From a virus: a stretch of DNA of 32,092 nt. Position 1 is the first letter of the stretch. The number at the start of each line of letters is the position of its first letter. The DNA is taken from positions 1 through 32,092 of IMG/VR virus record IMGVR_UViG_3300042465_003391; one strand, given 5' to 3'. Below the pieces are notes generated by a model, which did not search any database, was not told where the DNA came from, and worked only from the letters and a program-made list of their open reading frames with translations. This document shows, piece after piece, positions 1-32,092 of this stretch. The translations under genes were made by a program, and so were the position numbers.

Positions 1-107
1 GTTTGTGCCTTTTATTATTTCGTTTTGTTTTCCAATTTCTATTTTTGGTATATTAATTTCCATATTTTTACTAATTTTTGTTTTTGAAATTAATAATACA
101 GTTTGTA
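1..107. repeat. Terminal direct repeat, left copy (identical to the right end)
   Basis: These 107 bases are identical, base for base, to 31986-32092. The repeat includes the start codon of the RepA-like ATPase gene (at 61-63 here) and the last codons of the 71-583 gene. This is what a circular or circularly permuted genome looks like when a contig is closed with an assembly overlap. It could also be a true short terminal redundancy. The unique length is 31,985 bases. Genes read smoothly across the joint, which supports real contiguity. Confidence 0.95.
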
Positions 108-583
108 ATTGCGTTATTAATCGATTTGAATACGTTTTCCTTTGTGAATTTACCTAAAACATATATTTGTATATTTTTTTTATTTTCATTCATTAAAACG
201 CCTTGTTTTGCTTCTTCTTCTTTTGTCAATTGTTTTAAATGATCCGTATTAATTCCGATTGATTTTAAATACTTATTTAATTCTAAGTGATTTAATCTAT
301 TTAAAAAATCATCACAAGTTTTTTCTAATGGTGCGTCTAAAACCTCATTTAGTTTTTTAGTGGCAAAATCAATATCCTTGTAAAATTCTAATTCATGCAT
401 AAGACAATAAACATACATCTTGGCAAAAATAGTATTTTCCTGAAATGCTTCTTTATTTATTTCATTTGTTTTTTCTGCAATGCTTACCAAGCAGTCTAAA
501 TCAAATTGGCACGGCTTAATATTTTCCTTTGTAAATCTTTCAAACAACCATTCAAAAGACTTTTTTAAATTTGGCTTACTCAT
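71..583 (-). CDS. Hypothetical protein, 170 aa, between replication initiator and RepA-like ATPase
   Basis: I do not recognise this family. The 170-aa product is mostly helical, charged and Lys-rich, with Cys at about residues 25, 31, 60 and 90, and no signal peptide or membrane segment. Its start overlaps the end of the initiator-like gene by 4 bases, and its stop lies 7 bases before the start of the RecA-fold ATPase gene once the ends are joined. This places it between an O-like initiator and a hexameric helicase-like ATPase. That is the position where many phages carry a helicase loader or primosome accessory protein, but no motif shows such a role. The function is an inference from position only. 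Confidence 0.85.
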   Translation of the reverse strand: MSKPNLKKSFEWLFERFTKENIKPCQFDLDCLVSIAEKTNEINKEAFQENTIFAKMYVYCLMHELEFYKDIDFATKKLNEVLDAPLEKTCDDFLNRLNHLELNKYLKSIGINTDHLKQLTKEEEAKQGVLMNENKKNIQIYVLGKFTKENVFKSINNAITNCIINFKNKN

Positions 584-1302
584 AGTCTATCTTGTTGTTT
601 AGGTTTTGATTTTTTAATATCCTGTGAATACTTTTGCATTTTTTCGGATCGGCTTATAAATTCCAATGTTAAGAAATGCGGATTGTCTTTATGAAAGTCA
701 TCATTAAAACAATTTGTAATAGCATTAACTAAATCTTGTTTAGTATATCCTTCTTTCAATCTTGCTGTAACTTGTTTTTTTGTTTTAGGACAAACTACAC
801 GCATCTTCTTTCCTGTTATGGAATTAAATTGTAAAAGAAGCGCATCCCAATTAACCGATAGGTTATTATCTTTATTTATTACATTAACATTAACATTTAC
901 ATTATCATTTACAGCGAGTTTCGCGATAGGTGGCGATAGTGGACTATCGCCTTGCGACACTTTGCGAGATTTAGCGAGATTTTCAGCTTGTTCTAAAGTT
1001 ATTTTATTAGACAAAACATCGTTATAAATATCTAAATTATAACGTTTTAAATTACCCATTTTGCCGTTAATTGATTTAGATTCTTTACTACCTTCCCATT
1101 TTAATAAATCTCTTTTTAATTGCATTTTTATAGGTTCAAATGCAATATTTAAAAGTAATTCGTCACTAATTGGGTTTTCATCATTTACATAAGCGTAAAT
1201 ATGTTTAAGTAAACGACCTGCAATTTCATCAGGTAATTGATTAACTAAACCTTGAGAGTCTGAATATAAAACAAATGATTTTTTATCTTGCGCCATTTTC
1301 AT
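580..1302 (-). CDS. Phage replication initiator-like protein (O/DnaD-like organisation)
   Basis: The 240-aa protein has three parts. Residues 1-110 are a helical N-terminal domain resembling the DUF6291-type domain of phage replication proteins. Residues 115-150 are a low-complexity linker with a VNVNVNV run. Residues 155-225 look like the conserved phage C-terminal domain of the TIGR02220 type, with motifs such as FNSITGKK and FLTLEFI. Such proteins bind the phage origin and recruit the helicase. The linker DNA holds GCGA repeats, a perfect hairpin and an AT-rich tandem repeat, as in the lambda O gene. The gene overlaps the 77-aa gene upstream by 20 bases and the next gene downstream by 4. 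Residue 3 is an alternative Met start. Confidence 0.75.
   Translation of the reverse strand: MKMAQDKKSFVLYSDSQGLVNQLPDEIAGRLLKHIYAYVNDENPISDELLLNIAFEPIKMQLKRDLLKWEGSKESKSINGKMGNLKRYNLDIYNDVLSNKITLEQAENLAKSRKVSQGDSPLSPPIAKLAVNDNVNVNVNVINKDNNLSVNWDALLLQFNSITGKKMRVVCPKTKKQVTARLKEGYTKQDLVNAITNCFNDDFHKDNPHFLTLEFISRSEKMQKYSQDIKKSKPKQQDRL
877..980. other. Candidate replication origin inside the initiator gene
   Basis: Bases 877-912 are tandem 6-bp AT-rich units (ATTAAC, ATTAAC, ATTTAC, ATTATC, ATTTAC). Bases 911-980 are unusually GC-rich for this genome and carry GCGA about every 10 bases: 914, 923, 933, 954, 964 and 974. They also carry a perfect 8-bp inverted repeat, GGCGATAG (932-939) and CTATCGCC (944-951), around a 4-base loop. 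Bases 951-980 read as three near-identical decamers. Lambda keeps its iterons and AT-rich region in the middle of gene O, and this block falls at the matching interdomain linker. That it is the origin is an inference. Confidence 0.55.
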
Positions 1303-1516
1303 CCTCCATTTCTGTAATTTTATTAATTTCAGTTCTTAAAGTTTTAGCAAATTTTATCGCTGTACTTTTGTCTAAAAAAATAATAGATTTTTCACTTGTT
1401 TTTTTGTTATTAATTTCAATGTAAATTTCTTTTAAATCTTCTCCAAAATAACTTGAAGTTGTAATGTAACTTTCGTCACAAAAAGAATCTAAAAACCTTA
1501 ATTCAAATTTTGCCAT
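1283..1516 (-). CDS. Small hypothetical protein, 77 aa, first gene behind the structured leader
   Basis: The family is not recognised. The 77-aa product reads as mixed alpha/beta, with an N-terminal strand-rich half and a helix near residues 50-65, and a charged C-terminus. It is soluble with no signal sequence. It is the first gene of the replication transcription unit and lies directly behind a roughly 136-base leader with strong pairing potential. It overlaps the initiator-like gene by 20 bases, so the two are probably translated together. Its position suggests a regulatory or replication-accessory protein, but nothing in the sequence proves this. Confidence 0.75.
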   Translation of the reverse strand: MAKFELRFLDSFCDESYITTSSYFGEDLKEIYIEINNKKTSEKSIIFLDKSTAIKFAKTLRTEINKITEMEDENGAR

Positions 1517-1652
1517 AATAATAACGGTTTTAAGATACCGATAAACTGTTTAGTTAAAAAGTAAAATCCCATCAAGTTGGCTGGTGTGAGACTCGCCTTC
1601 CTGATAGGATTTTTATAATATTTTCGGTTTTGTAACGTGTCTCACTACATTA
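1517..1652 (-). ncRNA. Structured 5' leader RNA with pseudoknot/kissing-loop potential
   Basis: The transcript from the promoter at 1659-1691 would begin near 1652, leaving about 136 untranslated bases before the ATG at 1516. Pairings seen by eye: a 12-bp stem of 1602-1613 with 1563-1574 (one G-U pair) around a 27-base loop; a 5' hairpin of 1647-1653 with 1632-1640 (CG bulge) whose loop is AGTGAG; and a perfect 7-bp match of 1639-1645 with 1586-1592. The last would join the 5' hairpin loop to the large loop as a pseudoknot or kissing complex. A small hairpin (1537-1540 with 1525-1528) sits just before the start codon, and its 5' arm can instead pair with 1624-1628. I do not recognise a known riboswitch class. 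Confidence 0.55.
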
Positions 1653-1658
1653 CAGCTA

Positions 1659-1691
1659 CAAATATAATACTTTTTTTGAATAAATAACAAA
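1659..1691 (-). promoter_or_regulatory. Bacteroidetes-type promoter for the replication genes
   Basis: On the minus strand this reads TTTG, a 21-base spacer, then TATATTTG, matching the -33 TTTG and -7 TAnnTTTG elements of Bacteroidetes. The spacer is at the long end of the accepted range. It lies just behind the terminator of the methyltransferase gene and ahead of the structured leader, so it would restart transcription for the initiator, helicase and resolvase genes. Confidence 0.6.
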
Positions 1692-1699
1692 AAGATATA

Positions 1700-1727
1700 A
1701 AAAAACCGCTAAATTTCTTCAGCGGCT
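1700..1727 (-). terminator. Intrinsic terminator after the methyltransferase gene
   Basis: On the minus strand CCGCT (1721-1725) pairs with AGCGG (1706-1710) across a 10-base loop, followed at once by a run of seven T. It lies 26 bases beyond the methyltransferase stop codon. The stem is short, so read-through is possible. Confidence 0.7.
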
Positions 1728-1753
1728 AAAACAAAACGTGTAAATATACTAAA

Positions 1754-2398
1754 TTAAAATAGTTTTTGTTGTGATACGTGGTTATTTATTCTTTGCATTG
1801 CCTTATTAAAATACTCTTTATCCAATTCACACGCAGTTAAATCGAATCCGTAATCGTGACAAGCTATTGCAATACTTCCACTACCTAAATGTGTGTCGAG
1901 TATTTTATCGTTTGGTTTGGCGTATTTATCTAAAATCCATTTGTATAATGCAACTGGTTTTTGTGTTGGGTGGATACGAGTTTCTTTATTGCTCATATCG
2001 TGCTGAATCATACCGTGCCAAGATATATTTACAAAATCTAATTTATTCAACCAACTAACCCAAGCTAATTCTCCTGTGCTATAAGTCGGCATTGTTACAT
2101 TTTTATGCCAATAAATCATTCCGCCAACTAACCCAAAATAATTAGCACCCCATACAATCTGTTTTTTTGATACTCTTTTTAATTCATCAAAATATTCATC
2201 TGTGGGAATATCTGAATCCCATAATTGAGAACCGTATTTTTTAGATTTTGTTGCTGATTTTTTAGTTTGCATTTTATCTGTACTATTTTTAACATCAGCA
2301 TCAATTCCATAAGGTGGGTCAACAATAGCTAAATCAAAATAATTATCAGGATAACGTGCCATTAAAAGCATATTGTCTTCGTTTGTAATTGTAAGCAT
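1754..2398 (-). CDS. DNA adenine-N6 (or N4-cytosine) methyltransferase, beta-class order
   Basis: The 214-aa protein transfers a methyl group from S-adenosylmethionine to an amino group in DNA. The catalytic DPPY motif is at residues 27-30, an HPTQKP motif is at 143-148, and the SAM-binding motif I, LDTHLGSGS, is at 167-175, followed by ACELDKEY. DPPY before motif I, with the target-recognition region between them, is the beta-class order. Thr-His replaces the usual Pro-Phe before the glycine loop, which is a mild deviation. No restriction endonuclease is nearby, so it is an orphan phage enzyme, probably for evading host restriction. It lies 21 bases behind the metallophosphoesterase gene and ends in an intrinsic terminator. 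Confidence 0.92.
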   Translation of the reverse strand: MLTITNEDNMLLMARYPDNYFDLAIVDPPYGIDADVKNSTDKMQTKKSATKSKKYGSQLWDSDIPTDEYFDELKRVSKKQIVWGANYFGLVGGMIYWHKNVTMPTYSTGELAWVSWLNKLDFVNISWHGMIQHDMSNKETRIHPTQKPVALYKWILDKYAKPNDKILDTHLGSGSIAIACHDYGFDLTACELDKEYFNKAMQRINNHVSQQKLF

Positions 2399-2419
2399 TT
2401 TATTTTTTTTTAGTTTATA

Positions 2420-3535
2420 TTAGAAAACGTGGGTAATTCTGGCGATTTGACCATTATTTTTGCAGTGTAAAAAACCTTCAACCGCTTTTGGCGAATGTTG
2501 GTAACCGTTTCTACTATGCCAACTATCAGCACTTGAAGGACTTCTTAAAGATTCAACCGTTATTCCTATGTAGTCCTTGCTTGTTTTGTGATGAACGTGG
2601 TGAGTATAAACATATCTATGTTTAGTTTGACTCCATTCTATCGGGAACTCCTGAGCCATTAATAAGGGTAGTAGTTCTTGTTTTGCTCCATCGCCGTGAG
2701 TAGTTCCAATAAGGTTATTGTAATACCTAAAACCTTTACGATGTGCAATAGAAGTATCAAATGTAATATTTTGACAATTCTTAAAATAAGTTTCAATTAC
2801 TTGCGCTAAAAAGAATCCGTTTGTATAATCGTGGTTTGAAGGATTAAAGCAGAAATGAACGTCTGCAATAGGTAAAAGTATTTCTAAAACATCTATATAA
2901 AGATTTTTAGCTATTATAAAGTTTTCAAACCACATACCGTCTGTGTCTTGTGGAGTTCCTGAAGTAGTTGTGCGTTTTGGGTTGTCAATATGTAAAATAT
3001 CATTACCACCTATAAAAAGTATTTTATCAATATTAAATGAACTAACTTTTTGTAAAATACCTTTTACTCCTGCTAAAACTCTATGTACTGCAATTTGATT
3101 GTTATAATCTTCGCCTGTTTCAAAGTGTTTTGATAGCTTACCTATATGAATGTCAGCAGGATCTAAAACTAATAAATAAGAATCTTTATTTTCAATCCGT
3201 TCTAACTTTACAAAATTAGGAGCGTATTCCTGTAAATCTTTTATTAAGGTTGTTGTAAGGTCTTGAAATTGTTTTTCGTCTGCTTTCTCAAATAGTGGAT
3301 TAGTAACTCTAACCGATTCATTTTTATTTTTTAGCCATAACATCGGAACTGTTTTCGGATTAACTCCTACGCTGTTACAAGCGTTTAAAATCCCTGTATT
3401 GTTTTTTAGTTTGGCAATATGCTTTCTGATTCCGTCTGATTTTTCAGGTAAAATCTGTTTGGCTATTTCTCGATTACTTAAACCCTTTCCTAATAATTCT
3501 AAAATCTCATCATTATACTTTGAAAAAATACTCAT
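2420..3535 (-). CDS. Calcineurin-like metallophosphoesterase with N-terminal helix-turn-helix
   Basis: The 371-aa protein starts with a likely helix-turn-helix (residues 5-45, with a GLSNREIAKQ segment as in LuxR/sigma-type HTHs). A two-metal phosphoesterase domain follows: DIH at 128-130, GGND at 176-179, SNHD at 233-236, a His at 280 in THGDG, and THHVHH at 311-316. This order (DxH, GD-like, GNHD-like, H, GHxH-like) fits the SbcD/MPP superfamily, although Asn replaces Asp-type residues in the second motif context and Ser replaces Gly before NHD. Likely substrates are DNA ends or nucleotides, and the exact reaction cannot be read. A terminator lies just before its start, so its own expression may depend on read-through. 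Confidence 0.85.
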   Translation of the reverse strand: MSIFSKYNDEILELLGKGLSNREIAKQILPEKSDGIRKHIAKLKNNTGILNACNSVGVNPKTVPMLWLKNKNESVRVTNPLFEKADEKQFQDLTTTLIKDLQEYAPNFVKLERIENKDSYLLVLDPADIHIGKLSKHFETGEDYNNQIAVHRVLAGVKGILQKVSSFNIDKILFIGGNDILHIDNPKRTTTSGTPQDTDGMWFENFIIAKNLYIDVLEILLPIADVHFCFNPSNHDYTNGFFLAQVIETYFKNCQNITFDTSIAHRKGFRYYNNLIGTTHGDGAKQELLPLLMAQEFPIEWSQTKHRYVYTHHVHHKTSKDYIGITVESLRSPSSADSWHSRNGYQHSPKAVEGFLHCKNNGQIARITHVF

Positions 3536-3552
3536 ATTTTGGTTATTTGATT

Positions 3553-3584
3553 AAAAAAAAATACGCTCCTGTTATAGAGCGTAT
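3553..3584 (-). terminator. Strong intrinsic terminator behind the MazG-like gene
   Basis: On the minus strand ATACGCTC (3577-3584) pairs perfectly with GAGCGTAT (3561-3568) across an 8-base loop and is followed by a run of T. It starts 8 bases past the stop codon of the 121-aa gene. No clear promoter follows before the phosphoesterase start at 3535, so partial read-through is expected. Confidence 0.85.
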
Positions 3585-3591
3585 AAATATA

Positions 3592-3957
3592 CTAAATTAA
3601 ATCTGACAAATCGACCGGTACAAATCCTTCAGGCTTTATTATTTTGCCATCTAAATTCCTTAATACTTCCCCATTTGGGAACTTTGTCATATTGTTTAAA
3701 TGAACTCTACGAAATGCTTCCGAAAATATATCTTGCATTCCGTGAAAATTAATAGTGCCAAATAAAACGTAAGCTTTGTCTACTAATGCATCTAATATTT
3801 CAACTTTGTCTTCATTATAACAAGCTCCTAAATACTCAAGGTTTTCCTCTTTCATTAGCTTATATCGTAATTCACAATTATTGTAACTATTAACAGTTGG
3901 TAAATCGTTAACTATTTGTTTCCCTATTGTCTGAAATTCTCTAACCTCGTTTAACAT
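3592..3957 (-). CDS. MazG/PRA-PH-like nucleotide pyrophosphohydrolase
   Basis: The 121-aa product has the layout of phage PRA-PH/MazG-superfamily proteins. An N-terminal helix begins with VREFQ. LMKEENLEYLGA (about residues 34-45) supplies the EExxE-like acidic motif, and ILDALVDKAYVLFGT (54-68) supplies the second, ExxD-like metal motif. A late helix with SEAFRRVHLNNMTK is also typical, and a GKIIKPEGF tail completes the fold. These enzymes hydrolyse (d)NTPs to monophosphates, cleaning or shifting nucleotide pools and, in some cases, alarmones. It overlaps the 46-aa gene upstream by 17 bases and is followed by a strong terminator, so it is the last gene of the early run. Confidence 0.8.
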   Translation of the reverse strand: MLNEVREFQTIGKQIVNDLPTVNSYNNCELRYKLMKEENLEYLGACYNEDKVEILDALVDKAYVLFGTINFHGMQDIFSEAFRRVHLNNMTKFPNGEVLRNLDGKIIKPEGFVPVDLSDLI

Positions 3958-4081
3958 AAATTTCTATTATTTGTTGATTTGTAAAATATTGTCCGTGATA
4001 TAAAAACCCGTCTTTAACTTTAACCAAGTTCGGTTCTGTATCAATCCATTCTATTAATTCAGCTATTTTATTTGTTTCCAT
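3941..4081 (-). CDS. Short hypothetical protein, 46 aa, overlapping both neighbours
   Basis: A 46-aa frame starts at ATG 4081 and stops at TAG 3941. It overlaps the gene upstream by 14 bases and the MazG-like gene downstream by 17 bases. The product begins with METNKIAELIEW, has acidic and aromatic residues, and contains no Cys or membrane segment. Without this frame, about 110 bases would be empty in an otherwise gapless operon, and its ends fit the neighbours closely. The family is not recognised. Confidence 0.6.
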   Translation of the reverse strand: METNKIAELIEWIDTEPNLVKVKDGFLYHGQYFTNQQIIEIYVKRG

Positions 4082-4427
4082 TGTTTTTAAGTTTTTGTAA
4101 GTATAAAATCGCATCCATTAACTCCTCTTGTAAGTGATTTAAAAAGTCGTCGGTGTTATTTTCGTGTAAAGTTGTACCGTACTTCTTAATTCCTATTTTA
4201 GAGCGTTCTTTGAACTTATTTAATACTTGGTTCACTACTTTGTCTTTTTTCTGTTTTGGCTCGAAATGCTCTTTAAAATCATCATCATAATCAATCATAT
4301 AATGTTTTTCATTATTCTCATTTTTTAAACAAGTAAAATCATTATCAAATTCATAAATAACACCTTTTTTAAATGCAATTCTTTCGTCATCCATTACATA
4401 ATTTTTTTTACAAATATATTTTTTCAT
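4068..4427 (-). CDS. Phage protein with MazG-like C-terminal helical region
   Basis: The 119-aa protein has two parts. Residues 1-55 form a small beta-rich domain, with MKKYICKKNYV and EFDNDFTCLKN, of the kind that often appears alone in phages. Residues 60-116 hold a motif common in phage dNTP pyrophosphohydrolase-like proteins: a basic FKERSKIGIKKYG, an acidic stretch, then HLQEELMDAILYLQKL. The EELMDA segment resembles the metal-binding helix of the MazG fold. With the 121-aa gene just downstream it gives two MazG-like products in one operon. The catalytic set looks minimal, so activity is uncertain. Its start overlaps the previous stop by 4 bases. Confidence 0.7.
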   Translation of the reverse strand: MKKYICKKNYVMDDERIAFKKGVIYEFDNDFTCLKNENNEKHYMIDYDDDFKEHFEPKQKKDKVVNQVLNKFKERSKIGIKKYGTTLHENNTDDFLNHLQEELMDAILYLQKLKNNGNK

Positions 4428-4765
4428 CTTAATGTCTTTTTTACTATTCCCTCAATGCTTTTAGGATCTTTGTTATACGCTTCTAAAATTTTAGTTACAT
4501 TTTGCATTTCCCAAATTGGTACTGATGCAATTGTTTTTATAAAATTGTCATAAGTTTCATAAACAATTACAGCAGCTTCTTCTTCCTTTTTAAACATTTT
4601 ATCGAAATACTTCCATTCAATAGTTTTCAGTTGTTCAATAAAATTATTTGTAAATTTTAATAAAACTTTTTTAAAATAGTTGTCTGATTTCATTCCAGCA
4701 ATATAATAACTCAAAACTTGTGAACTTATAACGATGTGATTAATTCTATTTTCTTCTGGTATCAT
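4424..4765 (-). CDS. Hypothetical helical protein, 113 aa
   Basis: I do not recognise a domain with confidence. The 113-aa product is predicted to be nearly all helical, with amphipathic segments around residues 25-60 and 60-90 and the basic C-terminus KKTLR. It lacks Cys, signal peptide and membrane segments. It lies between the SSB-like protein gene (about 52 bases away, with a strong RNA hairpin between them) and the MazG-like gene (4-base overlap). This places it in the recombination and nucleotide-metabolism run. Small helical proteins in such runs are often inhibitors or adaptors of host enzymes, but nothing here shows a partner. Confidence 0.8.
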   Translation of the reverse strand: MIPEENRINHIVISSQVLSYYIAGMKSDNYFKKVLLKFTNNFIEQLKTIEWKYFDKMFKKEEEAAVIVYETYDNFIKTIASVPIWEMQNVTKILEAYNKDPKSIEGIVKKTLR

Positions 4766-4785
4766 TTTGTTTTTTGTTTTTATTA

Positions 4786-4805
4786 CCCCCTAAATTAATA
4801 GGGGG
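4786..4805 (-). promoter_or_regulatory. Intercistronic RNA hairpin without a U-tract
   Basis: CCCCCTA (4786-4792) and TAGGGGG (4799-4805) form a perfect 7-bp stem with a 6-base AT loop, 12 bases after the SSB-like stop codon. On the minus strand, where all genes lie, it is followed by TAATAAAAAC rather than a T-run, so it does not look like a working terminator. It may protect the 3' end of the upstream message, act as a pause site, or set unequal expression of the two halves of the operon. Confidence 0.5.
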
Positions 4806-4817
4806 ATTTTATTAATA

Positions 4818-5147
4818 TTAATATGGAAGATCGCTTTCTGCTATTTCTACTTCAGCAGCTTTTTGTTCTTTAACGTCTGAAAGTTTTTTAATTTTCCATC
4901 CTGAAATAGTATTAAAATATTTGTCTACTCCTTCAGCGTTAGTCCATTTACGACCTCTTAAATTGATGTCTATTTCAACCTCTTGACCAATTACATAATC
5001 TTTTACCAATTCGCTTTTATTGCCACCAAACTCAACTAAAATGCTTTGAGGGTATTGCTCATTGGTTTCAATTACTAATTCACTCTTTTGAAATTTTTCG
5101 TTTCCTACATTTTCATTCTTTACTGAAATTCTACCTGTTACTACCAT
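4818..5147 (-). CDS. DUF3127-type OB-fold protein, probable single-stranded DNA-binding protein
   Basis: The 109-aa protein matches the DUF3127 pattern known from Bacteroidetes and their phages. A beta-rich OB-like body (residues 1-90) contains KSELVIET, ILVEFGGNK, a VGQEVEIDINLRGR segment and FNTISGWKI. The C-terminal tail is acidic and ends in ESDLPY, close to the DDDIPF tip by which bacterial SSBs recruit partners. It probably coats single-stranded DNA made by the exonuclease encoded just upstream, with which it overlaps by 7 bases. The SSB role is known for the fold and inferred here. Confidence 0.82.
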   Translation of the reverse strand: MVVTGRISVKNENVGNEKFQKSELVIETNEQYPQSILVEFGGNKSELVKDYVIGQEVEIDINLRGRKWTNAEGVDKYFNTISGWKIKKLSDVKEQKAAEVEIAESDLPY

Positions 5148-5761
5148 TGTTTATTTGTATTTAATTTGTTAATGAATTCGTTTTTTATTTCTGTTGCTTC
5201 TAAAATTCTATTTTTAATCAATTCAATCATAACCTCGTCACGTTCAACTAATATTTCGTGCCAATACTCTTTTCCTTCGTGAACTAAATAATTGAAGAAA
5301 TAGGCTTTATTTCGATCCGTAGCCAACATTTGCATTTGCATTTGTGCGTAATACTTTTTGTCTACTTCATTTGTCGCTACTAATTCAAAGAAAGTAGTTG
5401 AACGTGGGCATTTTATTTCTAAAATTGCATCTTCTCCAACCAAACCGTCAGGACTTGCTCCAGCATCTTCGCCAAACTCAAAGAAACCACACGTTTTAAC
5501 CTCAATAAATTCAAGTTCTTTTGTGTCTGCAAATTTAGCAAAGGCTAACGGTTCTAAATCTATTCCTCGTTGCATATCATAAGAAACAAATGTTTCGTCC
5601 ATTTCTCCGTATAATTGTTCAATCGCTTTATCAATTGCGTAACTTTTACCAGTTTCACCTAATCCACGAACTCCAAGTAGTTTAACAATTTCGGAAGCCG
5701 TGAATCTTCCTTTGCGTTGTTCGTGCCATTCGTCTGTTCTTTGTTGAATATTATTTTCCAT
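5141..5761 (-). CDS. YqaJ/lambda-exonuclease family recombination nuclease
   Basis: The 206-aa protein has the full YqaJ set: QRTDEWHEQRKGRFTASE at residues 7-24, a Glu at 70 in RGIDLEP, SPDG at 103-106, the catalytic LEIKCP at 114-119 (E115, K117), and a YYAQMQMQML stretch at 137-146. These enzymes degrade one strand of duplex DNA from an end, leaving a 3' single strand for annealing or strand invasion. Length is usual for the family. It overlaps the 168-aa gene upstream by 11 bases and the SSB-like gene downstream by 7, forming a compact recombination cassette for repair and possibly concatemer formation. Confidence 0.92.
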   Translation of the reverse strand: MENNIQQRTDEWHEQRKGRFTASEIVKLLGVRGLGETGKSYAIDKAIEQLYGEMDETFVSYDMQRGIDLEPLAFAKFADTKELEFIEVKTCGFFEFGEDAGASPDGLVGEDAILEIKCPRSTTFFELVATNEVDKKYYAQMQMQMLATDRNKAYFFNYLVHEGKEYWHEILVERDEVMIELIKNRILEATEIKNEFINKLNTNKQW

Positions 5762-6257
5762 ACTCTAAATATTTAGTTTTTATTTCTTCAGTAATTGTAT
5801 AAGACTTTTCTATTTGCTCGATAGTTGCATTGGCTTTAAATGCTGCTTCAAAATTACTTTCTGTAAATTCCTTTTTTACTTTTGCTTTTGGTCTTAATGG
5901 TTTGATACGAATACCGTCTGTAATTGCTCCCATCATTTTAACGTTTCTGTCAACAAACAATTCTATTTTCATTCCTGACCAATTCTCGATAACGTGGCAT
6001 TCTTTACCAATTAAACCATCTTGTTTAGCAAAACCTGCTAAAATCTTATTATTTGTACTGTTTAATTTTAAAGGCTTAACGGCTTCAATAAAGTAACAAA
6101 AAATTCCGTCTTGTTTAGTTCCTGAAACATCCACACCAGTTTCGTATTTTACTTCTTTAATTTGGAATATTAATGCTAATCCGTCCGTTTCCATTGCATC
6201 TAAATCAGCACTTGCTAAATGCGTACTTTTTCTATATTTTCTCCAATCAGTTGCCAT
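5751..6257 (-). CDS. Conserved phage protein paired with the exonuclease, possible annealing partner
   Basis: The 168-aa product has an N-terminal MATDWRKYRKSTHLASADLDAM segment, a beta-rich middle with AVKPLKLNSTNNK and a W-S-G-M-K-I-E-L-F-V strand, then GIRIKPLRPK and a helical acidic/basic tail. The same layout is common beside YqaJ exonucleases in phages of Bacteroidetes and others, where its role is unproven. Its place before the exonuclease and SSB-like genes suggests a DNA-binding or strand-annealing partner in place of RecT/Beta, neither of which is recognisable here. No catalytic motif is visible. The gene follows the 81-aa gene by 2 bases. Confidence 0.75.
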   Translation of the reverse strand: MATDWRKYRKSTHLASADLDAMETDGLALIFQIKEVKYETGVDVSGTKQDGIFCYFIEAVKPLKLNSTNNKILAGFAKQDGLIGKECHVIENWSGMKIELFVDRNVKMMGAITDGIRIKPLRPKAKVKKEFTESNFEAAFKANATIEQIEKSYTITEEIKTKYLEYGK

Positions 6258-6259
6258 AA

Positions 6260-6505
6260 TTATTTTACTTTATCAATTAAACTTAATACTCTATTTTTTA
6301 AACCGTGATCACTTGATTTTAATACTTGGTATATTATATCCAATTCATTAATTATTTCAGATTGTAAATTGGTAAATACTTCTGTATGTCCACTTTCATA
6401 GGCTTCTGATAAATTTGCCCATAATGGCGATGTTTCAACTTCTATTTGGTTAATCGGAGATGTACGGTCATATCGTCCATCTTTCCAAGCATCATAACTA
6501 TTCAT
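6260..6505 (-). CDS. Hypothetical protein, 81 aa, early operon
   Basis: The family is not recognised. The 81-aa acidic product has two likely helices, around residues 27-60 and 65-80, no Cys, and no signal or membrane segment. It is third in the early operon, 1 base after the 33-aa gene and 2 bases before the exonuclease-partner gene, so it is certainly co-transcribed with the recombination cassette. It may be one of the small host-takeover or adaptor proteins typical of this position. Confidence 0.75.
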   Translation of the reverse strand: MNSYDAWKDGRYDRTSPINQIEVETSPLWANLSEAYESGHTEVFTNLQSEIINELDIIYQVLKSSDHGLKNRVLSLIDKVK

Positions 6506-6506
6506 A

Positions 6507-6608
6507 TTAATTGATTTTAGTGTAAGCGTTAGTCATTTGTTCATTATCAGCAAAATAAATATTTTTTATTTTTTGCATCCATTCATTAAATTTTTCTTTG
6601 TTTTCCAT
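6507..6608 (-). CDS. Very short hypothetical protein, 33 aa
   Basis: ATG at 6608 opens a 33-aa frame (MENKEKFNEW at the start) that stops at TAA 6507. Its ATG overlaps the stop of the 30-aa membrane peptide gene by one base (TAATG), and its stop is 1 base from the next start. The product is charged and helical. Tight packing on both sides in an otherwise gapless operon is the main support. The function is unknown. Confidence 0.5.
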   Translation of the reverse strand: MENKEKFNEWMQKIKNIYFADNEQMTNAYTKIN

Positions 6609-6700
6609 TATGATCTAAATATAAAGTTTAATAAAAAAATGATTGCTAAAATGTAGCAAAATCTAATTTGGTACTCGAGTTTTAAAAAGAAATTCTTCAT
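6608..6700 (-). CDS. Short single-span membrane peptide, 30 aa, first early gene
   Basis: ATG at 6700 opens a 30-aa frame starting MKNFFLKLEY, followed by a hydrophobic stretch (about residues 14-28, IRFCYILAIIFLLNFIF) and ending RS. It is the first open frame behind the consensus promoter at 6723-6753, with a leader of about 15-20 bases. It is joined to the 33-aa gene by a one-base TAATG overlap. A single membrane span with a short basic cytoplasmic end is likely. The role is unknown. An early membrane peptide could act in superinfection exclusion. Confidence 0.5.
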   Translation of the reverse strand: MKNFFLKLEYQIRFCYILAIIFLLNFIFRS

Positions 6701-6722
6701 AGTTGTTTTGTTTTTGTTTTGA

Positions 6723-6753
6723 CAAAGATAGTAATAATTTTTAATTACGCAAA
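6723..6753 (-). promoter_or_regulatory. Consensus early promoter (TTTG-N19-TATCTTTG)
   Basis: On the minus strand TTTG (6750-6753) is followed after 19 bases by TATCTTTG (6723-6730), an exact match to the Bacteroidetes -33/-7 pattern. It lies between the end of the 53-aa gene and the first early gene, and drives the recombination and nucleotide-metabolism genes. Confidence 0.8.
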
Positions 6754-6768
6754 TAAATAATTAAAATA

Positions 6769-6930
6769 TTAAAAAAAATCTTCCCATACAAAATAACCTA
6801 ACCTCATTAATTGTTCAATACATCTACTATACTCACTATGATCTTCTGTAAAATTTGATGGAACTTTGCCAGTTTCCCACATATTATATAATTTTCTTTG
6901 AGCTTGTTTTTTTGTCATTTTATTTTCCAT
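6769..6930 (-). CDS. Short hypothetical protein, 53 aa, next to the helix-turn-helix gene
   Basis: ATG at 6930 opens a 53-aa frame that stops at 6769. It overlaps the end of the HTH gene by 11 bases. The product starts MENKMTKKQAQRKLYNMWE, is helical and basic at first, then acidic, and ends in aromatic FVWEDFF. No known domain is visible. It lies just before the early promoter in the control island, so it may act with the HTH protein as a regulator. That is inference from position. Confidence 0.6.
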   Translation of the reverse strand: MENKMTKKQAQRKLYNMWETGKVPSNFTEDHSEYSRCIEQLMRLGYFVWEDFF

Positions 6931-7087
6931 AATACTGCTTTTTTATTTTTTCAAAAGTTGAAAGTTTCATCTCATAAAGGTCGGTTAAATACGGATTAAG
7001 ATTCTGTTTTTTAATTCCGCACTTTCGGGAAAACTCGGCTTTTGTTAAGCCTGATTTTAAAAATAGTTCTTTTAGTTTTTTATTCAT
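6920..7087 (-). CDS. Small Cro-like helix-turn-helix protein, 55 aa
   Basis: The 55-aa product is almost only a helix-turn-helix. It begins MNKKLKELFLKSG, then LTKAEFSRKCGI (scaffold helix and turn) and KKQNLNPYLTDLYEM (recognition helix), then a closing helix with LSTFEKIKK. This is the Xre/Cro pattern. It is short for the family, so it may bind DNA as a dimer like Cro. The gene lies 22 bases after the tRNA and under the same promoter, and about 165 bases before the early promoter, which is a natural target. No CI-type repressor or integrase accompanies it. Confidence 0.75.
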   Translation of the reverse strand: MNKKLKELFLKSGLTKAEFSRKCGIKKQNLNPYLTDLYEMKLSTFEKIKKQYYGK

Positions 7088-7109
7088 AGCATTTGTTTTT
7101 AATTATTAG

Positions 7110-7222
7110 TAGTCAAGGCAGGATTCGAACCTGCAAACTATGTTACTGTGGTTCACTAAGATTACCCACATATTCACATAACATTATTGTCTTAAGCGTG
7201 TCTACCATTCCACCACCTGACT
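7110..7222 (-). tRNA. Type-II tRNA, Leu-like, with abnormal central region; anticodon not assignable
   Basis: The acceptor stem AGTCAGG/CTTGACT (7 bp, one G-U) is followed by TG, a D arm of GTG-GAATGGTAGA-CAC that is typical of leucine tRNAs, and a canonical T arm GCAGG-TTCGAAT-CCTGC with A as discriminator. CCA is not encoded. Between D arm and T arm are 62 bases where a type-II tRNA normally has 31-37, and no clean 5-bp/7-base anticodon arm can be drawn. Instead 10 bp (with one bulge) pair ATGTTATGTG with CACAGTAACAT. It may contain an inserted segment or be a tRNA-like RNA. A promoter lies about 13 bases upstream. Confidence 0.65.
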
Positions 7223-7234
7223 ATTTTATAAATG

Positions 7235-7263
7235 CAAATATAAGTAATTAAATTTAATTACAC
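7235..7263 (-). promoter_or_regulatory. Promoter for the tRNA and helix-turn-helix gene
   Basis: On the minus strand TATATTTG (7235-7242) matches the -7 element exactly. GTG at 7261-7263 stands in for the -33 TTG after an 18-base spacer. The start of transcription would fall only a few bases before the 5' end of the tRNA. It lies directly behind the late terminator. Confidence 0.55.
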
Positions 7264-7273
7264 GCTATTGCAT

Positions 7274-7301
7274 AAAAAAACCGCTAAAATTAATTAACGG
7301 C
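7274..7301 (-). terminator. Intrinsic terminator ending the late operon
   Basis: On the minus strand GCCGTT (7296-7301) pairs with AGCGG (7281-7285) with one G-U, across a 10-base AT loop, and is followed by seven T. It lies 17 bases after the stop of the last lysis-region gene, and its stem sequence resembles the terminator at 1700-1727. Confidence 0.7.
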
Positions 7302-7317
7302 TAAACTTTTTTTTAAA

Positions 7318-7479
7318 TTACCTACTCAATTTATGCGCAAAAGCTTTAACAATTAAATCAGTCGGTAAATACTTTACAATTAACCTTAACCATCTTCCAG
7401 CGTTTGTTGTTGCTGGACTTTCGCTGTATTTAATAGCTACTTCTTTAAGTGCTAAATTAATCAAATCTTTTTTTTCCAT
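7318..7479 (-). CDS. Hypothetical basic protein, 53 aa, last gene of the late operon
   Basis: The most likely start is ATG 7479, four bases past the endolysin stop, giving 53 aa beginning MEKKDLINLALKEV. A longer frame from 7515 would overlap the endolysin by 32 bases and is less likely. The product has an amphipathic, weakly hydrophobic middle (GRWLRLIVKYLPTDLIVKAF) and a basic end. It could be a peripheral membrane protein that assists lysis, given its place after the endolysin, but no family is recognised. Confidence 0.65.
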   Translation of the reverse strand: MEKKDLINLALKEVAIKYSESPATTNAGRWLRLIVKYLPTDLIVKAFAHKLSR

Positions 7480-7483
7480 TTTA

Positions 7484-7960
7484 TTATATTTTAGGGTATG
7501 TAATTCCGTTGTCATTTATAATTATTCCTTTATCAAATCTGCTTTTTAATGTTTTCCAATCAAAGCCGAAGTTTTTCTCAAAGTGTGGTTTATCTTTAAA
7601 TGTTTTCCAATCACCGCCCCATTGATATCCTTTGCTCTTAAAATATGTTATCACTCGTTCCCAGTGTTCATCAATTTCCCAGCTTGCTGTTTCAAAATTA
7701 CCATCACCGTTTTTATCATATAATAAAACCACATCAAAAGCCAAACCGTAATTATGCATACTTTGAAATTTATCAGCGTTAGTTACTTTAGGACGTTTTA
7801 AAAACAATTCTCTTTGCTCTTGTGGGCTTCTAAAAACGTGGCTAAAACGAAGCCTAACGTGTTTAGGAAGTAAGTTGTTACATTCTCTATAATATACGCT
7901 TAATTCTTCTCTAATTTTAGGATGCGCTTTTTCGATTCTGTTTAAACTGATTTTATCCAT
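7484..7960 (-). CDS. M15-family peptidoglycan endopeptidase (endolysin)
   Basis: The 158-aa protein has the M15/VanY-CwlK zinc peptidase set. SMHNYGLAFDV at 67-77 provides ligands H69 and D76, and DKPHFE at 123-128 provides H126. The GYQWGGDW motif is at 111-118, and an Asp-rich DKNGDGN loop at 82-88 could bind calcium. Such enzymes cut L-Ala-D-Glu or similar peptide bonds in the cell wall. There is no signal peptide, so it needs a holin for access, and two small membrane proteins are encoded just upstream. It overlaps the previous gene by 8 bases. Confidence 0.93.
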   Translation of the reverse strand: MDKISLNRIEKAHPKIREELSVYYRECNNLLPKHVRLRFSHVFRSPQEQRELFLKRPKVTNADKFQSMHNYGLAFDVVLLYDKNGDGNFETASWEIDEHWERVITYFKSKGYQWGGDWKTFKDKPHFEKNFGFDWKTLKSRFDKGIIINDNGITYPKI

Positions 7961-8213
7961 TCTTATTAGTTTTAAAATTAATACAACTAAAAGCGTGCAT
8001 CCTTACATCATCCATTTTCTTATCCATTTCTTCAAGCTTCTTAAATAGAATATTATTCAATTTTTCGGCATTTACTTGTATTTCATTTATTTTCATTTCT
8101 AAATGTTCAATTTTCATATCTTGACGGATTATAACATTGTTCATTTTGATATAAATACCTACAATTGTTCCAATCATTGGTAAAGATCCTATTATTATGC
8201 TTATATAATCCAT
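7953..8213 (-). CDS. Membrane-anchored coiled-coil protein of the lysis cassette (holin or spanin-like)
   Basis: The 86-aa product has one N-terminal membrane segment (about residues 4-23, ISIIIGSLPMIGTIVGIYI), followed by a charged coiled coil to about residue 70 with regular Leu/Ile/Met spacing, and a short tail with one Cys. This shape occurs in i-spanins and in some small holin partners of Bacteroidetes and Gram-positive phages. It overlaps the endolysin gene by 8 bases and follows the two-span protein by 2, so it belongs to the lysis unit. No separate Rz1-type lipoprotein is nested here. Confidence 0.7.
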   Translation of the reverse strand: MDYISIIIGSLPMIGTIVGIYIKMNNVIIRQDMKIEHLEMKINEIQVNAEKLNNILFKKLEEMDKKMDDVRMHAFSCINFKTNKNG

Positions 8214-8215
8214 TA

Positions 8216-8401
8216 TTATAATTTTGTTTTTACAAAGTTAATTAATTTATTTGGGTCTTTTAACAATAATAATGCAATGATGGTTAAAATAACCTCATTA
8301 AATGATAAATTTAAAGTATGGCTGTAATATTTCCATACTTGTAAAAATAAAATGCAAATTCCGATTATAGTAGTTACTACATTTAATATTTTATTTTTCA
8401 T
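8216..8401 (-). CDS. Putative holin, two membrane segments, 61 aa
   Basis: The 61-aa product has two hydrophobic segments, about residues 6-24 (VVTTIIGICILFLQVW) and 34-48 (FNEVILTIIALLLL), separated by a short polar turn, and a basic C-terminus (NFVKTKL). Size, two spans and a charged end fit class II holins, which open the inner membrane at lysis. It shares a one-base TAATG overlap with the gene upstream and is followed after 2 bases by the coiled-coil membrane protein and then the endolysin. The holin role is inferred. Confidence 0.68.
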   Translation of the reverse strand: MKNKILNVVTTIIGICILFLQVWKYYSHTLNLSFNEVILTIIALLLLKDPNKLINFVKTKL

Positions 8402-8610
8402 TAAAAACGTTCATATATTATAGGGTTGTAAGTAATTAAAGGCAAATCTTTAACCCATTGTAATAACTCATTCGTACAACCGTTTACCTCCTCAATTGAA
8501 ATAAACCAATTATTGTCAGCATCTAAAGTTGGGTTAAAATATTGCAAACCGTCATAAGTTTGACCGTTTAAAGCTTGTTTTTGTTCTATTGTTAATTTAT
8601 ATACTTCCAT
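8401..8610 (-). CDS. Small tail-fibre-associated protein, 69 aa
   Basis: The 69-aa acidic product begins MEVYKLTIEQKQALNGQTYDG, followed by FNPTLDADNNWFISIEEVNG and ending with a WVKDLPLITYNPIIYE stretch. Similar small proteins often follow fibre genes in Bacteroidetes phages, though their role is not established. They might act as fibre chaperones or tip components. It is 2 bases past the lectin-like fibre gene and overlaps the holin gene by one base, so it links the fibre and lysis groups. Confidence 0.7.
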   Translation of the reverse strand: MEVYKLTIEQKQALNGQTYDGLQYFNPTLDADNNWFISIEEVNGCTNELLQWVKDLPLITYNPIIYERF

Positions 8611-8612
8611 AA

Positions 8613-9419
8613 TTAAACTTGGCGAGATAAAGTTGTTTGAAATGCTTGTACGGCTGTGTAAAAATTAGCCGATTCCGTTGCTGATAATCCATCGCTTAAT
8701 GAAGCAAATGCCAATTGTTTATTAGAGTAACCATTTGCAGCTGGTACGCTTAATAATGAATTTACAGCACTAATATATATATTACAATTAGAAAAGCCAC
8801 TCTGTTGAGAAGTTCCGCTTAAAACACTTGTACCATTTCTATATAATCTTTGATTTGAACTGCCATTAGTACCTCCGCAATAAAAAGCCCTTGAATCTGT
8901 TTCGCCATTCGCACTAGAATAAGCGTCGCAAACTGAAATATATCTATTTCCGTTATTATATCTTGTAATAATACCAGTAAATTTAGTTCCTGAGCCCCAA
9001 CTATCAGCATTACCTATATCATAAGGAAAACCAATATTTGAATTTGTTCTACTATATACTGACAGAAAAAATGAATTTTGCGCACTAGATTGAGATACTG
9101 GGTTAAAAAAAGTATCTGAATAAGATATACCATTTGGTAAAGCTCCACCGCTTGAATGATTCCAACCTCCAAAAAACTTTAATCGAAATGCAGCATCTAA
9201 ATCTCTTGGATCTTTTAGATTATATTGATGAGTAGTAGCAGTTCCTCCAACCATTGGATAAATGGCTTTCATTTTACTCCATAAACCATAAAATTTTAAA
9301 TCATCAACTAAGGTATTAATTGCGCTTTTTTGCGTTGCGTCTGTTATTCCTGCGGCTAAAATAAATTTTTGCGCATCTGATAACCCTTTGCCCATCGAAC
9401 TAATTAATGAATAATACAT
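8613..9419 (-). CDS. Tail fibre / receptor-binding protein with lectin-like fold
   Basis: The 268-aa protein has an N-terminal helical module (residues 1-60, with ATQKSAINTLVDDLKFYGLW) and a long beta-rich, Gly/Ser/Asn-rich body with jelly-roll character, including DPRDLDAAFRLKFFGGWNHS and a Cys-Gly-Gly segment. This is the pattern of Bacteroidetes phage fibre tips and surface-binding modules. It ends with a helix, SATESANFYTAVQAFQ. It lies with three other fibre or baseplate genes, and its start overlaps the 118-aa gene stop by one base. It is a candidate host-range determinant. Confidence 0.75.
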   Translation of the reverse strand: MYYSLISSMGKGLSDAQKFILAAGITDATQKSAINTLVDDLKFYGLWSKMKAIYPMVGGTATTHQYNLKDPRDLDAAFRLKFFGGWNHSSGGALPNGISYSDTFFNPVSQSSAQNSFFLSVYSRTNSNIGFPYDIGNADSWGSGTKFTGIITRYNNGNRYISVCDAYSSANGETDSRAFYCGGTNGSSNQRLYRNGTSVLSGTSQQSGFSNCNIYISAVNSLLSVPAANGYSNKQLAFASLSDGLSATESANFYTAVQAFQTTLSRQV

Positions 9420-9775
9420 TATGCCTCCTGATTTAATCCAACAACATCAAATTTTGTATCTGTAGAGTTCCAAATCATACCTAAATACAAAGTCTTATTT
9501 ACTACGGTTGTAGTTGGTAGTGTTATTCCTAACGCTCTGTAATTAGTGCCAAAAGCAATACTCCTTGCCGTTCCATTGTCTTTAATTCTAATCATTAAAG
9601 CCTGACCTTGTACCATTGTGCCTGTAGGATTTGCAATAGTTAAACCAACAGCTTGAGCAGTAATAACTACCAAATCATTTGCGCTTGTTGGTGTAACCGT
9701 TGCCGAACTTGTAACGGTTTGTACATTAGCATTTAAGTCTAATTGTTCTCTTGATATTAGTTTTGTTGATATCAT
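9419..9775 (-). CDS. Fibre or capsid-decoration-type beta protein, 118 aa
   Basis: The 118-aa product is beta-rich with the widely shared phage pattern NPTGTMVQGQALMIRIKDNGTARSIAFG, then YRALGITLP, then KTLYLGMIWN and TKFDVVGLNQEA. This module is found alone or at the end of phage fibre and head-fibre proteins. Its N-terminus (MISTKLISREQLDLNANVQTV) may attach it to the longer fibre. It overlaps both neighbours by one base. Whether it trims the tail fibre or decorates the head cannot be told, and position favours the tail. Confidence 0.72.
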   Translation of the reverse strand: MISTKLISREQLDLNANVQTVTSSATVTPTSANDLVVITAQAVGLTIANPTGTMVQGQALMIRIKDNGTARSIAFGTNYRALGITLPTTTVVNKTLYLGMIWNSTDTKFDVVGLNQEA

Positions 9776-9999
9776 TATAAATAATAATTAGATTTTGTTT
9801 CAGGATTTAAGTTCTCGTACAATATAGGTGTCATTTCAGCAATAAAACTACTTAAGTCAGCAATTGCATCCGCTAAATTATTATAGGTTCTGTGCGTGTC
9901 AATTATGTTTATCAATTCTAAATCTGTTGGAAATAATCTAACATTTATTTTTAAATCATCCAAAGTAATGTTTTGGCTTTGTAGTGTGAATTGTGTCAT
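9775..9999 (-). CDS. Hypothetical tail-region protein, 74 aa
   Basis: The 74-aa acidic product starts MTQFTLQSQNITLDDLKI and continues with a helical middle that contains LADAIADLSSFIAEM. No signal, membrane segment or Cys is present. It lies 1 base after the large fibre gene and overlaps the next by one base, so it is made with the fibres. It is a possible fibre chaperone or connector, but no family is recognised. Confidence 0.65.
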   Translation of the reverse strand: MTQFTLQSQNITLDDLKINVRLFPTDLELINIIDTHRTYNNLADAIADLSSFIAEMTPILYENLNPETKSNYYL

Positions 10000-10000
10000 A

Positions 10001-12832
10001 TTATAAAGAATAAGTTCCTAATGTTAATAAATCAAATTGCCCTGTGTTAGTTACTCCAGCACCCATACAACGAGAAGCAAAGAAATTCAATCCTTGCGTA
10101 TGTAAAGGTAAATTTGTTGTAATTGTACCCATTGCAATATCTCCTGTTTCTTTATTTCTTACGCAATATTTAACGTCTGTACTTTCTGAATCATTATATA
10201 ACTCAATTGAATAAACAGTAGTTAATGCTGCTCCAGCTGTTCTATTTGCTGGAAAGTTTACACCCAAATCAATCTTTGTTGCCGTTCCTGTTCCGTCATT
10301 GTGAAATACTTGTAAATTAGTGTCTGAAGCATCAGAACCAACACCAATTATATTTGTTAATGATGAAACTAAAACAGAATCACTGTAGGCCAAATCTGTT
10401 GTTTGACCAGCCATTCCGTAAAATTGTCTACATCCTGAACCATAAGCAGTATCAGAAATATAAACATCGCAAACGTATTTAAAACCGCCACCTAAATACC
10501 ATAATAAAGCCGAACCTCTTGTTCCTGTATAACGACCAGTTGAAACAACAGAACCGTAAAATCCTTTACGCACTTGTTTACTTGCGTAATTTGTTGATGA
10601 TACTGCTCTGGCAATTGTTGAACCTGTTGTTGCCATAACAATTCCCCCACTTGCAACTTCTGTTGTTGAATTGTTTGAATAATTAACCCCTCTGAATGTT
10701 TCGTGTCCTCTTAATTTAGGAATAAAGCCATCGTAATTAGGTATATTTAATGTAGTTCCTATTAATGTAGCTACACCGCTGAAATTGTTTGTCGTTAGCG
10801 TTATTGTATCTTGTTTGGCATCAAAATCAAGCCAATCTGTGAAACTTAAATATCCACTATTAACACCCGAAGCCTGACCGATAATTGACTCAATATTTGA
10901 ATTTGTCAAAAAACCGTCAATTTGCGCTTTTGTATAATATTCTAAAACTCCAACACTTGTAGGTGTATAAAGAATGTTTATTTTATCACCAGTTTGTAAA
11001 GTATCTGATATTGTTAATGTTGTAGTTACAAAAAAATATTGACTGCTATTAAGTTCCTGACCATTAACAAAAACAGCATAAATATCAGAAGGAGTGCCAA
11101 AAAGTGTAAAAGTTTGAGCGCCTGAAAAACTAAATTCTTGCCTTGTTAATGGTACACCTAACAATAAATTACCCGAACCTAAAACACTATTACCATTAAT
11201 TGTTTTAATGTTTGTGCCTGAAACTAAAGCATCTTGTTTTCCGTTAAATGTACTCCAATTTGCCGAACTTAAAGCCCCTCTATTAGTTGCACTTGCAGTT
11301 GGCAAATTAAAAGTGTGCGTATCTGTTGCCGAACTAATTCCAAAGTCAGCGCCTGTTGTTCCTGTTGCGAAATATTGCACCTGATTTGTTAAACCATTTA
11401 GCGCAGTTAATCCAGTTGAAAAAGTTGTAATTACTTCGCAAAGATGACCGTTTTGTGTATGTAGTGTAATTGTTTTACTTGAAGCATTTATATACACTCT
11501 TATAGCTAATCTGTCATTAACTGTTAATACCGTTTCGGGTACTGCTAATGCTGTAAAATAAGCATCAATAGTTGTTCCATTTGTTATTCCTTCAGGAACT
11601 GCCGAACCACTAGAAATTAAAGTAAATGTAGTTCCGTCGTATTTGTACAATTCAGCGTAAAATGAAGGTGAACCGCCAGCCGAACTTGAAGAAAAGAAAA
11701 ATTCTAAATTCCAATTACCAGCAGGAATAAGTAACAACGAAGGGTCTGCTACATCGGTTATGAATGAAGCAATATAACCATTTGTACCTCTACTAAAATC
11801 AACTCCCGTTCCTATTACAGCCGTTTTACTAAATTCATAATAAGTTGTTCCGCCAAAAGTACCTTGACTTGTTCCGCCGTTTAGATAATAATTAACACTT
11901 GAACCGACACCACCTGAAGTTGGAAAATTAGCCAATGCACCGTCACCTCTTACATATTGAGAAGCTAATCCAGCGCCTGTTACTGCAATATCACCGCTCG
12001 ATGTTATTGGGCTATTTGTAACAGTAAAAGCGCTCGGCATTGTTAAGCCTACGCTTGTAACCGCTGTTTGTAATTCCCAAACAGCAGCCGTACTTGTGTT
12101 GTCGGTACAAATGTATAAATCGCCATCGTCTAAAATCCAACGTGAACCAACTACAAATCCTTTACTTATATCGTCTGTAGCAGTTGGTGTAATTGTAAAA
12201 TTGTTAGATACTTCACGAATAGTAAAACCATCTTGTTGCATTACATATAAACGACCAGCTTCCCATTTCAACTCGTAATCTAATGAGCAAACTAATGCCA
12301 CACCTTTTGCACCGCCATTCCCAGCATCGGTTAAACCCTTTCTTATTCTTGATCCATTGTCAAAACTAATTTCATCACCATCACTAATGAAAATATTTTC
12401 GCCGTCTGTAGTATTGCCTAATATTAAAGTATCGGCTAAAGTTTGCGAACCTCCACCACCGCCAGTACTTGAAATAATTGGATTTAAAGGATCAGTATCG
12501 TCTATAGTTATATTTGTACCCGCTACAACACTTTCAATATACGAAGTTGGGATGTCCCCATCCCTATTAAAACCCGTGTATTTCAGAACTTCCAGTCTTA
12601 ACATTAAAGCCTGAGCGCTTGCGAATGTTTCTGGCGTTCCTATATCTGTATCGTCATAAACTGTGATATCAGTATATGAATATTCCCTTCTATTACTTCC
12701 GCTTTCTTCAACAATTTTAAATGTGCCAGCATTCGTTTTGCAATAGAATTTAGATAAAATAAAATTATCTGCATCACTTGGAACGTGTAGCCACGTTTTA
12801 AGACTTTTTTTTCTTATTTCTAATGTAGCCAT
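10001..12832 (-). CDS. Large tail fibre protein, 943 aa
   Basis: The protein is long, beta-rich and low in Cys. Residues 1-110 are an attachment domain. A Gly-rich hinge follows at about 123-128 (STGGGGG). Repeated short beta modules typical of fibre shafts come next, including SGDIAVTGAGLASQYVRGDG and a SGTNIKTINGNSVLGSG motif known from many phage fibres. A C-terminal domain of about 230 residues, starting near FRGVNYSNNS, resembles a lectin-like receptor-binding tip. It is the largest protein here and follows the short baseplate-type protein by 2 bases. It most probably determines host adsorption. Confidence 0.85.
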   Translation of the reverse strand: MATLEIRKKSLKTWLHVPSDADNFILSKFYCKTNAGTFKIVEESGSNRREYSYTDITVYDDTDIGTPETFASAQALMLRLEVLKYTGFNRDGDIPTSYIESVVAGTNITIDDTDPLNPIISSTGGGGGSQTLADTLILGNTTDGENIFISDGDEISFDNGSRIRKGLTDAGNGGAKGVALVCSLDYELKWEAGRLYVMQQDGFTIREVSNNFTITPTATDDISKGFVVGSRWILDDGDLYICTDNTSTAAVWELQTAVTSVGLTMPSAFTVTNSPITSSGDIAVTGAGLASQYVRGDGALANFPTSGGVGSSVNYYLNGGTSQGTFGGTTYYEFSKTAVIGTGVDFSRGTNGYIASFITDVADPSLLLIPAGNWNLEFFFSSSSAGGSPSFYAELYKYDGTTFTLISSGSAVPEGITNGTTIDAYFTALAVPETVLTVNDRLAIRVYINASSKTITLHTQNGHLCEVITTFSTGLTALNGLTNQVQYFATGTTGADFGISSATDTHTFNLPTASATNRGALSSANWSTFNGKQDALVSGTNIKTINGNSVLGSGNLLLGVPLTRQEFSFSGAQTFTLFGTPSDIYAVFVNGQELNSSQYFFVTTTLTISDTLQTGDKINILYTPTSVGVLEYYTKAQIDGFLTNSNIESIIGQASGVNSGYLSFTDWLDFDAKQDTITLTTNNFSGVATLIGTTLNIPNYDGFIPKLRGHETFRGVNYSNNSTTEVASGGIVMATTGSTIARAVSSTNYASKQVRKGFYGSVVSTGRYTGTRGSALLWYLGGGFKYVCDVYISDTAYGSGCRQFYGMAGQTTDLAYSDSVLVSSLTNIIGVGSDASDTNLQVFHNDGTGTATKIDLGVNFPANRTAGAALTTVYSIELYNDSESTDVKYCVRNKETGDIAMGTITTNLPLHTQGLNFFASRCMGAGVTNTGQFDLLTLGTYSL

Positions 12833-12834
12833 AT

Positions 12835-13365
12835 TTAGTAAGTTGTATTATTATAAACTTTTAAATGCAAATCAATTAAATCACTTCCAGAGCTTGTTAC
12901 ATCGTCTAATGAAAACTGGAAGGTTGTAGTTGTCAAAGGTTTAAATACTACGCTTAACGCATTGTTATCAACTAACATATCACCGCTTGTTGATTCCAAA
13001 GTAAAAAATACACTGTAACTTGTTGTAGGCATTGCATTTGTAAGTGTAACGGTGTATGTATTACCATTTGATCCAACAGCATTTAAAATACAACTTGAAA
13101 TATTGCCCTGTGTTGCACTACTTGCCCCAACTGTTCCAGATCCAATGTTTATACTTTTAACAACTCCACTATTAAGCGCCAATACAGCCTGTATATCTGT
13201 AATTGTATCATTTAATGCACCTATAACAGCTGTCAATGTATCTACATTATCAAACAAAGTATCTGTTATTTCTTGTTCTACATCTGCGTGTTCTACTTTT
13301 ACTACTTTGGGAGTCTTATTTCTAATGTTATCATTAATAAGTTCCGTTAATTCTGCTTGTGTCAT
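12835..13365 (-). CDS. Baseplate or short fibre protein, 176 aa
   Basis: Residues 1-70 are helical and could form a trimeric coiled coil (MTQAELTELINDNIRNK, then TLTAVIGALNDTITDIQAVL). Residues 80-176 form a beta sandwich rich in Ser and Thr with TYTVTLTNAMPTTSYSVFF. This helical stalk plus beta head is the normal shape of short phage fibres. It lies between the tail-tip proteins and the long fibre, 2 bases before the fibre start, so it may join fibre to baseplate. Confidence 0.72.
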   Translation of the reverse strand: MTQAELTELINDNIRNKTPKVVKVEHADVEQEITDTLFDNVDTLTAVIGALNDTITDIQAVLALNSGVVKSINIGSGTVGASSATQGNISSCILNAVGSNGNTYTVTLTNAMPTTSYSVFFTLESTSGDMLVDNNALSVVFKPLTTTTFQFSLDDVTSSGSDLIDLHLKVYNNTTY

Positions 13366-13369
13366 ATCT

Positions 13370-14515
13370 TTATATTAAATAATCAATTGAGTAATCTGAA
13401 TCCGAATAATCACCAACAACAATATTGAAAGTCCATGAATAAAAATCTGTTGTTTGTAAAGTTGAGGAAAATAAACCTTTTGGAATTTCAACCGTATAAC
13501 TTCCAATTGCTGGTGTGAATGCGCTTGTATCTATATTATAATATATACCATCAAAAGTTAAATCTAAATAATCATAAGAAAATAAAATATTTCCATCGCC
13601 ATCTTTTAAATTAATTAGTGATGCTATTGGATTTAAAGTTACTGGTTTATTTAAAGAAAATGAAATTTCATTAAAAAACTCGTATAAACTTATCTGGCCA
13701 ACAGGATTATTTTCTATAATTTTTAATCCTTCATAAATTTGATAATCAAAATTAAAAGGGTCGCTGTTGTTTATGTATGCAGAAAATTCTCCTTCTGATA
13801 AATTAGAATAGCCTAAGCGTTCCGACCCTTTTACATTTGTTTTGTTAGTCATTCTCAATCCATCAATATAAATAATATCGTGAATTAATAATATATTTAT
13901 CCTTCTGAATACAAAAGGATTTATATTTACAAATTTATATTGGCTTAATTCTTTAAATAATGCCCTTGTACTGATTGTATTACCTTTGCTTATCTGATAG
14001 TAGTCTTTTACTTCTGTTTCACTATCCAAACGATCAAAAAAGCATCTTAACCTTATTGATTGATAAAAATCAACTATATTATAAGATATTCCATGAAAAT
14101 AATCATTTGATTTATAGTCAAAACGTGTGGTTTGTTCTTCAGCTTCCTCTGTTATTAATATTTCATTTGAATACCAAATATCAGAACCAGTTGTTTTAAC
14201 AAATTTTAATCTAACAGGTTGAAATCCAAAATCAACAGTAAGAAAATTTAATTCAAATGCTATCTGGTGAACTCCATTAATATCAGTAAACTCAAATATA
14301 GATACATTTGTGGTTATGTCAGCCAATTCCGTATTATCACAGTCAACAACAAAAACGGAAAAGTCATTGTCAAATGCAATTCCGTCAGCGTTGTTACTTA
14401 TTTGCAAATAACTTTCAGAAGGTAATAACTGAACGCAATCTGAATAGTTAATTTGTGAAATTTTTGGATTTTCACTATCTTGTATTTTCGATAATTTTAT
14501 AAAACTATAATCCAT
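13370..14515 (-). CDS. Tail tip / baseplate protein, 381 aa
   Basis: The 381-aa product is beta-rich throughout, with many aromatic and Asp/Asn residues (for example FSVFVVDCDN, IDYLI at the end), and has no membrane segment or enzyme motif. It overlaps the 874-aa tail protein by 11 bases and precedes the short fibre protein. Genes in this place after the tape measure and hub usually encode distal baseplate or fibre-holding proteins. Its strand-rich repeats, including a VEIPKGLFSS segment late in the chain, could be immunoglobulin-like domains. The assignment rests on position. Confidence 0.72.
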   Translation of the reverse strand: MDYSFIKLSKIQDSENPKISQINYSDCVQLLPSESYLQISNNADGIAFDNDFSVFVVDCDNTELADITTNVSIFEFTDINGVHQIAFELNFLTVDFGFQPVRLKFVKTTGSDIWYSNEILITEEAEEQTTRFDYKSNDYFHGISYNIVDFYQSIRLRCFFDRLDSETEVKDYYQISKGNTISTRALFKELSQYKFVNINPFVFRRINILLIHDIIYIDGLRMTNKTNVKGSERLGYSNLSEGEFSAYINNSDPFNFDYQIYEGLKIIENNPVGQISLYEFFNEISFSLNKPVTLNPIASLINLKDGDGNILFSYDYLDLTFDGIYYNIDTSAFTPAIGSYTVEIPKGLFSSTLQTTDFYSWTFNIVVGDYSDSDYSIDYLI

Positions 14516-17129
14516 TTATTGCATCTGCTAAATTAACTGCATTTGTATATGCTACACCATTAACCTTAACTTTTTCTATCCTTGTGGGATTAATTAACGG
14601 TACACTATTGAAATCGTACAAAGTTACAAAAAAACCATCAATTTTAAACCAGTTACGTTTTAATATTATTGAATCATAGCCAACCTCGTTAATATTGATT
14701 AATTCAGTACCTATTGTATCAATAGTTACAAAGTCGCTTTCATTTCTTTGCTCACCTTCGATTTTTAATAAATTAGTTACCCATTCATAATCCAATTTAG
14801 TTGGATGTATTTTTAAAACCCTGTTATTAGTGTCAACAACCCTAATAAATCCTTTTTGAGTGGCTAAATTATCGAGTAAAGTTTTAACCGTTTCAAATTC
14901 GGCCACAACTTTTGTTTTATAAAACATTGGTGATAAAATTGCATCGCTTAAATCAGTTACATTAATATTGCCACCCTCAACAGTTGATGCCGTTTCTGGT
15001 CCGTATTTTGTTGAAAGTAAACCGTTATTTTTAAAGAAGGTATTTTGTATTATTCCACTTGGTTTGTATTTCGATGCTGTCTTTAAATAACTGCTCCAAT
15101 ACTTCATATTTCTTTTAATTGAATACCTTAAATTACTATAATTGTCGCCACTTGACAAATTAAGTATTTCAGTGAAACCCTGACTTGTTCTATTTACATA
15201 AGATACATTATTAAGCGGAAATTCTGTTTTAATAAACCCATCACCTTCAAAACTTGGTGAAAATCCAATAGGTGTTAAAAATACACTTGTTTCATTTATT
15301 GAAAATACTGTATAATTACCTATATTTTCACCGTCAACAATATCAAAATCAGAACCAACAACAAAACCTAACAAAGTCCAATTAAAAGGAATTGCAGCAC
15401 CGTTTAAAGTATTATTTAATATTTCTAGTTTACCATCGTTTAACCTCATTAATAAAAAAGAAATAAAACCACCCATTGAACCATTTGGCAATGGATAAAC
15501 ATCTATTAAAAATATTTTATCATCATTATCCAAAGAAGTTGTTTCTTTTGTATTTATTCCTTGACGCCTTGCGCTTTCAATACTAAACGGATCACGAATT
15601 TGATTTACTTCTATTTTTTTATTATTTTCAACGAGTTTATTTGGCATTAAAAATTGCGCATCCGTATGAATACTATCAATTGTGTTAGTTTCATCTCTAT
15701 TTTGTTCGTAAGTCTTATAAGAATAATTGAAAGCGTTAATAGTATATCTGTCATTGAAATTTGTATTAAATTCTGTATCTGGTGCTTGTAAATATCCACC
15801 CAAATCAACATTATTATAAAAGTCATTATATTGCCCTATAAAGACATTATTTTGGTTTATTTGATAGTCTGCATTAACTTCCTGTAAACCTTCGGTTAAA
15901 TCCTTAAAACTAACGTAAAACGGCCTGTCTATAAATTGCCTGATTAATTTACCATTAAACGCAAATTGTTCGTAAAATTCACCATCAACATCAAATTTTG
16001 GCGCATCAACTGATAACCCTGAAATTGATTTTATATTTTGTTTAAATAGATCAATGTATCTAATTCCTTTTATAATACTATCGATTGCAGTTGAAGTGGC
16101 TTCTATTGTTACGCTTTCACAATTAAAATCAATTGTAACTGCGTCAACTGGTGTTCCCGCTGGTGTTGAATATAAATTGAAAACTTGTAAATTAATCCAA
16201 ACTTTTGAGTTTGAAACTAAAAAAGGTATATTAATAGTATAATCTTGATTTGTTATATTAAAACTATTTAAATCAAATGGCGTAATAATATCAATATATT
16301 CGTAATTTCCAGCTACATAAGAAGTTCCATAATATAATCTGAAATAAAATTTTGTAAAAAATGCACTTTGTGCAATTGCATTTAAATTTAAGTTTTTAAT
16401 CTTAATGTTTATATTTGTTAAATTTGCTGCTGCTCTTATAATTGTTGATTCATCCCTTAAGGTTTCATAAACTGGATCACCTGACAATGAAGGAACATAC
16501 TCTTTGTGGAATAATGGTGAAAACGAGTTTTCTATTGCAAATTTATTTAAATTTCCAGTTATGTTCATTAAAACTGCATCCTGACCGTATAAAGGTTGGT
16601 AAAAAGAATTTTCAACATAACTTCCCCACTCACTTACCTGAAATAATGGCTTTGCCTTTAATAGTATATTTTCAGTTGTTAACGGTGTAATTGTGTTTAA
16701 ATCCAAATCCTTATCACTAAATACATCAACATTAATATCACTTCGCCTATTTATTATTGCCCTGTTATTTTCCTGAATTACTTTACATTCAAAATAAGTA
16801 AGTAAGTCAGTCTTTGCCATTTGAAAATCTAACAATCCAACAGTAAAAGTTACACCGTTTTTCTTCAATATAAATTCAACCTCACTTTCAAAACCATAAG
16901 TTTTATAATAATCCAATAAGTTAAATAAACCCATTGTTAAACCATTATCAAAAATGCCATCATAAAACTCCAGACTGACTTCCTCATTTCCGTAGCTTAT
17001 ATCCCTTCCGTATCTGGTTTTATCCTGTTCAACTGTGAAACTTGCACCATCGAATTTAACAGGCTCGGTTATTTCAATCAAGCCTGTTGCATCATTCTTA
17101 AAGTTTAAATAAAATGTAAAGTTTTCCAT
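14505..17129 (-). CDS. Large tail-associated (tip/hub) structural protein, 874 aa
   Basis: The 874-aa protein follows the tape measure with a one-base overlap, which is the place of distal-tail and hub (Tal-like) proteins. Its N-terminal 150 residues (MENFTFYLNFKNDATGL, SFTVEQDKTRYGRDISYGNE) are beta-rich and resemble the ring-forming end of tail-tip proteins in Bacteroidetes phages. The middle is mixed alpha/beta, and the C-terminus ends in a beta domain. No lysozyme or peptidase motif was seen, so a wall-cutting activity is not supported. Confidence 0.8.
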   Translation of the reverse strand: MENFTFYLNFKNDATGLIEITEPVKFDGASFTVEQDKTRYGRDISYGNEEVSLEFYDGIFDNGLTMGLFNLLDYYKTYGFESEVEFILKKNGVTFTVGLLDFQMAKTDLLTYFECKVIQENNRAIINRRSDINVDVFSDKDLDLNTITPLTTENILLKAKPLFQVSEWGSYVENSFYQPLYGQDAVLMNITGNLNKFAIENSFSPLFHKEYVPSLSGDPVYETLRDESTIIRAAANLTNINIKIKNLNLNAIAQSAFFTKFYFRLYYGTSYVAGNYEYIDIITPFDLNSFNITNQDYTINIPFLVSNSKVWINLQVFNLYSTPAGTPVDAVTIDFNCESVTIEATSTAIDSIIKGIRYIDLFKQNIKSISGLSVDAPKFDVDGEFYEQFAFNGKLIRQFIDRPFYVSFKDLTEGLQEVNADYQINQNNVFIGQYNDFYNNVDLGGYLQAPDTEFNTNFNDRYTINAFNYSYKTYEQNRDETNTIDSIHTDAQFLMPNKLVENNKKIEVNQIRDPFSIESARRQGINTKETTSLDNDDKIFLIDVYPLPNGSMGGFISFLLMRLNDGKLEILNNTLNGAAIPFNWTLLGFVVGSDFDIVDGENIGNYTVFSINETSVFLTPIGFSPSFEGDGFIKTEFPLNNVSYVNRTSQGFTEILNLSSGDNYSNLRYSIKRNMKYWSSYLKTASKYKPSGIIQNTFFKNNGLLSTKYGPETASTVEGGNINVTDLSDAILSPMFYKTKVVAEFETVKTLLDNLATQKGFIRVVDTNNRVLKIHPTKLDYEWVTNLLKIEGEQRNESDFVTIDTIGTELININEVGYDSIILKRNWFKIDGFFVTLYDFNSVPLINPTRIEKVKVNGVAYTNAVNLADAINGL

Positions 17130-19759
17130 TATACTATCCTTCCTTTTGTTGTTAGTCTGCTATTTAAAACTTCTCTTGTTCTGCCGTTTGAACTAATCAT
17201 TTTCTTAAATCCGTTTTCATTTATATTAATTGCCACTTCGTTAGAACCGCTGTATTTTCTAAAAACACTTTCAAGATCCTCTTTATTTATTCCGTTTGTT
17301 TGGTTTGTTTGCAAAGGTGAAATATTGTTTTTCAAAAGTAGGTTATTAATTTGTTTGCTCCATTGATCAGGTGTAAAAATCTGCGTTCCTTTTGGCGCAT
17401 CTACAACTTTATTTCTTCCCTTAAACTGTCTAATTTTTCCATCTGGTGTTACTACTGTTTCCTGATATTTTGAACCCTTAGCATCATTGATTAACATCCT
17501 ACCACCTTCGTGAACCCCACCTTCTGCAAATGCTGGAATTTCTTGTGATGCAACCATTGCCAACTGTGCAGCTCCAATTGCACCAACTATCAAAGATAAC
17601 GGAATGCCAGCGAATCCTGTTTTCCCTAATGTAGCAACAATAGCCTGTGCAGTATTAACGGCTATATTAAATAAAGCCTGTCTTTTTTCACTTTCAGCTT
17701 GTCGCCTTTGTATTGATTTTCTTCGTTCTTCGTATTGACGCTCTATTTCAGCTTTTGCAGTTGCACTACTTCCAGCAAATGCAATTGAAATATTCTTTTG
17801 TTGTTCTAAACGTGCATATTCAGCATTAAAACGAGCTTCACTTTGTTTCATTAATGTATTAGTCAATTCCTGACCTATTTCCATCATCGCTACGGCAGTA
17901 ACTTTCCAATTATCACCAAAGCCTTCAATCTCTTTATTTAATACCTTAAATAGTGTTGGCATGCCGCTTTGACTTCCAAACTGATCATAAAAACCTTGTA
18001 AATATTGGCTTGTTTGTTCTAAACTTTCTTTTGTTGCTATTGGCAATTTTGCAATTTCATCTTTGCCACCAGTTACCATTCCAGCCATATTTAACCTTTC
18101 ACCACCTCTTAAGTATAATAAACTTGCATTTAATAACTCTAATTGTGCGTTATACGATTCATATTCCTGCGTAGTTGTTGCAACGGATGATCTTAATTTT
18201 TCCAAACGTGAAATTTCAGAAAGAAAATATTCTTCAGTTCCTCTGTTTATTTCTTTGTCAACTTTTAATTTGTCTTTTTTTGCAGTACTATTCTTTTTAG
18301 TTTCTTTTGTATCCTCTCGTACAACATCCAAATATTTAGCATTTTCATTGTATTGTTTTAAATAAAAAGCAATACTCTCCTGAATAGTTTTATTTTTAGA
18401 TTTATATTGATCTTTCAAAGTTCCCTCTAAATAAAACAACCTTCCAAGTTCTAATTTAATTTTTTCGTATTGTTCAATTAGTTTTTTATTTTCAGAAAAT
18501 GGATCTAATGTTTGAAGTTCTTCACCTAATTTTTTACGTTTTGTTTCAACATCTAAAAGTTTATCTGAAAGCCATTTTTCATTTTTTAAATTATTGGTTA
18601 TTTCATCTTGAATAGCTTGCTGTGAACTTAAAGCAATTCCACGTTTTACCAAAGCATCATTTAATTTTAATTCAGCGTCAGCAGTATCACCAGCTAAAAT
18701 TTGTTCCTTTGATAAATTACTTAAATATTCTGGATACCTTGTTTGTAATTCATTAACCGCTTTTATTCTTTCGGAATAACTCAAAGTTACATTTTTAGCA
18801 TTTTCAAAAAGTACTTGCGAACGTGAAATTTCAACACTTTGTGCTTGTGCTAATCTTTCACGTGCTTTATCTTCTGCTTGTGCTTTGTCTTCAACTGCCT
18901 TTTTTTCCTTTTCTAATGCTTCTTTTCTGGCTTTTGATCCTGATATACTGTCCCAAATTTGCGCACCGTAAACAGTAAGCAAAGTAACTCCAATACTTAA
19001 TGCCGTTCCTAAACTAAAAACAGAAGCTGCAAGTTGTTTAAATACTGATTGAGTTGGTTGCCCTTGTGCCTGTAATTCTTTATTTTGCTTAATAATCCCA
19101 CCAACTGCATCAAAGAAAATAGGTAAGTTATTCGAAATTGCCATAAATCCAGTTTGTACGGAATTTGCAAAAGCTGGCATTTCACGGCTTAATTGATTGA
19201 TTGAGTTGCTTAATGGATTAAATGCTCCAGCATAGTTACCAACATTTCTCTGGTATTTACCCATTTGACCATCAACAGCTTTTAATGCTCTGTCATAGTC
19301 TTGAATTCTTTTGCCTAATCTTTCTAAACTTTTTGTTTCATCATCTGTTAATTGGCTTCCTAATTCCTTTCTAATAGCTAAATCTTTATAAGTTTTTTGC
19401 AATAAATTCATACTATTTTGAATTTTATTGTAAACTGATTCGGATGCTTTTAGTTTGGCTTCTTCTTTTTGTAATTGTGCAGTATATTTATCAAAGGCTT
19501 TTTCCCTTGTTTGTTGTAGTCTTATTTCTGCAAGTCTGTTCCTTTCAATTTGTTTTTCTAATTGAGCTTGTATTTTTGCCTGATCCTTTATTTTTTCGTT
19601 TAAATCCGTTACGCTTTTAGGTGATTGACCACCATTAAATGAAAGTTGCAATTTTGAAATCGCCACTACTTCTTCATGTGTTTTGGTCAATGATTTATAT
19701 AATGCATCAAGTCCAGCTTGTGCCTCTTTACTTACTATTAAATCAATACTATTTGCCAT
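17129..19759 (-). CDS. Tail tape measure protein, 876 aa
   Basis: The chain has long coiled coils (about residues 50-180 and 270-500) rich in Gln, Lys and Glu. Hydrophobic spans lie near 245-270 (FSLGTALSIGVTLLTVYGAQIW) and 720-745 (GIPLSLIVGAIGAAQLAMVA). A Gly-rich loop, AEGGVHEGGRMLI, follows, as commonly seen near the end of tape measures. The protein sets tail length and may help DNA cross the inner membrane. By the usual 0.15 nm per residue rule the tail would be about 130 nm. It overlaps the gene before it by 11 bases and the next by one. Confidence 0.9.
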   Translation of the reverse strand: MANSIDLIVSKEAQAGLDALYKSLTKTHEEVVAISKLQLSFNGGQSPKSVTDLNEKIKDQAKIQAQLEKQIERNRLAEIRLQQTREKAFDKYTAQLQKEEAKLKASESVYNKIQNSMNLLQKTYKDLAIRKELGSQLTDDETKSLERLGKRIQDYDRALKAVDGQMGKYQRNVGNYAGAFNPLSNSINQLSREMPAFANSVQTGFMAISNNLPIFFDAVGGIIKQNKELQAQGQPTQSVFKQLAASVFSLGTALSIGVTLLTVYGAQIWDSISGSKARKEALEKEKKAVEDKAQAEDKARERLAQAQSVEISRSQVLFENAKNVTLSYSERIKAVNELQTRYPEYLSNLSKEQILAGDTADAELKLNDALVKRGIALSSQQAIQDEITNNLKNEKWLSDKLLDVETKRKKLGEELQTLDPFSENKKLIEQYEKIKLELGRLFYLEGTLKDQYKSKNKTIQESIAFYLKQYNENAKYLDVVREDTKETKKNSTAKKDKLKVDKEINRGTEEYFLSEISRLEKLRSSVATTTQEYESYNAQLELLNASLLYLRGGERLNMAGMVTGGKDEIAKLPIATKESLEQTSQYLQGFYDQFGSQSGMPTLFKVLNKEIEGFGDNWKVTAVAMMEIGQELTNTLMKQSEARFNAEYARLEQQKNISIAFAGSSATAKAEIERQYEERRKSIQRRQAESEKRQALFNIAVNTAQAIVATLGKTGFAGIPLSLIVGAIGAAQLAMVASQEIPAFAEGGVHEGGRMLINDAKGSKYQETVVTPDGKIRQFKGRNKVVDAPKGTQIFTPDQWSKQINNLLLKNNISPLQTNQTNGINKEDLESVFRKYSGSNEVAININENGFKKMISSNGRTREVLNSRLTTKGRIV

Positions 19760-20378
19760 TCTTTTGTGATTTTATTGTTTTTTCAGCTTGTTTTTGGAAT
19801 TCAATCCATTCTTTTACCGTAATTTCTTTTGCATCTAATTTGTACTTTAATTCTAAAATACGACTAACTGAAATTAATTGGCTTTCTATACTTTGGCTTT
19901 CTTGTTGGTCATCTTTTTTAAGTTCTAATTGTAGTATCTCAATTTGTGTTTTAACATTCTGCAATCTTTGGTTAATGCTTTCAAGTTGTGAAAATATATC
20001 TTTTGCCCTATCAATTCTGTAATGCCATTTTTCTAATTCCCAAGTCAAAGCGTGAAACATATCTAAATTTAAACCCTTATCGTAATTGTATAATGATTTT
20101 AATATTAATGTAACGCAATTATACTTTCCTTCTAATTTCAATAATTTATAAATCTTTGAGAATCTTTGGTATACTGCATTATTTTGAGTTAATTCTAAAT
20201 ACTCAACAAAGAAATCATTCATTACACTATCTAACCCTTTTACCTCTTTTAATTCCTTTGTAAAGTATTTTAAATCATTTGTTTCAAGATACTTTTGAAA
20301 GTTCCAGAGTGGCATTTCATCGCACTTTTTATAAATATTGACGGATGTATTTATCCAATTCAGGTTTAATAATTTCAT
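19749..20378 (-). CDS. Tail assembly chaperone-like protein, 209 aa
   Basis: The 209-aa product begins with a WINTSVNIYKKCDEMPLWNFQKYL segment, which recalls Bacteroidetes phage tail-assembly proteins, has a globular helical middle, and ends in a long coiled coil (about residues 125-205, Gln/Leu/Lys-rich). It lies directly before the tape measure, the usual site of gpG/gpGT-type chaperones. It overlaps the 146-aa gene by 50 bases. If residue 22 (Met) were the start, there would be a small gap instead. No slippery sequence for frameshifting was recognised. Confidence 0.7.
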   Translation of the reverse strand: MKLLNLNWINTSVNIYKKCDEMPLWNFQKYLETNDLKYFTKELKEVKGLDSVMNDFFVEYLELTQNNAVYQRFSKIYKLLKLEGKYNCVTLILKSLYNYDKGLNLDMFHALTWELEKWHYRIDRAKDIFSQLESINQRLQNVKTQIEILQLELKKDDQQESQSIESQLISVSRILELKYKLDAKEITVKEWIEFQKQAEKTIKSQKNGK

Positions 20379-20769
20379 AATTTAGTTTTTGTTGATTATC
20401 GTAATTCAATCCAAAAATATTTTGACCATATTTTCCAATCAAATCAGGTGTTTTTCTATCGTTTGAGTTAAAAGTAAGTATTAAATTGTCTTTGTCTACT
20501 GTTAAATAAAAGCCATCATAAAAGGCTCCTGAATAGTTCAAAGTTGTTCTGTCATATGGCTGCCCCAACAATTGTTTTATCTGGACCGTAAAAAATGCAT
20601 AAGGTTTTAAGTCTAATCCTAAACTATCCTCACCTTTTGCATACAATTGAGCCTGTCTGTTTAAGTCTATTATTTCGGCTTTATTTCTGTTAATTATACC
20701 CTCTGTTTGTTGAGGAATATTATCCCTAACATTTTTAACGAAGTCCATATAATCTTTTACAGTTCTCAT
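20329..20769 (-). CDS. Tail-region structural or assembly protein, 146 aa
   Basis: The best start is ATG 20769 (MRTVKDYMDFVKNVR). A frame reaching 20796 would run into the terminator stem and is unlikely. The 146-aa product is mixed alpha/beta, with QAQLYAKGEDSLG, YDRTTLNYSGAFYDGFYL and GKYGQNIFGLN motifs seen in small tail or neck proteins of Bacteroidetes phages. It lies between the major tail protein and the chaperone-like gene. Whether it is a tail terminator, completion or chaperone protein is unclear. A TACTTTTG box lies 4 bases upstream of the ATG. Confidence 0.72.
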   Translation of the reverse strand: MRTVKDYMDFVKNVRDNIPQQTEGIINRNKAEIIDLNRQAQLYAKGEDSLGLDLKPYAFFTVQIKQLLGQPYDRTTLNYSGAFYDGFYLTVDKDNLILTFNSNDRKTPDLIGKYGQNIFGLNYDNQQKLNYEIIKPELDKYIRQYL

Positions 20770-20782
20770 AATACAAAAGTAC

Positions 20783-20812
20783 AAAAAAAAGCGCACCTAT
20801 TATGATGCGCTT
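20783..20812 (-). terminator. Intrinsic terminator inside the late operon, after the major tail protein gene
   Basis: On the minus strand AAGCGCA pairs with TGCGCTT (GCGCA core at 20806-20810 and 20791-20795 on the plus-strand map) across a 10-base loop, followed by eight T (20783-20790). It lies 23 bases after the stop of the major tail protein gene. Partial termination here would give more tail-tube message than tape-measure message. Confidence 0.8.
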
Positions 20813-20835
20813 AATTCATTAACTCAAAACAAAAA

Positions 20836-21771
20836 TTATATTGCCGTTGTAGTTGCTACATTTGACTTATATAAAACACCATCTAAATTGATGATAGTTT
20901 TTAATAATGTAGTATCCCAAGTTTTTAGCGTTAATACTTTACCAGCAATAAATGCAGGAACAGTTAACGTGTATTTACCAGCTTCTGTTGTGCTTTCAAC
21001 TAATGTTGTGATTGTTGTAGTAACACCGTCAACAGTATAAAGTAAATCAGTCTTAAGTAATCCGCTTAATGATACTTGATGATTGTCAGCTAATGTTTTA
21101 ACAGTGAAAACAATAGAAGTTCCAGCAGTTGGAGCAGTCATTGTAAATACTGCATCGTTAACACCGTCTAAGTCTTCTTGTGCGTTGTAATCCAAGTTAT
21201 CAGCAGTAATCCAGCTTACACGCTCGTCAAACTCTAATCTGTTAACCATTTGAAAGGTTACTGATTGTGCAGATGCATCAGTACCGTTACTCATAGTGTA
21301 TTTACCATTTTCAAACATTCCAAGTGTGAAACCTTTGAACTCACCCGCTTTTGTTTGTGTGAAAATTGCATCACCTTTTGAATCAAACATGATCAAGTCA
21401 TATTGTCTGTTAGAAGACAAAGAAGTTAATGCTTTGTGAAAGTTTAAACCGTTGTCAAACATTACCATATACTCATATGGGTTTTTTCCAGCTACGATTT
21501 TCTCACCTGATCCTGCACGTGTGATAATTGTGTCTTCTGCTGTATTGTCAGTTAATTCAACAACTCCTTGCAAAATGATTAATTGCCCTTTTTGTTGCAA
21601 TTCTTGAATATAAGCCAATTCAAGTGAACGAGCTTCATCAAATTTAAGACCTCTTTCTAAAAGTCCTAATGTTGTAACTCTTTTGATATCCTGTTTGCAG
21701 TTTTTTAATCCAGTTCCTAAAACTTCCGATGCGCTGCAATTTACCGAGTTAACGATGTTAGTTAATGCCAT
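20836..21771 (-). CDS. Major tail (tube) protein, 311 aa
   Basis: The 311-aa protein has an N-terminal tube-like domain (residues 1-200). Its segments MALTNIVNSVNCSASEVLGTG, VELTDNTAEDTIITRAGSGE and MFDNGLNFHKALTSL resemble Bacteroidetes phage tail-tube proteins. A C-terminal Ig-like beta domain follows (about 210-311, with TAPTAGTSIVFTVKTL). Its place after the connector genes and before a strong terminator fits a highly expressed tube subunit. Codons here look more regular than in the small early genes. No other candidate for the tube is present. Confidence 0.82.
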   Translation of the reverse strand: MALTNIVNSVNCSASEVLGTGLKNCKQDIKRVTTLGLLERGLKFDEARSLELAYIQELQQKGQLIILQGVVELTDNTAEDTIITRAGSGEKIVAGKNPYEYMVMFDNGLNFHKALTSLSSNRQYDLIMFDSKGDAIFTQTKAGEFKGFTLGMFENGKYTMSNGTDASAQSVTFQMVNRLEFDERVSWITADNLDYNAQEDLDGVNDAVFTMTAPTAGTSIVFTVKTLADNHQVSLSGLLKTDLLYTVDGVTTTITTLVESTTEAGKYTLTVPAFIAGKVLTLKTWDTTLLKTIINLDGVLYKSNVATTTAI

Positions 21772-21773
21772 TT

Positions 21774-22268
21774 TTAATTAAAATTTATAGTTTTTAAACA
21801 ATTATCTTTGAAGTAAATATCCAAATCTAAAATAATCACATTCCAGTTGTCAATGGTTTTTGCATTTTTACCGTTATCTTCTGAATAGTTTGACCGTCTT
21901 TGTAATTTATATTTTCCTTCCTTTATTTCTGTTGTTGTACTTCGATCCAATGCTTTTAGTATATTTTCTGCAAGTGGATTTAATACATCATTAAATTCTG
22001 TTTCCCAGATTATAGGATTTGTATTTGTTTGGTGTACGGATTGTTTTGCAATAATTAGTTTTACAGATTTTTCAACTCCTTTTTTCGAAAAATTACCGTT
22101 TTCCTCATTTTCAACTAACCAGATTAACGGATACTTATTAGTTTGCTTTAATTGTGCTAAATACAAATTTAATGAATCCTGTGAACCCCAGTTAAATTTT
22201 GGTTGAAAACCTTGAATAGTTGGTAACTGTGCAAATAAATCCCGTAAATAATGCTCTACTACTATCAT
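21774..22268 (-). CDS. Tail terminator / completion protein, 164 aa
   Basis: The 164-aa product is alpha/beta: an N-terminal helix (MIVVEHYLRDLFAQLPTIQGF), then strands with YPLIWLVENEENG and VKLIIAKQSVHQ, and a late strand VIILDLDIYFKDNC. This pattern, with a short NPIIWETEFNDVLNPLAENIL helix, fits the small tail-terminator or minor tail proteins encoded between connector and tube genes. It overlaps the connector gene by 4 bases and lies 2 bases before the tube gene. Confidence 0.72.
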   Translation of the reverse strand: MIVVEHYLRDLFAQLPTIQGFQPKFNWGSQDSLNLYLAQLKQTNKYPLIWLVENEENGNFSKKGVEKSVKLIIAKQSVHQTNTNPIIWETEFNDVLNPLAENILKALDRSTTTEIKEGKYKLQRRSNYSEDNGKNAKTIDNWNVIILDLDIYFKDNCLKTINFN

Positions 22269-22903
22269 AATCCAAATTGATTTTGATTTCTGAATAAGGT
22301 CATATTTGCATCTGGATAATCTGTTTCATTGTCAGATAAAAATTGAATCAAACTAACATACCCCAACTGCTCACCAGATCCAAACCAATCAACAACCCTT
22401 GTTGTGCCTTTATACCATACAGAAGGAAAATAATTATTTGTACCTTGATATTCCGATACAAAATCATTCCAAACTGTTACCAGTCTTTGATTTGAATTAA
22501 CATTTTGAGCGTTTTGTGAATTAATCATTTTCTCGCCTGTTCCAGTAACAACAGAAATGGAATCTTTTAACCAAGAGTAAAAAGTATATTTGGCCATCAA
22601 TGAAGACTTATAAAGGCCTTCGGTGTATCTTAAGCCCTTCCACTTGTATAATTTACCCTCTTTTGTATATTCAACACCATTGACAAAATTAAGCCATTTT
22701 TGAGGCGCTAATGTATCCAGAACTCCATTTGTTATCTTACTATCCAAATCCTTAAATAAAACGTATCCTAATGCATTTTGTAATAATTCCCTACATTTTT
22801 CATCAATATATTGATTTAATACAGTAAGATTATCGGAATCCATCTCATTAAGATTTGGAATACTTAATTCTTTGATAAAATATGTTTGGTCAATTAAATA
22901 CAT
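22265..22903 (-). CDS. Head-tail connector (neck) protein, 212 aa
   Basis: The 212-aa protein is helical with a KWLNFVNGVEYTKEGKLYKW turn and the GLRYTEGLYKSSLMAKYTFYSWL helix typical of Bacteroidetes phage connector proteins (DUF6712-like). Similar products carry conserved tryptophans and tyrosines in the middle of the chain. It lies after the capsid gene and a 45-aa gene, and before the tail terminator, which is the place of the gp6-like ring beneath the portal. Its start directly abuts the stop of the 45-aa gene. Confidence 0.78.
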   Translation of the reverse strand: MYLIDQTYFIKELSIPNLNEMDSDNLTVLNQYIDEKCRELLQNALGYVLFKDLDSKITNGVLDTLAPQKWLNFVNGVEYTKEGKLYKWKGLRYTEGLYKSSLMAKYTFYSWLKDSISVVTGTGEKMINSQNAQNVNSNQRLVTVWNDFVSEYQGTNNYFPSVWYKGTTRVVDWFGSGEQLGYVSLIQFLSDNETDYPDANMTLFRNQNQFGL

Positions 22904-23041
22904 TTATTTTTTGCTTTTAGGTTCGTAATATTTAGCCACTTTGTCAATGTGTACTAAGTGAGAAGCGAGTTGGGAGTCGCACTCCCAAACATCGCCTTTC
23001 AATTTAGTTGCAAAGTCTTTTATAAACTCTACTTTTTTCAT
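22904..23041 (-). CDS. Small conserved head protein, 45 aa
   Basis: ATG at 23041 opens a 45-aa frame starting MKKVEFIKDFATKLKGDVWE, with an SQLASHLVHIDKVAKYY middle and a Lys-rich end, stopping at 22904. It fills the space between the capsid gene (3 bases before) and the connector gene (start directly after the stop). The pattern of a short SH3-like turn followed by an ASxLVxxxxA segment is frequent in tiny proteins encoded next to phage capsid genes. Its job is unknown, and it may decorate or cement the head. Confidence 0.75.
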   Translation of the reverse strand: MKKVEFIKDFATKLKGDVWECDSQLASHLVHIDKVAKYYEPKSKK

Positions 23042-23044
23042 CTA

Positions 23045-24202
23045 CTATGTTGCCAATGTAGTTAATGCAGCAGAAATAGAAGCTACTTTTCTAAAACCAG
23101 TTTTATCAGCTTCACGGATTAAGAAAGCTAATCTCTTACGTGCTTTCAAAGTCAACATATCTTCTGCGAAATCAGTTCCATTGTAACCTTTAGAAACAAC
23201 AACACCACCCATTTCATAGATACGTGCAAATCTTGAATCACCTAAATAAAGTGTGTTAGCTGTTACATTATTATCTTCTACGATATTCAATGCGCCAATA
23301 CGTGGATCATTAAAGTTGAAAACATAATTGTAAGTACTATCTTTTTTCAATTTCAATTTGTTAATATCTGCAATGTTCATTGCTACGAAATCTGGTTGAT
23401 ATTTAGCACCACCAACAGAAGTAATATCTTCAGATACTTTTGCAATCAAATCATAAATGTTTGCATCTGTAATTCCAGAAGCTACAGCCGTGTAAGCTGG
23501 TGATGAAGTGATTAAACCTTTTAAGTTAGTACCGGTGTTATCACCAACTACGATTTGAGAAGCTACTTTGTCTAAAACGTTTGCATCAAGGAACAATTCT
23601 AATTCAGCAGCAGCCATAACCTCATCATTGAAGAATTCTTCAGATACTGGCAATGAATCACCGATTTTTTGCAATGCTAAAGTATAACCTTTAAATTTAG
23701 CAGTTGATTCTGCAAATGCGACACCTTCAGCAACAGAAGCGGCAGCTTTTACGGTTGTAGCCTCATCCCAGTCAACATAAGCAATAGTACCATTATGGTT
23801 ACCAGCACCAACAGGAATTTTACGAAATAATTCATAAAGACTTCTTTTTTTACGTTGTAATTGACCAATACCGTCAACTAATGCAACGTGTGGATTTGTA
23901 GCAATAGAAGCTCTCAAAGTATCTGCTTTCAATACTACTTCAGCGTTTCCACCTTTTGCAATAGCTCTTAAAGTTTCTTTGTTTTCTTTGATTTCTTCAA
24001 CAATAGTCTTAACAGTTGTAGTTACTTTCATTTCTTTTAATTGGTTTACTTGTTCTTGTAGGTTTTCGAATACTGATTTCTCAATAGTTTCTTTACCTTT
24101 TAAAGCTTCTAATTCAGCTTTCAATGTAGATACTTCAACATCCTGTGCTTTGTATCCTTCAACTTTTGCGCTTAAAGCGTCTAATTGTTCTTGTGTGATC
24201 AT
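23045..24202 (-). CDS. Major capsid protein, HK97 fold, 385 aa
   Basis: Residues 1-90 are a charged coiled coil (delta domain, acting as scaffold and removed on maturation). Residues about 100-385 match the HK97 family: LRASIATNPHVALVDG, a RSLYELFRKIPVG strand, AFAESTAKFKGYTLALQKIGDSLPVSEEFFND (E-loop and spine helix), VVGDNTGTNLKGLI, and a late LTLKARKRLAFLIREADK segment. The protease gene is just upstream. The capsid is therefore made as a precursor cleaved near the end of the coiled coil, roughly residues 85-100; the exact site is not determinable by eye. Confidence 0.92.
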   Translation of the reverse strand: MITQEQLDALSAKVEGYKAQDVEVSTLKAELEALKGKETIEKSVFENLQEQVNQLKEMKVTTTVKTIVEEIKENKETLRAIAKGGNAEVVLKADTLRASIATNPHVALVDGIGQLQRKKRSLYELFRKIPVGAGNHNGTIAYVDWDEATTVKAAASVAEGVAFAESTAKFKGYTLALQKIGDSLPVSEEFFNDEVMAAAELELFLDANVLDKVASQIVVGDNTGTNLKGLITSSPAYTAVASGITDANIYDLIAKVSEDITSVGGAKYQPDFVAMNIADINKLKLKKDSTYNYVFNFNDPRIGALNIVEDNNVTANTLYLGDSRFARIYEMGGVVVSKGYNGTDFAEDMLTLKARKRLAFLIREADKTGFRKVASISAALTTLAT

Positions 24203-24204
24203 TT

Positions 24205-25011
24205 TTAAAATTTGTTTAATAGTTTGTTAAATTCGTTTTCATTCATTTTTTGAGTAACTTCGATAGTTGGCTCATTTTCTGAAAGTGTGTGAACGGCTTT
24301 CATATTATTTTCAAGTGTAGGTGTAACTGGATTAGATCCTATAACAACTGCACTACCTTCAATTAATTTTGCTTCAAGTACGGCCCAAAAATAACCTTTT
24401 TCAATTGCTGTTTCTTGATTTGCAACCTCTGGTAAATATTTATTCCAGTTTTCAAACTCTTGTGTGCTTGCTGGATTATTTGCACAAAGTACCATTTTAA
24501 CATATGACATTCCAACGCTGTGATTTTTTACAAATCCTTTTGAATATTGTTCATACATAAACTCGTTACGGTCCTCTTTTACTTTACTTTCAAAGATTAA
24601 ACATTCTGTCTTACCATCATATTCAAATCCCAATTGTTTAAAAGTAAATTGTTGAGTAAATACGTTTAAATCTTCACCATCTGCAATAATCTTATCAAAC
24701 TCCATACAATGCTCCTGCAAATGTACAATATTTTTATTCTCATTTATAGACTTGTTCCATAAACCTTTAATATGTACATCACCGTGAGAATCTAAAAAGT
24801 TAGTTGAATTAACTACTACTTTCACTTTTAGTTCTTCTTCAGCTTCCTGAACTGGTTTATTATTTACAATTGCCTTTGTTGTTTCAATTGGTGAAAATGA
24901 AAATGTATCGGCTTTTTTAAATGATGCCTTTTTAAATGCAATCAGTTTGTTTTGATTTTTAATGATAAAATCAATTTCCTGTTCTTTATTTTCGAACGAT
25001 GGTATTTTCAT
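24205..25011 (-). CDS. Prohead maturation protease, 268 aa
   Basis: The 268-aa protein resembles the HK97-type S78 prohead proteases. It contains VVVNSTNFLDSHGDVHIKGLW, a LQEHCMEFDKIIADG segment with the likely catalytic His, and NHSVGMSYVKM with the likely catalytic Ser. Late in the chain is the VLEAKLIEGSAVVIGSNPVTP motif near the family's characteristic end of the domain. It cuts the scaffold domain from the major capsid protein and then itself. It lies 2 bases before the capsid gene. A 60-residue charged C-terminal tail may be processed. Confidence 0.85.
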   Translation of the reverse strand: MKIPSFENKEQEIDFIIKNQNKLIAFKKASFKKADTFSFSPIETTKAIVNNKPVQEAEEELKVKVVVNSTNFLDSHGDVHIKGLWNKSINENKNIVHLQEHCMEFDKIIADGEDLNVFTQQFTFKQLGFEYDGKTECLIFESKVKEDRNEFMYEQYSKGFVKNHSVGMSYVKMVLCANNPASTQEFENWNKYLPEVANQETAIEKGYFWAVLEAKLIEGSAVVIGSNPVTPTLENNMKAVHTLSENEPTIEVTQKMNENEFNKLLNKF

Positions 25012-25057
25012 TTTGTTTATCTTTTTTTAGTTGCTCAATATCTTCTTTGGTTATCAT
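24986..25057 (-). CDS. Possible micro-ORF, 23 aa, bridging portal and protease genes
   Basis: ATG at 25057 overlaps the portal stop as ATGA, and the frame runs 23 codons (MITKEDIEQLKKDKQ start) to a TAA at 24986, overlapping the protease start by 26 bases. It would fill the 42-base gap between two genes that are otherwise tightly packed. The product is charged and could form one helix. It is too short to judge by composition, and it may only serve to carry ribosomes onto the protease start. Confidence 0.3.
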   Translation of the reverse strand: MITKEDIEQLKKDKQNENTIVRK

Positions 25058-26208
25058 AGCTCATCCAGATTAATGTTGTTTTGATCTGCTAATATTTTGT
25101 TATCAAGTTTCAATTTAATTACTTCTTGACGTTCCTTCTCAAATACTTGATTAAATGCCAAATGTTCCCAACTCATAAACAATTCAGAATAATTAAACTT
25201 TTCTTCAAATGTATCTGTTAATAATTGGCCTTTTGGTTTTAAAACATATTCAACGTGTCTATTTGTTGCCTTTTCCTGATTTTCGTATGTACTGCCTTTT
25301 AAATTAGATTCAAGTATATCTTTTGGAATTCCATACATTGATCCTATCATGAAATAATCATTATAAAAACACTCATCAAGTTTTAAACGTGCAATATCAT
25401 CAACAAATCTCTTTATTTCAATAGGCTTTTTAATTGCGTGAACGCTCTTGCTACTTCTTACTACTCCTTCAATATTTCTTTTTTCTACATCGGTCATGTT
25501 AACCGATTCTAAACTATCATTTTTAGCAGTAGCAACAAATTTCTGGCTAAACTCTAAATTTATATTTTTAGCATTCAGCGCATTTTCTGAATTAGAAATA
25601 ACCTTATATAATGCATCTAACCTTGAAATGCCTTTAAAACTATTATCACTAATTGAGTTTGTAAGATCGTAAAATGGTGTAATTTCTGAAATAGGAATAA
25701 TTTTGGATGTATTACCAATATTATATTTAATTGTGCCTTTTACAATATCAGAATAAGTAATTTTAGATAAAATAAGACTGTTTAACTTATCAACTATATT
25801 ACTATCGAATTCAATATTCGCTGGATTAAGCCACTGAATAGGTGATGTTTCATTCAATTGATTGTTTGGAGTCCAAAGGTAAGCTGTTCCAAGCTGCATA
25901 AAAAACATATAATCCCATAGAAATTGAGTCCAGTTCTGTTTAAAGTTTGGCTTTTTTCTTTGACTATAAAGAAAGTCTGTTTCTGTTGGTGTGTTTATTT
26001 TACCTAAACTAAATAAATCACAGTTTAATGCAAAGACTTTTAACGCTGCTGGATTAGATAATACAACATTCAGTTTTTCTTTGTCATTCTTAAATTTTGA
26101 TAAATTTGCGTTTTGGTTTAATACTTCATAAAAGAAATTCCCGCTTAAATCCCTCTCAATTGTTTGAGGTGCATTATTACCAAAAGAAAAATTTAGATTG
26201 AATCCCAT
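25054..26208 (-). CDS. Phage portal protein, 384 aa
   Basis: The 384-aa product has features of the HK97-type portal family: an N-terminal region with VFALNCDLFSLGKI, then a LWDYMFFMQLGTAYLWTP segment, a helix-rich middle (ISRLDALYKVISNSENALNAKN), and a MIGSMYGIPKDILES stretch before the helical C-terminus. It forms the dodecameric ring through which DNA passes. It lies 21 bases behind terL, and a TAACTTTG box (26222-26229) overlaps that gap. Confidence 0.88.
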   Translation of the reverse strand: MGFNLNFSFGNNAPQTIERDLSGNFFYEVLNQNANLSKFKNDKEKLNVVLSNPAALKVFALNCDLFSLGKINTPTETDFLYSQRKKPNFKQNWTQFLWDYMFFMQLGTAYLWTPNNQLNETSPIQWLNPANIEFDSNIVDKLNSLILSKITYSDIVKGTIKYNIGNTSKIIPISEITPFYDLTNSISDNSFKGISRLDALYKVISNSENALNAKNINLEFSQKFVATAKNDSLESVNMTDVEKRNIEGVVRSSKSVHAIKKPIEIKRFVDDIARLKLDECFYNDYFMIGSMYGIPKDILESNLKGSTYENQEKATNRHVEYVLKPKGQLLTDTFEEKFNYSELFMSWEHLAFNQVFEKERQEVIKLKLDNKILADQNNINLDEL

Positions 26209-26229
26209 AATAAAATTTTCACAAAGTTA

Positions 26230-27468
26230 CTAAATATTTTTTATAATATTCATTTCAAACAGTTTTTGTGCGATATATTCAATAGCATTAATTAAATGGT
26301 CATTACCATCTTCTGGATTTTCTAAGGTTACACCGAACCTATCCTTTTGATAAGAGTAATTTTCCTGTTCAAATTCTATATTTTTTGAAGTGGATGTATA
26401 ATAAACATTTAAGCCTTGCATTGTGCCTATCCTGTCAATTAATCGAGTTTTACCACCAACAGAAACGGCATATTCCCAACCTGATCTCCTTAAAGCTATT
26501 ATCTTTGTGGGCCTGTTAGAATCACATACAATAATTTTATCCTTTGGTATATTTAATTTTGTAAACATCCAACTCACAAGGCCTTCATCCTGATTTGCGT
26601 TTATTTGGTGTAATTCAGTTGTGGTTAAGTTTTTCCTTAATTCGTTTTCTGACTTATAATTCAATTCATGAACGTATAAATTACCATCATGATATTTAAC
26701 CTCAACAATTGCAAATGGATCAACCAAACCCCAGTCACAACCATAGTAAGTCTGTTTTTCAATGTTTAAATAATCATAATAATTGATTTCATTCCAGTTG
26801 TATATTCTGCCTTGTTTTTGTGCTTTTAAACCTAACCCGAATACTTGCCAGTTATATTCATTGGCAGTTCCTTGTTTTACATTGTATTCAGTAGGCTCAT
26901 AAGATAGTATTTTCTTTTTTTGCTCTATTGGTATGAATGGATTGTCTTTGAATGTTGAATGAATTACAATAGCGTTATCCCGCTTCATAACACTATCCGC
27001 CCAATGGTTACCAACTGGATTATAATCCATAAAAATAGATTTTGAACACCTCATATCTAATTGGTCAAATGTTTCTTTTGATAGCTTGTAAAATTCATTA
27101 AACCATAAATAGTCTGAATGATAACCCATCACTTTCAATTCATCATCTGTACCCTCTATAAATATCTGTGATCCATTTGGGAAGGTAAAATAAGATTCTG
27201 ATTTATTATAAACTACTTTATCCCAATTTGACAAAGTTGGATAATACTTTAACATATCCTGTAAAATTGTATCCTTACAATCCTTTTTAGTAATCCTAAA
27301 AGCTGCTAATTTAATACGTTCATTTGACCACGCTAAAAGCCAAAATAATTGTAAAATACTAAAGGTCTTACTCGAACGAGAAGACCCTGAATTTATAATA
27401 TATTTATATTTTCCAGTATTTAATGAATTATAATTTTTCTCAAATACCGTAGTTGCTTTAATCCTCAC
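26230..27468 (-). CDS. terL: Terminase large subunit, 412 aa
   Basis: The ATPase half has a Walker A of GSSRSSKT at residues 28-35 and a Walker B of YLWFNE at 120-125, in which Asn precedes the catalytic Glu as in PBSX/SPP1-like terminases. The RNase H-like nuclease half has D245 in GCDWG, D316 in VCDSN and an EDGNDHLINAI motif with D390 near the end. It packages DNA into the prohead and cuts concatemers. SPP1/PBSX relatives mostly use headful packaging, which suits a circularly permuted genome. It overlaps terS by 11 bases. Confidence 0.94.
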   Translation of the reverse strand: MRIKATTVFEKNYNSLNTGKYKYIINSGSSRSSKTFSILQLFWLLAWSNERIKLAAFRITKKDCKDTILQDMLKYYPTLSNWDKVVYNKSESYFTFPNGSQIFIEGTDDELKVMGYHSDYLWFNEFYKLSKETFDQLDMRCSKSIFMDYNPVGNHWADSVMKRDNAIVIHSTFKDNPFIPIEQKKKILSYEPTEYNVKQGTANEYNWQVFGLGLKAQKQGRIYNWNEINYYDYLNIEKQTYYGCDWGLVDPFAIVEVKYHDGNLYVHELNYKSENELRKNLTTTELHQINANQDEGLVSWMFTKLNIPKDKIIVCDSNRPTKIIALRRSGWEYAVSVGGKTRLIDRIGTMQGLNVYYTSTSKNIEFEQENYSYQKDRFGVTLENPEDGNDHLINAIEYIAQKLFEMNIIKNI

Positions 27469-27862
27469 TTGGTTTGATTATTTCGATTTGTAAGGTTGTA
27501 TTTTGTATTTTCTCACCCCCCGACGTTACATCTGTTTTATCACCAAACACTTTAGGATACATTTTAGCCATTTTCCATTTTAAAGTATTAACTAAAGCGT
27601 TATAAACAGGGTATTCAATTTCTTTAGTGATTAACATATCTCTTAAGTCATCAATTTCATTTTCCAATGCTAACGCTTTATCCTGTTGGCTGCTCACATA
27701 CAGTGTGCGTAATTCATCGTTATTATTTTTCCACCGTCTGAATGTTGTCCAGTTTGGATACTTTGCATCAGATTCTAATATACGTATGATATTATTACCT
27801 AATGCTATTTCATTACATATCTCTTTTGACAAATCAAAACTATATTCACTTGGTCGTGCCAT
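27458..27862 (-). CDS. terS: Terminase small subunit, 134 aa
   Basis: Residues 1-55 form a DNA-binding helix-turn-helix that begins MARPSEYSFDLSKEICNEI and includes a YPNWTTFRRWKNNNDE recognition region. Residues 56-105 are an oligomerising helical core. A tail with GDKTDVTSGGEKI, often found in Bacteroidetes terS proteins, ends near the terL start. It recognises the packaging site and stimulates TerL. The gene lies 18 bases behind the lipoprotein gene, and a TAACTTTG box (27868-27875) sits 5 bases before the start. Confidence 0.85.
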   Translation of the reverse strand: MARPSEYSFDLSKEICNEIALGNNIIRILESDAKYPNWTTFRRWKNNNDELRTLYVSSQQDKALALENEIDDLRDMLITKEIEYPVYNALVNTLKWKMAKMYPKVFGDKTDVTSGGEKIQNTTLQIEIIKPSED

Positions 27863-27880
27863 AAATACAAAGTTACAAAA

Positions 27881-28075
27881 TTAATTACAATTTTCTCTTA
27901 TTCGTTTTATCTTATCGTCATATTGCCTTTTTATTTCAATCCTACAAGCTGAACTACCTCCACATCTAAAAACAGCGTCTTGATATTGTTTATAAGCCGC
28001 ATCTTCTAAGTCATCACAATTTTTTGAGCAGCTTGTCATTCCAACAACTGCTAAAATCAATATTAATTTTTTCAT
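27881..28075 (-). CDS. Small lipoprotein, 64 aa
   Basis: The product starts with a lipoprotein signal, MKKLILILAVVGMTSC, with Cys at residue 16 as the lipidation site. The mature part is 49 aa, helical, Arg/Lys/Asp-rich, with further Cys residues at about 20, 38, 44 and 63 that could form disulfides. It would be anchored in the cell envelope. Being between the accessory genes and terS rather than in the lysis cassette, it fits a superinfection-exclusion protein better than an Rz1-like spanin, although the latter remains possible. Its ATG overlaps the stop of the 32-aa gene by 4 bases. Confidence 0.8.
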   Translation of the reverse strand: MKKLILILAVVGMTSCSKNCDDLEDAAYKQYQDAVFRCGGSSACRIEIKRQYDDKIKRIRENCN

Positions 28076-28170
28076 ATATAATCATTTGTTTTTAAAATAT
28101 AAGCTACTAACGAAAAAAAGATACCCATCATAAACCCTATAACTATTCCTTGTGCAAAATCTTCTATCAT
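28072..28170 (-). CDS. Single-span membrane peptide, 32 aa
   Basis: ATG at 28170 opens a 32-aa frame with an acidic N-terminus (MIEDFAQG), a hydrophobic span of about 18 residues (IVIGFMMGIFFSLVAYIL) and a polar tail, ending in an ATGA overlap with the lipoprotein start. The coupling suggests the two products are made in equal amounts and may act together at the membrane. The function is unknown. Confidence 0.6.
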   Translation of the reverse strand: MIEDFAQGIVIGFMMGIFFSLVAYILKTNDYI

Positions 28171-28173
28171 AAT

Positions 28174-28260
28174 TTATGCTTTACTAATTAAAAAATTCCA
28201 TAACCAAATCGCTTTTGGTCTTATAAACTCGTATGCTATCCAAACTAAAATATATTTCAT
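28174..28260 (-). CDS. Micro protein with hydrophobic N-terminus, 28 aa
   Basis: ATG at 28260 overlaps the stop of the 70-aa gene as ATGA and opens a 28-aa frame, starting MKYILVWIAYEFIRPKAIW, which stops 3 bases before the next start. The chain is hydrophobic with two basic residues in the middle, so it may insert in or lie on the membrane. Support is the exact coupling at both ends. Confidence 0.5.
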   Translation of the reverse strand: MKYILVWIAYEFIRPKAIWLWNFLISKA

Positions 28261-28469
28261 AAATCACAGATTTCTTGTTTAACTTCTTGCCAATAATTCT
28301 CATTATAAAAGAAAGCATCATTTAATCTTTCTCTATCTTTAATTATCTCATCAACTGCGATTAATGCACATTGTTTAGCTTCTCTATAGTCAATTGTATT
28401 TTCTAATTCTACTGAAAATAAATGATAATACTTATTCAATAACTCTTTTGCTTTTTCTTTTGGTGTCAT
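28257..28469 (-). CDS. Small helical protein, 70 aa, paralogue family A (copy 3)
   Basis: The 70-aa product starts MTPKEKAKELLNKYYHLF, has a central CALIAVDEIIKD helix and ends YWQEVKQEICDL. The same signature (KxKAxEL at the start, VDE in the middle, YxxEVKxEI at the end) is shared with the products at 29649-29837 and 30210-30398. No enzyme motif is visible. The family is known as small unknown proteins of Bacteroidetes phages and mobile elements. Confidence 0.8.
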   Translation of the reverse strand: MTPKEKAKELLNKYYHLFSVELENTIDYREAKQCALIAVDEIIKDRERLNDAFFYNENYWQEVKQEICDL

Positions 28470-28522
28470 TTTTTTTATTTTTAATTATTATTAAAATTAT
28501 TATTATCATTCCAAAAGTAGCA

Positions 28523-28738
28523 CTATAAAGTGGTAAAGTTGGAATACAATCCTTTTTCTTTTTTGTAGATTTCTAATAGTTGTTCAATAATATATTTATT
28601 TTCATTTTTTAAATTATCAAATTTTAAAATCCATTCTGCAAACCCAATAGCAAATTCATCTGCTATAACTTCAGCGTTTTTAATATCAAATCTTTTACCG
28701 CTTTTAAATGCGTCTATAAGCTTATCTTTTAGTGTCAT
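28523..28738 (-). CDS. Small helical protein, 71 aa, paralogue family B (copy 2)
   Basis: The 71-aa product starts MTLKDKLIDAF and contains ADEFAIGFAEWILKF and QLLEIYKKEKGL, both nearly the same in the 89-aa product at 29834-30103. It is shorter in the region before the DEFAIGFAEW motif. It overlaps the Cys-rich gene upstream by 4 bases and precedes a family A gene by 53 bases, in the same order as the other B/A pair. Confidence 0.8.
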   Translation of the reverse strand: MTLKDKLIDAFKSGKRFDIKNAEVIADEFAIGFAEWILKFDNLKNENKYIIEQLLEIYKKEKGLYSNFTTL

Positions 28739-29007
28739 TTTTCTTCACATTTAGTTGAACAATATAATTCTTTTGTCAATCCAATACTAATTATTTTACT
28801 GCATTTATTGCATAAGGTTGCTCCGTTACCATTATTAAACTTATGAATTGGTTTTGTTACTTCCCAATAATAATCACAATTATTTTCGTCTATATTAGGA
28901 CTTTCACAAAACCAAGATTGCCTAAATTCACTCGGTTCGGCTTTAAATCTATAACAATTATCTTTTATATTGCAATTAGTTCCTTGACACATTGTTATAT
29001 CTGGCAT
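28735..29007 (-). CDS. Cys-rich, probable zinc-binding protein, 90 aa
   Basis: The 90-aa product has two Cys clusters. The first (residues 7-44) reads CxxxxC, C, then C and C in a frame with YRFKAEP, FRQSWF and CDYYWE, seen in small phage proteins of unknown function. The second (residues 66-87) has CNKC and CSTKC, a treble-clef or zinc-ribbon like pair. It may bind nucleic acid or protein. It overlaps the 46-aa gene by 32 bases and the family B gene by 4. Confidence 0.78.
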   Translation of the reverse strand: MPDITMCQGTNCNIKDNCYRFKAEPSEFRQSWFCESPNIDENNCDYYWEVTKPIHKFNNGNGATLCNKCSKIISIGLTKELYCSTKCEEK

Positions 29008-29116
29008 CTTCTTTTATTTTTTTTAATAGTTCTTTTGCTTGTTCTTTCAATTTATATTCCTGCTCATAAATCGATAACCTTTGAGTTAACGGTTTTATAT
29101 TTCTTTTATTTGCCAT
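28976..29116 (-). CDS. Basic helical micro protein, 46 aa
   Basis: ATG at 29116 opens a 46-aa frame starting MANKRNIKPLTQRLS, with a strongly helical, charged middle (EYKLKEQAKELLKKIKED) and a polar end. It overlaps the Cys-rich gene by 32 bases, and 53 bases separate its start from the stop of the 158-aa gene. The family is unknown. Confidence 0.5.
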   Translation of the reverse strand: MANKRNIKPLTQRLSIYEQEYKLKEQAKELLKKIKEDARYNNVSRN

Positions 29117-29169
29117 AATTATTTAAAATTTTAAGTTATTACGGTGTTAATTGCCGTTAAAACGAGTAT

Positions 29170-29646
29170 TTATAAAGATTCTAAAATTTTATAATCATTA
29201 ATTGTAAATTCCTTCATCGGTTTATCCCATAACTTGTGCCTATTATCTTTGCGTAAAGTTTCAATTATTTTCAAATAATGCCATCTTACCTTTGGCATCT
29301 CATCAATATTTATTTTTTTAGGCTTTTTACGTTCCATTTCTCGATAATGAATGTACTTAACGTTATTGAGTCTAAAATCAATATCTTTAAACAATTCAGC
29401 ATCTTTATTATCAAAAGCTATTTTAACATCATTATACTCTTTAATGTTTTTATACATTTCTTTACGTTGGAAGTAGTGAAACCCTGTAGCGTGATTGCAT
29501 TTTAATTCTTTGCAAATGTTTAAATTATTTTTGCCTTTTTCAATTTCCTGATCCATATAAATACCTCGTAAATAAACAAAATGTGGCTTTCTATTCTTAA
29601 TTGTTAGGTCTATTCCAAACAAATTCTTTATCTCTTGTAAATCCAT
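29170..29646 (-). CDS. Basic protein with a possible DnaA domain IV-like helix-turn-helix, 158 aa
   Basis: Residues 15-60 (RKPHFVYLRGIYM, LNICKELKCNHATGFHYFQR) follow the helix pattern of DnaA domain IV, including a HATxxHY signature near that of DnaA's DHSTVxHA. The rest is Lys/Arg/Glu-rich and helical, without ATPase motifs. It could bind specific DNA sites, perhaps host DnaA boxes or a phage control site. It lies between two family A/B gene groups, 2 bases after the family A copy 2 gene. The resemblance is partial and was judged by eye. Confidence 0.65.
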   Translation of the reverse strand: MDLQEIKNLFGIDLTIKNRKPHFVYLRGIYMDQEIEKGKNNLNICKELKCNHATGFHYFQRKEMYKNIKEYNDVKIAFDNKDAELFKDIDFRLNNVKYIHYREMERKKPKKINIDEMPKVRWHYLKIIETLRKDNRHKLWDKPMKEFTINDYKILESL

Positions 29647-29648
29647 AA

Positions 29649-29837
29649 CTATAAATTATTTATTTCGTTTTTTACTTCATACCAATAATCAATTCTATAA
29701 TGTTCTAATGAATCAAACTCATTTATCATTTCATCGACTACGTTTAAAGCGCTTTTAATTCCTTCCCTTTCGGCTTCCGATGTATTCCAGTAAGTAAATT
29801 TATCAATTAACTCAGATGCTTTTTGTTTTGGTGTCAT
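29649..29837 (-). CDS. Small helical protein, 62 aa, paralogue family A (copy 2)
   Basis: The 62-aa product starts MTPKQKASELIDKF and has a VVDEMINEF middle and a YWYEVKNEINNL end, matching the family A signature. The first residues agree closely with copy 3 at the DNA level as well, which points to duplication within the phage lineage rather than chance. It overlaps the family B copy 1 gene upstream by 4 bases. Confidence 0.8.
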   Translation of the reverse strand: MTPKQKASELIDKFTYWNTSEAEREGIKSALNVVDEMINEFDSLEHYRIDYWYEVKNEINNL

Positions 29838-30103
29838 AATTCTTTTTCTTTTTTATATATTTCTAATAGTTCTTTTGTTAAATAAGTTTCATCATATTTA
29901 CTTTTAGCGTGCAACATCTCTCCATTAACATTTATGTTCTTGTCATGATACCTAGTACACCACTCAGCAAATCCAATAGCAAATTCATCTACTATTTTTA
30001 TAATTACTTCAATTTCTTCTTCATTTAGATTTGAGTAATATTGTCCGTGTATTGAATCATAAGCAACAATGTCTATATTTTCAAACTTATCTTTTAGTGT
30101 CAT
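29834..30103 (-). CDS. Small helical protein, 89 aa, paralogue family B (copy 1)
   Basis: The start is placed at ATG 30103 (MTLKDKF), not at the longer frame beginning 30181. It aligns with the copy at 28523-28738, and its ATG overlaps the stop of a 37-aa membrane peptide as ATGA. The product contains VDEFAIGFAEW and ELLEIYKKEKEL, both shared with copy 2, plus a longer acidic middle. The function is unknown. Confidence 0.8.
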   Translation of the reverse strand: MTLKDKFENIDIVAYDSIHGQYYSNLNEEEIEVIIKIVDEFAIGFAEWCTRYHDKNINVNGEMLHAKSKYDETYLTKELLEIYKKEKEL

Positions 30104-30213
30104 AATAAATTTATAATTAAATTTGCAATAATACTTCCTATAATATTTCCAAATGTTATTAATAAAATTATTAATAACCAACTTAAAATTTCTTTTTTAA
30201 TTTCTTTTTTCAT
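30100..30213 (-). CDS. Membrane peptide, 37 aa
   Basis: ATG at 30213 overlaps the stop of the 62-aa gene (ATGA), and the frame ends in a TGA that overlaps the family B start (ATGA). The product starts MKKEIKKEILSW and continues with a hydrophobic chain of about 25 residues (LLIILLITFGNIIGSIIANLIINLL) to its end, so it is a basic-anchored single span. Exact coupling at both ends makes it likely to be real. Confidence 0.65.
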   Translation of the reverse strand: MKKEIKKEILSWLLIILLITFGNIIGSIIANLIINLL

Positions 30214-30398
30214 ATTTTTTCTATTTCTTGTTTAACTTCAATATAATATTTAATTATTTCTTTGTGCAAAACATATGGTTTTATATTATCTAAATTTAAT
30301 ACCTCATCAACTATTTTATTTGCAAATAATTTAGAAACTTCTTCAGACGCTCCATTTGTAATTGCCCAATTAATTAACTCCTTTGCTTTTTCTTTCAT
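30210..30398 (-). CDS. Small helical protein, 62 aa, paralogue family A (copy 1, diverged)
   Basis: The 62-aa product starts MKEKAKELINWAITNGASEEV, contains KIVDEVLNL and ends YYIEVKQEIEKI. It shares the family A signature but has lost the MTP start and is the most diverged of the three copies. It is the second gene behind the promoter at 30600-30630 and is coupled to the 37-aa membrane peptide by an ATGA overlap. Confidence 0.78.
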   Translation of the reverse strand: MKEKAKELINWAITNGASEEVSKLFANKIVDEVLNLDNIKPYVLHKEIIKYYIEVKQEIEKI

Positions 30399-30405
30399 AA
30401 TAATT

Positions 30406-30567
30406 TTATTTTACTTCTATTTCTGTTATTCTTATAAGTTTATTTGCTAATACTTCAGAACATCCATTGTTTAATAAATATTTTTTTATGTTTGTTAATG
30501 TAATTCCATTGTTAAACATTGTTACTAATTCTAATTTTACTAATTCTAAAGAGTTAATTGCTTTCAT
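30406..30567 (-). CDS. Small hypothetical protein, 53 aa, first gene behind the accessory/late promoter
   Basis: ATG at 30567 opens a 53-aa frame that stops at 30406, 7 bases before the family A copy 1 start. The product begins MKAINSLELVKLELVTMFNNG, then ITLTNIKKYLLNNGCSE and a helical end. It is a compact helical chain, possibly with a helix-turn-helix (NNGITLTNIKKYLL). As the first gene behind the promoter, with a leader of about 25 bases, it could regulate the unit. Confidence 0.65.
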   Translation of the reverse strand: MKAINSLELVKLELVTMFNNGITLTNIKKYLLNNGCSEVLANKLIRITEIEVK

Positions 30568-30599
30568 AATATTTGTGTTTTGTTGTTGTTATCTGAGTA

Positions 30600-30630
30600 C
30601 AAATATATAGTAATGTTTTATTATTACAAA
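30600..30630 (-). promoter_or_regulatory. Consensus promoter for the accessory and late genes (TTTG-N19-TATATTTG)
   Basis: On the minus strand TTTG (30627-30630) is followed after 19 bases by TATATTTG (30600-30607), an exact match to the Bacteroidetes pattern with the same 19-base spacing as the early promoter. It lies between the last replication-side gene and the accessory genes. No later full promoter was found before the structural genes, which may depend on it. Confidence 0.8.
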
Positions 30631-30632
30631 AA

Positions 30633-30839
30633 TTATTTCAATATATTTTCTAAAAAATCTGCATTATTTTTAGTTCTGCTTGTATTCCACTCATTTACAG
30701 CATCTTTGTAAAGTCTATCAATCCACCAATGTAACTTATAAGTTCCACTTCCTTTGAATATTAAACCATTTTTAAAGGTATGCTCTAAGCGATTTGGTGT
30801 TTTAATTTTAAATGCTTCAATCTTCTCGGCTAATTTCAT
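30633..30839 (-). CDS. Hypothetical protein, 68 aa
   Basis: The 68-aa product starts MKLAEKIEAFKIKTPNRLEH and has a basic, aromatic middle (GTYKLHWWIDRLYKDAV) and a helical end. It is 1 base past the RusA gene and directly before the accessory promoter. No known domain is visible. Its basic and Trp-rich middle could bind nucleic acid. It may be a partner of the resolvase, inferred only from adjacency. Confidence 0.75.
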   Translation of the reverse strand: MKLAEKIEAFKIKTPNRLEHTFKNGLIFKGSGTYKLHWWIDRLYKDAVNEWNTSRTKNNADFLENILK

Positions 30840-30840
30840 T

Positions 30841-31167
30841 TTAATATATTTTAAACCTTATAAATTCCTCGCCTTTTTTAACTATAGTTTTAAACGTATG
30901 CAATTCGTATATAAATCGGTCATCTACTTTGTACTTTTTAACCAAGCAATCAATAAAAGTTTTTACACAATTATCTATGTCACTTGCTTTAGAACTAAAG
31001 CCAAATTCCAAAGCTAATTTAATATTTTCTTTATTTGGTATTTCTATTTTATCAGGTAGTAAGCGTAAACACTTTATAATAAAAATATTATATTCTTCAG
31101 TGCGAAATTTACGCCCTTTAAAAGCTGCATTTATTGACATCGGTTTTATGTGTAGTTTTATCTCCAT
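30841..31167 (-). CDS. rusA: RusA-family Holliday junction resolvase
   Basis: The 108-aa product carries the RusA signature SKASDIDNCVKTFIDCLV at residues 59-76, followed by KVDDRFI at 80-86. The likely metal-binding acidic residues are D63, D65 and D83, and K69 corresponds to the conserved lysine. RusA enzymes are dimers that cut four-way DNA junctions. In phages this resolves recombination and replication intermediates before packaging, in line with the exonuclease/SSB cassette elsewhere on the map. Length is typical. Its ATG overlaps the stop of the ATPase gene by one base. Confidence 0.9.
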   Translation of the reverse strand: MEIKLHIKPMSINAAFKGRKFRTEEYNIFIIKCLRLLPDKIEIPNKENIKLALEFGFSSKASDIDNCVKTFIDCLVKKYKVDDRFIYELHTFKTIVKKGEEFIRFKIY

Positions 31168-32048
31168 TAGAAAGAAACTTCTTTTTTGTTATTTACTACT
31201 ATTCCTTCTTCAATTTCGTACGGAAGCCAATCTTTATTTATTCCAAAATTTAAAGTTTTAAATTCCATATTACGGCTATACTCGCATTTTGCGCTTGAAA
31301 TTTCTTCTTCTTTGTCTATAAATACAACTGTTTCAGCTTTCTTTAAAACACTTGAGCCTACGTGACCTACAGGCTTTGCAGTTCCAAAATTCTTGTGCAA
31401 AATTCCTGTTATATGCATTTGTTCCTTTACTTCTTTGCGTGCTGTCCATTCGAGTAACTTTTCGGTTAGTCCTGTAGCTTGTTCTAAGCTGTTAAAATCG
31501 GTAACCAAGTCAACGTAACCATCTATAGACATCAATCCAATATCTTTTTTAAATTCGCTTTCATAAACTAACCAATTGATAAAATCAAAACGCTCTTTAG
31601 GCGAATAAGTTCTTAAAGAAAATGTTTTGTATAAATCATAGTTAGAACCAACCAAATCTAAAACCCTTCTAACTACTCTTTGAGTATGGTGTTTTGATTG
31701 CTCGGTATCAATTGATATTATCAGTTTATCTTTAGTATTATGACCTTTTATCGAAGGATTGTAAATATTGGAAGAACCTCCAATATAAGCAGCTTCAATC
31801 ATAGACTTAAAAAATGTTTTTCTACTTTTAGAAGCTCCGACTATACAAGAAAAATCTCCATAAGAACCGAACGGTATAGGGTAGTGAGTTCCTTTATATT
31901 CCGAACTGCCTATACTTATTGCAACTGGTTGAGGTTTTATTTCTTCCGAAGGGTCAACATAACTATTTTTAAATATATCTAAAAAGTTTGTGCCTTTTAT
32001 TATTTCGTTTTGTTTTCCAATTTCTATTTTTGGTATATTAATTTCCAT
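31167..32048 (-). CDS. RepA-like RecA-fold ATPase, probable replicative helicase
   Basis: The 293-aa protein has a Walker A of GASKSRKT at residues 71-78 (Arg where Gly is usual before Lys), IISIDTEQS at 110-118 with the catalytic Glu at 117, and a Walker B of IGLMSIDGYVD with D176. A late LHKNFGTAKPVGHVGSSVLKKAE segment is typical of the RepA/AAA_25 hexameric helicase group. It probably unwinds the origin together with the initiator. The start lies in the right terminal repeat. With the ends joined, the 170-aa gene stops 7 bases upstream of it. Confidence 0.85.
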   Translation of the reverse strand: MEINIPKIEIGKQNEIIKGTNFLDIFKNSYVDPSEEIKPQPVAISIGSSEYKGTHYPIPFGSYGDFSCIVGASKSRKTFFKSMIEAAYIGGSSNIYNPSIKGHNTKDKLIISIDTEQSKHHTQRVVRRVLDLVGSNYDLYKTFSLRTYSPKERFDFINWLVYESEFKKDIGLMSIDGYVDLVTDFNSLEQATGLTEKLLEWTARKEVKEQMHITGILHKNFGTAKPVGHVGSSVLKKAETVVFIDKEEEISSAKCEYSRNMEFKTLNFGINKDWLPYEIEEGIVVNNKKEVSF

Positions 32049-32092
32049 ATTTTTACTAATTTTTGTTTTTGAAATTAATAATACAGTTTGTA
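31986..32092. repeat. Terminal direct repeat, right copy (identical to the left end)
   Basis: This is the second copy of bases 1-107 and holds the start of the RepA-like ATPase gene and the last codons of the 170-aa gene. One copy should be removed to obtain the circular sequence of 31,985 bases. Confidence 0.95.

Follow-up and report, generated by a model that had tools for sequence, protein, structure and literature searches.

Introduction

The usual explanations for tRNAs in phages are codon supply and the replacement of cut host tRNAs, and the anticodon loop is the usual target of tRNA-cutting defences. Phage tRNAs defeat retron and PrrC defences (PMC11555353), and the phage-encoded tRNAs that act against tRNA-targeting defences are proposed to work by decoding, either as a fresh supply or with a changed anticodon loop (PMC11555353; eLife 85183, PMC10264068). 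The Cas12a3 nuclease grips the acceptor, the T arm and CCA (PMC12851939). A further relevant system is the engineered tRNA scaffold, outlined in PMC3753655 (refs 12 and 19 therein), in which the acceptor, T and D arms are kept, the anticodon stem-loop is exchanged for a foreign structured RNA and the product is stable in bacteria.

The window (the whole stretch of DNA analysed, 32,092 nucleotides), an IMG/VR phage contig of 32 kb, has HK97-type genes for capsid, portal and terminase. It also encodes a RecE-like exonuclease and a DNA methyltransferase, and its promoters are of Bacteroidota type; the window proteins that were scanned showed no integrase. Directly downstream of its endolysin gene lies an element that keeps the ends of a tRNA and has no anticodon arm. 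Like the counter-defence tRNAs of phages, the family of this element consists of accessory genes, is found in tRNA-rich regions of phages and has a plausible anti-defence role, but those tRNAs are proposed to decode and the family lacks the arm with which to do so. With tmRNA the element shares tRNA-like ends, the absence of a normal anticodon arm and a structured insert. Its layout is that of the engineered scaffold as outlined in PMC3753655, except that the scaffold is synthetic and the phage family is natural, with about 122 different inserts. No description of this family was found in the openly licensed full-text literature; one may exist in preprints or subscription journals. A family of tRNA-framed, non-decoding phage RNAs with swappable centres appears to be undescribed.

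The Element at 7110-7222

The element is read on the minus strand from 7222 to 7110. A sequence-only reading of this DNA had given the correct coordinates, leaving the strand unstated. The parts of its frame are as follows.

7110..7222, minus strand: tRNA-framed, non-decoding RNA of 113 nt including A73 (RF00005 38 bits; its homologues are six other distinct elements)
7216..7222, minus strand: acceptor stem 5' strand AGTCAGG, partner 7111-7117 (AGTCAGG, the anchor of the search, is present in 130 of the 142 members of the family)
7198..7213, minus strand: D arm GTG-GAATGGTAGA-CAC of tRNA-Leu type (sequence and cmscan alignment)
7118..7134, minus strand: T arm GCAGG-TTCGAAT-CCTGC (sequence; the stem is compensatorily changed to ACAGG/CCTGT in relatives)
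7110..7117, minus strand: acceptor 3' strand CTTGACT and discriminator A73, with C74 next at 7109 (A73 in 126 and C74 in 137 of 142 members)

The acceptor stem AGTCAGG/CTTGACT has 7 bp, one of them G-U, followed by A73, and the D stem GTG/CAC closes the D loop GAATGGTAGA. Of the features of a canonical tRNA, the acceptor, D and T arms, the T-loop TTCRANT and A73/C74 are present, and a 5-bp anticodon stem with a 7-nt loop bearing U33 and purine 37 is absent. The tRNA-like arms proposed from the letters alone were borne out by sensitive cmscan of the region, in which the tRNA model RF00005 scored 38.0 bits (E 1.5e-6, gathering cut-off 29) and left 53 central bases unmatched (53-63 central bases fall outside the model). 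A leucine-like character had also been noted, and the D arm is of tRNA-Leu type. The centre is enlarged as had been claimed, although 63 nt, and not 62, separate the D stem from the T stem. A standard anticodon arm is indeed absent; ARAGORN reported 0 tRNA and 0 tmRNA on the whole window. The element was missed by fast cmscan over the full window, and no Rfam family but tRNA was found for its region. Folded alone and unconstrained, the window copy is thermodynamically unremarkable (z -1.0), so that the structural case for it comes from comparison with relatives and not from single-sequence folding. We rejected tmRNA, since neither ARAGORN nor Rfam found one and 113 nt leaves no room for a tag reading frame or a ring of pseudoknots.

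The Frame in Other Phages

The frame AGTCAGG–TGGYGGAAT…ACAGG–TTCRANT–CCTGT–CCTGACT–A–C was found in more than 100 viral contigs of IMG/VR, with about 122 distinct centres. The 16-mer RGTCAGGTGGYGGAAT occurred in at least 120 IMG/VR stretches, whereas a control 16-mer of equal length, taken from another frame (acceptor GAGTAGA), gave 10 matches, 8 of them by chance; a second multi-cargo frame with that acceptor was accordingly not seen. Once pairing of the T arm and of the acceptor 3' strand was imposed, 142 distinct centres at 107 loci were retained among the matches listed. The search was anchored at the 5' end, the 3' end being limited by pairing and the T-loop pattern alone, and this 3' end is almost constant (n = 142): the T stem is ACAGG in 103 and GCAGG in 22, the acceptor strand is CCTGACT in 116, and A73 and C74 are found in 126 and 137. 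Some frames bear other D arms with the acceptor and T arm unchanged.

The centres are 22-140 nt long (median 55) and fall into 12 clusters and 110 singletons. A canonical anticodon arm was recognised in 1 of the 142, compared with 1.5% of shuffled centres and 752 of 931 ordinary tRNAs from the same loci. Their mean thermodynamic z is modest, at -0.71. An interchangeable structured insert stands on a tRNA frame, in place of the anticodon arm, across the family. No single motif unites the 122 centre types, which have subfamily motifs only, and one common function is therefore not required.

Among the matches listed, a phage contig holds up to 9-11 frames, on one strand. In one case (G033/L320) they lie among 27 ARAGORN-called tRNAs, normal tRNA-Leu genes included, and in three others (L321, L322, L324) ordinary tRNAs are few or lacking (two or none). 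Annotation tools overlook the elements or assign them nonsense anticodons, and tRNA was the only Rfam family found in the window, in L314 and at ten further loci. A stricter frame pattern gave five matches in the genomes of 84,980 bacterial and archaeal species, all in MAGs; four lie on contigs shorter than 8 kb and the fifth lies close to one end of a contig of 45 kb. Most have 2 or 3 copies, a pattern suggesting that phage sequence was binned with these genomes. When isolated phages were searched for the frame, the sole match was in two pieces and unannotated, in the uncultivated MW202828.

Two subfamilies were observed. L108 and L293 have a long covarying anticodon-like stem (ATCAAATTAG/CTAATTTGAT versus ATGTATGTTGG/CCAACAACAT) and share a GCAGCAGTTTTxxxACTG variable arm. 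The largest cluster of centres has six members (L207, L216, L226, L230, L271 and L303), with a covarying helix CATACAAC/GTTGTATG and the conserved segments GAGAGTTCTGCGGGCTC and GTGGTATAAAT.

A Conserved Core in the Centre

The centre of the window element contains a core composed of the following parts.

7182..7193, minus strand: conserved linker AAGACAATAATG (AAGAMAATAATG in 7/7 members by alignment; also within a second, different element of L313)
7176..7181, minus strand: outer helix 5' strand TTATGT, partner ACATAG at 7138-7143 (compensatory changes in relatives)
7138..7143, minus strand: outer helix 3' strand ACATAG, pairing with TTATGT at 7176..7181
7147..7170, minus strand: inner hairpin TGTGG-GTAATCTTAGTGAA-CCACA (the 22-nt GTGGGTAATCTTAGTGAACCAC is invariant across members; pairing probability 0.79-1.0)

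Pattern scans located this core in six further distinct phage elements, L029, L070, L316, L312, L313 and L314 (L315 and L317 are the same as L029, and L318 is identical to the window element). In the five members with the same frame (window, L029, L070, L316, L312), 34 core positions are identical: relative to the window, the other four have 0 changes in these positions, 4-6 in the 50-nt frame and 1-8 in the remaining centre. In L313 and L314 the core is carried on an unlike acceptor stem, GAGTAGA/TCTACTC, and an unlike T stem, TAGAG/CTCTA, and their T loop departs from the TTCRANT pattern, yet the 22-nt hairpin is retained, and so is the linker with one C/A difference. The diverged L314 was missed by RF00005; its promoter is sigma-70-like, which hints at a host outside Bacteroidota. 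A core conserved while its frame varies, and common to different acceptors, is probably functional.

In L322 the window-type core and a different core are adjacent. A covariance model found no significant distant homologues of the core among the other centres, the second L313 element reaching E 0.06. That element (945-1070, plus strand; acceptor GAACGGG/CCTGTTC) has the linker TGAAGAAAATAATGTG as in the window type and a different hairpin. Isolated phages gave zero core matches, and L319 was dropped as a chance match within coding sequence. Mimicry of a host RNA was rejected as well: in 296 genomes of one bacterial phylum there was no full match to the core, only short ones at chance level. 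An antisense action on rRNA was also rejected: the longest stretch able to pair with the 16S, 23S or 5S rRNA of E. coli was no better than in shuffles.

The 10-bp stem with one bulge that had been drawn for the centre (ATGTTATGTG/CACA-g-TAACAT) can form in the window, but L070, L312, L313 and L314 favour another arrangement, with an outer helix TTATGT/ACATAG and an inner TGTGG/CCACA closing a 14-nt loop. The outer helix reads TTATGT/ACATAG in the window, TGTGT/ACACA in L312 and TGTCCT/AGGACG in L313 and L314, so that 4 of its 6 pairs show compensatory change in a register that depends on a manually inserted one-base gap in L313/L314. This covariation stands on about three independent sequence states, and on an automatic alignment of the window-type members covariation measures were no higher than in shuffles; the helix is therefore supported mainly by independent folds. 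Folded without constraints, L312, L313 and L314 all took the same tRNA-like form, the frame plus a single long hairpin, and the window copy and L070 took it when the frame was imposed. The weak CTTAAG/CTTAG pairing noticed earlier turns into a candidate pseudoknot in the loop, TAAGA:TCTTA. Of its five pairs, four form in 7/7 members and never vary, which is neutral, neither for nor against it.

Promoter and Genomic Setting

The element is flanked by two further features.

7235..7242, minus strand: Bacteroidota-type -7 promoter box TATATTTG, its end 12 nt before the element (TAnnTTTG consensus)
6920..7087, minus strand: 55-aa HTH-like ORF, 22 nt downstream of the element (PHROG transcriptional regulators, weak, E 9e-5)

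A promoter of its own a few bases upstream had been suggested, and the box agrees with this by consensus. In the family, TAnnTTTG is present within 60 nt upstream of 20 of the 142 members, where 4.0 would be expected and none of 200 shuffles exceeded 10, and 10 of these 20 boxes end 3-5 nt ahead of the element. A match of the promoter region to Muminvirus phages covered AT-rich promoter DNA only, 17% of the query.

For a local comparison, the neighbouring endolysin gene was used as query and returned 48 related loci. In many of them the same promoter abuts the HTH ORF with nothing between, and the element is thus an accessory insertion or has been lost repeatedly. The HTH-like ORF and the element are probably on the same transcript; as relatives carry the ORF with no element ahead of it, the association is probably incidental.

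Mini tRNA-likes of about 46 nt were observed at the same genomic place, before the HTH ORF, in L130 (11032-11076), L131 (11030-11075) and L151 (11084-11128). They consist of an acceptor, a 3-bp D arm with a GG loop and a T arm, with no centre or anticodon arm, and their T-stem changes preserve pairing.

Proposed Role and Alternatives

We consider it somewhat favoured, with a probability of roughly 0.55, that the window element is a small RNA on a tRNA scaffold that does not decode and that works through its insert, acting on a host factor. A tRNA-like RNA with another role was among the earlier suggestions, and it is supported by the family-wide data, in which canonical anticodon arms are at chance level and the frame and the window-type core are conserved. 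The transcription, processing, partner and role of the element we infer as follows. Host RNase P and RNase Z with CCA addition would mature the transcript by way of the acceptor, D and T arms into a stable RNA; the retention of A73 (126/142) and C74 (137/142) is suggestive of such maturation in vivo. The constant frame would be what tRNA maturation enzymes and tRNA-binding proteins recognise, and the variable part would stand where the codon reader was. This replaced anticodon/variable region, here the linker AAGACAATAATG and the two-step hairpin with its 14-nt loop, would bind the host factor. The layout in common with engineered scaffolds likewise leads us to think of the phage RNA as matured like a tRNA and acting through its insert. 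Since the elements are accessory, hypervariable and often multi-copy, and need no particular phage neighbour gene, the partner is most likely a host component. Host takeover or counter-defence would be the likeliest role, counter-defence by analogy with the phage tRNAs by which retrons and PrrC are overcome and from the patchy, multi-copy, hypervariable pattern.

The main rival to action through the insert is a decoy formed by the frame, in which an abundant tRNA-shaped RNA would titrate a host enzyme that works on the ends of tRNAs while the centre drifts or merely blocks decoding. CCA-tail nucleases (such as Cas12a3), tRNA-modifying toxins and LeuRS, which does not read the anticodon, are candidate targets. 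The acceptor and T arm are indeed the most constant parts of the family, even with other D arms, and L130, L131 and L151 have minimal forms without an anticodon arm at the same place. Free drift, however, gives neither a core conserved beyond its frame nor one shared by different acceptors, and several clusters of centres recur across contigs; we regard this decoy as unlikely. The element may be a decoy against tRNA-cutting defences, as proposed from the sequence; in that case the frame or the insert would be the active part, because the anticodon loop is missing.

If the tRNA-like part were instead the place where the HTH gene's 5' UTR is cleaved, it would set mRNA ends or levels. In the window the promoter, the element and the HTH ORF follow directly on one another, and the mini tRNA-likes precede a homologous HTH ORF, but most relatives have the same promoter and ORF without the element, and the same core is found elsewhere in tRNA arrays or ahead of unrelated ORFs, which makes this leader quite improbable. 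A functionless remnant, decayed or mobile, of a phage-captured tRNA-Leu gene whose anticodon region was lost or overwritten is disfavoured as very improbable. It would account for the D arm of bacterial tRNA-Leu type, the hypervariable centres and the copies without a matching 3' half; it would not account for acceptor, D and T arms, A73 and C74 kept in more than 100 contigs while the centres are random, for a core invariant across frames or for promoters placed 3-5 nt ahead. An intron-bearing tRNA, also among the earlier suggestions, is not supported. An ordinary tRNA with an intron excised by an unfamiliar mechanism would fit the perfect ends and a TTAAG/CTTAG pairing able to close a 30-nt loop, but is highly implausible, as no way of making a 7-nt loop out of the two ends of the 30-nt segment supplies U33, canonical arms are no commoner than chance across the family and the 22-140 nt centres have no common boundaries. 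Self-splicing was rejected, the insert of about 23 nt being far too short and no Rfam intron family being found in the window or region, and so was functional replacement of a cut host tRNA, as an RNA with no anticodon arm does not decode.

To return to the scaffolded RNA with a working insert, we would put somewhat short of even odds on its extension to a modular, hypervariable arsenal, in which phages would place interchangeable RNA effector domains on a constant, host-matured tRNA chassis, several per phage, each directed at a different host or defence component. Widespread tRNA look-alikes unable to decode suggest that part of the phage "tRNA" content is something else. If true, the family would be a natural counterpart of biotechnology's tRNA scaffold and would offer about 120 ready-made structured RNA domains to screen.

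Other RNA Elements in the Compared Loci

A separate family of odd-centred tRNA frames, GTGACCG-TGAGCGAATTGGCAGAGCTC...GACTAGGCNATNNGCCGTCYTT-GGAGG...CGGTCACACCA with CCA encoded, was seen in the control loci L053, L086, L099 and L113 and had 0 matches in isolated phages. Downstream of a 65-aa gene, the relatives L125, L127, L129, L134, L137 and L151 have a recurring intergenic hairpin, GGATT-(GTGG/GAGG/AGGG)-TGT-(CCAC/CCTT/TCCT)-GGTCG, with an apparently covarying stem; the window has none. In L162, which is related to the window phage, ordinary tRNAs for Pro, Gln, His, Leu and Arg, five in all, lie at 3963-4363, just 3' of the same endolysin gene.
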